From a virus, in the IMG/VR virus record IMGVR_UViG_3300008450_010267, positions 1 to 46,105 of that record: a DNA stretch of 46,105 nt. One strand, written 5' to 3'. The position numbers and the translations under genes are program-made. Shown here piece by piece: positions 1 through 46,105 of the stretch (positions are counted from its first letter, which is position 1; each line of letters starts with the position of its first letter). The notes below the pieces were generated by a model. The model ran no database searches. It saw only the letters and a program-made list of their open reading frames with translations, and was not told the DNA's origin.

Positions 1-201
1 TTGATCTACTGTTACTAGAAAATGTAGTGATGACTTTTCAAATGGAGTATGATGTCCTTCACTCGCTAGCATTTTAAGTAGTTTACCTACCCTAGCTTTC
101 TTCTCATCAGTAATATCTCTAGATGTTGATGTCCAAGCTGATTGAGCGTGGACTAAATCTGAGCCGTAGTAGCCCAGTAATTCTACTTTATTCAATGCCA
201 T
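1..201 (-). CDS. thyX: Flavin-dependent thymidylate synthase ThyX, N-terminal part (runs off window)
   Basis: The frame opens at an ATG at 201 and stays open for 67 codons to the left edge, so the C-terminus is outside the window. The translation begins MALNKVELLGYYGSDLVHAQ and continues with SAWTSTSRD, a basic helix (RVGKLLKMLASEG), then GHHTPFEKSSLHFLVT. The H-x-(S/T)PFE segment followed by a hydrophobic strand is the N-terminal signature of ThyX; the RHR-type flavin/dUMP motif would lie just beyond the edge and cannot be checked. ThyX uses FAD, NADPH and methylene-tetrahydrofolate to make dTMP from dUMP, a normal nucleotide-supply task for large lytic phages. The gene overlaps the end of the upstream gene by 14 nt. 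Confidence 0.85.
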   Translation of the reverse strand, partial: MALNKVELLGYYGSDLVHAQSAWTSTSRDITDEKKARVGKLLKMLASEGHHTPFEKSSLHFLVTVDQ

Positions 202-556
202 GATCTTTAAGTGTTTGTTTTCCTTTATCTGTTGTACTATAAACTATTTCACCGTCTTCTCTAATACTCATTTTTACCATTTCCTTATCTACTAACCCAT
301 CTAACACATCTCCTGTATAACGCATTCCTGCTTTATCAAACAGATCTTTGAATTCATCTTCATAAAATGAAAAATGATCACGTTTACCAATTATATATTC
401 ATGATACGTTATTTCAGCATATGATTCAATTTCCTCACACCAATAAGTGAGTAGATTGATAGGCATTTGTTCGTCTGTAGGTAATTCCTTCTCACCCTCA
501 ACAATTTGATCTATTAATAGTTGAGCATATTCTGCTCCTGATTTTATGTTTTCCAT
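188..556 (-). CDS. Conserved-type phage protein of unknown function, 122 aa
   Basis: I do not recognise a family. I chose the ATG at 556 (MENIKSGAEYAQLL) and not the longer possibility at 709, because the longer form would run through the whole upstream gene and its extra residues are low-complexity Asn/Lys. With this start the gene begins 1 nt after the upstream stop. The protein is acidic and helical, with a C-terminal part (YTGDVLDGLVDKEMVKMSIREDGEIVYS split around residues 80-110) that looks like a small winged-helix or helix-turn-helix with a beta-wing, ending in TDKGKQTL. A DNA-binding role is possible but only an inference. It overlaps thyX by 14 nt. Confidence 0.7.
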   Translation of the reverse strand: MENIKSGAEYAQLLIDQIVEGEKELPTDEQMPINLLTYWCEEIESYAEITYHEYIIGKRDHFSFYEDEFKDLFDKAGMRYTGDVLDGLVDKEMVKMSIREDGEIVYSTTDKGKQTLKDHGIE

Positions 557-557
557 A

Positions 558-788
558 CTAGAACCAGTTATATTTTTGTTTCTTAGGTGGTTGTTGTGAT
601 TGTTGTTTTTCCCATTCTCGTTTCTCAGCTTCATTCCTATACATACCTCTAACAGGTCTAGCTTGTTTTGGTTTACGACCTCTAGGTTTGTAGGAACATT
701 CTTCCTCATCCTCCCAATTAGTACGCTTTACTTTTTCAAGGAAAGCTGCTTTATAACCGGCTAAACGTTCTTCTAATGTTGTTTTCAT
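558..788 (-). CDS. Small basic hydrophilic protein, 76 aa
   Basis: Unrecognised. It starts at the ATG at 788 (MKTTLEERLAGYKAAFLEKV), which overlaps the upstream stop in an ATGA arrangement, a typical coupled start. The first 30 residues are helical and charged. The rest is very basic and Gln/Pro-rich (KPRGRKPKQARPVRG, then QQSQQPPKKQKYNWF), likely disordered. The basic tail would suit nucleic-acid or ribosome contact, but nothing in the sequence proves it. Confidence 0.6.
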   Translation of the reverse strand: MKTTLEERLAGYKAAFLEKVKRTNWEDEEECSYKPRGRKPKQARPVRGMYRNEAEKREWEKQQSQQPPKKQKYNWF

Positions 789-991
789 GATATATAATCT
801 AATAAGAGTTCCTCGCCCCAACACATATACTGTAGTGTTCTGAATTTAGCTTCATCATCTAATGGTTTAGCTTCATTATAGTCGCTACACCATACTAACT
901 GTCCACCATACATCAATCCACTGAAGTACTCTAGTTTAGAATTCATCACAATGAATTCCTTACGTTTAGGGGCTTTCTTGCCTGTTAGCAT
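785..991 (-). CDS. Small hypothetical protein, 68 aa (or 53 aa)
   Basis: Unrecognised. Two starts are possible: ATG at 991, two nt after the stop of the phosphoesterase gene, or ATG at 946 (MNSKLEYFSGLMYGG), which has AAGGAA about nine bases upstream. The sequence after residue 15 is the more protein-like part, with several aromatic residues, two Cys and an acidic end (WGEELLLDY). The stop overlaps the next start as ATGA, supporting a translated gene. Confidence 0.55.
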   Translation of the reverse strand: MLTGKKAPKRKEFIVMNSKLEYFSGLMYGGQLVWCSDYNEAKPLDDEAKFRTLQYMCWGEELLLDYIS

Positions 992-993
992 AC

Positions 994-1719
994 TTATCTT
1001 GTTTGTCCAACGGTAAGATCTCCATCTTGAATAACCAAATATTCACCACTAGTTCCTAAACAATCAATTAAATAATATCTACCACCAGCTGCTTTTTCAG
1101 CACCTACTAAATCAAGTTTATTTACTTGAGTATGGCCTACTACTTGAATAAAACGAGTACGTAATGTATTGCGATTAGCTCTCATTAATGAACGAGGTCT
1201 AATCCAGATTGGTGTTTGATATTCATCATCACCATAAGGATCAAGTCCATTAAATGAGAATACCCCTGGACGATACATAAACATCTCATTGAGTTGATCA
1301 GTGAGGGTTTCTACTTGCCAACCATTTACCCCAAACGCTTCATCCATAAACACACTACTAACACCAGCGTGACTAAATAGAAATTCATCCATTTGGTATG
1401 CTATCTGTAGATGTTCTCTATTAGCATCAATAGTAGGTTCAATTTGATAACTAAATATTTTCTGATAACCACTAGTACCAGTATCTCCTATTCCAGGGTA
1501 ATAATGATGATCATGATTACCAATCAACATTATAACTTCCTTACCACTTGATTTTTTATATTCAAGTATGTCTAAAAAATTATTTAATTGCTCTTCTCCT
1601 TTAATATCAAATGAGTCAAAGTAGTCACCTATGAAGATAACCCTATCCGGGTTCTCCATATGGACAATCAATTTCCAGATTGATCGCCCGTGAATATCTC
1701 CTATGACTACTGTTTTCAT
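994..1719 (-). CDS. Calcineurin-like metallophosphoesterase
   Basis: The 241-residue protein carries the metallophosphoesterase signature in order: GDIHG at 7-11, GDYFD at 31-35, GNHD at 67-70 and GHTQ at 195-198. These supply the Asp, His and Asn ligands of a two-metal centre, so all main metal-binding residues are present. Length and motif spacing resemble the lambda phosphatase/Ser-Thr phosphatase branch. The substrate (phosphoprotein, nucleotide or RNA end) cannot be read from the sequence. It is translationally coupled to the upstream 40-codon gene by a 4-nt overlap. Confidence 0.88.
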   Translation of the reverse strand: MKTVVIGDIHGRSIWKLIVHMENPDRVIFIGDYFDSFDIKGEEQLNNFLDILEYKKSSGKEVIMLIGNHDHHYYPGIGDTGTSGYQKIFSYQIEPTIDANREHLQIAYQMDEFLFSHAGVSSVFMDEAFGVNGWQVETLTDQLNEMFMYRPGVFSFNGLDPYGDDEYQTPIWIRPRSLMRANRNTLRTRFIQVVGHTQVNKLDLVGAEKAAGGRYYLIDCLGTSGEYLVIQDGDLTVGQTR

Positions 1720-1838
1720 AACAAACTAGCAATAGCTGAAGCTATAATTGAAACAATAAGACAGATTAAAGCTATAGTAGCATTTCGTTCACTATCTTCT
1801 ACTTGTTTTGGTCGTTTACCTTGATAATCATCATTCAT
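1716..1838 (-). CDS. Small single-span membrane protein, 40 aa
   Basis: Too short for most ORF filters. It starts at ATG 1838 (MNDDYQGKRPKQVEDSERN) and ends with one hydrophobic segment (ATIALICLIVSIIASAIASLL, about residues 20-40) before TGA. The stop overlaps the phosphoesterase ATG as ATGA, and a promoter-like element lies 19-43 nt upstream. The acidic/basic N-terminus followed by a C-terminal membrane span suggests a tail-anchored protein. Function unknown. Confidence 0.65.
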   Translation of the reverse strand: MNDDYQGKRPKQVEDSERNATIALICLIVSIIASAIASLL

Positions 1839-1856
1839 AACACATTTATTTAAACC

Positions 1857-1881
1857 TAAATATACTAAAATCGTCTTGCCC
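1857..1881 (-). promoter_or_regulatory. Promoter-like element (third copy of the GGCAA..GTATATTTA motif)
   Basis: On the minus strand this reads GGGCAAGACG, a short spacer, then AGTATATTTA, 18 nt before the 40-codon gene and overlapping the 3' end of the endolysin gene. The same two-block arrangement is seen at 8230-8254 and 38799-38823, where the match to each other is nearly perfect. Position and recurrence suggest a phage promoter; the copy here is the more diverged one. Confidence 0.4.
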
Positions 1882-2317
1882 CCTTAAATGATTTTTGATA
1901 GTTTGAATCAGACAGAGCACTTATTTTAATATCTTCTTTTCTATTGGCAGCATGAACAAAACTATCATTCCATAAATAAACTCCTACATGCCATCCACTT
2001 GGACTTAATTTACTACTAAAGAATACTAAATCACCTGTTTGAATACTATCTTTCTCTACTTTATTCATTGCTTGGTATTGACTACGAGCAGTGCGAGGTA
2101 TTTTTTTATTGAATATTTCCTTATAGAAGCGTTGAGTAAATGCTGAACAGTCAATTCCACGTTTAGTAGTACCTCCATAAACATAAGGCACATTCCACCA
2201 TTCTTTAACAAATGATTCTATTTTTTCTTCTATTGGATTGAGAATAAGATATCCTCCAATACTAGGTGTGAATCCAAATAATGCTGTGAAGCATAAAGTT
2301 AAAATTATCTTTTTCAT
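1865..2317 (-). CDS. NlpC/P60 family cell-wall endopeptidase, probable endolysin
   Basis: The 150-residue protein begins with a signal-peptide-like segment (MKKIILTLCFTALFGF) and then a single NlpC/P60 domain. YVYGGTTKRGIDCSAF (about 46-60) holds the nucleophile Cys57, WHVGVYL holds His110, and FVHAA (120-124) holds a further His. The family cleaves D-gamma-glutamyl-diaminopimelate bonds of peptidoglycan. Secretion by a signal sequence and the location among small membrane and spanin-like genes suggest it is the phage endolysin; a virion-associated lysin is the alternative. It overlaps the upstream GTG-started gene by 4 nt. Confidence 0.88.
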   Translation of the reverse strand: MKKIILTLCFTALFGFTPSIGGYLILNPIEEKIESFVKEWWNVPYVYGGTTKRGIDCSAFTQRFYKEIFNKKIPRTARSQYQAMNKVEKDSIQTGDLVFFSSKLSPSGWHVGVYLWNDSFVHAANRKEDIKISALSDSNYQKSFKGARRF

Positions 2318-2418
2318 TGGTTTGCTATTAATGTTTTAAATATATCTACCAATTGGTAGAATAACATAACTAATAATAGTGCGCCACTAATAAATATTAA
2401 TAAATTATTCAGTCTCAC
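2314..2418 (-). CDS. Small membrane protein with probable GTG start, 34 aa
   Basis: A reading frame begins at GTG 2418, inside the last codons of the upstream gene, just after an in-frame TAA. It encodes (M)RLNNLLIFISGALLLVML followed by FYQLVDIFKTLIANQ and ends in TGA overlapping the endolysin ATG. Residues 5-21 form one membrane span. The 4-nt overlap with the endolysin and the hydrophobic character favour a real gene; a non-ATG start keeps the confidence moderate. It could be a small holin or holin-associated peptide. Confidence 0.45.
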   Translation of the reverse strand: MRLNNLLIFISGALLLVMLFYQLVDIFKTLIANQ

Positions 2419-2713
2419 TAGAAATAATCTCGGCGTATTGTTCTGCTGCTTTAGGATTACGTTCAGCAAAGATTTGGAATGCTACTTCGTAACGTCCTAA
2501 TTCTATTTCTTTTGGAAACAATTCCATACTTAATGAATCTCGTTCATATTCAAGAGCTTTAATAACATTAACTAAACTATCAACATTAGCTGTAGATACA
2601 GGTTGTTTTCTTAATTTAGCATTTTCCTTTTGTTGAAAATAACAAATGATGAGTAGTGTAAATGCACCACCAATAGTTAGATACTTAGCGTTGTTTTTAA
2701 TGAATTGTTTCAT
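2405..2713 (-). CDS. Single-span membrane protein with periplasmic coiled coil, 102 aa
   Basis: I chose ATG 2713 (MKQFIKNNAKYLTIGG) because the longer upstream form would run through the preceding small gene. The basic N-terminus is followed by one membrane span (about 10-26, ending ICYFQQKENAK), then a helical region with VDSLVNVIKALEYERDSLS (about 47-65) and an acidic end. The topology, N-in with a periplasmic coil, resembles inner-membrane spanins, but several genes here share it. The gene sits directly before the endolysin group. No family recognised. Confidence 0.6.
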   Translation of the reverse strand: MKQFIKNNAKYLTIGGAFTLLIICYFQQKENAKLRKQPVSTANVDSLVNVIKALEYERDSLSMELFPKEIELGRYEVAFQIFAERNPKAAEQYAEIISSETE

Positions 2714-2723
2714 ATACTTTATT

Positions 2724-2882
2724 TTAATATATATCTTCAGTATGCACTTTGTCATCATCCCAATCAGCAAGGAAATCTTCTCCCTTGTATTCAGGATGTT
2801 TTTCATGCATATTAATAATTGCTTTAGTCCAGGCGTAGGATACTATTAGCACCAGTACACCTATAATAATTAATCCCACCAT
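2724..2882 (-). CDS. Small membrane protein, 52 aa
   Basis: Starting at ATG 2882, thirteen nt inside the end of the upstream gene, the frame reads MVGLIIIGVLVLIVSYAWTK (one membrane span, residues 3-17) and then a highly acidic soluble tail (EKHPEYKGEDFLADWDDD). Stop TAA is 10 nt before the next start. Clear span, overlap with its neighbour and the surrounding run of similar small membrane genes support coding. Function unknown. Confidence 0.6.
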   Translation of the reverse strand: MVGLIIIGVLVLIVSYAWTKAIINMHEKHPEYKGEDFLADWDDDKVHTEDIY

Positions 2883-3262
2883 CTTTCTGAATAATTTTCA
2901 AGTAATTTAAATAATATACGTTTTGCTTTGTCGTGTTTTGCTATACCTTTTTCTATGGCCTCTCTGGTTATTTCATCATCATTAATGAATTCTATTAGAT
3001 AGTCTTCATTTTGTATCTTCTCAATTAATCTAACAGCCCACATCATTCGGTTAGCATCGTGTTTAGCACATGTATGATTATCATTCTTACGAATGGCCTC
3101 AGACATGAACTGAATTTTCCACTTCAACACCTCATAAATATAGTAGTGGTCCCAGTTCTCATCCCTCCAAATAATAGGTAACCAACGAAATACATTCTTG
3201 ATTTTCCTAATTACTCGTCTCGTGCTGAAATATATGTTGCTTGTCAGGTCTTTTACGAACAT
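2870..3262 (-). CDS. Conserved T4-like phage hypothetical protein, 130 aa
   Basis: I recognise the segment FRWLPIIWRDENWDHYYIYE (about residues 25-44) as typical of a small, widespread family in T4-like and other large phages; its role is not known to me. The rest is helical, with a conserved-looking RMMWAVRLIEKI stretch and a Trp-rich C-terminus. The only ATG that keeps the conserved segment is at 3262, giving an unusually long 56-nt out-of-frame overlap with the upstream gene. Confidence 0.75.
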   Translation of the reverse strand: MFVKDLTSNIYFSTRRVIRKIKNVFRWLPIIWRDENWDHYYIYEVLKWKIQFMSEAIRKNDNHTCAKHDANRMMWAVRLIEKIQNEDYLIEFINDDEITREAIEKGIAKHDKAKRILFKLLENYSERWWD

Positions 3263-3680
3263 AGTCTTGTTTAATCATATTATATAAATCCATCAATGTA
3301 CCTTCACATTTGTCCATATAACGTTCTAATTCATCCTCTGCCACTCCAAATACAGCACGGAAGTCTTTACTCATTTCTTTCATTATATTCGCTTCGTCTT
3401 TCTCGTAATCATCAGCAAGACGTCTTTGACGCTCCATACACAACTTAGTTGCTTCAAGTTTTTCGTCTGGATGAGTAATGGTGGATAATTTTTCCTGTGT
3501 TAGTTTCTTTTCCCATTGTAACTGATAGAAATAGTCACTCATATCGTAATCACCGTGTTTGATTTTTTCATACAGTGTATTACGATGGGAAAGTGTTTCA
3601 CGCGCCTTGAAACGGCGCCACCAATAAAATTGATTGTACTTTACGGGAGTAAATGAGGCTATTTTTTCTTGTAACGTCAT
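3207..3680 (-). CDS. Hypothetical helical phage protein, 157 aa
   Basis: No family recognised. The protein starts MTLQEKIASFTPVKYNQFYW, has a strongly charged helical centre (LSTITHPDEKLEATKLCMER, then RQRRLADDYEKDEANIM) and a C-terminal part with DELERYMDKCEGTLMDLY. It is soluble and likely cytoplasmic. The end overlaps the next gene by 56 nt in another frame. A hairpin with a T-run lies just upstream, so this may be the first gene of its transcription unit. Confidence 0.65.
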   Translation of the reverse strand: MTLQEKIASFTPVKYNQFYWWRRFKARETLSHRNTLYEKIKHGDYDMSDYFYQLQWEKKLTQEKLSTITHPDEKLEATKLCMERQRRLADDYEKDEANIMKEMSKDFRAVFGVAEDELERYMDKCEGTLMDLYNMIKQDYVRKRPDKQHIFQHETSN

Positions 3681-3700
3681 AACCTCAAGATACAGAAAAG

Positions 3701-3727
3701 GATTGGGACAACCAAGTTATCCCAATC
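3701..3727 (-). terminator. Hairpin followed by T-run, probable terminator
   Basis: On the minus strand GATTGGGA and TCCCAATC form a perfect 8-bp stem around an 11-nt loop, immediately followed by CTTTTCTG. It sits in the 49-nt gap between the 89-aa membrane gene and the 157-aa gene. The short T-run makes termination probable but not certain. Confidence 0.55.
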
Positions 3728-3729
3728 AC

Positions 3730-3999
3730 TCACCTGTTTCTTACTTTTAGATCTTGTATGAACTCGTCTCGTTGTTCTATTAGATATTTTTCTCGCTCTA
3801 TCAATCTATTACGTTCATCATCAGTTAATTTAAGTATTAACTCTTCTTTGTTCTGAATCATTTGTTTATACTCATTCATTTGGGCTGTGAATAATGTGTT
3901 TTGATAATACATTATCCCAACCAATATAATGATTGTAAATGATTGTTCTTTTAACTTACTTAAGAACGTATCAGCGAATCCTTGATTATTATCTTTCAT
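3730..3999 (-). CDS. Membrane protein with C-terminal coiled coil, 89 aa
   Basis: The start MKDNNQGFADTFLSKLKEQS precedes one membrane span (FTIIILVGIMYYQ, about 21-34), and the remaining half is a charged heptad-like helix (NEYKQMIQNKEELILKLTDD, then REKYLIEQRDEF). The topology fits inner-membrane spanins or holin accessory proteins of phage lysis regions. It shares a base with the upstream holin-like gene (stop/start at 3999). No family recognised. Confidence 0.6.
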   Translation of the reverse strand: MKDNNQGFADTFLSKLKEQSFTIIILVGIMYYQNTLFTAQMNEYKQMIQNKEELILKLTDDERNRLIEREKYLIEQRDEFIQDLKVRNR

Positions 4000-4283
4000 T
4001 AGATAATTGGATCTTCATTTTCAGCCTCAGCCTCAATTTTTTCCTTTTCAATTTCGGTTTTGCGGTTAGTCCATTTATCAACAGAAGCAATACCAAATGC
4101 ACCGAGAGTAACTACCATAAACCCATCGAATATAAATTCGTTAATGAGTAATTCTTTACCTAAGGCACCTGTTACTAAGTCAACAGCTAATGCTATTACC
4201 ATCATACCGAATGAAATAAAACCAACGACTGATTTTTCGTTAATGTCGTTGTTGTCTTTGAATAAATCTTTAATAAAGCTCAT
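3999..4283 (-). CDS. Two-span membrane protein, holin candidate, 94 aa
   Basis: Sequence shows a charged N-terminus (MSFIKDLFKDNNDINEKS), two hydrophobic segments (about 19-41 with VVGFISFGMMVIALAVDLV, and about 52-68 with FDGFMVVTLGAFGIAS) and a highly charged C-terminal tail rich in Glu and Lys. Size, two spans and a charged tail are typical of class II holins. Its neighbours are coiled-coil membrane proteins, a spanin-like pair and the endolysin. Holin activity is inferred from topology and context only. Confidence 0.55.
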   Translation of the reverse strand: MSFIKDLFKDNNDINEKSVVGFISFGMMVIALAVDLVTGALGKELLINEFIFDGFMVVTLGAFGIASVDKWTNRKTEIEKEKIEAEAENEDPII

Positions 4284-4301
4284 AATATTTAATTTTGAAT
4301 G

Positions 4302-4718
4302 TTATTTTAATCCAAGCGAAACTACTGCGGTTGCAACTAAAGCAGCAAATGCTGCAAATATAGAGAAACTACGTCTGTCTTTTCTCCACATTGTTTCTCT
4401 CTGCTGATATAATCTTAAATTAGAAAGATGAACTACTTGTAAACTATCAAGTTGTATTCTAGTTACTTTATAGTTAGTATTTAATTCACTAAGATTTTCT
4501 GATAAGATTATAGAGCGTCCTTTAAATAAATGTACTTGATTGCGTAATGATTTAACGCTATCATTTAAAGCAGTAAACTGATTGTTTATTGCTTCTCCTT
4601 GTTTAACAGTCATTATTACGACTGTATCTTTACCTAATATTTTAGTTGTTGGATACTGGGAGTAACTTAAAAGGCTCACCAGCATTGCTAGCATCATTAA
4701 GCTTAATTTTGAGAGCAT
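4302..4718 (-). CDS. Secreted or membrane coiled-coil protein with C-terminal span, 138 aa
   Basis: A hydrophobic N-terminal segment (MLSKLSLMMLAMLVSLLSYS) looks like a signal sequence. A long helical, coiled-coil-prone middle follows (ALNDSVKSLRNQVHLFKG, then LSENLSELNTNYKVTRIQLD), and the end has a second hydrophobic segment (FSIFAAFAALVATAVVSLG). Its start lies 77 nt inside the end of the lipoprotein gene in another frame, a nested arrangement known from spanin genes. It could be an additional envelope-disruption protein or a tail-anchored scaffold. Identity unknown. Confidence 0.55.
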   Translation of the reverse strand: MLSKLSLMMLAMLVSLLSYSQYPTTKILGKDTVVIMTVKQGEAINNQFTALNDSVKSLRNQVHLFKGRSIILSENLSELNTNYKVTRIQLDSLQVVHLSNLRLYQQRETMWRKDRRSFSIFAAFAALVATAVVSLGLK

Positions 4719-4965
4719 TGTTTTCTGCTTTTAATTGTTTAACTTCTGTTTTTAATGTTGTTATCTGTTTAACAGTCTTTTCTACTTTTTGAGTAATGGA
4801 GCTATCGCTTTCTCTACTTGCTTGATCAAGGAGGATATTGTTTTGCTTACTTTGGTTAATGATTGAATCAATTTTGTTAAAGCTTTCATTTGTTTCGATT
4901 TTAGGGGTGTTGTTTGAATTACAACCTATTACCAATAGGAGCAATAAAGCATATACTGGTTTCAT
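4642..4965 (-). CDS. Lipoprotein with coiled coil, outer-membrane spanin candidate, 107 aa
   Basis: I chose ATG 4965 (MKPVYALLLLLVIGC); an ATG six codons earlier is possible. The signal ends in a lipobox-like VIGC with Cys15, followed by NSNN and a helical periplasmic region of about 85 residues with heptad character (QKVEKTVKQITTLKTEVKQL). A short lipoprotein directly after a TM/coiled-coil gene matches the two-component spanin plan: outer-membrane lipoprotein plus inner-membrane partner joining across the periplasm. Sequence-level family proof is not possible by eye. Confidence 0.6.
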   Translation of the reverse strand: MKPVYALLLLLVIGCNSNNTPKIETNESFNKIDSIINQSKQNNILLDQASRESDSSITQKVEKTVKQITTLKTEVKQLKAENNALKIKLNDASNAGEPFKLLPVSNN

Positions 4966-4966
4966 A

Positions 4967-5269
4967 TTATTTGATTTTACCAAGTTCTTGTAATACGTTT
5001 ATTTTAGATGCTAAAGCAGATGATGTACTATCTGATTTGCGGAGTTGATCTGTTAATTGAGTTACTTTAGCTTCTAAAGCCTCAATTTTAGTGTTTTGTC
5101 TGTCTTGGATTGCTGTATTAGACATTTTAATGTCTACATACAAGTATCCAACAGCTACAATACAGATGAACATTAAACCCTTAACTGGGTCTTTAGAAAA
5201 TTCTTTGAATGTAATAGGAGGTTTAACTGCTCCTGCTACGGATTCAACTGCTGATGCTCTTTTGGCCAT
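4967..5269 (-). CDS. Inner-membrane coiled-coil protein, i-spanin candidate, 100 aa
   Basis: The N-terminal 30 residues are soluble (MAKRASAVESVAGAVKPPIT), then one membrane span (GLMFICIVAVGYLYVDI, about 31-47) and a heptad-like helix (NTKIEALEAKVTQLTDQLRK) to the end. It ends one nt before the lipoprotein start. N-terminal span plus periplasmic coiled coil followed by a lipoprotein gene is the standard i-spanin/o-spanin order. It is the first gene after the terminator-like hairpin at 5299-5326. Confidence 0.6.
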   Translation of the reverse strand: MAKRASAVESVAGAVKPPITFKEFSKDPVKGLMFICIVAVGYLYVDIKMSNTAIQDRQNTKIEALEAKVTQLTDQLRKSDSTSSALASKINVLQELGKIK

Positions 5270-5298
5270 GTTTTTTAATTTTTAATTTAAATAGAAAG

Positions 5299-5326
5299 AG
5301 GGCTGTATATTATTATATACAACCCT
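5299..5326 (-). terminator. Rho-independent terminator after the tmRNA
   Basis: On the minus strand AGGGTTGTATAT and ATATACAGCCCT form a 12-bp stem (one G-T pair) with loop AATA, followed by CTTTCTATTT. It lies 35 nt downstream of the tmRNA 3' end and 30 nt upstream of the next protein gene, so it probably ends the RNA-gene transcript. Confidence 0.75.
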
Positions 5327-5360
5327 AATTTCTTGTTCAACGATAAATATGTAAAAAAAG

Positions 5361-5785
5361 TGGAGGAGACGGGAATCGAACCCGTGTATCCGTAAGGAAC
5401 AATAACACTAACGTATCACATGCTTAGTACTGAGTTGTAAGAGATGTGGGTAGTGACTTTTATCTCTTCTTTACTCCATCAGTCTTACGACCAACTCTGT
5501 ACTGTAATTTTTGGGGACGCTAGTTATGGTTAGCGTGCCATCCACCACTCTGTTTTATGACTACAGAGAAAACTAAAGTGCTGTTCTGTTGCAAGGCTAT
5601 CAGCTGCCCCTTGCGGATCAGGCTGCAAGAGCGTAATCGGCGCCTACGAATGACATTACATCATCGAAGGTCATAGTTGACAATTCGTTGTCGTTTGTTG
5701 TTTTGCAGTTTGTTTAGAGACGACTTCTACCAACCGTCTGCATGTAGTGGTACCTTCACATTACGGAGCAATACCTGGCTCCCCC
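5361..5785 (-). ncRNA. ssrA: tmRNA (transfer-messenger RNA), phage-encoded
   Basis: The tRNA-like ends pair: GGGGGAG at 5785-5779 with CTCCTCC at 5368-5362, followed by discriminator A, and the T-arm GGGTTCGATTCCCG is canonical. An internal frame ends in codons for GADYALAA and TGA at 5618-5620, the hallmark of an SsrA tag. After the stop come several self-complementary segments (GCAAGG/CCTTGC, CTCTGT/ACAGAG, CGCTA/TAGCG), as expected for pseudoknots, and CTAAGCATGT near the 3' side resembles a conserved tmRNA segment. It rescues stalled ribosomes with SmpB. At about 425 nt it is longer than the usual 350-400. A T-run follows the 3' end. Confidence 0.9.
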
Positions 5786-5790
5786 ATAAA

Positions 5791-6117
5791 TTAAAGAACT
5801 TCTGTTTTTTTCTTTCTCGTCTTGCGAGGTTTCTTATCTAATACCTTTTTGATTTCAGCACATAACTCATATTCTTCTGCTGCAATCATATCTGCCATAC
5901 AGTTACTTAACATTTCTCTGTATTGAGACTTATCAATGGTAAATGTTAGTTCGTCCATTGATTTAAACGTGATATCAAATATATCTATTTTATCTTTACC
6001 TCGCTTGGCAGCACTGAGTACACATCTGACCATCTTTGAGATTATAGCAGGATCACGTTGCTTTAATAAAGCGAAGAACTCCTTTGAATCTCTTAAATGT
6101 AAACAATGGCATGCCAT
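5791..6117 (-). CDS. Small protein with UVR-like C-terminal motif, 108 aa
   Basis: The start is ATG 6117 (MACHCLHLRDSKEFFALLKQ); longer forms would translate the neighbouring tRNA. It has an N-terminal helical part, a beta-containing middle (IDIFDITFKSMDELTFTID) and a C-terminal helix pair with EEYELCAEIKKVLDK, resembling the UVR motif of UvrB/UvrC-type proteins, then a Lys-rich tail. It looks like a distant paralogue of the protein at 9512-9832, with the same order of parts. It sits between the tmRNA and tRNA-Leu. Function unknown. Confidence 0.65.
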   Translation of the reverse strand: MACHCLHLRDSKEFFALLKQRDPAIISKMVRCVLSAAKRGKDKIDIFDITFKSMDELTFTIDKSQYREMLSNCMADMIAAEEYELCAEIKKVLDKKPRKTRKKKTEVL

Positions 6118-6129
6118 GCTTATAAATAT

Positions 6130-6218
6130 TGGTGCCCCAGGCCGGAATCGAACCGGCACGATCGTTGCGGATCACAAGATTTTAAGTCTTGCGTGTCTAC
6201 CAATTTCACCACCAGGGC
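6130..6218 (-). tRNA. tRNA-Leu (anticodon TAA)
   Basis: Minus strand starts GCCCTGGTGGTGAAATTGGT. Acceptor GCCCTGG pairs with CTGGGGC, the anticodon stem CAAGA/TCTTG encloses CTTAAAA (anticodon TAA), a long class II variable arm is present, the T-arm is GCCGG TTCGATT CCGGC, and A-CCA is encoded. Reads UUA, a frequent codon in this AT-rich genome. Confidence 0.93.
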
Positions 6219-6232
6219 GTATCTTTAAAGAA

Positions 6233-6388
6233 CTATCTTATAAAGACAACTTCAGAACTAATCACCTGTCCAGTTGTGTGTACTGCTTCAACTTTAACTA
6301 ATACTGGTTTTGATTCGTCTATTGTTTCTATTTTCTTACAAGATGAAGATACTAAAGATATTGCTGCCAACCAAATTAACTTTTTCAT
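6233..6388 (-). CDS. Small lipoprotein, 51 aa
   Basis: Frame from ATG 6388: MKKLIWLAAISLVSSSCKKI, with a lipobox-like VSSSC (Cys17), then a short soluble part containing VLVKVEAVHTTGQVIS and ending at TAG. It begins one nt after the stop of the secreted-protein gene, implying co-translation. The signal is typical of Bacteroidota lipoproteins (SCKK). A role in surface exclusion or as partner of its neighbour is possible but not shown. Confidence 0.65.
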   Translation of the reverse strand: MKKLIWLAAISLVSSSCKKIETIDESKPVLVKVEAVHTTGQVISSEVVFIR

Positions 6389-6389
6389 T

Positions 6390-6944
6390 TTATTTAATTT
6401 TTACTTCTATTGTATATGTTTTACTAGAGATAATTCCATTAGGAAATATCACACCTACACTTCTGTAGTTAGTACCATCAGTACTTACTTTAATAGTGTA
6501 ATAGTTTAGATCATAGTCCTCCTCAACTTCAAATGTTACTTTAATTGTACTAGCATCCATTCGATTAGCCTTAATACTCTTAAATTTGACTGGGGTTAGA
6601 ATGACTGTGAATGTTTCTACCCAACCATTATCTGGAGTAGCAATACATACAGCACCGCTACGTCGTTTAGCTTTAGCATTTAGTACAGATGCTTTAGGTG
6701 CTACCTTACTTAAAGTAACAGTAGTTAAAGCAGGCAATACTACCTCAGCTGTAACACCATCGAAATTATAGGTAGCTGTTACTGAGCAATTTAGTTTATT
6801 TTCTAAATTAACTCTGTGTTCTCCGTCTTTCCAACCAATGTAGGTAATTCTAAGAACGTTATTTTCACTGTTTTGTCCTCCATTTTGTGATAACCCCACT
6901 ATGGAGAGTAGGGAGCATACTAATGCTGTTAATAAATGTTTCAT
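6390..6944 (-). CDS. Secreted protein with C-terminal FN3-like domain, 184 aa
   Basis: I use ATG 6944 (MKHLLTALVCSLLSIVGLSQ), which gives a clean signal peptide with cleavage near LSQ; a longer form would overlap the tRNA-Arg gene. After it come an all-beta region (residues 30-115) and a second beta domain (about 118-184) with FKSIKANRMDASTIKVTFEV and YYTIKVSTDGTNYRSVGVI. That pattern (..KV..STDG.NY..VG.) is common in fibronectin-III-like modules of Bacteroidota secreted proteins. It sits inside the tRNA/tmRNA block and is followed by a lipoprotein gene, so it may be a lysogeny/exclusion-type cargo gene or a surface protein. Function unknown. Confidence 0.7.
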   Translation of the reverse strand: MKHLLTALVCSLLSIVGLSQNGGQNSENNVLRITYIGWKDGEHRVNLENKLNCSVTATYNFDGVTAEVVLPALTTVTLSKVAPKASVLNAKAKRRSGAVCIATPDNGWVETFTVILTPVKFKSIKANRMDASTIKVTFEVEEDYDLNYYTIKVSTDGTNYRSVGVIFPNGIISSKTYTIEVKIK

Positions 6945-7001
6945 TTTAGGTACGATTTTAATAATAAATATAAGACCTAATATTTTGACTTCCAAACCTA
7001 G

Positions 7002-7073
7002 TAGTCCTGCCAAGAATCGAACTTGGATCCACTGCTTAGAAGGCAGTTGTTCTATCCGTTGAACTACAAGACC
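7002..7073 (-). tRNA. tRNA-Arg (anticodon TCT)
   Basis: Acceptor GGTCTTG/CAGGACT (terminal G-U pair), four-pair D-stem GTTC/GAAC, anticodon stem ACTGC/GCAGT around CTTCTAA (anticodon TCT), T-arm CCAAG TTCGATT CTTGG. Discriminator A; CCA not encoded. Reads AGA. Confidence 0.92.
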
Positions 7074-7076
7074 GAG

Positions 7077-7150
7077 TGGACCCTACAGGGCATGATCCTG
7101 TGACCTTCGCGTTATGAGCGCGCCGCTCTAACCAACTGAGCTAAGGGTCC
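7077..7150 (-). tRNA. tRNA with anticodon CAT (Met or lysidine-Ile)
   Basis: Acceptor GGACCCT/AGGGTCC is perfect, D-arm AGCTCAGTTGGTTAGAGC is canonical, anticodon loop CTCATAA gives CAT. The T-loop between ACAGG and CCTGT is ATCATGC, which departs from the usual TTC start. The anticodon stem has one outer mismatch. It lies 3 nt upstream of tRNA-Arg. Elongator Met is likely from the GGTCACAGG segment; Ile2 (modified C34) is the alternative. Confidence 0.88.
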
Positions 7151-7156
7151 ATTAAG

Positions 7157-7243
7157 CGGAGGCTTAGGGATTCGAACCCCAGTTACAATTTCTCGTAAAT
7201 CGGTTTTCAAGACCGACGCATTCGACCGCTCTGCCAAACCTCC
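7157..7243 (-). tRNA. tRNA-Ser (anticodon TGA)
   Basis: Acceptor GGAGGTT/AGCCTCC, anticodon stem TCGGT/ACCGA around CTTGAAA (anticodon TGA), long variable arm, T-arm GGGG TTCGAAT CCCT, discriminator G. CCA not encoded. Reads UCA. The length of 87 nt is normal for class II. Confidence 0.92.
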
Positions 7244-7251
7244 TCCATTTG

Positions 7252-7351
7252 CTGACCCTGCTGGGTTCGAACCAGCGATCCTTCTTCTTTCCCCGACACT
7301 TGTAAGAGCATGGGTACTAAAAGTTGGCTTTACCAACTAAGCTAAGGGTCA
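7252..7351 (-). tRNA. tRNA-like gene with abnormal, enlarged anticodon region
   Basis: The acceptor stem is a perfect 7 bp (TGACCCT/AGGGTCA), the D-arm GCTTAGTTGGTAAAGC pairs normally, and the T-arm is GCTGG TTCGAAC CCAGC. Between D and T arms there are about 50 nt where a normal class I tRNA has about 22 and no 5-bp/7-nt anticodon arm can be drawn. The insert contains CTTACAA (7306-7300), a standard Val loop, centred between CCC (7314-7312) and GGGG (7294-7291), and ACTT/AAGT can pair across. Isotype therefore undetermined: intron-containing tRNA, pseudogene or new structured RNA. Confidence 0.7.
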
Positions 7352-7381
7352 GACGTGGCGTCAATGCTTATCGCACCGTCT
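7351..7381. repeat. Inverted repeat in tRNA spacer
   Basis: AGACG (7351-7355) pairs with CGTCT (7377-7381), and GCG with CGC inside, leaving an 11-nt loop. It fills the space between the tRNA-like gene and tRNA-Glu and may be a processing signal for the polycistronic tRNA transcript. Confidence 0.45.
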
Positions 7382-7386
7382 TCAGG

Positions 7387-7458
7387 TACTCGGTACGGGA
7401 GTCGAACCCGTATTTTATCCGTGAAAGGGACGCGTCCTTACCATTAGACGAACTGAGC
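7387..7458 (-). tRNA. tRNA-Glu (anticodon TTC)
   Basis: Acceptor GCTCAGT/ACCGAGT has one A-C mismatch and a G-U end pair. Linker TC and D-arm GTCTAATGGTAAGGAC are typical of tRNA-Glu. Anticodon loop CTTTCAC gives TTC; T-arm ACGGG TTCGACT CCCGT; discriminator A. CCA not encoded. Confidence 0.9.
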
Positions 7459-7463
7459 ATGTA

Positions 7464-7499
7464 GTGCAGTGGGACCTAGGATCCCTGTGGCTACTGCAC
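7464..7499. repeat. Two-tier hairpin between tRNA genes
   Basis: GTGCAGT (7464-7470) pairs with ACTGCAC (7493-7499), and inside it GGGA pairs with TCCC, with a loop containing CCTAGG. The 36-nt element sits between tRNA-Glu and the second tRNA-like gene. It could be a processing hairpin or a small stable RNA; no promoter of its own is evident. Confidence 0.55.
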
Positions 7500-7514
7500 G
7501 TTTTATCCACTTTG

Positions 7515-7599
7515 TAGTCAGGGCAGGAATTGAACCTGCTGCCGTGCTGATTTATTTTACAGAATTTTTCACGAGCGCAACCATTGCGACTACCTGACT
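7515..7599 (-). tRNA. Second tRNA-like gene with enlarged anticodon loop
   Basis: Perfect acceptor AGTCAGG/CCTGACT and T-arm GCAGG TTCAATT CCTGC, with discriminator A. The D region folds as CGCAA/TTGCG around TGG. The anticodon stem TCGTG (7574-7570) pairs with CACGG (7546-7542) but encloses 23 nt instead of 7, including CTGTAAA (7562-7556), the usual tRNA-Tyr loop. The variable region would be only about 2 nt. The 85-nt length could suggest class II, but I cannot draw a class II fold. Isotype undetermined. Confidence 0.65.
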
Positions 7600-7624
7600 A
7601 ACCGTTATTTCAAAGATCACTATG

Positions 7625-7698
7625 TCGGGATTGCAGGATTCGAACCTGCGACCTCTTGGTCCCAAACCAAGCATACTACCGGGCTGTACTAAATCCCG
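7625..7698 (-). tRNA. tRNA-Pro (anticodon TGG)
   Basis: Acceptor CGGGATT/AATCCCG perfect, anticodon stem CTTGG/CCAAG around TTTGGGA (anticodon TGG), T-arm GCAGG TTCGAAT CCTGC, discriminator A. CCA not encoded. First RNA gene of the block in transcription order. Confidence 0.93.
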
Positions 7699-7707
7699 AG
7701 CCAGTAG

Positions 7708-7920
7708 TTACTGTGCTGTAACTACCTGTACAATGTGAGATTCCGAAGCGGCTTTCACTTCAAATTCTTGTTCGCCATTAGCAGTCAAGAATTGAACGGT
7801 ACGGGCTTCAGCTTCAGTCACTGACTGAGCATCTACCAGATACAATACGTTTTGTTTTTTTACTTTACCTTTACTGTCTTCAACAGTAAACTGTACTTTA
7901 ACTTGAAAATAGGTTGCCAT
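7708..7920 (-). CDS. DUF4494-like small protein, 70 aa
   Basis: The sequence MATYFQVKVQFTVEDSKGKV, then YLVDAQSVTEAEARTVQFL (about 27-45), matches my memory of DUF4494, a family of Bacteroidota and their phages with the YLVDA.S.TEAE signature. Family members are usually longer; this one is a short version ending after one beta-rich repeat. Function is unknown. It ends 9 nt before tRNA-Pro and starts 1 nt after the upstream stop. Confidence 0.65.
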   Translation of the reverse strand: MATYFQVKVQFTVEDSKGKVKKQNVLYLVDAQSVTEAEARTVQFLTANGEQEFEVKAASESHIVQVVTAQ

Positions 7921-7921
7921 G

Positions 7922-8215
7922 TTATTTGTTTTCGTATACTGAATAATTGTAGAAATATGATTTGTATTTCTGAATTGTCTTAGTGAAGTTAGAGCGGTTT
8001 TTCAATTCAGCATCTGACTCGCCTTCCAAACGTTGTGGTTTGAGAGATGAATAATAATCATACACTTCATTGAAATTCTCTACTTTGCTTTCCTGGAGGA
8101 ATAAAGCTAATTTAGCTATGCTTTTAGGTCCAAATGGTTGGAAACCTGCTCGATACATTTGTTTCATTTCTGTAGGTAATTCAAACCCAGCAAATTGATT
8201 GTGTAAACCGTTCAT
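7922..8215 (-). CDS. Hypothetical protein, 97 aa
   Basis: Unrecognised soluble, helical protein. It starts MNGLHNQFAGFELPTEMKQM and has a centre (GPKSIAKLALFLQESKVENF) and a Tyr-rich C-terminus (YKSYFYNYSVYENK). The promoter-like element at 8230-8254 lies 14 nt upstream, so it may be first in a transcript that continues into the DUF4494-like gene and the tRNAs. Confidence 0.6.
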   Translation of the reverse strand: MNGLHNQFAGFELPTEMKQMYRAGFQPFGPKSIAKLALFLQESKVENFNEVYDYYSSLKPQRLEGESDAELKNRSNFTKTIQKYKSYFYNYSVYENK

Positions 8216-8229
8216 TTTATTTTATTTAG

Positions 8230-8254
8230 TTAAATATACGATTTTATTTTGCCT
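8230..8254 (-). promoter_or_regulatory. Promoter-like element, near-identical to the one before the DNA polymerase gene
   Basis: Minus strand reads AGGCAAAATAA, AATC, then GTATATTTAA. Twenty-four of 25 bases match the copy at 38799-38823. Both lie immediately before a gene start and this one overlaps the stop codon region of the upstream gene. The GTATATTTA block is placed like a -10/-7 box and GGCAAAA like an upstream box. Confidence 0.55.
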
Positions 8255-8855
8255 AATCCAATAATCCTAACGCCCTCATATTCTCTAAATGTGCTTCATC
8301 CAAATCCCAATCATGTGACACTGCTTTAACAGTAGTATTGTCTTCAATATGACGTACTTGATCTGGTGTTAATGGGTCAGCTACAAGTAGGAAATAATCG
8401 TTATAGCATAATAATTCTAAATTATCAAGCAGGTAGTTATTCTTATTTCCATCCTTGAAATTGAGTAGTAGAGGTGTTTTATAGTCAGTTACTCTGCGCT
8501 CACAGAACCCACACTGATAACATTCTTCCTTTAAATAACCTTCAGCAATACCTCTTGCTTTAATTTTTTCAGGTGTAAAGGATTCCCAACCCGTCCCTGT
8601 TTCGAAGATAAGTTTGACATTTGGTTCTTTTCTTCGATTAGGTAGGAATTTGGGAATACCTTTACCTGATTGGTTTTTATGGGAGTCAAATAGTGTGGGT
8701 GAATTCGGATCACCCTCATCTACTCGGAATAGTTTAGCGAATGGTTTGTAATGTTGATACGAGCAACCTAAATATCTAGCCGCAGCACGATTCGATTTTG
8801 TGAATCGCATTGCCTTTAGAATATCGTCTTTAGTAAGTGGTTTAGGTGCAGGCAT
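8253..8855 (-). CDS. HTH protein with degenerate HNH-like domain, 200 aa
   Basis: Residues 10-45 (DDILKAMRFTKSNRAAARYL, then GCSYQHYKPFAKLF) form a helix-turn-helix typical of phage DNA-binding proteins. Residues 110-152 look like an HNH fold: ECYQCGFC, a beta-hairpin, then FKDGNKNNYLLDNLELLCYN. In active HNH enzymes the central strand carries catalytic His residues and the end carries CxxC; here they are replaced (LLNF and CYND), so catalysis is doubtful. It may be a transcriptional or DNA-packaging regulator derived from a homing endonuclease. A terminator lies directly upstream. Confidence 0.6.
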   Translation of the reverse strand: MPAPKPLTKDDILKAMRFTKSNRAAARYLGCSYQHYKPFAKLFRVDEGDPNSPTLFDSHKNQSGKGIPKFLPNRRKEPNVKLIFETGTGWESFTPEKIKARGIAEGYLKEECYQCGFCERRVTDYKTPLLLNFKDGNKNNYLLDNLELLCYNDYFLLVADPLTPDQVRHIEDNTTVKAVSHDWDLDEAHLENMRALGLLD

Positions 8856-8868
8856 AATAATAAATTAG

Positions 8869-8882
8869 GGGGCCGAAGCCCC
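8869..8882 (-). terminator. Strong GC hairpin with TTCG tetraloop, probable terminator
   Basis: Minus strand GGGGC-TTCG-GCCCC, a very stable tetraloop hairpin, starts 5 nt after the stop of the 54-aa lipoprotein gene and is followed by CTAATTTATTATTATG. The T-run is interrupted, so termination may be partial; it could also protect the 3' end of the mRNA. Confidence 0.65.
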
Positions 8883-8887
8883 ACTAA

Positions 8888-9052
8888 TTATTTGATACTA
8901 GTAGTAGTATCAGCTACTACAGTAGTGTCGTTAGTTACTACAGTGCTATCAACCTTAGTTGAATCAGTAGTAACTGGAGTTGTGTTAGTTGTACCACTTG
9001 TACAAGCTACTGCGAATGTTGCGATCATGGCAACTGCGATCATCTTTTTCAT
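8888..9052 (-). CDS. Thr-rich small lipoprotein, 54 aa
   Basis: Frame from ATG 9052: MKKMIAVAMIATFAVACTSG with a lipobox FAVAC (Cys17), then a low-complexity Thr/Val/Asp tail (TTDSTKVDSTVVTNDTTVV) to TAA. Such short Thr-rich lipoproteins are common in Bacteroidota. The gene is followed by a TTCG hairpin, so it is probably transcribed and translated as a defined unit. Thr/Ser in the tail could be O-glycosylated; that is speculation. Confidence 0.65.
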   Translation of the reverse strand: MKKMIAVAMIATFAVACTSGTTNTTPVTTDSTKVDSTVVTNDTTVVADTTTSIK

Positions 9053-9080
9053 ATACTTCATTTTTGTTTAGATAAATGTA

Positions 9081-9515
9081 CTATTTCTTTTTTTGCCTAC
9101 CAAGCTTTTGTTTTGCTTGACATAGTTTAACTACTGACCATAGATCAGCAACTGTGTCTAATGGGATTGGGTAATCATTAGCATCTAATATATCATTAGT
9201 GGAACCATCAGGATTGGTTCGTTCGTATAAGTAGAAAAATATAATTTCAGCTGCTTCTTTTCCAAAATGCAATTCAAACATTAAATCGATAGCCATGTAG
9301 AATTTCTCATCGTATGTTGAGAAATCAACTTGTAATTCTTCAGCCATCAATACACCACGTGTTTCTATTTCTTGTACTAAACGGATAACCTGTTCAAATT
9401 TTTCTCTTTGAATATCGTCTTCTGTTTTTTTCTTTAATTTAAGCGTTGTATCAACACCTATAATGTCATCAATGGAGTTTTTAACTCCTTCAGCGTGCTT
9501 TTCTCCTTCATTCAT
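9081..9515 (-). CDS. Conserved-type phage hypothetical protein, 144 aa
   Basis: Unrecognised. It starts MNEGEKHAEGVKNSIDDIIG. The acidic helical N-terminus is followed by IQREKFEQVIRLVQEIETRG and by a helical core (FYMAIDLMFELHFGKEAAEI) and FYLYERTNPDGS, and the C-terminus is Lys-rich. It overlaps the upstream UVR-like gene by 4 nt (ATGA). Small helical proteins like this are common among phage structural-chaperone or early genes; no specific role can be read. Confidence 0.65.
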   Translation of the reverse strand: MNEGEKHAEGVKNSIDDIIGVDTTLKLKKKTEDDIQREKFEQVIRLVQEIETRGVLMAEELQVDFSTYDEKFYMAIDLMFELHFGKEAAEIIFFYLYERTNPDGSTNDILDANDYPIPLDTVADLWSVVKLCQAKQKLGRQKKK

Positions 9516-9832
9516 AATTTACTAATTAAATCTCTTGTTTCGATACACTTGTCATACTCTTCTTTCTCAACATAGTATTCAAGTACCTTTTCAAGAGTAG
9601 GTTTCCATTTTGGTTTTTCTAACTCAATATAATAATCTGAATAGGCTACTTCAAATAAGGAGATGGAAGATTTATTTCGTGCAAGGCCATCTTTAATGGC
9701 GCATACTGCTTCTTCTATAACTACTTGTTGAACTTCTGGGATTTCTGTTAACTGAGAGTAATCTGCCCCTGGCTCTATCTTAACGCGAAGCACAGGAATT
9801 TTTCTCCTCATTTTACGTTTTATTTTAGCCAT
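9512..9832 (-). CDS. UVR-like small protein, paralogue of 5791-6117, 106 aa
   Basis: A basic N-terminus (MAKIKRKMRRKIPVLRVKIE) leads to a helical stretch (VVIEEAVCAIKDGLARNKSS), the strand ISLFEVAYSDYYIELEK and a final helix pair with YYVEKEEYDKCIETRDLISKL in two parts. The last part fits the UVR pattern (E-x-Y-x-x-C/A-x-x-x-RD-x-I-x-x-L). The order helix/ISLFEVA strand/acidic helices matches IDIFDIT and EEYELCAEIKKVLDK of the protein at 5791-6117. No enzyme domain is attached. Binding to a larger protein is plausible. Confidence 0.65.
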   Translation of the reverse strand: MAKIKRKMRRKIPVLRVKIEPGADYSQLTEIPEVQQVVIEEAVCAIKDGLARNKSSISLFEVAYSDYYIELEKPKWKPTLEKVLEYYVEKEEYDKCIETRDLISKL

Positions 9833-9847
9833 AACCGTTTTTAGTAA

Positions 9848-10138
9848 TTAAACTGTTGGTTCGCTGCTACCACCACCTCCGGTAATAGCATTCTTAATCA
9901 TCAACTTAACATCAGCAATTGGGATTAAGAAACCAATTACATTAGCATAAGGCACGTCTGTGTCTTGGCTAACTGTTAAGTTATATTGAGACAATCCTTG
10001 ATTTAACTTAGATTGCAGTTTCTGAGTCATCTCAGCTTTAGCATCACCCTCTAATGTTTCAGGCATTACGAATTGAACTTTAATACCCTTTTTAGTTGGG
10101 TTATGATTTACGTCTACTCTAAGTTTTGGATTAGCCAT
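9848..10138 (-). CDS. Small beta-rich hypothetical protein, 96 aa
   Basis: Unrecognised. It starts MANPKLRVDVNHNPTKKGIK, with a long helix (AKAEMTQKLQSKLNQGLSQY), a strand, and a helix before a Gly/Ser-rich flexible end (ITGGGGSSEPTV). The pattern of beta-alpha-beta with a C-terminal flexible tail suggests a small oligomeric or virion-associated protein. It has its own AT-rich leader with TATTTATA. Confidence 0.55.
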   Translation of the reverse strand: MANPKLRVDVNHNPTKKGIKVQFVMPETLEGDAKAEMTQKLQSKLNQGLSQYNLTVSQDTDVPYANVIGFLIPIADVKLMIKNAITGGGGSSEPTV

Positions 10139-10160
10139 TTGATACGTTTATATATAAATA

Positions 10161-10700
10161 TTATAGAATTTCATTTACCACACCATATTTCAACGCAGTT
10201 TTCGCATCAAAATACCATTCTGCCTGTCTATTTTTAACATCATCTAATATTTTTGTTGTTAATTTAGTACGAGACATTAAATAATCGTCGCATATTTTAT
10301 CAATGCGATTTGCTTCTTTCATTTCTTGTCTGTGGTATGCCGTTTTACCTTCAACACCATACATTGCTTCATGATACATGAATGTAGCATTGTTGCTCGC
10401 TGTTCGATGATGACCCGCAGCGAATATTATTAAACCCATTGACATTGCTGCACCGTGACATATTGTATGGACTGGAGTCAACGAAGTACCAATGACATCA
10501 ATTAAAGCAAGTCCGCTGTATATCTCTCCTCCAGACGAGTTGATTATGAGTTTTATTGGTTCTGCTGTTTGTTTTTTCGCGTCCTCCTCATTTATCTCAT
10601 ATATAGTATAAATTAAATCATTTATATTTTCGGTTTCTATGTCACCGAGGGTCATAATTCGACTTACTGGGTCTAGTTTGGAGCGGCGTTGGCGAGGCAT
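10161..10700 (-). CDS. clpP: ClpP-like serine protease
   Basis: The 179-residue protein shows a ClpP fold: INSSGGEIYSGLALIDVI (53-70) for the oxyanion Gly-Gly loop, GAAMSMG with nucleophile Ser87, and MYHEAM with His110. At the third triad position (ClpP Asp before the YGLVD-like end) I align Glu161 (QAEWYFDA), so the triad is not standard by eye. Phage ClpP homologues may act in host-protein turnover or as prohead proteases; no ClpX partner or head genes are in this window. It begins after the glycan cassette with a leader containing TATTTATA. Confidence 0.85.
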   Translation of the reverse strand: MPRQRRSKLDPVSRIMTLGDIETENINDLIYTIYEINEEDAKKQTAEPIKLIINSSGGEIYSGLALIDVIGTSLTPVHTICHGAAMSMGLIIFAAGHHRTASNNATFMYHEAMYGVEGKTAYHRQEMKEANRIDKICDDYLMSRTKLTTKILDDVKNRQAEWYFDAKTALKYGVVNEIL

Positions 10701-10723
10701 AAACGAGGTTTCTTATAAATATT

Positions 10724-11905
10724 TTATAGTTTTATAAGAGTATGTTCGTATGTCTCTAAACTATTAATTTTTATTTTGAATATATCTAATTCAAATTCTC
10801 CAATCTCACCAGATTCATGAATAATTTCAGGGAATTGTTGTAGCAACTGGAAATTCTGGTTTGTTAATTGTTTAGCATTAAATTCAATTATTATATCATT
10901 TTCACCTGTAGGATCATTTGATTTGATAGTCAATACTCGTTTGCTTAAATCAAACTTTGTATTTGCTTGTTCTATTTCAACATAGTCCCAAGCACGTCCA
11001 ATTTCGAATGCTTCATCTACATATATTCTATCACACCATGGTTCTAATGCTTCTAATAATTGTAAATTGCAGTTATGAACTACAAAAGCAATGTTATATT
11101 TAGGTGAGACAATGGGGTCCATTAAACCAGTATGTTTAACATTTGATCCCCATTTACGAATAAATTCTTTAGTTGAATTATTCATATCTTGTTTCCACTG
11201 CTCATGTCGTTTAGGATCACCTCCAAAACTACCAGCACCTCTACCTGTTAAATGATAGACCAATGAATTCCAAGGTTGAATAAATTCAAATCCGGCTAAT
11301 TTCATTCTATTAAATACATCTGAATCTTCCCTACATGAATGCATCATTGGATCATGTCCTCCAATGGATAAGAATTCATCTCTATACATCATCCAAGGAG
11401 CAAATATACCGTTTGTGATTTTAGTTTCATTGAGTTGTGATTCAACATATTTGTCAAATTCTTCTTCCTTAAATTCTTCAGGCCACATTCCAAAATCAAT
11501 CTGAATTTTTTCCCCATCATTTGGATGAATAGGAGGTTCAATGCGTGTTGAGCATATTGCTGTTTTTGATTTTAAGTGTTTGTATGCATTTAAATCAGCA
11601 TCTTTACCTAACATCATATCAGCATGGAATATCATAAAAATATCTGTAGTGGATTTTTCAATACAGAAGTCATATGCTTTACCAATACCATATAGGCGTT
11701 TACCTAATTCTGGGTTAACGTGGTATGTTAAATTATATTGATCTTTAACTTGTTCTAACCATTCAACTGTTTTGTCTTCATCTGAGTCAACAAATATAAT
11801 AATATCATGATCTTTTCTATATGCATTCTTACGAATAGAAGGAATGCATGTTTTAAGATATCTTAAGTTTGTTTTGCTCGGTATACAGAATGTTATTTTT
11901 TCCAT
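10724..11905 (-). CDS. Glycosyltransferase family 2-like protein with C-terminal extension
   Basis: Residues 1-240 are a GT-A fold: MEKITFCIPSKTNLRYLKTC start, nucleotide-binding VDSDED near 39-44, a metal-binding HADM at about 94-97, and a late acceptor-loop region with GGHDPMMHSCREDSDVF. Residues about 270-393 form a separate beta-rich part of unknown type (IKSNDPTGENDIIIEF). GT2 enzymes move sugars from nucleotide-sugars. It is the last gene of the cassette in transcription order and overlaps the DUF707 gene by 13 nt. Donor and acceptor unknown. Confidence 0.8.
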   Translation of the reverse strand: MEKITFCIPSKTNLRYLKTCIPSIRKNAYRKDHDIIIFVDSDEDKTVEWLEQVKDQYNLTYHVNPELGKRLYGIGKAYDFCIEKSTTDIFMIFHADMMLGKDADLNAYKHLKSKTAICSTRIEPPIHPNDGEKIQIDFGMWPEEFKEEEFDKYVESQLNETKITNGIFAPWMMYRDEFLSIGGHDPMMHSCREDSDVFNRMKLAGFEFIQPWNSLVYHLTGRGAGSFGGDPKRHEQWKQDMNNSTKEFIRKWGSNVKHTGLMDPIVSPKYNIAFVVHNCNLQLLEALEPWCDRIYVDEAFEIGRAWDYVEIEQANTKFDLSKRVLTIKSNDPTGENDIIIEFNAKQLTNQNFQLLQQFPEIIHESGEIGEFELDIFKIKINSLETYEHTLIKL

Positions 11906-12579
11906 ATTTGAGAATAATTTATTTCTTCTTTTTTAATATTATACGAATATAATAACTCAACCATTTCATCCCAAGGATTTCTAGGAAAACGGGAATAACT
12001 CTGTCCTACAGGTTTGGTATGAGTCATTATTATATCATCTATAATAGCTATTTTATTTTTAGGATAATCTAAAAGATGAGCCCATAAATAATCATATCCC
12101 CAACTTGAATAATTCAAATCAAATGTTTCATATATTTTTAGTAGTGATCCTAAATCAAATAATGGAGCTAAAACTTCAACAAAGTTAGTATAACGTAATA
12201 TACTATTAGAAACCGGTTTTGTAATCTCATGAGAAACATACCCATCCATAGAAGGCTGACATATTGAAAGTTGATATTGATTAGCTGTTTTAAATAATTT
12301 ATTGATATTCTCAGTTGATATTGAAACATCATTATCAGGAATCCAAATATGAGTATAATTAGAAATAAACTCAATATTAGATTGAATAAAAGATTTAATC
12401 AAATGGTATTTTTCACCTTTAGCAGCATAAACATAAGGAGTATACTGAAGATTTGATTCAGCTACATTATCATCATCTCCATAATATATTAAAACTAAAT
12501 CAAAATTAGCTTGCCCTTTAACCCATTTTGGGTGGAGAGATTCGTTTCCTATGGGGGATATAATCAGATAAGGATTCAT
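11893..12579 (-). CDS. DUF707-family putative glycosyltransferase
   Basis: The 228-residue sequence has the signs of DUF707: HIWIPDNDVSIS (about 87-98, with a DxD-like acidic cluster), LSICQPSMDGYVSHEIT, ILRYTNFVEVLAPLF, SSWGYDYLWAHLL and IIDDIIMTHTKPVG. DUF707 proteins are GT-A-like and occur in polysaccharide loci of plants and bacteria; the reaction is not established. The gene overlaps the epimerase gene upstream as ATGA. It is strongly AT-rich, like its upstream neighbours. Confidence 0.8.
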   Translation of the reverse strand: MNPYLIISPIGNESLHPKWVKGQANFDLVLIYYGDDDNVAESNLQYTPYVYAAKGEKYHLIKSFIQSNIEFISNYTHIWIPDNDVSISTENINKLFKTANQYQLSICQPSMDGYVSHEITKPVSNSILRYTNFVEVLAPLFDLGSLLKIYETFDLNYSSWGYDYLWAHLLDYPKNKIAIIDDIIMTHTKPVGQSYSRFPRNPWDEMVELLYSYNIKKEEINYSQIWKK

Positions 12580-13424
12580 GATTTATAATGATCTATTAGT
12601 TTCTGTACAATATCTTCAATGCTGTGTTTACATTTATATCCATAGTTAGTTAATTTAGTAGTATCTAAATATGAGTTTTTAACTTGGACCACATTATGGA
12701 AATGAGTAGGATTAATTTCTACAATTTTAGATGAAGAATTAGCTTTTAATATTGCTTCTTTTATAATGTTTAAGAATAAATGAGGTTTTCCGCTTCCTAT
12801 ATTAATTATTTCATTTATAGGAGCTTTATTAATACAATGAAATAAAGCATCACAAACATCATCTACATATATGTAATCTCTTAAAACATTTCCTCCATAA
12901 TACAATTCAACATCTCTATTGTTAACTATTTCTTGAATTAAAAATTGCAGTGCGTTTTTCTTTTTGGAAATTTTTTTATCTCCTTCTCCTAACACATTAG
13001 CAAGTCTAAATATTCTATATTTTATATCAAATGTTTCACAAAAGCTTATAATTAATTGTTCAGCACATCTTTTTGTTATAGAATAAAATCCTGTTGGATT
13101 ACATCCTAAATCATCCTCTTTAAAAGGAATTTTATTGTTTTGTCCGTATACAAACCAAGAACTAATAAAGTTAAAAGTAATATCTTTATTCGGACTACTT
13201 TTTATATTTTCTAAAACATTTAATAATACTGTTAGATTAGTATCTACATCAATATGTAAATCTTTGTGAACATTGTAATTATCAATAGTACTTATAAAAT
13301 ATAATACGTTATTAGTTTTAAGGGTATAATCATCCCTGTCATTAACTACTACATGGTCGGAATGTAAACTACAGAATCTACTTCCAATAAATCCAGTTCC
13401 TCCAAATACATTTATTTTATCCAT
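12576..13424 (-). CDS. NAD-dependent sugar epimerase/dehydratase (extended SDR)
   Basis: The N-terminus MDKINVFGGTGFIGS has the Rossmann GxxGxxG motif (8-14). FNFISSWFVYG then YSITK (Tyr-x-x-x-Lys) gives the SDR catalytic pair, and RDYIYVDDVCDALF is typical of sugar-nucleotide SDRs. Length 282 is near that of UDP-sugar 4-epimerases and reductases. Substrate cannot be told; the cassette offers CDP-, dTDP- or GDP-hexoses. It overlaps both neighbours by 4-8 nt. Confidence 0.85.
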   Translation of the reverse strand: MDKINVFGGTGFIGSRFCSLHSDHVVVNDRDDYTLKTNNVLYFISTIDNYNVHKDLHIDVDTNLTVLLNVLENIKSSPNKDITFNFISSWFVYGQNNKIPFKEDDLGCNPTGFYSITKRCAEQLIISFCETFDIKYRIFRLANVLGEGDKKISKKKNALQFLIQEIVNNRDVELYYGGNVLRDYIYVDDVCDALFHCINKAPINEIINIGSGKPHLFLNIIKEAILKANSSSKIVEINPTHFHNVVQVKNSYLDTTKLTNYGYKCKHSIEDIVQKLIDHYKS

Positions 13425-14355
13425 TATTTATAACTTTATTAAATTGGGTAATTGCATATTCTTGAAGTTTATTATAATCTAATTTTCCTTCTTTACTTTT
13501 ATTAATATATAATTGTTTTTTATAATAACCACATAAACCTTCGCTATTTTTATCTTTATAAGTATCTATATTCCAATTCTGTTGTGGTTCGTTTCCATTC
13601 CAGTATTCTGATATTACCTGGTTTTTTAAGATATACTGTTGAATATCGTATCCTTTTTGTTTTAATAGGGATAGAGTATACATAGAATATGTATCCCATG
13701 AGCCATAACCACTCCATTCATCCCATACAGGAGATAAAGTTTCCCAAATTTCCTTACTATAACAATCAAACCACCCAGCATATTTGAAACCATTTAGTGG
13801 GATTAATTCAGGAGAGGAGGAGGTGTTTATATTATCTATTTCGTAGCAACTTAAATCAAAACAGTGGCTATATGGAATATTTTTGAAATTTTCGTTAACT
13901 AGTATATCCCAGCTAGGATCCCATCTTTTAGTTACTTGGGGGGTAATGATGAAATTTTTATTAGGAATATTTTTTATAGATTCAATCATATATGGAATCA
14001 AATATTCTCCAAAATATATATCGGGACATATTGGGATATAATAATCAACATGAGAAGCCATAACTTCTCTTTGAAAATTTAAATGACCATATATTGTGTC
14101 AGAATATATTATTCTATTGTTAATATTGATCTTATTAAAATTTTTTGATATATCATTATATTTTTTTATAAAATATTCTTTAGGAAAGACACTTTTATTC
14201 CAATCTATACTATAATCAGATAAATTCAGTGCACATTCAAATTCAATATTTACTCCTTCAGAAAGGTAGTTTTGAGATTTTTTAAGTTGAGAGAAAGAAA
14301 GCATAGCATAATCTATCTCCCAGGGCATTATGTGCATTAGAAGTTTAATATTCAT
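13417..14355 (-). CDS. Putative glycosyltransferase-like protein, unassigned, 312 aa
   Basis: I do not recognise a named family. The sequence has features of a GT-A enzyme: an N-terminal strand (MNIKLLMHIMPWEIDYAM), YYIPICPDIYFGEYLIPYM with a DxY/F-type acidic site near 108-126, FKYAGWFDCYSKEIWETL, and a WDEWSGYGSWDTYSMY stretch similar to acceptor-binding segments. It is rich in Asn, Ile, Tyr and Lys. Sandwiched between an epimerase and a fucosyltransferase-like gene, a sugar-transfer role is likely. Confidence 0.55.
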   Translation of the reverse strand: MNIKLLMHIMPWEIDYAMLSFSQLKKSQNYLSEGVNIEFECALNLSDYSIDWNKSVFPKEYFIKKYNDISKNFNKININNRIIYSDTIYGHLNFQREVMASHVDYYIPICPDIYFGEYLIPYMIESIKNIPNKNFIITPQVTKRWDPSWDILVNENFKNIPYSHCFDLSCYEIDNINTSSSPELIPLNGFKYAGWFDCYSKEIWETLSPVWDEWSGYGSWDTYSMYTLSLLKQKGYDIQQYILKNQVISEYWNGNEPQQNWNIDTYKDKNSEGLCGYYKKQLYINKSKEGKLDYNKLQEYAITQFNKVINNG

Positions 14356-14359
14356 TTAA

Positions 14360-15193
14360 TTAACATTTAAATCTAACCTGAATCCAATTTGGGAAATATC
14401 TATCAATCATAAACTGGGCTGCAATTAAAGGAAGTAAAGGTGTGTCGTTAAAATTAGGGAATATATTGGTTTGGGATTTTTTACTTAGAATGGCTGCTGT
14501 TAAACAGAAACTAGAAGGATTTAAGATATTATAATCACATAATGTTATAAGACTAAACTGAACATAGTTTAGATAATTAGCTCTAACAATGTTTCTTCCT
14601 TCTAAAAGTTGTTGTAGTTCTTTAGAGGTATTTACCCATTCAAAATCATCACACATTATTAATATTGTAGCATCAGGTGGTACTAATTTCAATGCTTTTT
14701 CATAATAATCCATATAACTATCCATATAAAAAGAACAAACACCTCTTCTAAAATTTAAAGAAACTAATGGTGCGTTGTTAGTTTGTTGGATTTGTTGAAT
14801 AATATTTTGGGCTTCATCTAGAAAGACTTGTTTAATTTTAAATAATGGTTTAATTTCATCTATCATATCTCCCCAATAAAGAGAACCATAATCAAATCTT
14901 GCATTTAATACATAGTTTTTATATGGACTTAAATTAAATAAATCTTCCTCAATTACAGGAGAAGTACATAATTTAGAAGTGTAAGTATCATAAGGAATAA
15001 ACTGAGAAAACATAGGGAAGGGGGTATCAAAGCACTGAGGGATTAGTCCTTGAAAGCGATGAGGAGCAGTAGATATAGCTACTTCATGTCCTGTTTTTTT
15101 AGCTATAGCACATAAAGTAAAATAGTTAAACATTTGAGAACCTAACATTTCTAGGTGGCTTATTCCATCGTTTGTAATTAAACACTTTGGCAT
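14360..15193 (-). CDS. GT11-like (alpha-1,2-fucosyltransferase family) glycosyltransferase
   Basis: GT11 features visible: an N-terminal LGSQMFNYFTLCAIA (17-31, compare the usual G.LGNQMFQYA), VSLNFRRG with Arg149/Arg150 (compare HVRRGD), MCDDFEWV (compare FSDD..W) and CDYNILNPSSFCLTAAIL at the end. The Arg-Arg-Gly motif binds the GDP-sugar, though the following Asp is missing here (GVCSF). Likely donor GDP-L-fucose or GDP-L-galactose. Length 277 fits. Confidence 0.72.
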   Translation of the reverse strand: MPKCLITNDGISHLEMLGSQMFNYFTLCAIAKKTGHEVAISTAPHRFQGLIPQCFDTPFPMFSQFIPYDTYTSKLCTSPVIEEDLFNLSPYKNYVLNARFDYGSLYWGDMIDEIKPLFKIKQVFLDEAQNIIQQIQQTNNAPLVSLNFRRGVCSFYMDSYMDYYEKALKLVPPDATILIMCDDFEWVNTSKELQQLLEGRNIVRANYLNYVQFSLITLCDYNILNPSSFCLTAAILSKKSQTNIFPNFNDTPLLPLIAAQFMIDRYFPNWIQVRFKC

Positions 15194-15197
15194 GTTT

Positions 15198-15965
15198 TTA
15201 TTTTTTTAATTTATTATATGTTTCTTTAATCCCTTGTTCTAGCCCTATAAATTCAATTCCTAAATTATTAAAAGTACCTATATAAGGTCTATCTGCTCCT
15301 TTATTCACTATTTCTACATCAACCTTATATTCTTCTAATTTATTAATAATACGTGTTATTTTTTCTAAAGTAAGAGATTTACTATAAATACAATCTATTT
15401 CTTTAGGCCCATCATTATTAATATAATATTCTACTATTTTAACTAAATCAGGCATATAGATAAAGTCCATCAATCTGTTTTGATGGATAGTCATAGATTC
15501 TTTATTAATATAGCGTTTAATATTTGCTTTGATAAAACGGGTATCTAATTCGTTTTCATCAAATGCACCAAATATTCTTAAATTGTAATAATTATCTTTA
15601 ATTGATATTGATTTACAAATCACATCCTTACTGTAACCATATGGTTCATCTTTCATATATAACTCAGCACCTGACCCAAAATGAATAAATCTATTGAAAT
15701 GATCTTTATTTGTTAATAAATTATAATACATTATTAAATTGGTATTCATAATATCCCAATCATCTTTATGTAATCTGCTTCCTCCTTTAACAGCACAATG
15801 TAAAATAACATCAAACCATTTATCTGAAAAGTAAGAATTTACTAAAGAGGGGCTAATTAAATCACATTCATTTCTAGTAATAGCAGTCACATCATACTTA
15901 TCTTTTAGAGCAATGTGTAGTGATTTACCTACATATCCATTTGCTCCTGTTATTAGTATTTTCAT
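15198..15965 (-). CDS. Sugar-nucleotide SDR, GDP-fucose-synthase/RmlD-like
   Basis: MKILITGANGYVGKSLH carries GxxGxxG. HCAVKGGSRLHKDDWDIMNT and NLIMYYNLL resemble GDP-L-fucose synthase (H.AAKVGG..N), and YGYSKDV gives Tyr-x-x-x-Lys. The family does epimerisation and/or reduction of 4-keto-6-deoxysugars. Its start overlaps the ThDP-enzyme stop by 4 nt, so the two are probably made together; in the branched-dideoxysugar model below it could supply the final keto-reduction. Confidence 0.78.
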   Translation of the reverse strand: MKILITGANGYVGKSLHIALKDKYDVTAITRNECDLISPSLVNSYFSDKWFDVILHCAVKGGSRLHKDDWDIMNTNLIMYYNLLTNKDHFNRFIHFGSGAELYMKDEPYGYSKDVICKSISIKDNYYNLRIFGAFDENELDTRFIKANIKRYINKESMTIHQNRLMDFIYMPDLVKIVEYYINNDGPKEIDCIYSKSLTLEKITRIINKLEEYKVDVEIVNKGADRPYIGTFNNLGIEFIGLEQGIKETYNKLKK

Positions 15966-17728
15966 AACATTATTTCTTTCATTTCTTCCTTACTAAGATA
16001 AGGAAACATGTTTTCTAATGAGTTAGATATAATTTTACCATCTGCATCTTTAGAAGATTGTACACGAGGAATTAATAGTTGATTTTCAATCATCCTAATT
16101 TCACACAATACTGGTCCTTCTGTATTTAATACAGTATCTATTTCATTTTCCATTTCAATATTATTATTAAACTGAAATGTTTTGAATCCATAAGCTTTAG
16201 CTAACTTAATAAAATTAGGATTACTAATTCCGCTGTTTGGATTTGATCCTATATATTTTCCTTTGAATAAATTATCTTGCATTAATGAAATTGCTAGATA
16301 TCCGTTATTATTAAGTAAAAATATTTTTAAAGGTATTTTATTATGAATTGCTGTCTGCAATTCTTGAATATTCATTTGTATTCCTCCATCTCCTGCAATC
16401 AATATAACATCTTTAGTAGGATCAGCAAGGTAAGCCCCTATAGCTCCTGGTAATCCATATCCCATTGAACAGCAAGCACTTGAAGTAAATAACCTAGCTT
16501 TTCCATTCATTTGTAGTGACTGCATAGTACAAGTATAACTTGTGCCCATGTCTGTTACTATAATATTTTTATTTGTTAGTTTTCTAGATAGTACTTCTGT
16601 AAAATAAAATGAATTTATTCTATTAGTGTTTGCTTTATATTCAGATTGAAACACAGGATATTTTACTTTCCAAGATTGGGTTCTATTAATCCATTCTTTC
16701 CAATTAGGAATATCTTTATCATGTAATAAAGATAACATGTTTGTAAAGAAATTATTTAGATCTTCATTTATGGGATAATCAATCTTAATAGTTGGTTTAT
16801 TTAACTCATTTTCATCTATATCAACCATTATTTTAATTGAATTAGGTGAAAATAAATGAGATTGATAACCAACGTTTGGAATAGACAATCTACTACCTAA
16901 TATTAATAATAAATCAGCATTTTGAACAGCAAAATTAGCAGCACGTTCACCTAACAATCCAAAATTTCCTATAAATAAAGAATCATCATGGTTCATTAAA
17001 TCTTTAGATGTCCATGTTGATATTATAGGTATTTTTAATTTATTTTTTAATGTTTCAAAATAATGTTCTGTTTTAGATAAATGAATACCATTTCCTGTTA
17101 TTATAAGTGGTCGTTTTGAGTGAAATATGATATCAATTATATCTTTAACATTATAATTTATGGTTTTTGGGTTCTTAGGTATTGTAATTTCTTCTGGTTC
17201 TATTAGAGCATTTTGGATATCAAGAGGTATATCTAGCCAAACAGGTCCCATTCTGTTTGTTGTAGCTTCATTATATGCCATAGCAATATGGTAAGCAACA
17301 GTTTTAGGATCTGTTATTTGAACGGCATATTTAGTAATGTTTTTAACCATACTTATAATATCACATTCTTGTACTCCTAGTTGTCTTAATCTAATATTTT
17401 CTAAACTACTCAATGATTGATTTACCGGTACTTGCCCAGAAATAATGATCATTGGAATTGAATCTTGATATGCTCCAACTACTCCCGTAATGGTATTTGT
17501 AGATCCAGGACCATTAGTAACCAAAACACAAGCTGGTTTGTTAGCTATACGAGCATACCCTTCAGCAGCCATAGCGCATGCCTGTTCGTGGTAATTACAT
17601 ATGTAATTGAAATTCCTTTCTGATACTGAATTAAGTAAATGAGCAGCTGCTCCTCCTGATACTGAGAATATAGTATCTATTTCTTTGGATTTTAGGAAAT
17701 CAAATATATAATCTGAAACCTTTATCAT
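15962..17728 (-). CDS. ThDP-dependent enzyme of the acetolactate synthase family (YerE-like candidate)
   Basis: Full-length at 588 residues. NYHEQACAMAAEGYAR (45-60) contains the ThDP-activating Glu48; VTNGPGSTNTITGV follows as in acetolactate synthases; the ThDP/Mg motif is GDGGIQM (446-452) to NNN (473-475). Members condense pyruvate-derived acetaldehyde units with a second carbonyl. In sugar loci the homologue YerE adds a two-carbon branch to a CDP-4-keto-3,6-dideoxyhexose. The RfbH-type enzyme that would supply such a substrate lies 2.5 kb upstream. A plain acetolactate synthase is less likely, as no branched-chain amino-acid genes are present. It overlaps both neighbours by 4 nt. Confidence 0.85.
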   Translation of the reverse strand: MIKVSDYIFDFLKSKEIDTIFSVSGGAAAHLLNSVSERNFNYICNYHEQACAMAAEGYARIANKPACVLVTNGPGSTNTITGVVGAYQDSIPMIIISGQVPVNQSLSSLENIRLRQLGVQECDIISMVKNITKYAVQITDPKTVAYHIAMAYNEATTNRMGPVWLDIPLDIQNALIEPEEITIPKNPKTINYNVKDIIDIIFHSKRPLIITGNGIHLSKTEHYFETLKNKLKIPIISTWTSKDLMNHDDSLFIGNFGLLGERAANFAVQNADLLLILGSRLSIPNVGYQSHLFSPNSIKIMVDIDENELNKPTIKIDYPINEDLNNFFTNMLSLLHDKDIPNWKEWINRTQSWKVKYPVFQSEYKANTNRINSFYFTEVLSRKLTNKNIIVTDMGTSYTCTMQSLQMNGKARLFTSSACCSMGYGLPGAIGAYLADPTKDVILIAGDGGIQMNIQELQTAIHNKIPLKIFLLNNNGYLAISLMQDNLFKGKYIGSNPNSGISNPNFIKLAKAYGFKTFQFNNNIEMENEIDTVLNTEGPVLCEIRMIENQLLIPRVQSSKDADGKIISNSLENMFPYLSKEEMKEIML

Positions 17729-18111
17729 ATTGTGTTTTCTACAAATTTTAATGTATCAATCCAATTTTCAAAACGATACCCATTATCATCAATATATAGC
17801 TCTGCTCTTGGTTTTTCACTAGTAATATTACTAACATAGTTTAATATACCATGTTTATCAAGCCACTCTTTTACTAATTCAACTCCTGTTTTTCCATTTA
17901 CTAATGGACGATCAGGTTTTGCTTTAGCCGTAAAGATTACTATATCATATTTTTTAGATAACTCTTTTATAGCATCTATTGATCCAGGAAGTGGATTACC
18001 ATAACAAGTACCATCTCCCCATCCTTGATAAGCATCGTGTATTACTCCATCAAAATCAATAGCTATAGTATAAGATTGATATTCAAATCCTGGAGGGTAA
18101 AAGTTAGCCAT
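17725..18111 (-). CDS. HAD-family phosphatase-like protein, 128 aa
   Basis: YTIAIDFDGVIHD (14-26) is the HAD motif I with Asp19 and Asp21; VIFTAKAK (59-66) serves as motif II (Thr), KPRAELYIDDNG near 100-111 gives the Lys and acidic motifs III/IV. It has no large cap domain, like small sugar-phosphate or nucleotide phosphatases. In this cassette it may dephosphorylate a sugar-phosphate intermediate. Overlaps of 4 and 8 nt with its neighbours show tight coupling. Confidence 0.8.
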   Translation of the reverse strand: MANFYPPGFEYQSYTIAIDFDGVIHDAYQGWGDGTCYGNPLPGSIDAIKELSKKYDIVIFTAKAKPDRPLVNGKTGVELVKEWLDKHGILNYVSNITSEKPRAELYIDDNGYRFENWIDTLKFVENTI

Positions 18112-18772
18112 TTTTATTAATTGTCATTATTATAGTTTCAGAAATTACTCCATCCAATTGTCGAGATACTTGTTTTATTATCTTAGCAAAACCAACATCT
18201 CCAGGTATGGTTACACAATGAGAAGTTCCATCGATGTTTCTTACTAATCCTCCCTTTAAAAATACAATTAAATCATCATCATGTTTATTGTTGATAATTT
18301 CAATATCATTTATTACTTCTATTTTTAAAGTACATCCCGCAAAATCATGTATTTGGTTTTCTTCTTTTATCCATAGACAGTTATCTCCTTTGGTTTCTTC
18401 AAAAGTACTATCTTCATATGGTTTAGAGGTACGACCATATTGATCATTTAGCCTAACTAAATCGTGTTTGTCTTTTGGTGTTTCTATTTCAAATATGAAT
18501 GCACCTTTTTGACTTATAGCTTTAGTAGAATGAAATAAACCTCTTCGAATCATTACTTTATCTAAAGATTTTAATTCACGTTTATCTGATAAAAACGATA
18601 TTTCTGCTTCACCGTCTAATAGTACTAAACCTGTAGTTTTTTTAGGATGGCAATGCATTGAAGTGCTTTGACCTGGTGATATATATAGAAACCACAGTCC
18701 TACATCTTCATTCTCATAAGCCAAATACTCATATCCCCAAGGTTTTTTTACAATATTAGTTTTATAACTCAT
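18104..18772 (-). CDS. Cupin protein, probable sugar isomerase/epimerase-like, 222 aa
   Basis: KKPWGYEYLAYENEDVGLW (9-27) followed by PGQSTSMHCHPKKTTGLVLL (cupin motif 1 with two His) and IRRGLFHSTKA (motif 2 His) resembles the cupin domain of type II phosphomannose isomerase/GDP-mannose pyrophosphorylase, but no nucleotidyltransferase domain is present. Residues 130-222 may be a second, degenerate cupin half (LIVFLKGGLVRNIDG). Mannose or related sugar-phosphate isomerisation would feed GDP-mannose to the epimerase at 23950-25020. Substrate is inferred. Confidence 0.72.
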   Translation of the reverse strand: MSYKTNIVKKPWGYEYLAYENEDVGLWFLYISPGQSTSMHCHPKKTTGLVLLDGEAEISFLSDKRELKSLDKVMIRRGLFHSTKAISQKGAFIFEIETPKDKHDLVRLNDQYGRTSKPYEDSTFEETKGDNCLWIKEENQIHDFAGCTLKIEVINDIEIINNKHDDDLIVFLKGGLVRNIDGTSHCVTIPGDVGFAKIIKQVSRQLDGVISETIIMTINKNG

Positions 18773-19317
18773 TGTTTATTTCTTTCATTGTGTGTTTGAT
18801 AAGCAATTCTCATCCAATCTCCCATAAAATCATAATGGGGACATGAAATAATATTACCATCTACTACTACAGGACCTCTATCATAAGTAGCACCAGCATT
18901 TTCAATATCAATATCAATTGAATAATATCCAGATATTTTTCTACCTTTCAAGATCTTTGCTGAAATTAAAAGTTGAGCTCCATTACATACAGAGAAAATT
19001 GTTTTATCAGCGGCGTTCCATTCCTGGATAAATTTAAGTACTCCTTTTTCTTGTCTTACTTTTTCAAGTGCTTTAACACCACCTGGTACTAGTAAAATTT
19101 CATATTCATTTAAATATTGCTGTCTTACTGTTTCATCTTCAAATATCGATGTTTCAACATCGCAAGGCATATGGGAACCTAATGAACCCCAAATTTTACC
19201 TATTTTATTAGCCATCAACGTTACTTCGTAGCCATTTTCTTTTAAACTATAATAGGGATAGATCAACTCATGATCCTGATATTTTTCCCAAGTAATAATA
19301 AGTGCTTTTTTTACCAT
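18769..19317 (-). CDS. DJ-1/PfpI family protein
   Basis: The 182-residue sequence has the class I glutaminase-like fold: LLVPGGVKALEKVRQ (75-89) and the nucleophile elbow FSVCNGAQLLISAKIL with Cys111, then LKGRKISGYYSI and VVVDGNIISCPHYD. The family includes glyoxalases, amidases and chaperone-like proteins. Its place among sugar-nucleotide genes is unusual; it may repair or detoxify reactive keto-sugars or alpha-dicarbonyls made by the cassette. That is inference. It overlaps the cupin gene by 4 nt and the dehydratase gene by 7 nt. Confidence 0.82.
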   Translation of the reverse strand: MVKKALIITWEKYQDHELIYPYYSLKENGYEVTLMANKIGKIWGSLGSHMPCDVETSIFEDETVRQQYLNEYEILLVPGGVKALEKVRQEKGVLKFIQEWNAADKTIFSVCNGAQLLISAKILKGRKISGYYSIDIDIENAGATYDRGPVVVDGNIISCPHYDFMGDWMRIAYQTHNERNKQ

Positions 19318-20258
19318 ATGAATTTGTGTTTATAATATTCAATTATGTTTTTTAAAGTATTGTCAAATACTACTTTTGGTTTCCAACCTAATGCTCTTAA
19401 TTTAGAATCATCTAAAGCATAACGAACGTCTTGTCCTGCTCTTGAATAGGATAAGTCAATATATGAATTTACGTCAACTTCTCCAAAATATTCCTTGATC
19501 ACTTTTATAACAGTGTTATAATTTGATTGTTCGAATCCTCCAGCAATGTTATATATTTCGTTTTTAACTCCACTTTCAACGATAGTAATTACTGCTTCTG
19601 CAGTGTCAGCAGCATGTAACCAGTTACGAATTGGTGTTCCATTATTATGAAGAGGAATTTTTTTCCCTAAATGTAGCATCTTACATGCTTTGGGAATTAA
19701 TTTTTCAACATACTGTCCAATACCGTAGTTATTGGTTGGTCTAACAATAACATAAGGTAAACTATATGTTCTACTCCAAGCTAATACTAACATATCAGCA
19801 GCTGCTTTGGTTGCTGAGTATGGGTTTGATGGTTTTAGTAGATCTGTTTCTATATGGGCTCCTTCTTCAATATCACCATATACTTCATCTGTACTAAAGT
19901 GGAGTAATATGGGTGTTTTAGCTGTTTCTTGTCTATAGTTTTTAATTAGTTCAAGTATATTATGAACGCCGTTTATATTAGAATGTACAAATTCATCACT
20001 ATTAGCAATTGAATTACCTACGTGAGTTTCAGCTGCTGTGTTGATAACATAATCACACTCATATAAAAATGTTAGTTCATTGATATCACAATGGACAAAT
20101 GAGAAATTAGGGTATTGTTCGAATTCATCTAATAATTCTTTATTAGCAGCGTATGTCATTTTATCTACACCTTTAACATACCATCCTTTATTTAAACATG
20201 CTCTAGTGACATATGATCCTATAAACCCTAAACAACCTGTTATATATACTATTTTCAT
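19311..20258 (-). CDS. dTDP/CDP-glucose 4,6-dehydratase-like SDR (RmlB-like)
   Basis: MKIVYITGCLGFIGS has GxxGxxG at 8-14. HFSTDEVYGDIEEG (120-133) carries the Thr-Asp-Glu triplet diagnostic of 4,6-dehydratases, YSATK gives Tyr147 and Lys151, and VRPTNNYGIGQYVEKLIP is the RmlB signature. The enzyme converts an NDP-hexose to NDP-4-keto-6-deoxyhexose. By motif it is closer to RmlB (dTDP-glucose) than to RfbG (CDP-glucose). It overlaps the RfbH-type gene by 4 nt, and together they would catalyse consecutive steps. Confidence 0.88.
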   Translation of the reverse strand: MKIVYITGCLGFIGSYVTRACLNKGWYVKGVDKMTYAANKELLDEFEQYPNFSFVHCDINELTFLYECDYVINTAAETHVGNSIANSDEFVHSNINGVHNILELIKNYRQETAKTPILLHFSTDEVYGDIEEGAHIETDLLKPSNPYSATKAAADMLVLAWSRTYSLPYVIVRPTNNYGIGQYVEKLIPKACKMLHLGKKIPLHNNGTPIRNWLHAADTAEAVITIVESGVKNEIYNIAGGFEQSNYNTVIKVIKEYFGEVDVNSYIDLSYSRAGQDVRYALDDSKLRALGWKPKVVFDNTLKNIIEYYKHKFIW

Positions 20259-21568
20259 AATTGGGAAATAAATTTATCTAATATTGTTTCAATGTAATCT
20301 GTTTTTTCCTTATTGATTACAGGTGATGTACCTAAGAAGAATGTATCTGTAGTTACTTTTCTAGCTACCGGGTATTTTTCAATTACTTCTTTAGAATCCA
20401 TCAAGTGTGTATATGCTGGTTGCAACATAATATTGCCTGCAAAATAAGGGCGAGTCTGGATTTTATTTGCTTCTAGGAACTTACATATATCAGCTCGTTT
20501 GAATGGAGCACCGTCTTTAACAGTTATTGGAAATGCAAACCAATCAACATCTGCTCCAGGTTGTGCTTCATGTAAATGGAAATATTGAGAATATTTACTA
20601 AAAGCAGCAAATAAGTTCTTATAATTTTCTTTACGTTTAGCTCCAATCTCAGGTAATTTCTTCATTTGTACCAATCCGATAGAGGCCTGTAATTCAATTG
20701 GTTTTAAGTTATAACCAATTTCTTCATAAACGTATTTGTGATCAAATATTTCGTTTGGAAGCGAAGGTAACCAATTACTGAAACGGCATTGACATGATCC
20801 ATTTTCAAGTAGGTTTTGTTTACCTACACAATAACAACCACGTCCCCATTCTCTAAAACTGCGAATGATACGTTCGTTTTCCATTGTATTTACAGCAACG
20901 AACCCACCTTCACCTGTAGTAATGTGGTGTGCTGGGTAGAATGAGCAACTTGCCATTTCACCAAACGAACCAAGTGGTTTACCTTCAAATGTAGTACCTA
21001 ATGCATCGCAGCAATCCTCTAATAGAATTAATTTATATTTTTCAATTATTTCCATTAAACGATTCATATTAGGTGGATTACCCAATACGTGAGCGAATGT
21101 AATAATTTTAGCATCAGGATTATCAATACACGCTTGTTCTACTTGATCTAAATCAAGGTTAAGCGTTTCTAATTCAATATCAACGAACACAGGTGTGAAT
21201 CCTAACTGGATAATTGGATTAATTGTAGTTGGGAAACCAGCAATTGGAGTAATTACTTTAGTTCCTTTAGGAAAGTTATAACCACGTTTAGAGGTCATAG
21301 CTAACATCATTAATAAGTTAGCACTTGATCCACTATTAACCATCAACCCGTATTTCTTTCCAAATAGCTTAGGAAACTTATTTTCGAATTTAATCGCTTC
21401 AGCTCCTAATACTAACCATTCACCAAGCAGTGTTTTAACAGCTGCTGTGTATTCTTGTGAATCAAAATACGGACCGGCATATTGGACCCAGTCTTTACCT
21501 GCTTCCCATGTCTTTTCAGAATGTTTTTTCTGGATGTAGTCTTCTACTAGTTTTAATATTTCTTGCAT
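20255..21568 (-). CDS. rfbH: NDP-4-keto-6-deoxyglucose 3-dehydrase, RfbH/DdhC type (PMP, Fe-S)
   Basis: A DegT/DnrJ/EryC1/StrS-fold enzyme of exactly the RfbH length (437). Where aminotransferases of this fold have the PLP-binding Lys, this protein has His214 (YPAHHITTGEGG), the mark of PMP-dependent E1 3-dehydrases. Cys187, Cys245 and Cys247 match the first three cysteines of the E1 [2Fe-2S] motif (C-x57-C-x-C), and Cys259/Cys261 follow at slightly longer spacing. E1 removes the 3-hydroxyl of CDP-4-keto-6-deoxyglucose. The partner reductase E3 is not in this window, so a host or distant phage gene would be needed. Confidence 0.88.
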   Translation of the reverse strand: MQEILKLVEDYIQKKHSEKTWEAGKDWVQYAGPYFDSQEYTAAVKTLLGEWLVLGAEAIKFENKFPKLFGKKYGLMVNSGSSANLLMMLAMTSKRGYNFPKGTKVITPIAGFPTTINPIIQLGFTPVFVDIELETLNLDLDQVEQACIDNPDAKIITFAHVLGNPPNMNRLMEIIEKYKLILLEDCCDALGTTFEGKPLGSFGEMASCSFYPAHHITTGEGGFVAVNTMENERIIRSFREWGRGCYCVGKQNLLENGSCQCRFSNWLPSLPNEIFDHKYVYEEIGYNLKPIELQASIGLVQMKKLPEIGAKRKENYKNLFAAFSKYSQYFHLHEAQPGADVDWFAFPITVKDGAPFKRADICKFLEANKIQTRPYFAGNIMLQPAYTHLMDSKEVIEKYPVARKVTTDTFFLGTSPVINKEKTDYIETILDKFISQL

Positions 21569-21577
21569 ATTATTAAT

Positions 21578-22471
21578 TTAACTAAAAAATTCTGAACACC
21601 CACATTCTTCTTTAAAGAAGTCAATTGTGTCTTTATTGAACCAACTTGTTTTAAAATCATTAATTAATTCTTTAAATGATTCTAATGGTTGACCTCCTAA
21701 TGCTTCTACAAAATGGAAACATTTAATTTGCTTATGATCGTGTGTAAATAATTTTTTATCCTTAACATACCAATGTTTAATTGGAGATGGTTGACCATCT
21801 AATTGAGGACCATATTTAGCTAATACTCCTTTTCTGATCATATCAGTACCAAATACTCCTTTAGAACGAGCATTATACACTACTTTACTAATTGGATATG
21901 GAGCGTCTACAATTTTAACTTCATATGATTTATCTACAAATGCTAGTTCGTTTAATCCTCCTTGAATTGAAAAGTGAGTATAATGTTCTATACTTAATTC
22001 AATTACCTTTTTTAATGCCTCTGCACTATTAAAACATGTTACATCTGCATTAATATTTAGTTGATCACTAACTATTCTTCCATCTGGTAATTGAACCTGA
22101 GTGAAAGGAGTTACCCAGTATTCTGTACCATCTTGATTAGGGTAGTTTAAGGTTGCTAACACTGGGGTTGTATTGTCATCTAGAAATTCATCCATTCTGT
22201 TACAAACAATGGTATCTGTTCCTAATACAATTACTTTCTCATAATTATATTTCATCATTATTTCATAAGCATATATAAATTGCATTAGAAATGTTTCAGG
22301 AGCAAAATCAAAGTATTGTAAAGATTTATTATACTCTTCCTGGTTAGTATGATTTATTTGGTAAAAATCGCATTCATCCTTATGAAAAGATAAAAAGCTA
22401 CTTTCAACATTTTTAGCTAATTCATCATACCTGTCGTCTGTGTAGTAAATTACACATGCTGTTTTTTTCAT
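21578..22471 (-). CDS. Putative GT-A glycosyltransferase, 297 aa
   Basis: YNYEKVIVLGTDTIVCNRMD (about 74-93) contains a D-x-D-like GTDT site in a hydrophobic strand, as in nucleotide-diphospho-sugar transferases. Later segments (LNINADVTCFNSAEALKKVI, GGLNELAFVD, KCFHFVEALGG) fit a small GT8/GT77-like enzyme in which the late His contributes to metal binding. The specific family is not certain. Base composition is more balanced than the neighbouring AT-rich epimerase genes. Confidence 0.65.
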   Translation of the reverse strand: MKKTACVIYYTDDRYDELAKNVESSFLSFHKDECDFYQINHTNQEEYNKSLQYFDFAPETFLMQFIYAYEIMMKYNYEKVIVLGTDTIVCNRMDEFLDDNTTPVLATLNYPNQDGTEYWVTPFTQVQLPDGRIVSDQLNINADVTCFNSAEALKKVIELSIEHYTHFSIQGGLNELAFVDKSYEVKIVDAPYPISKVVYNARSKGVFGTDMIRKGVLAKYGPQLDGQPSPIKHWYVKDKKLFTHDHKQIKCFHFVEALGGQPLESFKELINDFKTSWFNKDTIDFFKEECGCSEFFS

Positions 22472-23157
22472 ATACTGTTATTTATTAAGCTTGTATCTTT
22501 GGGTAAAGTTTTTTGCTGTTCTTTAGACATTGTTATAGGTTCTACTTCAATGCCTTTCTTAAGATATAGATCATATAATGACATCCTCTCAGAAGATATA
22601 TGAACTATTTTTTCCTTATTATTAATAATATTATTAACTATTTTTTCTACTATTTCATCCAAAAAATATCTAGAACAATATTGATCAGTAAATACTTTAG
22701 GATATATTTGTCTAATGAAAGGTGCTCTTATAATCTGGTAATCAGATAAAACAGAAACAACATATTCAGCTGCTGCTTTAGTTTTACCATAAACATTAAT
22801 AGGATCTAATCTATCATTTATACTATAATTACCCTTATCTCCACTAAACACATATTCAGAAGAAATATAAATTAGTTTACAATTTAACTCTGAACATACT
22901 TTAGTTAAGTTCATTGTTCCGATAACATTAATGTCTAATGCTTTTTTAATATTTTTTTCACAACCAAATGTGTCAACAAAAGCAGCAGAGTGAATGATGA
23001 TATCTGGGGAGAAATCAGTTATTTTAGTTTTTAGAATGTCAATATCCAATACATCACATTCTTCTTTAGATGGAGAAAGTATTTCATTGTTAATAGATAA
23101 ATATTCTATTAGTTTTTGACCTAAATGTCCACTTCCTCCTGTTATGAATATCTTCAT
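22468..23157 (-). CDS. Sugar-nucleotide reductase, RmlD-like SDR
   Basis: MKIFITGGSGHLGQKLIEYL carries GxxGxxG; ECDVLDID and DIIIHSAAFVDTFGCEKN match RmlD (D..D...PD.VIN.AA.T.VD..E). YISSEYVFSGDKGNYS and NVYGKTKAAAE give the Tyr-x-x-x-Lys. RmlD reduces the 4-keto group of dTDP-4-keto-rhamnose. At 229 residues it is shorter than the usual 280-300, with a reduced substrate domain. It may reduce the keto-sugar made by the cassette. It shares one base with its upstream neighbour (23157). Confidence 0.8.
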   Translation of the reverse strand: MKIFITGGSGHLGQKLIEYLSINNEILSPSKEECDVLDIDILKTKITDFSPDIIIHSAAFVDTFGCEKNIKKALDINVIGTMNLTKVCSELNCKLIYISSEYVFSGDKGNYSINDRLDPINVYGKTKAAAEYVVSVLSDYQIIRAPFIRQIYPKVFTDQYCSRYFLDEIVEKIVNNIINNKEKIVHISSERMSLYDLYLKKGIEVEPITMSKEQQKTLPKDTSLINNSI

Positions 23158-23966
23158 TAAACTAAATTATTAAGCTTAAAAACTTCTGTTATTTTATTGC
23201 AGATGTTTTGTTCATAATCAACGTATTGAAGAGCTAATTTATAATTTTCATTTATGATATCCAAACGGTCTGTATAGTACTTTTCATCTAGTTTATTTAT
23301 TTTACGTATTAAGTCGTCTACGCTAGTAAAAGTAATTATTCCTTCTTCATTAAACATTTCATGAATATCTGAACACCCCCAATATACTGGGATTGTTTTT
23401 TGGAGAAAACAATCTAATATTTTTTCTGTGAAGTATCCATTATGTTGGGTATTTTCTATTGCCACCCCAAACATAGAATATCCAAATACTTCTTCTTTAC
23501 CTAATTTAGCTTTAGCTATATCATGTCTATCTCCATATACATCATAAAATTTTTTAGGTATTTTAATTTCATTTTGTCTATTTAAGAGTTCATGTCTTAA
23601 AGAATGACCGTATGTTTTTAGCAAATTTCCTCTTAAATGTGCTAGTTCAAACTTTTTCTCTTTATCTGTGGTATATTGATCTGGAGTGAACCAGGTATGT
23701 CCAAAATGAAGTAAAAGAGCATTTTCACAATTATTCAATACTTTATCATCCCATGTTAATATAATATTAAAGGAATGTTGGTTTTGAATAGCCCAATCGT
23801 GTATTCCAAAATATTCATTTGGTTCTTGCAATACTAATATATTAATGGAAGAAAAATCCCCAGGTTCAGGAACAGTATCTACAAATAAAGAAAAATCAAG
23901 ATGTTTTAAATGATCAAGTTTATCTTCAAATGTTTTTTTGTCGAAATGGTTAGCTTTTACTTTCAT
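23157..23966 (-). CDS. GT10-like (alpha-1,3/4-fucosyltransferase family) glycosyltransferase
   Basis: The C-terminal half carries the GT10 signature: MFGVAIENTQHNGYFTEKIL (165-184) and TIPVYWGCSDIHEMF (191-205), which bind the GDP of GDP-fucose. HFGHTWFTPDQY and AHLRGNLLK lie ahead as in bacterial members. Length 269 is on the short side. Likely donor GDP-L-fucose or another GDP-L-sugar. It overlaps the GDP-mannose 3,5-epimerase gene by 17 nt, linking donor supply and transfer. Confidence 0.82.
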   Translation of the reverse strand: MKVKANHFDKKTFEDKLDHLKHLDFSLFVDTVPEPGDFSSINILVLQEPNEYFGIHDWAIQNQHSFNIILTWDDKVLNNCENALLLHFGHTWFTPDQYTTDKEKKFELAHLRGNLLKTYGHSLRHELLNRQNEIKIPKKFYDVYGDRHDIAKAKLGKEEVFGYSMFGVAIENTQHNGYFTEKILDCFLQKTIPVYWGCSDIHEMFNEEGIITFTSVDDLIRKINKLDEKYYTDRLDIINENYKLALQYVDYEQNICNKITEVFKLNNLV

Positions 23967-25020
23967 TTTTTATTTGTTGATTAATCCATTCAAACGTTTG
24001 TTTAATACCTTTATCTAATGGGTAATAGACATCTGATCCAACCTTTTCTTTGAATAGTTTATTATCACTATTTCTACCTCTTACTCCTACTGGACATTTG
24101 AAACCATATTTTGCTTTAAATTCCTCACCATCGATATTTTTAATAGTAATATTTTTACCTGAAGCATCAATAGCCATTTGGGCTAGTTGATTAATTGAGA
24201 CCATTTCTTCAGATCCAATATTTACAGGACCTAAGAAACTATCTTGTCTCATTAGACGCAATACAGCATCTATACATTCATCAATATAGAGGAATGAACG
24301 TGTTTGTTGGCCATCACCCCATACTTCAATTTCACCTCCATCTGGTGTCTCAGCTGCTTTACGGCACATTGCTGCTGGTGCTTTTTCTTTTCCACCTGTC
24401 CAAGTACCATAAGGACCAAATATATTGTGGAAGCGAGCAATGCGGACATCTAACCCGTAATTACGATTGAAAGCTAAGAATAAACGTTCGCTAAATAATT
24501 TTTCCCAACCATATTCTGAATCTGGATTTGCTGGGTATGCACTTGATTCTTCACAATTAGGGTTATTTGGATCTAATTGGTTATGTTCAGGATACATACA
24601 GGCTGATGAACTATAGAACACACGTTTTACTTTGTATTTGACTGCCCATTCAGCAACATTTAAATTAATCATTGCTGAATTATGCATTACATTAGCATCG
24701 TTATCGCCTGTAAAGATATAGCCAGCACCTCCCATATCAGCTGCTAACTGGTATACTTCATCAAAATGAAGTTCTTCTGAATATGGGTGTTTGTGATATT
24801 TGCATGTTAGTGGACGTCCACTATACCCTTCTAATCGCATTACTGCTTCTACGTTCTTGGGATCACGTAAATCATAAGTTAAAAAATCATCAGCTGCTGT
24901 TTCCCAATGTTCTGGGTATTTTAGGTCAACACCACGTACCCAAAATCCTTCTGATTTGAGACGTTTTACTAAATGCGAGCCGATAAATCCACCAGCTCCT
25001 AATACTAATGCTGTTTTCAT
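23950..25020 (-). CDS. GDP-mannose 3,5-epimerase-like SDR
   Basis: MKTALVLGAGGFIGSHLVKR has GxxGxxG; QLAADMGGAGYIFTGDND, YSSSACMYPEHNQL and YGWEKLFSERL are the hallmark segments of GDP-D-mannose 3',5'-epimerase, including the acid-base Cys in SSSACMYPE. Length 356 is right for the family. The product is GDP-L-galactose (or GDP-L-gulose). Such enzymes are best known from plants and some bacterial polysaccharide loci. It overlaps the GT2 gene upstream by 4 nt. Confidence 0.9.
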   Translation of the reverse strand: MKTALVLGAGGFIGSHLVKRLKSEGFWVRGVDLKYPEHWETAADDFLTYDLRDPKNVEAVMRLEGYSGRPLTCKYHKHPYSEELHFDEVYQLAADMGGAGYIFTGDNDANVMHNSAMINLNVAEWAVKYKVKRVFYSSSACMYPEHNQLDPNNPNCEESSAYPANPDSEYGWEKLFSERLFLAFNRNYGLDVRIARFHNIFGPYGTWTGGKEKAPAAMCRKAAETPDGGEIEVWGDGQQTRSFLYIDECIDAVLRLMRQDSFLGPVNIGSEEMVSINQLAQMAIDASGKNITIKNIDGEEFKAKYGFKCPVGVRGRNSDNKLFKEKVGSDVYYPLDKGIKQTFEWINQQIKNESKS

Positions 25021-25643
25021 AAAGTATTATATAAAGCGTTTTGTTTTTCTTGACGTTCAATTGTTTTAGGATGTATTAAATCATATCCTTCAGGTAAATT
25101 TGCTATTGTCTTCCAACCTGTGAGGCGCTCGTGTACTTTATTTATATACATTATTTCTGGCTTATTAGCGCAGATACGCATTTGGTAGTCTGGGTAGTTA
25201 ACCCAACCATTATCATCTACAAACCAACGCCATTTATCAATGTGGTCACGAGTTAATCCTTCAACTGTATTGATGCGGGGTAAAGCGATGACATCAACTA
25301 ATCCTTTATTCATTTCTAAAAGATCATGGATGTTGTCTTTTAGTCCGTCGCTCAAATATTCATCAGCATCAATAAAGAATACCCAATCACGAGTACAGTG
25401 ACGTTTAGCTGTATTTTTAAATGAAGCAAAGTCACCATCTAATGATCCAAATATTCTATGATAGTCATAGTCACCCTTTACTCCGTAACTCATTGCTACG
25501 TCTTGTACTTCTTTAGTAGCAGTAGAATCTAGTAAAACAATGATTTCGTCTTTAGGACGGATAAATGAAGTTAGTTGATCTAATAAACGTTTTAATTCAA
25601 CGTGTTCGTTGTGTGCTGTAATAGCAAAACTAATTGTAGACAT
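25017..25643 (-). CDS. Glycosyltransferase family 2-like protein, 208 aa
   Basis: MSTISFAITAHNEHVELKRL is a GT2 N-terminus, EIIVLLDSTATKEV and DWVFFIDADEYLSDGLKDNI give the nucleotide-binding and D-x-D parts (FIDADE near 89-94). WRWFVDDNGWVNYPDYQMRI and VHERLTGW are typical of the WaaE/KdtX branch that adds a sugar to LPS core or related acceptors. Short but apparently complete. Acceptor unknown. Confidence 0.8.
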   Translation of the reverse strand: MSTISFAITAHNEHVELKRLLDQLTSFIRPKDEIIVLLDSTATKEVQDVAMSYGVKGDYDYHRIFGSLDGDFASFKNTAKRHCTRDWVFFIDADEYLSDGLKDNIHDLLEMNKGLVDVIALPRINTVEGLTRDHIDKWRWFVDDNGWVNYPDYQMRICANKPEIMYINKVHERLTGWKTIANLPEGYDLIHPKTIERQEKQNALYNTL

Positions 25644-25644
25644 A

Positions 25645-26037
25645 TTACTTTTGATTAAAATAACCTACATAATCAAGAGCTTCCATAAAGTCACGCTCTT
25701 CAAATTCTTTTTTAGTTGTCATATCTGGTTTGCCTTCTTTAGCTTGTACTGCTGACCATTTCCATTTTTTGATAGATACACCTTCGGCAAATACCATTGA
25801 TTTGTCATCAAATGTTAAAGCAATTGGATACCAATGATATCCTTTTTTGTCTTTGAATTTTAATGCTTTATATAATTCAGGAAGTGTTTCTTCTGCTTTA
25901 GGAGCATGTTCATCTGTCATTGTAGAGTTAGAAGTAAACCCACATCCAAAGCAACTCCACATTGTGAATTTCTCATTTGATGCCTCGTGACAAGCATTGG
26001 AACCGCATCTAGGACATATGATAAGTGATTCTTTCAT
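25645..26037 (-). CDS. Zinc-ribbon protein, 130 aa
   Basis: Two Cys pairs, CPRCGS (8-13 region) and CFGCGF (about 29-34), make a zinc ribbon at the N-terminus. The remainder (YHWYPIALTFDDKSMVFAEG, then WKWSAVQAKEGKPD) is a small beta domain. I do not know the family. It sits between glycosyltransferases without being an obvious sugar enzyme, and may belong to the phage core into which the cassette was inserted. A promoter-like sequence lies 32-53 nt upstream. Confidence 0.65.
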   Translation of the reverse strand: MKESLIICPRCGSNACHEASNEKFTMWSCFGCGFTSNSTMTDEHAPKAEETLPELYKALKFKDKKGYHWYPIALTFDDKSMVFAEGVSIKKWKWSAVQAKEGKPDMTTKKEFEERDFMEALDYVGYFNQK

Positions 26038-26068
26038 AACTTAATGTATTGTTTTGAAAAGTATAGAT

Positions 26069-26090
26069 TATAATACCTGTATTATTTTGC
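26069..26090 (-). promoter_or_regulatory. Possible fourth copy of the phage promoter element
   Basis: On the minus strand GCAAAATAA, then TACAG, then GTATTATAA. The GCAAAATAA block is identical to the two strong copies and the GTAT box is similar. It lies before the zinc-ribbon gene and overlaps the end of the GT4 gene upstream. Weaker than the copies at 8230 and 38799. Confidence 0.35.
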
Positions 26091-27392
26091 ATCGTCTACC
26101 TTTTTAAGTTTAGGTAACTCAATTTTCTTTAATGTAGGTAATTTAAGTGCTATTTGTTTAGGTACTTTTTCTTCAATTATAGCGTTTAACTTTTCAGCCA
26201 TTTTATCTAAATTGAATTCAGTACGTGAACGATACGCTTGTCTCTTTGCACCGTCAAGATATTTCTTATAGTTTTTATAAACGTCTTCTAATGTTTCAGA
26301 AGCTACTTTATAGTCAACTGTAAACCATCCTGATTCAGCAAGTAACATATTTTGTACCACAGCTGATGGGTGAATTTGAGTAATTTGGCCTGGTAGCAGT
26401 GTTGACATTTCAGCATCAAGGAAATCAATGTGTCCACTCCAATTAGGAGCAATTACTGGTTTTTGGCTGATTGATGCTTCAATAAGTGGGCGACCATATC
26501 CTTCACCTTTGGTAAATGTAACATGTGCTTTTACTTTAGGATGATTATATAATTCATTTATTTCTTTATCTGTTAACTCACCATGTAATAGATAGATATT
26601 AGGTAAATTTTCATCTCCTACCGCTTCACGAATTCTATTGATTTTATCAATAATTTCTTCTCTATCCATAATTGAATAGGTAGCAGAAGATGTTTTCATA
26701 ATAAGACCAGGTTTTGTTTTTTTACCTTTAAACGTTTCAAGGAATGTTTTAACTAACATACCTGTATCTTTTCTATCTTGTCCTAATTCGCCTTGCAACC
26801 AGTGACCTACATAGAGGAAATTAAATTCTTCTTCAATTGAATCTAATACATCCCATACTTCACTTTCGTTGACAGCATCTATTTTTTCATAGATACTTGT
26901 ATCAACTCCTTCAAACAGTACCTCTACTGGTTTTTCAAGCTTAATTTGTCTTACAACTTGACCTGATTGTTGATCACGCTGTTCAAAAGCAGATTGTTGA
27001 AATACATTTTTAGCATGTTCTGATGATACCAAGGTTAAATTCATTCTGTTAACTCCATCAATCCATTCAGGAGCACATACTGTTGTTTCAATACCTGCTG
27101 TAATACCAATATTGTATTTTCCTACTGGTTGGAATTCATTAGGTACTGTGATTTGAATCCAACAATCTGGTTGGCGTGGTAATTGTGGTTGTTGAAGAAG
27201 GCAATCCATAATTTGTTTGTGTTCAGGATTATCTGCTTGTAAAAATCCAAAAGGTGTACTACCCCATCTCTGTGGGAGAACTTTAACATCATATTTATCC
27301 GCTTTTAAAAGCGCTTTTACAATGTCTCTTGAGCGAGCACCATAACCAGAATATGTGTCAATAGGACAACTTATTACTACTAATTGTTTCAT
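26082..27392 (-). CDS. Glycosyltransferase family 4/1-like (GT-B), 436 aa
   Basis: An N-terminal Rossmann half (VVISCPIDTYSGYGARSRDI) and a C-terminal donor half with VHVTFTKGEGYGRPLIEAS-type E-x7-E site (FTKGEGYGRPLIEASISQKP near 293-312) and FLDAEMSTLL. YVGHWLQGELGQDRKDTGML is the inter-domain donor loop. GT-B enzymes of this kind extend polysaccharides. The C-terminus is a Lys/Leu-rich extension (LKLPTLKKIELPKLKKVDD). It begins one nt after the stop of the next GT gene upstream. Confidence 0.82.
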   Translation of the reverse strand: MKQLVVISCPIDTYSGYGARSRDIVKALLKADKYDVKVLPQRWGSTPFGFLQADNPEHKQIMDCLLQQPQLPRQPDCWIQITVPNEFQPVGKYNIGITAGIETTVCAPEWIDGVNRMNLTLVSSEHAKNVFQQSAFEQRDQQSGQVVRQIKLEKPVEVLFEGVDTSIYEKIDAVNESEVWDVLDSIEEEFNFLYVGHWLQGELGQDRKDTGMLVKTFLETFKGKKTKPGLIMKTSSATYSIMDREEIIDKINRIREAVGDENLPNIYLLHGELTDKEINELYNHPKVKAHVTFTKGEGYGRPLIEASISQKPVIAPNWSGHIDFLDAEMSTLLPGQITQIHPSAVVQNMLLAESGWFTVDYKVASETLEDVYKNYKKYLDGAKRQAYRSRTEFNLDKMAEKLNAIIEEKVPKQIALKLPTLKKIELPKLKKVDDAK

Positions 27393-27393
27393 A

Positions 27394-28851
27394 TTATTTT
27401 GCGATAACGTGTTTAACGAAATGTTTAGGTTGTTTACGAGTTTCTATTTGAATGAGTTCAAATCTATGACGAGGAGTCCACTTTTCAAAAGTAGCATCTA
27501 TTCCTTCAATGGTATTTTTACACATCCATCTTGCTGACATCATTGATTCATCTGAAGTTACCCATTCACGAGCTGCTTTTCCTTTTTCTTCCCATTCTTT
27601 AGGATCACTCATTTTATCAATATAAGCACGACTAATCTGATCAGCAATATCAAATGGTTCTGCTCTATCATCGAAGATATAAGGTGTTGGAATAGAACCT
27701 ACAAGAGAAAGGTTAGAGGGGAATACTGGATAAGCCCATTTACCATGTTTTTTATATTTGCCTCTGTGATTGGAACCAAATTCTTCAGTAAATTTAATCC
27801 ACTCACCATTTTCATCTTCAAAACGCATTTGGTCTTGCATACCACCTGTTACTGTGGCGATGATTGGTTTACCACATATCATTGCTTCTGTAAGTGATAA
27901 TCCCCAACCTTCATTAGATGAAATTAATGCTGTAATGTCTGTAGCATTGTAAAGTAAGTTCATTACGTTTGCTGGGTAACGGCCTTGGTCAAAAATAACA
28001 TTATATTCATAGTTACCAAATAGCATTTCTTTTACTGCTTGGAGATCAGTTCCATTTTCATCTGCTACTTGAGTATGCATCACAAAGGCACACTTCTTTT
28101 TAGCATCTTCAGGTAATTTATCCATGAATATTTTCCAAGCTAACATCAAATCTGGAACTGATTTACGGCGAATATTTCTAGCATTATAATGTAAGACGAA
28201 ATCGTATTCTTTTCCTTTAAATAGTTGTTTCTTAAAGTCTTGTAACGCTAAGTATTCAGGGTGTTCTTTAGTAATAGGGAAGAACATATCTTCATTAATA
28301 CCATGAGGAACATATTTAATTATCTTATCAGCTGATAATTCTGCTCCTAATACTGCTCTGTTTAGGTTTTCTGTTTGTTTGCTAATAGCTAATAAAGCAT
28401 CACATGATTCATAGAATGACTTATTATACATTGGATAGGGTAAGTCATCCCAAATATTAAGGTAAATAATAGGAATTTCTTTTCTAATTTCATGTTCCAT
28501 TTGAAATAACCAAACCCAATAACGAGGGTCAGTAAACATCATTAATGCATCTGGTTTTTCCATTGCTATCATTTGCTTTAAAAACATTGGGTCACCATAG
28601 CCATTAATTGGATATAATATAACACTAGCATCATTGATACCAGCATGTCTATTAGTATCTTCATTTAAATCAAAGCGTTTGCCTTGATCAGGATGGTTAA
28701 TAGCACCACCAACATTAACCCAGTTGTAATGATGAGCTGTACCTACTACGATTTCACGAGCCATTGTGGAGATACCTGATGTCATTCGGATATCGTCACA
28801 TAACAATAGGATTTTCTTCCTTTGTGCTTGGGGAATGTAACCTTCTTTCAT
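27394..28851 (-). CDS. Glycosyltransferase family 4/1-like (GT-B), 485 aa
   Basis: KKILLLCDDIRMTSGISTMA (12-31) is the acceptor-domain Gly-rich start; VPHGINEDMFFPI and LHYNARNIRRKSVPDLMLAW mark the inter-domain linker and donor domain. ISSNEGWGLSLTEAMICGKP contains the E-x7-E donor site, followed by IIATVTGG. A clear single GT-B enzyme; substrate unknown. It is the first gene of the glycan cassette in transcription order and starts 9 nt after the stop of the ribbon-helix-helix-like gene. Confidence 0.85.
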   Translation of the reverse strand: MKEGYIPQAQRKKILLLCDDIRMTSGISTMAREIVVGTAHHYNWVNVGGAINHPDQGKRFDLNEDTNRHAGINDASVILYPINGYGDPMFLKQMIAMEKPDALMMFTDPRYWVWLFQMEHEIRKEIPIIYLNIWDDLPYPMYNKSFYESCDALLAISKQTENLNRAVLGAELSADKIIKYVPHGINEDMFFPITKEHPEYLALQDFKKQLFKGKEYDFVLHYNARNIRRKSVPDLMLAWKIFMDKLPEDAKKKCAFVMHTQVADENGTDLQAVKEMLFGNYEYNVIFDQGRYPANVMNLLYNATDITALISSNEGWGLSLTEAMICGKPIIATVTGGMQDQMRFEDENGEWIKFTEEFGSNHRGKYKKHGKWAYPVFPSNLSLVGSIPTPYIFDDRAEPFDIADQISRAYIDKMSDPKEWEEKGKAAREWVTSDESMMSARWMCKNTIEGIDATFEKWTPRHRFELIQIETRKQPKHFVKHVIAK

Positions 28852-28860
28852 AATTGTTTT

Positions 28861-29058
28861 TTAAATACTTCCTGTAAAATTTGTGTCTAATTGATTGTGA
28901 ACTTGTTTTCTAAATTCTTCATCTGTTAAATACATAAACATGCAGCGTTCTGTTAATTTTTGTACGCTGAATTTGTACTTTACACATGCAATTTTAAACT
29001 GTTCAAACAAGTCTTCAGGGATCTTCACACTTGTTAATTGCATATTTGATTTTGCCAT
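28861..29058 (-). CDS. Small ribbon-helix-helix-like protein, 65 aa
   Basis: LTSVKIPEDLFEQFKIACVK (8-27) followed by a second helix (SVQKLTERCMFMYLTDEEF) fits the beta-helix-helix pattern of MetJ/Arc-type DNA-binding proteins, which pair as dimers. It lies at the junction between the replication genes and the glycan cassette, and could regulate either. The leader has TATATATTTATA 14 nt upstream. Confidence 0.6.
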   Translation of the reverse strand: MAKSNMQLTSVKIPEDLFEQFKIACVKYKFSVQKLTERCMFMYLTDEEFRKQVHNQLDTNFTGSI

Positions 29059-29087
29059 ATACTATATTTTGATATAAATATATACGT

Positions 29088-30032
29088 TTATATAGAAGAC
29101 GCAACCTTGTTGCAAAGTTCTGGTTTGTCTGCGTAGGGGCACCATTTACAGCTGCTTTCACCTACATTTTTAATATACGACTTGATTTTCGGTTTACCAC
29201 TTTCATCAAAGCAATCTTGTACAAAAGCATTGAAATTATCTATTGCTTGTCGTCTTTTGGTTTTTCCACTAGCGGGCTTGAAGGATTGAACCCTGGGAAT
29301 TGGATATTCCTGGTTTTCCCAAATTTTTCGTTTGACAATAAAGTATTCAACTTCGATTCGATCAACGTCGAGTCCGAATTGTCTTGCAAAGTACTCTTTA
29401 TAAAGGAGGATTTGAGAGAGTTTAGTATCGTCCTTCTTTTCTCTTTCGCCCCATCCACGCGTCGAGGTTTTGATGTCATAAATGTAAACTTTATTTAGTT
29501 CAGTATCGTATAAGATAAAGTCAATAAATCCTTTTAGGAATATGTTTTTACTTACTCCTACTAATAGAGGTAACTCTATACCTAGTAGTTTTACTTTACG
29601 TATTGTAAATAATTTATTTCGTCTTGCTTTAATCCAGCTCAAAATTGCTATTCCATCATCAAAGAAATCTCTCATTTCAAGTGGGTTGCTGAAGTGCTCT
29701 CCTGTTTTTTCATATTCTCTTCTGTATACTTCTCTAAAGCGTTCAGTAAATAGAGCTTCTAGATCCATTTTATCAGCTGCTGCTCCACTTACATTATACA
29801 TTGTGTTAATGTATTCTTGAAGTGTTTCATGAAATGAAGTTCCAAATACAGTATGAATACTAGCTTGATATGGCTGTTTGTTTTCAACGTAACTTAAATA
29901 CCACTGATGTGGACACGTTGAGTACATTGAAAATTGAGAGTAAGATACAGTACGCTGAAATGCATGATTGATTTCTGGTGGGGTAAAGTTCTTAACTCTT
30001 AGCTCAACCTCACTTAGTTTGCTCTTGGCCAT
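29088..30032 (-). CDS. PD-(D/E)XK nuclease, Cas4/RecB type with Fe-S-like Cys cluster
   Basis: The 314-residue protein shows SYSQFSMYSTCPHQWYLSYV with Cys40, GTSFHETLQEYI with His68, FLKGFIDFILYD for the Asp motif, YIYDIKTS for the D-x-K catalytic motif, and QILLYKEYF. The C-terminus CKWCPYADKPELC (Cys295, 298, 307) with Cys40 makes the four-Cys set that binds Fe-S in Cas4/AddB-like nucleases. In phages these act as 5'-3' exonucleases in replication/recombination. It ends the replication block and overlaps the MazG-like gene by 23 nt. Confidence 0.88.
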   Translation of the reverse strand: MAKSKLSEVELRVKNFTPPEINHAFQRTVSYSQFSMYSTCPHQWYLSYVENKQPYQASIHTVFGTSFHETLQEYINTMYNVSGAAADKMDLEALFTERFREVYRREYEKTGEHFSNPLEMRDFFDDGIAILSWIKARRNKLFTIRKVKLLGIELPLLVGVSKNIFLKGFIDFILYDTELNKVYIYDIKTSTRGWGEREKKDDTKLSQILLYKEYFARQFGLDVDRIEVEYFIVKRKIWENQEYPIPRVQSFKPASGKTKRRQAIDNFNAFVQDCFDESGKPKIKSYIKNVGESSCKWCPYADKPELCNKVASSI

Positions 30033-30369
30033 ATAACTGTCTTAATGCTTCACCCAAATCAGCATCATTAGGATATTTCTTAATCATACCCTGGATTGTG
30101 TTAAGCGTTGTGATTTCTTTTTTGAGGTATTGAGCTAGATCAAGTGCTTCTTCATACGCATGTTGAAGCATATTTTGGTGATTATTTTCACCTAATGTTG
30201 TATTATATTTTTTAACACCACGTTCAGCACGAGATGCTAAGTCCATTATTACTGCTTTAGTAATTTCGTCTTTAATAAAATAGTCTTCTGGTTTTTTCAT
30301 TTCAGTATCAATATGGGCTTCGGCATCACGCATATAACGATAATATTCTTCTGGATTACTTAGTATCAT
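30010..30369 (-). CDS. MazG-like/dNTP pyrophosphohydrolase-like protein, 119 aa
   Basis: RAERGVKKYNTTLG (about 48-61) and MLQHAYEEALDLAQYLKKEI (about 67-86) match the short MazG-like family in many phages (ERG..KYG.TL and EEALD...YL). The two acidic helices would bind Mg and a nucleoside triphosphate. A role in clearing (p)ppGpp or dNTPs is known for MazG; it is not proven for this short form. Overlaps of 14 and 23 nt bind it tightly to its neighbours. Confidence 0.65.
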   Translation of the reverse strand: MILSNPEEYYRYMRDAEAHIDTEMKKPEDYFIKDEITKAVIMDLASRAERGVKKYNTTLGENNHQNMLQHAYEEALDLAQYLKKEITTLNTIQGMIKKYPNDADLGEALRQLYGQEQTK

Positions 30370-30622
30370 TTTGTTCTTTTTTCTTTTTATAATATACTGT
30401 TACTGCTGTGCCTATAAAAGCTCCTATTGCTGCTGCTGGTACCATTGATTTGTCTTCAACATACGATGTTGTAATAAATGCGCTTGCAATAATAATTACT
30501 GCTGACCATATACCAGCAGCATATACTCGGCGTTTATCAATTTCAATAAAATACATTGCCCAGCAAATATCAGCCACAATCATAGCCAACATTACCAATA
30601 TAAATTTAGCTGCAAACGCCAT
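30356..30622 (-). CDS. Three-span membrane protein, 88 aa
   Basis: Hydrophobic segments at about 4-23 (AAKFILVMLAMIVADICWAM), 34-51 (AAGIWSAVIIIASAFITT) and 60-76 (MVPAAAIGAFIGTAVTVYY), with a Lys-rich cytoplasmic end. No family recognised. It overlaps the gp62-like gene by 17 nt, so expression follows the replication genes. Superinfection immunity or membrane anchoring are possible guesses. Confidence 0.65.
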   Translation of the reverse strand: MAFAAKFILVMLAMIVADICWAMYFIEIDKRRVYAAGIWSAVIIIASAFITTSYVEDKSMVPAAAIGAFIGTAVTVYYKKKKEQNDTK

Positions 30623-30989
30623 TTATTTGTTGTTTTATTGTTTCTAATTCTTCTTCAGGAAGCATGTCAATATATTCCTTGGCTTGTTTTTCAGATATTT
30701 CAAAGTATTGTTTAACAGCATTTATTTCATCCTTTTCATAGTTTGATTTTTTAGATGCTTTAATATACTTTAGAAATTTATATTGTTGGGGAATAAGATC
30801 CTTATATAAATTATATAAGTACTCTCCTTTCATTTGCCAAGTATTCTTCTGTACTAAGTTGACTACTTCACAATAGTCGGGGTCCATACTTAGGTAACGA
30901 TTGATCATCCAATTGTTCCATCCCTCGTCACCTAGATATGGACCCTTAGACGTGGTAATATTTTTAATATGGTCGAAGATATTAGGCAT
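30606..30989 (-). CDS. 62: Clamp-loader small subunit, T4 gp62-like
   Basis: Start MPNIFDHIKNITTSKGPYLG resembles the N-terminus of phage clamp-loader subunit gp62, followed by WMINRYLSMDPDYCEVVN, LYNLYKDLIPQQYKFLKYIK and a C-terminal helical region. Known role: one gp62 and four gp44 subunits open the gp45 ring on DNA with ATP. Length 127 is shorter than T4 gp62 (187), common in distant T4-like phages. The gp44-like gene is 500 nt upstream and the clamp 4 kb upstream. It shares one base with the coiled-coil gene. Confidence 0.75.
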   Translation of the reverse strand: MPNIFDHIKNITTSKGPYLGDEGWNNWMINRYLSMDPDYCEVVNLVQKNTWQMKGEYLYNLYKDLIPQQYKFLKYIKASKKSNYEKDEINAVKQYFEISEKQAKEYIDMLPEEELETIKQQINGVCS

Positions 30990-31261
30990 TAATAGTTTCT
31001 ATCTGAATCTGAATATTTAGTTGATGCTTTCTTTTGTGATTCTAACATCTTTACTTGGCCATCCAAATAACGTACTCGTTCAACAGCACTAGTAAAATCA
31101 TTTTTTAATGACTCGTTTTCTGCTTTTAGTTGATCATTAGATGTTCTTAATGTTTTAACTTCTTCATTTAATCGTTGTGCTACAGCAATAGCATCAGCAA
31201 GTTGCTGTTCTAATTCTTGTTTAGTTGACATTTTAAATAGTTTTTTAAATAAATTGAACAT
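30989..31261 (-). CDS. Small coiled-coil protein, 90 aa (80 aa from the inner start)
   Basis: After MFNLFKKLFKMSTKQELEQQ there is a nearly continuous heptad helix (LADAIAVAQRLNEEVKTLRT, then DQLKAENESLKNDF), ending in a polar tail. The start at 31261 forms a TAATG stop/start with the zinc-ribbon gene; ATG 31231 is the alternative. It lies between clamp-loader genes, so it may be a replication accessory protein. No family recognised. Confidence 0.6.
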   Translation of the reverse strand: MFNLFKKLFKMSTKQELEQQLADAIAVAQRLNEEVKTLRTSNDQLKAENESLKNDFTSAVERVRYLDGQVKMLESQKKASTKYSDSDRNY

Positions 31262-31497
31262 TATTGTTCTGTTTGTTTTCTAAGTTGCATTGGGAGGAAT
31301 TCTTCATTTACGTGTCCACATTTGCTACAAGCAAATACTGGAATTGGGATCATAGCATCTTGTGCTGTTCCTGTAATGAAGCGAGATGCTTTGCGAAGTA
31401 ATACTACTTCTTGAAATGAATGGTTACCACATTCATCACATATTAATTCAGTTGTTTTATCTAAACTAATGTTTAGGTTCATTTGTTCTTGACTCAT
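31261..31497 (-). CDS. Conserved T4-like phage zinc-ribbon protein, 78 aa
   Basis: ICDECGN (about 19-25) and CSKCGHVNEEFLP (about 56-68) make a two-pair zinc ribbon; between them LLRKASRFITGTAQDAMIPI is highly characteristic of a small family that I recall from many marine T4-like phages, always near clamp-loader genes. Function unknown. It starts inside the end of the gp44-like gene (4-nt overlap), which supports a link to the replisome. Confidence 0.78.
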   Translation of the reverse strand: MSQEQMNLNISLDKTTELICDECGNHSFQEVVLLRKASRFITGTAQDAMIPIPVFACSKCGHVNEEFLPMQLRKQTEQ

Positions 31498-32414
31498 AAT
31501 ACTTGTTTTTTATTTAGTTCTAATATTTTAGCTATCGCAGCAGCGAAATTAATTTCTTTATCAGGTACTACACCTGCCCTCCAGATATGATCATCTAACA
31601 CTACTGATATTTCAGCATCATGTCCATGACTATATTTTTCAAGATTATCAAACATATAGCGATATGCTATTTGAAAATCATCTATTTGAGCATCAGCTAC
31701 AATTTGTCTAATGGTGTACCATGCTTTTTTATCTCTAGATTTTAATACTTCTACTACTTTAGATAGCCAATCAGTATTAAGAGCAATCCATTGGTATTTA
31801 TTATCTTTAACACCTGCTTGTAGATTTTTAATCACTGAGCGAATATCAGGGTAATATTCTTTAACCAGCATCGCTACGTTTTTCAAATCATATTCTACAC
31901 CTTCAACATCAAGGATGTTTGTGCAAATATGTCTTGCAACATCAGGCATTGATGGTGGTTTCAAGATATGAATCTCACAACGTGATGTAAGCGGTTCAAT
32001 CAAACGCTCAATATAATTACACGTTAATATAAAGCGTGTATTAATTGAATATTCTTCGATAATGTTACGAAGTGCAGCTTGTGCTGGTTGGGTTAAGAAA
32101 TCAGCCTCGTCCAATATCACTACTTTAATAGGTTGGAATGATGCTGCTGCGGCAAATCCCTTTACCTTTTCTCGGATCATATCAATACCATTTTCGTCTG
32201 AAGCGTTTAGGTAGATATAATTACACTTAATGTTATGAACAATTAGCTTAGCTAATGTTGTTTTACCAGTACCTGCTGTACCGCTAAAGATAAAATGGGG
32301 AATATCGTTTTTAGCAATACAATCGGAGATGCGGTCTTTGACCGCATCATTTCCGATGTATTGTTCTAGCGTTTGGCTACGATATTTTTCAATCCAGAGT
32401 GTATGTTTTTTCAT
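31494..32414 (-). CDS. 44: Clamp-loader large subunit (AAA+), T4 gp44-like
   Basis: Walker A GTAGTGKT (45-52), Walker B VVILDEAD (98-105), sensor 1 TCN (131-133) and the SRC arginine-finger motif (144-146) are all present. WIEKYRSQTLEQYIG is the N-terminal RFC/gp44 box. The 306-residue length is typical of gp44. As a ring with gp62 it loads the gp45 clamp using ATP. It sits 9 nt downstream of groEL. Confidence 0.93.
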   Translation of the reverse strand: MKKHTLWIEKYRSQTLEQYIGNDAVKDRISDCIAKNDIPHFIFSGTAGTGKTTLAKLIVHNIKCNYIYLNASDENGIDMIREKVKGFAAAASFQPIKVVILDEADFLTQPAQAALRNIIEEYSINTRFILTCNYIERLIEPLTSRCEIHILKPPSMPDVARHICTNILDVEGVEYDLKNVAMLVKEYYPDIRSVIKNLQAGVKDNKYQWIALNTDWLSKVVEVLKSRDKKAWYTIRQIVADAQIDDFQIAYRYMFDNLEKYSHGHDAEISVVLDDHIWRAGVVPDKEINFAAAIAKILELNKKQVL

Positions 32415-32423
32415 AACTTAAAT

Positions 32424-34040
32424 TTACATTCCGAAGTCTGCCATTCCAAGATCATCTTGCTTTTTCTTTTCAGTTGGTTTTTCGTGAATGACACATTCAG
32501 TCATAAGTAATGTAACTGCAGCGGCAGCAGCATTTTCAAGTGCTGAGCGTACTACTTTGGTTGGATCGATAATACCTGATTCAAAGGCATCAACTGTTTT
32601 TTCACCAGCAATATCAGGAACCACATTTTTGGTATTTTTAAGTAATACACTCCATTCATTAGCATCTTCACCAGCATTAGTTAATATTTGAGTAAATGGA
32701 ATTGAACATGCTTGGAATATAATTTTACCACCTTTACCAAAGTCATCATTTAATCTATTGTTAATAGAATTTCTAGCTTGGAGTAATGCTACACCAGCAC
32801 CAGGTAAGATACCTTCATCAAGTGCTGCTTTTGTTGCTTGTAAAGCATCATCGAGGCGGTCTTTCTTTTCTTTCATTTCAATTTCAGTACCACCACCTAC
32901 ATTGATGATAGCTACACCCCCAACCATTTTAGCTAAGCGATCTTGCAAACGCTCAATTTCATATGGTGATGTTGAAGCATCAATCTGTGTTTTTAATTCT
33001 GTAATACGAGCTTCAATCTTATCAGCATCACCTCTACCATCAACGATAGTAGTTGTTTCTTTACCTACAGTAATAGTACGAGCTTGTCCAAACCAATCTT
33101 TATTGAATTTATCCAAACGCATACCCTTCTGAGATGATACTACAGAACCACCTGTTAATGCAGCGATGTCTTCTAAAATTAATGTTCGGCGATCTCCGAA
33201 ATCAGGTGCTTTAACAGCAGCTACTTTAAGAGCACCTCTCATTTTGTTTACAATCAATGTAGCAAGTGCTTCACCATCAATATCTTCAGCTACAATAAAG
33301 AGTGATTTATTCTGCTGAGATACTGATTCGAGAATTGGGAGCAAATCTTTTACTTGGGTAATTCGACCATCTACAATCAACAATAAAGGTTCATCCAATA
33401 CTGCTGTCATTGTATTGTTGTCTGTTACCATGTAAGGTGATTTGTAACCACGATCAAACTGCATACCCTCAACAATCTCAAGTGATGTTTCACCAGTACG
33501 AGACTCTTCGACTGTAACGACTCCATCTCTACCTACTTTTTCAAGTGCTGTAGCTACCAGGTTACCAATTTCTTCATCTCCATTAGCTGATAGAGTAGCA
33601 ATTTGTTTAATTTGCTTTTCATCAGCAATAGGTGTAGACATTGTTTTTAATTCAGCTACTACTTGCTTAACAGCCTCTTCAATACCACGTTTTACTTGAG
33701 TGGCGTTTGTTGAAGCATAAGATGTTGCTTGTAATGCTTGAGAGGCAATAGCGTGAGCCAACACAGTTGATGTTGTAGTACCATCACCAGCAGCATCTAC
33801 TGTTTTTTGAGCTGCTTGTTTAATAACAGTAGCAGCCATGTTTTCAATTGGATCTTCCAATACAATTGTTTTAGCCACAGTAACACCATCTTTAGTTGAT
33901 GCTACTTGCCCATGTTCTTTTTCAATCAATACGTTACGGCCATAAGGACCCATTGTAACAGAAACGGCTTTATTGACCTTGTCAATACCGGATTGAAGCT
34001 TTTCTTTAGCTTCCCTATCGAATTTAATTATTTTACTCAT
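32424..34040 (-). CDS. groEL: Chaperonin GroEL (Hsp60), phage-encoded
   Basis: Full-length, 538 residues. VTMGPYGRNVLIEKEHGQVA, STKDGVTVAKTI and AGDGTTTSTVL give the ATP-binding site, including Asp of DGTTT. GGVAIINVGGGTEIEMKEKK and RLDDALQATKAA contain the catalytic Asp equivalent to D398 of E. coli. The apical domain is complete. The C-terminus ends DLGMADFGM and lacks the Gly-Met repeats of bacterial GroEL. It is 3 nt downstream of groES, so the full folding machine is phage-made. The likely role is folding of large phage structural proteins. Confidence 0.97.
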   Translation of the reverse strand: MSKIIKFDREAKEKLQSGIDKVNKAVSVTMGPYGRNVLIEKEHGQVASTKDGVTVAKTIVLEDPIENMAATVIKQAAQKTVDAAGDGTTTSTVLAHAIASQALQATSYASTNATQVKRGIEEAVKQVVAELKTMSTPIADEKQIKQIATLSANGDEEIGNLVATALEKVGRDGVVTVEESRTGETSLEIVEGMQFDRGYKSPYMVTDNNTMTAVLDEPLLLIVDGRITQVKDLLPILESVSQQNKSLFIVAEDIDGEALATLIVNKMRGALKVAAVKAPDFGDRRTLILEDIAALTGGSVVSSQKGMRLDKFNKDWFGQARTITVGKETTTIVDGRGDADKIEARITELKTQIDASTSPYEIERLQDRLAKMVGGVAIINVGGGTEIEMKEKKDRLDDALQATKAALDEGILPGAGVALLQARNSINNRLNDDFGKGGKIIFQACSIPFTQILTNAGEDANEWSVLLKNTKNVVPDIAGEKTVDAFESGIIDPTKVVRSALENAAAAAVTLLMTECVIHEKPTEKKKQDDLGMADFGM

Positions 34041-34043
34041 AGT

Positions 34044-34334
34044 TTATTTTTCTAAAATTGCCAACAAATCTTGTTCCTTCATAACAACGTATTCTTCACC
34101 TTCAATAGTCATTTTAGTTCCACCAAAGGCAGGAAATACTACTGTTTGTCCTACTTCAATATTAGTTGGAATTAAATTTCCATGGAAATTAATCAATCCA
34201 GGTCCTACAGCAATTACTTTACCCATAAGTGGTTTTTCTTTACCTGCATCTGGTACAAGGATGTTTCCATACATTGTTTCAGTTTCGTCTTGTTGTTTAA
34301 TCACTACGTGATTATGTAATGGTTTTATTTTCAT
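34044..34334 (-). CDS. groES: Co-chaperonin GroES (Hsp10), phage-encoded
   Basis: I use ATG 34334 (MKIKPLHNHVVIKQQDETET), which matches the normal GroES N-terminus; a longer start would run through the inverted repeat. YGNILVPDAGKEKPLMGKVI covers the mobile loop region, followed by the beta-barrel (GPGLINF, VGQTVVFPAFGG, EGEEYVVMKEQDLLAIL). Length 96 is standard. It caps GroEL during ATP-driven folding. A copy of the 14-bp repeat lies 28 nt upstream of its start. Confidence 0.95.
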   Translation of the reverse strand: MKIKPLHNHVVIKQQDETETMYGNILVPDAGKEKPLMGKVIAVGPGLINFHGNLIPTNIEVGQTVVFPAFGGTKMTIEGEEYVVMKEQDLLAILEK

Positions 34335-34361
34335 TTTCAATATTTTATCAATTAAAAAATA

Positions 34362-34375
34362 AGGTACGACAGGCC
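34362..34375. repeat. 14-bp inverted repeat, left copy (groES leader)
   Basis: AGGTACGACAGGCC on the plus strand here is the exact reverse complement of 34852-34865. It lies in the hsp20-groES gap. In the shared mRNA the two copies could pair across the hsp20 coding region. Confidence 0.8.
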
Positions 34376-34391
34376 CTTTATTTTTCAAAAC

Positions 34392-34799
34392 TTATTTAAT
34401 CTTTACCTTTTTAGGTGCTTTTTCATCCGCATAAGGAATGTCAATAATAAGCAAACCCTTATCTAATCTAGCTTCAAGTTTGTTTAAATCAAATTTTAAA
34501 GCAACTTTCCAAGCCAAATCAAATGAGCGCTTAGCAATTCCTCTTTGGATGTAAGAGCGTTCTTGTTCTTGTTTTCTTTCGTGTGATACACGTAATGTAT
34601 CTCCGTCTGTTTGAATGTCTAGATCCTCTTTGTCGAGGCCAACTACGGCAAGCTCGAATCGTAAACCATCTTCTGTTTCGTAGATGTCAACTGGGTAGTT
34701 GATTTTGTTGTCAATTGTGTTGAATTGTGAATTTGCATCGAAGAAATTTTTCCAAACGATGTCGAATGGGTCCATTGCCCAACGTTGAATTTGTGTCAT
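34392..34799 (-). CDS. Small heat-shock protein Hsp20 (alpha-crystallin domain)
   Basis: The 135-residue protein has a short N-terminal arm (MTQIQRWAMDPFDIVWKNFF) and an alpha-crystallin domain from about 35 to 128: YPVDIYETEDGLRFELAVVG, LDIQTDGDTLRVSHERK, and LDKGLLIIDIPY at the end, followed by a short basic tail. Hsp20 holds unfolded proteins for refolding. Similar genes are frequent in T4-like cyanophages. Here it is upstream of groES and groEL as part of one chaperone set. Confidence 0.93.
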   Translation of the reverse strand: MTQIQRWAMDPFDIVWKNFFDANSQFNTIDNKINYPVDIYETEDGLRFELAVVGLDKEDLDIQTDGDTLRVSHERKQEQERSYIQRGIAKRSFDLAWKVALKFDLNKLEARLDKGLLIIDIPYADEKAPKKVKIK

Positions 34800-34851
34800 T
34801 TTATTTTGTTTTGTGCCCCCTAAGGTGAGCGGTTAATTAATACATAACTGA

Positions 34852-34865
34852 GGCCTGTCGTACCT
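34852..34865. repeat. 14-bp inverted repeat, right copy (hsp20 leader)
   Basis: GGCCTGTCGTACCT on the plus strand, the exact reverse complement of 34362-34375. It lies 52 nt upstream of the hsp20 ATG in the 95-nt gap after the clamp gene. Candidate operator or mRNA-pairing site for chaperone genes. Confidence 0.8.
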
Positions 34866-34875
34866 GTTGTTATGT

Positions 34876-34885
34876 CGTATATACG
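34876..34885. promoter_or_regulatory. 10-bp palindrome in the hsp20 upstream gap
   Basis: CGTATATACG is a perfect palindrome located 10 nt beyond the 14-bp repeat and close to TATGTCGTAT and ACGTATGT. The gap may hold a promoter and operator for hsp20-groES-groEL. No clear box pair is seen. Confidence 0.35.
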
Positions 34886-34894
34886 TATGTGAAA

Positions 34895-35620
34895 TTATTC
34901 CTTCCCGACGAGCAAGTAGCAAGAATTTACACCTTCTTTGTTGTTGAATTCAATCTTCAATAATCCATCTTCATTTACACTCAATGTACCTTTCTCGAAT
35001 TCTTTATTTGCGGCTAGTATTGCACTGAATTCAGTGATGGGGAATTTAATAATTGAACCTGGTACACTGGATATTGCTGCTTGGATTGTGAAATTAATCT
35101 TATTTGTGTGTCCTTCTGTACCACCCAATGTAAATTTAATTGCTGGGTTATTATCGACATCGATTGATTGTTCAACAGCGAATACTTCGGTACCTAGTGC
35201 TTTACCTGCTTTGAGGAATTTAACAACGAAATCCATACTAAGATCAGCTACTAACTGATACACTGGTTCATCAATACTAGGTACTGATGGTGTTAGCATT
35301 GTATCTGCTAGTGCATATTCTAGATTATATTCGTTATCAGCAATAAGTAGTTTGGATGCTACTTTACCTTGCTTTTCAACCTCTAATGTTAGGAAGTGGT
35401 CAGTAATACCAATCAATTTCAGTAATTGAGTAGTATCATATACTCCAAACTCACAATCATCAATCTCAATGTTAGGAGCACATAGTGTTCCTACTAGATT
35501 TTTCTGGTTGGAGATGAATTTGGTTGTTAGTGTTTTATCGACTACATCGATTTTAACACGCTCAACTAAACCATTCAGATAATACTTTTCAATAACGTCT
35601 TCTAAATATAATTTTTTCAT
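34895..35620 (-). CDS. 45: Sliding clamp (DNA polymerase processivity factor), T4 gp45-like
   Basis: I use ATG 35620 (MKKLYLEDVIEKYYLNGLVE), which overlaps the upstream stop as ATGA. The 241-residue protein has the gp45 layout: CEFGVYDTTQLLKLIGITDH in the first half, YQLVADLSMDFVVKFLKAGK, then FPITEFSAILAANKEFEKGT and a final SCYLLVGKE strand. Trimer rings hold the polymerase on DNA and, in T4, also activate late transcription. The neighbours are DNA polymerase and clamp loader. Confidence 0.9.
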   Translation of the reverse strand: MKKLYLEDVIEKYYLNGLVERVKIDVVDKTLTTKFISNQKNLVGTLCAPNIEIDDCEFGVYDTTQLLKLIGITDHFLTLEVEKQGKVASKLLIADNEYNLEYALADTMLTPSVPSIDEPVYQLVADLSMDFVVKFLKAGKALGTEVFAVEQSIDVDNNPAIKFTLGGTEGHTNKINFTIQAAISSVPGSIIKFPITEFSAILAANKEFEKGTLSVNEDGLLKIEFNNKEGVNSCYLLVGKE

Positions 35621-35955
35621 TTCCAGAGTATTTGAATTAAAACTATTAAGGTTCCTAAGCCTAAACAAATAAGTGTTTTAGGTGTTAGTGGTTCTTTAAA
35701 TAAATAATGAGACATAACAGTAAATACTACTACACCTACTCCAAACCCAATTAGACGTGATGGCCATATTTGTCCATCAAATGCCCCAACGAAGTTTCTA
35801 ACAGACATTATAAATAAGTAAGATATAGGCATTCCCATTAATACACCAAACCACATATTATTTTTTATCCAATCATACTTAAGTTGTCCTTGTAGTTGGA
35901 GAAATGTAATAATTTGAGCTAATACACCGAATATAAAACCTTTTAATAATTGCAT
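35617..35955 (-). CDS. Four-span membrane protein, 112 aa
   Basis: Hydrophobic segments at about 5-22, 33-52, 68-84 and 91-110 (FGVLAQIITFLQLQG, MWFGVLMGMPISYLFIM, LIGFGVGVVVFTVMSHY, LICLGLGTLIVLIQILW). The length and four spans recall SMR-type transporters or conserved membrane proteins of marine T4-like phages near gp45. It is coupled to the clamp gene by a 4-nt overlap. No clear family. Confidence 0.65.
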   Translation of the reverse strand: MQLLKGFIFGVLAQIITFLQLQGQLKYDWIKNNMWFGVLMGMPISYLFIMSVRNFVGAFDGQIWPSRLIGFGVGVVVFTVMSHYLFKEPLTPKTLICLGLGTLIVLIQILWK

Positions 35956-35983
35956 TGAGTGAATATATAACCTTTATTTTGAC

Positions 35984-36220
35984 TTACCACACTTTCCACC
36001 ATGCCTTCTTGATTGGTGGTGGTTGATTTCTGTTTAGTACAAATGACCTATTGAATAAACTACTTGCTAGTTTATATATGTTGTATTGGTGTTTTTCTTT
36101 TACGTTGTCTAAGTAAACTATCACAACCACAGGCGCTTTAACTTCAGTACCATCTTTTTCAATTATTTTAATTGTTGTGTCTATTCTAATTTGATGGTGA
36201 CTTTGGTTTAGGCGTATCAT
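35984..36220 (-). CDS. Small hypothetical protein, 78 aa
   Basis: I use ATG 36220 (MIRLNQSHHQIRIDTTIKII), 2 nt after the polymerase stop; a start at 36277 would overlap the polymerase by 55 nt. The protein is beta-rich (VVVIVYLDNVKEKHQYNIYK) and ends basic and Pro/Trp-containing (NQPPPIKKAWWKVW). Unrecognised; position between polymerase and clamp suggests a replication-linked role. Confidence 0.6.
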   Translation of the reverse strand: MIRLNQSHHQIRIDTTIKIIEKDGTEVKAPVVVIVYLDNVKEKHQYNIYKLASSLFNRSFVLNRNQPPPIKKAWWKVW

Positions 36221-36222
36221 TG

Positions 36223-38793
36223 CTACATAAATTTGAAGAATTTGTTTATTTTTGCGTTCAGAACTGGAAAATCCCAACCTAAATCATTAAATACACCTGT
36301 TAGTTTGTTTAGTAGTACTGAATTGAATGCTTCTTCTCTATCAACATATTTGTTTATAAAGTCGAGTATAAATTCAGGATCTTCACCATTGCCTCTAAAA
36401 CCAAGTGTATCTATATTGTAGGGATTTGGTTTCAATGATACATATTTCATCTTATCGCCTTCTACGAATCTTGAATACTTCTTGTCTAATTTCTTAAATT
36501 TAAGTAAATCATTATAATATACTGCTGACTTTGTATTAATAGGTGCTTTTAATTTAAATTCACTAAATATTTCACCTGGTGATGGTCGTTTAGCAATATA
36601 TGAGTTAATTTGCTTAACGCCAGTTGGTTTAGCAATATCTTCCCAAGGTAATGTATCTAGCGATACTTTAAAATCAATAATTTGTTTATCAATTTCTGGT
36701 TTGGGTTTACCGCGCATGATTTCGGTTAGTAGGTTCTGACCGAATTTCTTGTACAGAGGTGGCATATTAGATTTCATCAAATCCAATCCCATCATAATCA
36801 TCTCTTCAGTATCAACACCTTCCTTATTTACAATCAACATGGCATAGCGACGTTTACCTGCAAAGTAACCCCTTTCAATAACTACCTCTTGCTTTAGTTC
36901 GAAATAATGCTCACGCTCACCTAAGTTGAATGCTGATAAGGCGAATTGTCCAATGAATTCGTTTGCTGCTTTTTGTACTTCAGTAGCAATCTCCAATATG
37001 TTTTTAATTGTAGCTGCTTTATCATTTAAATCAGCAGTCAGTAGATCCTTAACTTGAATGAACAGTGAGTCGGTATCTGAGGTTACAACATAGTCTTTAT
37101 CAGTAGTACCTAACTTATTATTCATCCATTTATTAACGAACTTAATTGATTCTTGAGTTACACGTTGGCCAGTAAGTGTAATAGCAGATGAGATAATTTT
37201 ATGTCCATCTGTATAGCGCCAACCATTGATAGCGTAGCAGCCATAAACGTCGTTTAGTTTAATCTTGTAAGCATGTTGTCTGCGATTGTAAAATTCACCC
37301 ATAACAGCATCACCTGATTTATAAGCTTGTTTCATCTTATTTTTATATTCAACGCGCTTATTGAACCAGTCAGTTAATACATCACATACTACTGATGATT
37401 TATCTGTTCTGAATATTGCACCTGACGCTGAGGTAATCCAGTTGTTATTTTCAATCATCTGGAGTAATTTACCTACTGGAACCTGTGTTCTTGATGTTGT
37501 GAAATTTTCATTTAGTTTTTCAACTACAACTACATCTTCAGGATCCATCTGCTTTAATTCAGCATATGTCCATTGATTATCGTATTTACCACTATTAACT
37601 ATTCTACCAACTAACGTTTCAATACCAATGTTGAGTGAACGGATAATGGAAGGATATAGTGAGGTAAAGTCCAAGTCAATAACCCACTGATATAATCCAG
37701 GAGTAGGTTCCTTTAAGTATCCACCAGCATATTCATCATTTGTTGCTTCCTTAAGTGATGGATTAATTGTAGTTGGTTTATTAGGTGAAACTATATTTTG
37801 ACGTTTGAGATATGTCAATATAGCTCCATCATTCAATACAGTTGATAGATAGATCTGTTCATATGGTACGTGACATAGATGACAGATAGCAACTGTTAGA
37901 TCAATGAATTTGAGTTTCTTTTCTAGCTCAAGTATAATTTCTACGTCTCGTAAGTTATATTGAATGAACTTATTTATATCAGTTTGAAATAATTTATCAA
38001 GTGATCCTTCGTACTCTATTTTATTTAGTTTAACGTATTTTTCTCCTATATCATCTAATTTATAGGATGGTTCTTGCTTTACAATGAACTTTTTAAACAG
38101 CAACATATAATCAAGATGATTAATACCTGCTAGCTCAATTGGTTGAGCAGTATCCCATTCAGTGAAGTTTAGTTTACGAAGTGGTGATAGACGAGCTGCT
38201 TCGTTTTTACCTAATACATTACACATTCTATAGTACATGTAAGGTACGTCGAAGAATCCACTATTCCATCCTGTGATAATTGTTGGATCTAATTCTTCCC
38301 ATAAGTCAAGAAAGGCAGATAGCATTTCAGCCTCTGTCTTATACGGTCTAATTTCCTTATCTCCGCTTACTGGTTTAATCTGTTGTTTTTCATCTAGGAT
38401 TAAACAGTAATATTTTTGAGTTGTATTGTCGTATACTGCTACTGAAGTCATCTTCATAGGAGCTGACTTAATGTATTCAGTAGTTAGTGTTCCACCAATT
38501 TCACACTCAATATCGAAATAAACTATGTTTTGGTGTTTGGGAGTATCGTCACTGTCCTTATATAAATCAATTAGTACACGAGTACATTTATCAACGTCTT
38601 GCTCGTATAATGAAGTGTCTTTCCATTCGTATTTGTCTACAGGACGAGCACGTTTACCGTCTAATGTTTCTAAGGAACCATTAGGAGTGATTCTGTATAG
38701 TTCGGGGGTGTACTTAAAGTCCAACCATCCTTTCTCATCATCGCGAAGGTGGTAGGTATAAGTAGAACGATCGTAATAAATTGATTGATACAT
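36223..38793 (-). CDS. 43: Family B DNA polymerase, T4 gp43-like
   Basis: Complete at 856 residues. The 3'-5' exonuclease starts at VYFDIECE (Asp94, Glu96) and continues through WNSGFFDVPYMY. Polymerase motif A DLDFTSLYPSI is near 368-378, motif B with KLNDVYG near 508-516, and motif C SDTDSLF near 571-578. All catalytic carboxylates are visible. It replicates the phage genome with gp45/gp44/gp62 encoded next to it. A strong copy of the promoter-like element ends 6 nt before its start. No split or intein is seen. Confidence 0.96.
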   Translation of the reverse strand: MYQSIYYDRSTYTYHLRDDEKGWLDFKYTPELYRITPNGSLETLDGKRARPVDKYEWKDTSLYEQDVDKCTRVLIDLYKDSDDTPKHQNIVYFDIECEIGGTLTTEYIKSAPMKMTSVAVYDNTTQKYYCLILDEKQQIKPVSGDKEIRPYKTEAEMLSAFLDLWEELDPTIITGWNSGFFDVPYMYYRMCNVLGKNEAARLSPLRKLNFTEWDTAQPIELAGINHLDYMLLFKKFIVKQEPSYKLDDIGEKYVKLNKIEYEGSLDKLFQTDINKFIQYNLRDVEIILELEKKLKFIDLTVAICHLCHVPYEQIYLSTVLNDGAILTYLKRQNIVSPNKPTTINPSLKEATNDEYAGGYLKEPTPGLYQWVIDLDFTSLYPSIIRSLNIGIETLVGRIVNSGKYDNQWTYAELKQMDPEDVVVVEKLNENFTTSRTQVPVGKLLQMIENNNWITSASGAIFRTDKSSVVCDVLTDWFNKRVEYKNKMKQAYKSGDAVMGEFYNRRQHAYKIKLNDVYGCYAINGWRYTDGHKIISSAITLTGQRVTQESIKFVNKWMNNKLGTTDKDYVVTSDTDSLFIQVKDLLTADLNDKAATIKNILEIATEVQKAANEFIGQFALSAFNLGEREHYFELKQEVVIERGYFAGKRRYAMLIVNKEGVDTEEMIMMGLDLMKSNMPPLYKKFGQNLLTEIMRGKPKPEIDKQIIDFKVSLDTLPWEDIAKPTGVKQINSYIAKRPSPGEIFSEFKLKAPINTKSAVYYNDLLKFKKLDKKYSRFVEGDKMKYVSLKPNPYNIDTLGFRGNGEDPEFILDFINKYVDREEAFNSVLLNKLTGVFNDLGWDFPVLNAKINKFFKFM

Positions 38794-38798
38794 AACCC

Positions 38799-38823
38799 TT
38801 AAATATACGATCTTATTTTGCCT
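38799..38823 (-). promoter_or_regulatory. Promoter-like element before the DNA polymerase gene
   Basis: Minus strand AGGCAAAATAA, GATC, GTATATTTAA, one base different from 8230-8254. It is centred in the 38-nt gap between the structural gene and polymerase and is only 5 nt from the ATG, so the transcript would be nearly leaderless. Probable early or middle promoter of the replication block. Confidence 0.55.
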
Positions 38824-38831
38824 TTATCAAA

Positions 38832-39089
38832 CTATAATAAAGTCAAATTCAACTTTTCAGTTACCCAACGATAAGCCTCAGTATTGATATCTTCGGTTTG
38901 TCCCCAATTAGCATAGTCACCTCCATTCATCATTACACTACCTTCAGATAGTACTTCATTAACGTTTGAGGTTAATGTGTAATAGAAAGTGGCGCTGTCT
39001 ATTAAATTATCTACAGTGTATATTTTAATATACTCTGCTAATTTTTGGGATCCGTCTTTCCAGGATATTACAGGTTGTATTTGTCTCAT
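38832..39089 (-). CDS. Small virion-type hypothetical protein, 85 aa
   Basis: MRQIQPVISWKDGSQKLAEY starts a small beta-rich protein with YYTLTSNVNEVLSEGSVMM and NGGDYANWGQTEDINTEAYR; such DGS..-containing short proteins with an ending like AYRWVTEKL recur beside tail genes of large phages. It starts 3 nt after the stop of the large tail protein. Probable structural accessory. Confidence 0.6.
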   Translation of the reverse strand: MRQIQPVISWKDGSQKLAEYIKIYTVDNLIDSATFYYTLTSNVNEVLSEGSVMMNGGDYANWGQTEDINTEAYRWVTEKLNLTLL

Positions 39090-39092
39090 ATT

Positions 39093-42000
39093 TTAAAACA
39101 TTATAATGGTTCTCCACATTTCAGTACCAGTATGTCTCATTATATATAGGTATTTTAATCCTTCTGCTGTTTGAATAATTTCCATTCTACTTCCTAAAAC
39201 TGCAGTAGACATACCGTAAGGAATAAATCCAAATCCATCAATTCTATTTTTAACTATGTCATAGTAAAATATTCTACCTGTAGCATCTCTCTGAAAATAG
39301 AATCTATCTTGACCATCATATGCATACATCGTACCTGTAGTTAAGGTTTCACCATGGCCAAATATAAACATACCATATCTAGAGCGATTAGTACCTAAAT
39401 CATATACATCGAAGGTATGAGAAGCACCACCTCTTGGTAATACTAACAATTTTCCTCTATTAGCAAGATCAGTAGTACCAAAGTTCCAAGCTATGCTAAT
39501 ACCAGCACCCATAGCTGGTTTACCTAAAATTGTATATGTTGAGGAGATATCTGGAGATGTAATACTAGCAAATGTTATTGTATTTACTGTATTAGAAGAA
39601 ATTGTAGTTTCTTGTTGATAACCAGTACCAGAAGTAACAATTACCCTTTTACCAGCCCATTGGTTTACTTTCCATCTCTTGTTATTATCTTGTATTGTAG
39701 TACCAGAACCTGCTGTTACAGATCCGTAAGCATCATGAATTTGATAATACGAAGCTGTATTTGGAACTAAACCAATATTTAAAACAGTTGAGGCAAATGG
39801 AGATGTTGTAGATGTTCCTCCTCCAAAACCAGTAAATATAGTAGCACCAGATCCAGTCCAAGCAATTCCATTAGGAGAATAAGCTAATGTGTTAGTACCT
39901 TGACCAGCAGCTACGAAACGAAGGCCATTCCAAGATACACCTAAACCAGCTGTACTAAATATTGATGTTCCTAATCCAGTCCAAGTAGAACCACTATCTA
40001 AAGAATAAGCAATGTGGTTTGTACCAGTTCCAACAGCTACTGCTGTTGAACCATTCCATACTATATGATTACCTTGAGTTGTAAATATAGATGAACCTAA
40101 TCCACCCCATGTTACACCATCAGAAGAGGTAGCTATTGTATTTACTCCTGATCCCACAGCTATGAATTTATCATTAGCCCATGTTACTCCTCTACCAAAA
40201 GCAGTAAAGGTAGCAGCACCAGAACCAGACCAAATAATACCATCAGAAGATTGTGCTATTGTGTTTGTACCTTGACCTACAGCTACAAATTTAGATCCAT
40301 TCCAAGTTACACCGTTACCAGCAGTACTGAATATACTTGTGCCTAAACCGTTCCAAGTAACACCATCATTAGACCATGCTATTGTGTTTGTACCTTGACC
40401 TACAGCTACGAAACGGATACCATTCCAAACAACATCATTACCTATAGTACTAAATACAGTAGCTCCTAAACCAGTCCATGTAATACCATCGTTTGAATAG
40501 GCAAGAGTATTTGTACCTGTACCTACACCTACAAATCGAGTACCACTCCATATTGCTCTAGAACCGGTTGTAGTAAATACAGTAGCACCGTTGGCTATCC
40601 AAGTTAAACCATTGTCATCAGAATAAGCTAATGTATTTGTACCTGTACCTAGGGCAATTGTTCTACCTAAAGTTAAACTACTACTAGTGTTTGATACAAC
40701 AATATCTTCTACTTCATTGTTGCTATTTATATCTATAATTCTTATCTTATTATTATTAAAAGCACCTGGGAACCAGTTTTTAGTATTGTCTACAATAAGG
40801 TTTGTACTTCCTGAAGTAACATATCCATAAGACAATTGGTCATCTGCAAGATAGCTTACATCACGACCAAATGCTTCTAAATCTTGAATAAAATATCTTG
40901 AGTTACCGTTTGTTGGAGCAACACCACCTATGAACGAAATGGTTGTTGGAGAGTTACCTATAATTCTTCTCCAAGTAATAGTACCAGTTAAACCGTTTGA
41001 TTGTATACCAAGCAATTTACCTGCAAATTTATTTACAGGCCAGTTTCTACAAACATCAACTAATAAGTTAGTTGCTAAAGCATATTTTGGAGAAGCGGCT
41101 AAGTAAGATCCTGTTAATGATCCTGTAATGATAGCTTCTACTACTGTAGCTGATTGAATGCCGTTAATGGTATAATTAGCATTCCAAAAACTTGCACTTA
41201 AGCCTCCTAAGCTTCCGCTATCACCAGCAAACGTTACTGTGTTTCCTATAGAGAAATCATGGTTTATAGCTGTAGTAAATACAGCTGCTGAGCCAGTAGA
41301 TACAATTTCAATTGTACAACCAGTACCAGCACCACCAGAAGTTGCTCTACCAGTACCTGGGGTATAGCCAGATCCTAGGGAGAATAAAGACATACTAATT
41401 ATACTACCTGTATAATTTATAGCTTCAACACGTACTCTTCCATTTGTACCACCTGTAGTAATATTTAATACATCACCTTGGACATAACCAGAACCAGAAG
41501 CTGTTGGAACAGGATTTATAGCTGTGATAGAACCTGATACTTTAGTAGCAGTTGTAACACCTTGATGTTGATAAGGAGCGGAGGATGTTTTTAGTAAGGC
41601 TAACTGTAGAGCAACCCCACTATCTAAAAGATGACCATTACCCCATAAACTTGGTTCTGGTTCATATTTCATTAATTGTGCTCTAGCATTACCAGCAAGA
41701 TATATTGGTTCTTCTATTGTAAATTTATACACACTAGAAGTATCAGGTAATGTAGTCCAATCTGTAGAAAGTCTAAATGTATTTGCTGTATTAGCAATAA
41801 TTCTTTTTGATTGTCCTATACCAGATCCACTTACAATTTTTATATTATATCCAGCATAGCTTCCTGTTGCTAAAGTAAAACCTGTAGTTGTTAAAGAAGT
41901 AGATGATGCTGCACTTGCAGTATAAGATCCAGAAAGAGAAGCTGTAAATAAATTTTCTGCTAATGGCATTATAGCCCAGTCTGTACCTAAACTAGCAAGA

Positions 42001-42848
42001 GGAGAAGAAGCAGGAGATAATTTTTGAACAAATCTATCACTTATGATATCATAATAATAAAATGCACTTGTTTGTGAAAGCCACCAAATACCTCCTGACA
42101 TTAACATAAACTTAGAAGAACCATCTGGTGTTGTTTCCCAAGGAGAATCAACAGTAACAACTTGGCTTGTAATAGCATATTGGGCTTGTGTACCTGCAGT
42201 AACGTTTAAGGTACCATATGGGGCAAGAGTAGAGAAAGGGGTCATTAATAAATCTCTACCTTCATAGTTAGCATCAAATACAGTTAAACTACCTGTATCA
42301 TTATAAACAACATTTCTAAATTGAGAGAAACCAGTACCAAAGTTTATCAATACAGAATATCCTTCCCATTGATTAAATTTCCATTTCTTTAAACCATCTG
42401 TTAATATGTTTTGAGATACTGCTGTTACTAAACCAGAATCGTGTGTTATCTCCCGATTAGCAGATACAATTGTTCTTTCTTGTCCTGCTCCCTTACCACT
42501 AACAATTTTAATTTTTAATCCTGTTAAATCAGTATTTCCTCCAACTGAAGGGATTTGAAGAGTTGTAGAAGTAGCATTGAGAACCATCCCACGGAATCCT
42601 TGGTTTTTAACGTATTGAACTGCTAAAGCACCTGCTGGGGTAACGTTTGTACTTAACTGTTGCCATGTATCACCCCAAGTATCATAGCGATATAAAACGT
42701 TAGAGGCAAAATAGTACATATATCTATCAAGACCATCTCTAGCTGTTGTTAAAGCAGTTAAAGCAGAAGTGTTACCTGCTGGGTTAAATCGCATCCATTC
42801 CCATACTGGTAAATCGACTTGTTTCTTCAAATTGTTAGTAAGTGCCAT
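39093..42848 (-). CDS. Large tail/receptor-binding-type protein with beta-propeller repeats, 1251 aa
   Basis: Complete from ATG 42848 (MALTNNLKKQVDLPVWEWMR). Residues about 60-730 hold several copies of a short module (W-x-VN-x-W-x-G-x-x-V..SGTG..Q...I.SNT). Residues 734-1011 have seven repeats of about 41 residues (pattern GTGTNTLAYSNDGITWTGLG, then FSTIGNDVVWNGIRFVAV). Seven S-x-D-G-x-x-W repeats suit a seven-bladed BNR/sialidase-like propeller. The last 240 residues include the repeated module again and YDGQDRFYFQRDATG. It is probably a tail-tip or fibre protein that binds host glycans. Confidence 0.8.
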   Translation of the reverse strand: MALTNNLKKQVDLPVWEWMRFNPAGNTSALTALTTARDGLDRYMYYFASNVLYRYDTWGDTWQQLSTNVTPAGALAVQYVKNQGFRGMVLNATSTTLQIPSVGGNTDLTGLKIKIVSGKGAGQERTIVSANREITHDSGLVTAVSQNILTDGLKKWKFNQWEGYSVLINFGTGFSQFRNVVYNDTGSLTVFDANYEGRDLLMTPFSTLAPYGTLNVTAGTQAQYAITSQVVTVDSPWETTPDGSSKFMLMSGGIWWLSQTSAFYYYDIISDRFVQKLSPASSPLASLGTDWAIMPLAENLFTASLSGSYTASAASSTSLTTTGFTLATGSYAGYNIKIVSGSGIGQSKRIIANTANTFRLSTDWTTLPDTSSVYKFTIEEPIYLAGNARAQLMKYEPEPSLWGNGHLLDSGVALQLALLKTSSAPYQHQGVTTATKVSGSITAINPVPTASGSGYVQGDVLNITTGGTNGRVRVEAINYTGSIISMSLFSLGSGYTPGTGRATSGGAGTGCTIEIVSTGSAAVFTTAINHDFSIGNTVTFAGDSGSLGGLSASFWNANYTINGIQSATVVEAIITGSLTGSYLAASPKYALATNLLVDVCRNWPVNKFAGKLLGIQSNGLTGTITWRRIIGNSPTTISFIGGVAPTNGNSRYFIQDLEAFGRDVSYLADDQLSYGYVTSGSTNLIVDNTKNWFPGAFNNNKIRIIDINSNNEVEDIVVSNTSSSLTLGRTIALGTGTNTLAYSDDNGLTWIANGATVFTTTGSRAIWSGTRFVGVGTGTNTLAYSNDGITWTGLGATVFSTIGNDVVWNGIRFVAVGQGTNTIAWSNDGVTWNGLGTSIFSTAGNGVTWNGSKFVAVGQGTNTIAQSSDGIIWSGSGAATFTAFGRGVTWANDKFIAVGSGVNTIATSSDGVTWGGLGSSIFTTQGNHIVWNGSTAVAVGTGTNHIAYSLDSGSTWTGLGTSIFSTAGLGVSWNGLRFVAAGQGTNTLAYSPNGIAWTGSGATIFTGFGGGTSTTSPFASTVLNIGLVPNTASYYQIHDAYGSVTAGSGTTIQDNNKRWKVNQWAGKRVIVTSGTGYQQETTISSNTVNTITFASITSPDISSTYTILGKPAMGAGISIAWNFGTTDLANRGKLLVLPRGGASHTFDVYDLGTNRSRYGMFIFGHGETLTTGTMYAYDGQDRFYFQRDATGRIFYYDIVKNRIDGFGFIPYGMSTAVLGSRMEIIQTAEGLKYLYIMRHTGTEMWRTIIMF
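39815..40649 (-). repeat. Tandem repeats of about 123 bp coding for propeller blades
   Basis: Seven consecutive units of about 41 codons in the 1251-aa gene. At DNA level the GGTACAAATACA-type start of each unit recurs, with enough similarity that repeat-number change by recombination is possible. Confidence 0.85.
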
Positions 42849-42862
42849 CTTTTATTTTGTTA

Positions 42863-43360
42863 TTATGAATTTGTTAAATTATTTCTTATACCTGTGTTGT
42901 ATGCTGTTCTAGCCCAATCAACAAGTTGGAATCTTGCATCAACGTTGGCTAATTGGTTGAGAGTTGTTACGTTTACAGTACCACCTATAGGAACAGTAAC
43001 AGGAACAGCATCTATAGTAACCCTTTGTCTTTGGTTAGAATCTGTTGTAGCTAATGGTGTTAATAATTGTACTATTCTTCTTAATAAGATTATTGCATCT
43101 TCAGATGCGGCCTGACCATTCAAATCTAAAAATATTTGTAATGAATCAGAATTAGACATAGTGGTAGTATCATAGTTTAATGTTAGTACATTATTAGATA
43201 TAGTACCACCTTTGTTAGGATCAGCAAAATTGTATACGATAACATTATCTGTTACGTTAGTGATAATCAATACTCTGTTCAATGTTACTTCCTCAGCAGT
43301 ATTGAAAGTAATCTGCTTTGCAGCAGCATCAAACGTATAATTTTCAAATAATAGTTTCAT
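42863..43360 (-). CDS. Conserved virion structural-type protein, 165 aa
   Basis: MKLLFENYTFDAAAKQITFN starts an N-terminal beta domain with NRVLIITNVTDNVIVYNFAD; a middle part (DSLQIFLDLNGQAASEDAII) and an amphipathic C-terminus (ANVDARFQLVDWARTAYNTG) follow. This layout occurs in tail-proximal proteins of large phages. It sits between fibre genes and starts 2 nt from a TATTTATA box. No exact family recalled. Confidence 0.6.
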   Translation of the reverse strand: MKLLFENYTFDAAAKQITFNTAEEVTLNRVLIITNVTDNVIVYNFADPNKGGTISNNVLTLNYDTTTMSNSDSLQIFLDLNGQAASEDAIILLRRIVQLLTPLATTDSNQRQRVTIDAVPVTVPIGGTVNVTTLNQLANVDARFQLVDWARTAYNTGIRNNLTNS

Positions 43361-43381
43361 ATATAAATAAATATGTGTTTT

Positions 43382-43918
43382 TTATGTTTGACCTAATGCT
43401 ACGGAAAAAGCAATCATTGTAGCATAAAGATCATCTCCGTTTAATATTATTGATCCTGAAACGTTTAAGTTATTAGCGTAAGATGCTGTTAAAGCGTTTT
43501 GTGCCCAACTTGCAGTTCCGTGTAATGAACTTGTTACACTAGTTATATTTAAACTACCAGTAGTATAAATAGAGCCACTTGTAAACATTGAACCAGTAAA
43601 TATCAAAGTATCAACGTTTGAAGAAAATACATCTGTGTTTACAGATCCTAATAAAGTAGTTGAACCTGTTACTAATAATGAACCTGTTATTACGGCTGAG
43701 CCAGAGAATGGAAATCCTGCTCCAGCACCGGCATTTATAGCATATGATGCTGTTGCGGCGAAACTAGAAGTACCAGCAAACTGTGATGAACTAGAGCCAG
43801 TCCAATTATTAAAATCAGCGGATGATGATAATGCTAAGTCTTCTAAATACTGTAGGTTATCATCTCCTTCCTGGAATGTTAATGGTGAACCTTTTACTAG
43901 TCTTTTTATTAATGCCAT
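43382..43918 (-). CDS. Short tail-fibre protein with TGS and TASYA repeats, 178 aa
   Basis: Starts MALIKRLVKGSPLTFQEGDD, a conserved fibre N-terminus, then Ser/Ala-rich FAGTSSFAATASYAIN, the repeated GSLLVTGST/GSIYTTGSLNIT units and GTASWAQNALTASYA. The repeats resemble the trimeric beta-solenoid shafts of fibres of Bacteroidota phages. The C-terminus (DDLYATMIAFSVALGQT) is short and lacks a large receptor domain. Rich in Ser and Thr, so a candidate acceptor of phage glycosylation. Confidence 0.75.
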   Translation of the reverse strand: MALIKRLVKGSPLTFQEGDDNLQYLEDLALSSSADFNNWTGSSSSQFAGTSSFAATASYAINAGAGAGFPFSGSAVITGSLLVTGSTTLLGSVNTDVFSSNVDTLIFTGSMFTSGSIYTTGSLNITSVTSSLHGTASWAQNALTASYANNLNVSGSIILNGDDLYATMIAFSVALGQT

Positions 43919-43920
43919 CT

Positions 43921-44160
43921 TTACTGATATATAATTTCAAAGTATGGTAATCCACCTTCAGTATCATAATAATCTTCTGGTGTAAAATATGTTAATATTT
44001 GTTGTCCTATTGGGTAGTTATTGGTTTCTTTAACTATACCAGGTAATGGTAAATCTTTTTCGAAGAATCCCGGAGTACCCGTTGCTGCTCGTGGCTTTAT
44101 TGTTTTTTTAGAACTACCTAAACTAGGTGGGATAGGTCGTATTCTATTATTAAAACTCAT
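43921..44160 (-). CDS. Small hypothetical virion-type protein, 79 aa
   Basis: MSFNNRIRPIPPSLGSSKKT is a basic, Pro-rich start; FFEKDLPLPGIVKETNNYPI and YFTPEDYYDTEGGLPYFEII follow. It is located between two fibre genes, without family match by memory. A short adaptor or fibre-attachment protein is possible. Starts 17 nt after a TATTTATA box. Confidence 0.55.
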   Translation of the reverse strand: MSFNNRIRPIPPSLGSSKKTIKPRAATGTPGFFEKDLPLPGIVKETNNYPIGQQILTYFTPEDYYDTEGGLPYFEIIYQ

Positions 44161-44203
44161 GAGCAGTATTATTTACATATAAATATTGAAATATTGCAAC
44201 GCC

Positions 44204-46105
44204 TTACAATAATGATACTTGTCTCCAGTTAATTCCGTCGTGGAAGTATAAGCTACTACCCGATGTTGCTAAGCTACCTGTAGTACCTGTTGGTAATGGA
44301 TTGGACGGAGCTAAGTTTAGAACTGATGTAATATTCAATGAACCAGTTACTGTGGCTGATCCACTAACATCTAATGTGGCATTAGCTGTTGTTTTATTTA
44401 TAGATATGTTTCCACTTGAATTTATACGCATTCTCTCTGATCCAGTGGTTGAGAATGCTATGCTACCGAAACTTGGCATCCACATGCCTGACCCTGTATC
44501 ACCCAGGAAAGTATAGGTAGGAGAGGCCGCTGTAAGACCGGCTCCTAATGAGCTTGCATTTAGGTAATAGTTTCTAAAGGCCTGGTCATTGAAAATAGCA
44601 CCACCAACATTTAATGGTCCTCCACTAATTCTAACACTACCATCAGGAGAAAAAGTAGTGTTAACACTTCCTGAGGTTATTATTCTTACAGGAATGTTTC
44701 CATTGGCTGGAGTTCCTATATTCATAATAGGAACATCATTTACACCAATAAAACCATATTCTCCTTGGCCAGGAGTTCTTAAAGAAATTCTTGGAGATCC
44801 TGAAAGTATAAGTAGTTCTGATAGACTACCAGATCCATTTATGGCTAAACTGCCACTAATGCTAGCAGATCCAGTTAATGTTAATGAACTAGGTCCAATT
44901 GTAGTTCTAGTAATACCCGAACCATCAGATATATATAAAGTTCTATTAGAAATACCTACATCACCAGCAAACTGGAAGTTATTGTAACCATTGCTAAATC
45001 TTGTAAATGAGTTTGCATAACTAACTTCAACTGTGTAAGTTCCAGCATAATTATTTCCAGCAAAGGTAAAGGCATCATATACACCCCCACCAGCAACAAG
45101 ACGAACATCAGCACCACCTACTGAGTTGTTCATGTGTACACCATTGACTATACGAGCAGATCCACTAACATTTAATTTATGTCCTAAACTTGAAGTAAAT
45201 CCTAGTGATAAGCTACCTGTATTATCAAGTCGAGCTGTTTCAACTGATCCTGTATTGTAGAAGGTTATTGGACCATTTGAGGCACCTATTCTAATACCTC
45301 CAGCACCTGCTGTTTCCATAGCAAAATAGGAACCAACATATGTAGAATACATTGTTAATGTACCTTCAATGCCACCTTGGTTAGCAGCAGCAAATCCGGC
45401 ATGTGCACCACTATTTCCTTGTGGGTTTGATATTCTTATTCTCTTAGGTGTTGGTCCACCTGTTCTTCCTACAACATCTATAATGGTGTCTGAGTTAGAT
45501 ATTGTGACTGTATCTGTAGGTACTACTTGTATACCAAATGATCCTGTAACTGAAGTAGTACTGATGATAGTACTTCCAAGAGATGTTGTGTCTGTTGATG
45601 ATAGAGAAGTAGCTGTTATACTAGGAGAGGTAATAGTATTAGCAATGAAAGAACCAGAAACTCTACCTGTTCCAACAACATCAAGTTTATAACCAGCATC
45701 TGTTGTTGTTCCTATAAGTATATTACCACCAGGAGTTACTTGTAATCTTGTAGTACTAGAAGTGTTAAGGTTTATTTTTTGAGCACCACCTATAGCATTT
45801 AATGTTAAATTTTCTGCTCCTACTTCTAAGAATGAATATGCTACTGAGGGGTTAAATGGATCCTGACCAGATCCAAATTGGAACTGAATGTATGGATCAT
45901 AACTATAATTACTTCTCATAATTAAGTTATATCCTCCACCACCAGTGTTATGTACATACATGACACCATTCTCTCCTGTTAATGCTGCACTTCCTCTAAC
46001 ATTTAGAGAACCTGTCATTACGAGAGATCCACTTAAATGTTGGTTTCCTTCTACTTGTAATTTATATGATCCAGTAACTTTAGTTATACGACCTATAAGA
46101 GTATC
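44204..46105 (-). CDS. Long tail-fibre protein, N-terminus outside the window (633 aa visible)
   Basis: The reading frame is open to the right edge, so the start lies beyond 46105; a Met at 46018 is internal, since the upstream codons continue the same repeat style (VTGSYKLQVEGNQHLSGSLV). Repeats of the type G-S-L-x-(V/I)-x-G-S alternate with TGNILIGTTTDAGYKLDVVG and FNSEGNISINKTT-like segments known from uncultured-phage and Flavobacterium-phage fibres. It ends with LYFHDGINWRQVSLL, a common C-terminal cap. Strongly Ser/Thr/Gly-rich; a probable target for glycosylation and for host recognition. Confidence 0.85.
   Translation of the reverse strand, partial: DTLIGRITKVTGSYKLQVEGNQHLSGSLVMTGSLNVRGSAALTGENGVMYVHNTGGGGYNLIMRSNYSYDPYIQFQFGSGQDPFNPSVAYSFLEVGAENLTLNAIGGAQKINLNTSSTTRLQVTPGGNILIGTTTDAGYKLDVVGTGRVSGSFIANTITSPSITATSLSSTDTTSLGSTIISTTSVTGSFGIQVVPTDTVTISNSDTIIDVVGRTGGPTPKRIRISNPQGNSGAHAGFAAANQGGIEGTLTMYSTYVGSYFAMETAGAGGIRIGASNGPITFYNTGSVETARLDNTGSLSLGFTSSLGHKLNVSGSARIVNGVHMNNSVGGADVRLVAGGGVYDAFTFAGNNYAGTYTVEVSYANSFTRFSNGYNNFQFAGDVGISNRTLYISDGSGITRTTIGPSSLTLTGSASISGSLAINGSGSLSELLILSGSPRISLRTPGQGEYGFIGVNDVPIMNIGTPANGNIPVRIITSGSVNTTFSPDGSVRISGGPLNVGGAIFNDQAFRNYYLNASSLGAGLTAASPTYTFLGDTGSGMWMPSFGSIAFSTTGSERMRINSSGNISINKTTANATLDVSGSATVTGSLNITSVLNLAPSNPLPTGTTGSLATSGSSLYFHDGINWRQVSLL

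Follow-up and report, generated by a model that had tools for sequence, protein, structure and literature searches.

The window analysed here, a 46,105-nucleotide stretch of DNA from a large uncultured phage (IMG/VR record IMGVR_UViG_3300008450_010267), carries a minus-strand operon in the order RfbH, RmlB, PfpI, cupin, HAD, ThDP enzyme and SDR, with neighbouring genes overlapping by 4-8 bases:

20255-21568, minus strand: RfbH/E1-type PMP-dependent NDP-4-keto-6-deoxyhexose 3-dehydrase with a predicted [2Fe-2S] cluster (437 aa; NCBIfam PRK15407, 3bcx, cysteine columns)
19311-20258, minus strand: RmlB-like NDP-glucose 4,6-dehydratase, predicted dTDP/UDP type (315 aa; TIGR01181, 2hun, tree, motif)
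18769-19317, minus strand: DJ-1/PfpI-family protein, putative donor-supply or accessory enzyme (PF01965)
18104-18772, minus strand: cupin protein (weak Cupin_2 match, under cut-off)
17725-18111, minus strand: HAD/NT5C-like small phosphatase-like protein (PF06941, under cut-off)
15962-17728, minus strand: YerE/JanthE-like ThDP-dependent carboligase, predicted C-branching enzyme (588 aa; 8rph, trees, AlphaFold model)
15198-15965, minus strand: short SDR, here SDRy, predicted ketoreductase for a step following or alongside that of the ThDP enzyme (overlap with ThDP, linkage, model)

A preliminary description of this DNA had reported overlapping RmlB-like and RfbH-type genes and a full-length ThDP enzyme with an SDR downstream; both observations held, and the RfbH/RmlB and ThDP/SDR reading frames each share 4 bases. 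The PfpI, cupin and HAD genes, which separate RmlB from the ThDP gene, were absent from that description.

RfbH scores above the cut-off of the NCBIfam RfbH equivalog PRK15407 (461 versus 423 bits), and among PDB entries it matches E1 from the CDP-3,6-dideoxyhexose pathway best (3bcx, 339 bits, versus 184 for ColD). His214-His215 align with the HH of E1, and Cys187, 245, 247 and 259 align with the E1 cysteines and are invariant across all collected Fe-S-type phage and bacterial relatives. The histidine in place of lysine and the three cysteines noted previously are thereby confirmed, with Cys259 added as the fourth cluster cysteine. Judged by equivalog score, catalytic histidine and cluster cysteines, this protein is an E1-type 3-dehydrase. 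As first described, the window is devoid of E3-type NAD and ferredoxin domains (PF00175, PF00111). Neither family gave a match in the window or the 8 relatives searched with both, PF00175 stayed under cut-off in 12 more, no E3 family exceeded its cut-off in any phage record (0/21), and just 2 of 80 bacterial relatives have a probable E3 nearby; the absence of E3 is therefore a general feature of such loci and not a missing piece. For SpnQ, an E1-like enzyme, ferredoxin or flavodoxin reductases serve instead of E3 (PMC8987622).

The dehydratase reaches 304 bits against TIGR01181 and 76 bits against the CDP-type TIGR02622, and it matches the PDB entry 2hun with 242 bits. It carries STDEVYG, which includes an Asp-Glu couple, and YSATK, in agreement with the [ST]DE...Yx3K motif of dTDP-type dehydratases (PMC8987622 Table 1), and in a tree it groups with E. 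coli RmlB, against the bacterial Asp-Lys enzymes. We assign it to the dTDP/UDP type, with a score below the TIGR01181 equivalog cut-off of 365; its substrate is most likely dTDP-glucose, and use of a UDP sugar is also possible.

For the ThDP enzyme, the best solved relative is JanthE (8rph; 365 bits and about 34% identity, versus 243 bits for AHAS), a characterised YerE-like enzyme that accepts ketones (PMC12188165, PMC12247030). The window enzyme, JanthE and RfbH-linked bacterial enzymes form one clade with support of 100, outside which fall the AHAS enzymes, including AHAS copies from the same genomes, in trees whose single characterised YerE-like anchor is JanthE, itself on a long branch. 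Its AlphaFold model (pLDDT 92) has JanthE structures as its top six PDB matches (TM 0.93-0.95), and the protein shows a DC fold with catalytic Glu48, GDG446-448 and Asn473-474. Of the five positions that mutagenesis has probed in JanthE, three (V121, P293, Y297) are conserved as V119, P284 and Y288, while K567 and Y268 correspond to R555 and L259. Sequence and model thus support its assignment as a predicted YerE-like ketone carboligase rather than a valine-pathway enzyme. We found no relatives among cultured phages, and matches in the phage collection were at most 32% identical; those with an annotation were acetolactate synthases or further ThDP enzymes of housekeeping type, many on bacterial-looking fragments, and a search of plasmids returned mostly housekeeping AHAS. 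The records hit by the ThDP search did not include cyanophage RN05-S, which carries RfbH within a sugar cluster.

We then considered gene linkage across viruses. Around 74 non-redundant viral ThDP loci, an Fe-S RfbH is present in 56, RmlB in 59 and SDRy in 62, and this linkage spans divergent phage ThDP clades, with or without PfpI and cupin, in keeping with the earlier view that a YerE-like ThDP enzyme belongs with the RfbH and RmlB genes. Taken from the other side, a ThDP gene lies no more than about 8 kb away in 32 of 80 viral RfbH loci; of 16 further records, 7 carry a full-length ThDP gene elsewhere on the contig and one has a partial gene at a contig end. In eight viral loci RfbH is replaced by an E1-related His-type protein that lacks the cluster cysteines, and four further phages have a split transketolase in the place of the ThDP gene, between RmlB and an SDR; these replacements appear to preserve each chemical step. 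Dozens of uncultured phages share this gene set, with its exchangeable parts. Some relatives also encode a member of the thymidylate synthase/dCMP hydroxymethylase family; as a pointer to sugar-modified DNA this proved uninformative, the closest relative (170 kb) having no match. SDRy itself (model pLDDT 96) resembles GDP-4-keto-sugar reductases. Some RfbH/RmlB loci contain SDRy although their record holds no YerE-like gene (among those checked, three have the split transketolase), so SDRy may serve to reduce C4 and not the branch, which counts against our preferred reading below.

The ThDP gene adjoins one of several mutually exclusive cassettes, namely NeuB, PanB, aldolases or, in the window, PfpI-cupin-HAD, which probably make its 2-oxo-acid donor. 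Exactly one donor class is found in 65 of 74 viral loci and more than one in 3 (shuffles gave a mean of 18 and a minimum of 10, a comparison that ignores kinship and is only indicative), and pocket residues vary between donor classes. A 4-hydroxy-2-oxovalerate aldolase with an acetaldehyde dehydrogenase occurs in 10 of the viral RfbH loci, every one of which has a ThDP gene, and both proteins score above equivalog cut-offs in locus L212; ErwE prefers 4-hydroxy-2-oxo acids. Given these varied donor cassettes, the two-carbon branch proposed in the preliminary description is not supported as written. PfpI with a cupin adjoins the ThDP gene in window-type phage loci and some bacteria, a HAD-related gene lies at most 2-3 genes from it in 26 viral loci, and several relatives from bacteria and phages (L015-L018, L021, L112, L123) have cupin and ThDP enzyme as one fused protein. 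The nearest bacterial ThDP relatives (L015-L018, L021) have PfpI and/or the fused cupin with no RfbH within 8 kb, so enzymes of the window's ThDP subtype need not be tied to a 3,6-dideoxy pathway, which again counts against the preferred reading.

That reading, which we hold to be probable, is that the operon encodes a phage dTDP-linked pathway to a C4-branched 3,6-dideoxyhexose. RmlB would produce an NDP-4-keto-6-deoxyglucose, most likely from host dTDP-glucose, and RfbH would remove the C3 hydroxyl through PMP and [2Fe-2S] to give dTDP-4-keto-3,6-dideoxyglucose, with a host ferredoxin or flavodoxin reductase feeding it in place of E3. The ThDP enzyme would then decarboxylate a 2-oxo acid and join the acyl unit to C4, generating a tertiary alcohol, and SDRy would reduce the remaining ketone. 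The PfpI-cupin-HAD genes would probably supply or process the donor, with pyruvate otherwise the default, and the sugar would be used by phage glycosyltransferases around the operon. The direct evidence consists of sequence identities, clade, active-site motifs and conserved linkage; what we infer is every substrate and product, the function of the PfpI cassette and the host electron donor. More tentatively, and at somewhat below even chances, phages may branch sugars in modular fashion, combining a conserved dTDP-4-keto-3,6-dideoxyhexose core with interchangeable ThDP enzymes (YerE-like, a second AHAS-like lineage or split transketolase) and interchangeable donor enzymes (PanB, NeuB, aldolases or the window's new PfpI-cupin-HAD route), so that each phage would make a differently branched sugar.

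It is also conceivable, if unlikely, that the product of RmlB and RfbH, once reduced by SDRy, is an ordinary 3,6-dideoxyhexose, and that the ThDP, PfpI and cupin proteins perform a separate reaction, such as branching another keto sugar. Cupin-ThDP fusions without RfbH in bacteria and phages, some with PfpI, are consistent with this, as are the phages whose records contain RfbH, RmlB and SDRy and no YerE-like gene; however, four of the latter loci hold another ThDP enzyme in the same place, and the linkage across divergent clades argues for a shared pathway. A CDP-linked pathway as in Yersinia, in which the dehydratase would accept CDP-glucose supplied by the host, appears distinctly improbable. 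The nearest solved relative of RfbH acts on a CDP sugar and we know of no RfbH shown to accept dTDP sugars, both of which count against the dTDP reading, but the Asp-Glu couple is found in 74/74 phage dehydratases whereas all those collected from the neighbourhood of bacterial relatives (29/29) show Asp-Lys, the CDP-type couple, and neither a CDP-type dehydratase nor RfbF lies near any phage ThDP gene sampled. The yersiniose-like pathway suggested initially is thus not borne out at its CDP-dependent first step.

Least probable of all, with only a very slight chance, is a true acetolactate synthase serving as an auxiliary metabolic gene (AMG) for branched-chain amino acids. TIGR00118 is the best NCBIfam match, a generic annotation, and phage ilvB genes are listed among valine-pathway AMGs (PMC8226683). 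Yet the match reaches 365 bits against a cut-off of 538, and the phylogeny called for at the outset did not place the enzyme inside acetolactate synthases; tree, bit scores and structure led us to reject this identity. The enzyme also has Pro, as does JanthE, where all three reference AHAS have Arg, and Tyr477 in place of Leu. The Arg column alone is not decisive and was rejected as a clean AHAS marker, many bacterial YerE-like enzymes retaining Arg, and our literature search yielded nothing usable on the role of this Arg or on phage yersiniose.

If the preferred reading is correct, these would probably be, to our knowledge, the first examples outside antibiotics of C-branched 3,6-dideoxy sugars that are dTDP-linked. 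YerE-like branching enzymes are usually mislabelled as acetolactate (amino-acid) enzymes; phage "acetolactate synthase" AMGs may then be sugar genes, and claims of control over valine synthesis would need rechecking. Phages would also represent a large untapped store of ketone-accepting carboligases, viruses being named in a 2025 review among the still unexplored sources of YerE-like enzymes, and the set of donor cassettes makes prediction of YerE-like substrates directly testable.

Among known systems, JanthE of Janthinobacterium sp. HH01 (8rph/8rpi/8rpj) is closest in sequence and structure and shares the V121, P293 and Y297 pocket residues, although it has CDG where the window enzyme has the canonical GDG. 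ErwE of erwiniose synthesis in Pectobacterium is likewise YerE-like and takes a 4-keto-3,6-dideoxy sugar as its substrate, as predicted for the window enzyme; the aldolase and dehydrogenase expected for an ErwE-type donor occur in other phages of the set and not in the window. Split-gene transketolases proposed for branched sugars in miharamycin and amipurimycin resemble the two-gene transketolase that fills the ThDP slot in four related operons, in phages rather than Streptomyces and absent from the window itself. The yersiniose A pathway of Yersinia pseudotuberculosis (RfbF/RfbG/E1/E3, YerE, YerF) shares the 4,6-dehydratase, E1-type 3-dehydrase, YerE-like carboligase and reductase, whereas the window lacks a nucleotidyltransferase and E3, has a dTDP/UDP-type rather than CDP-type dehydratase, and adds a PfpI-cupin-HAD cassette, all within a phage genome.

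The window record is a linear viral sequence of 46,105 bases with T4-like replication genes (a clamp loader and a DNA polymerase whose closest relative, at 35%, belongs to Microcystis phage Mel-JY01), and nucleotide-sugar and glycosyltransferase genes fill most of 10.7-28.9 kb on its minus strand. A GroEL-type chaperonin is also encoded (32424-34040). All features named in the preliminary description were found in place. The core order is RfbH, RmlB, PfpI, cupin, HAD, ThDP and SDR, and because successive genes overlap by 4-8 bases, this arrangement very likely forms a single transcript. On either side of the operon lie glycosyltransferases of the fucosyltransferase type (GT10, GT11):

23157-23966, fucosyltransferase-type glycosyltransferase
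14360-15193, fucosyltransferase-type glycosyltransferase

In L002, the closest relative, a GDP-mannose dehydratase and an epimerase take these positions, indicating that the neighbouring sugar genes are variable.

The best PDB match of the ThDP enzyme is JanthE (365 bits; AHAS, 243 bits), a YerE-like enzyme that couples 2-oxo acids with ketones (PMC12188165, PMC12247030), and the top six structure matches of its AlphaFold model (pLDDT 92) are JanthE chains. In two maximum-likelihood trees, the window enzyme, JanthE and RfbH-linked bacterial enzymes formed one clade (SH-aLRT 100) that excludes AHAS, Gcl and PoxB, bearing out the earlier proposal of a YerE-like enzyme outside the acetolactate synthases. 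The bacterial sample was biased, having been picked by similarity to the query, which leaves the AHAS exclusion unaffected; housekeeping AHAS-type copies from genomes with a YerE-like copy also fell outside the clade. Other phages (L009:10004-11770, L010, L011, L013) carry a second lineage of ThDP enzymes, which is AHAS-like and likewise linked to RfbH, SDRy and RmlB.

RfbH scores 461 bits with its NCBIfam equivalog model, above the cut-off of 423, and is nearest to E1 (3bcx), with ColD behind. Cys187, 245, 247 and 259 align with the four cysteines of E1 and His214-215 with its HH motif, and these residues are invariant across all Fe-S-type phage and bacterial relatives collected, except in one bacterial row where the second His is Gln. 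Their spacing, counted from the sequence, is C-X57-C-X-C-X11-C, the last interval being shorter in the aligned E1 sequence. Of 21 phage records, several being 117-197 kb long, none had a match to the E3 NAD-binding family above its cut-off, and the E3 ferredoxin family was absent from all nine phage records tested. SpnQ, an E1 relative, takes electrons from ferredoxin or flavodoxin reductases (PMC8987622), and host counterparts would likewise feed phage RfbH. In eight viral loci an E1-related protein with His but no cysteines replaces Fe-S RfbH (nearest solved structures for that of L103: E1, 200 bits; ColD, 129). Such proteins are possibly E3-independent, as in:

L103:4333-5472, E1-related 3-dehydrase-like protein, His kept, cluster cysteines lost
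L125:2689-3837, same type
L147:1480-2640, same type

The window 4,6-dehydratase (RmlB) carries STDEVYG and YSATK motifs; its score is 304 bits with the dTDP model, below that model's cut-off of 365, and 76 bits with the CDP model. [ST]DE marks dTDP/UDP-glucose and [ST]DK CDP-glucose dehydratases (table in PMC8987622). Around ThDP genes, dehydratases were Asp-Glu in 74/74 phage cases, collected with a score cut-off for that type, versus Asp-Lys in 29/29 enzymes from bacterial loci. A score-independent motif count gave 52 Asp-Glu and no Asp-Lys in 74 viral loci, and one Asp-Glu and 34 Asp-Lys in 80 bacterial loci; a second, partly overlapping sample of 80 phage RfbH loci held no Asp-Lys dehydratase. 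The dehydratase tree also sets phage apart from bacterial enzymes and places E. coli RmlB among the former. The nucleotide route predicted from these motifs differs between the phages and their bacterial counterparts.

Of the viral ThDP loci, 74 after removal of redundancy, 56 had Fe-S RfbH, 59 RmlB and 62 SDRy, and none had RfbF or E3; 80 bacterial loci held Fe-S RfbH (34), CDP-type dehydratase (34), RfbF (17) and E3 (2). Thiomicrorhabdus (L081) has a complete bacterial arrangement of E3, RfbF, RfbG, RfbH, acetaldehyde dehydrogenase, aldolase, SDR and ThDP. We infer the chemistry of the whole pathway: SDRy may act on C4 or on the ketone of the branch, and the sugar may be destined for the virion, the host surface or DNA. 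In four phage RfbH operons, a two-gene transketolase (Transketolase_N and Transket_pyr domains, tested on L203) sits between RmlB and SDR, exactly at the window's ThDP slot:

L203:10255-11356, split transketolase pair
L228:10255-11353, split transketolase pair
L267:10257-11352, split transketolase pair
L272:5499-6616, split transketolase pair

Transketolases have been proposed in the literature to attach hydroxyacetyl branches to keto sugars. That two unrelated ThDP classes share one slot is our strongest argument that the slot would serve carboligation onto the sugar from RmlB and RfbH. One phage operon holds a split transketolase, a YerE-like ThDP enzyme and PanB together (L154:6864-10706).

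Most of the 74 viral loci carry one donor class beside ThDP:

PfpI/cupin, 20
NeuB, 18
PanB, 12
HpcH/HpaI aldolase, 8
HMGL-type aldolase, 6
PanB and NeuB, 3
PanB and split transketolase, 1
None, 6

NeuB, PanB and both aldolase types, but not PfpI/cupin, are 2-oxo-acid-forming families. In the RfbH-anchored sample, donor-class genes occurred in 19/32 loci with ThDP versus 4/48 without (Fisher p=1.5e-6, uncorrected for kinship), and all ten aldolase and acetaldehyde dehydrogenase pairs lay in loci with ThDP. NeuB may, alternatively, belong to a nonulosonic acid pathway of its own. PanB (ketopantoate hydroxymethyltransferase), which exceeds its equivalog cut-off, adjoins ThDP in L115 (9773-10699) and in 19 viral loci related to it; in this setting it is unlikely to act in vitamin B5 synthesis. 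For the window, donor supply would fall to PfpI-cupin-HAD, and a functional tie between cupin and ThDP is suggested because the two are fused in relatives (L015, L016, L017, L018, L021, L112, L123). Several of these fusion loci lack RfbH and have radical-SAM-like or heptose-like genes nearby, and they would represent a different pathway. On a FastTree tree of 145 rows, donor class switches no fewer than 21 times, and residues near the active site vary with it: V119/P284/M394 for PfpI/cupin, D119/R284 for bacterial NeuB and V119/A394/Q419 for PanB. JanthE has the V/P/M pattern, the same as the window's PfpI/cupin class.
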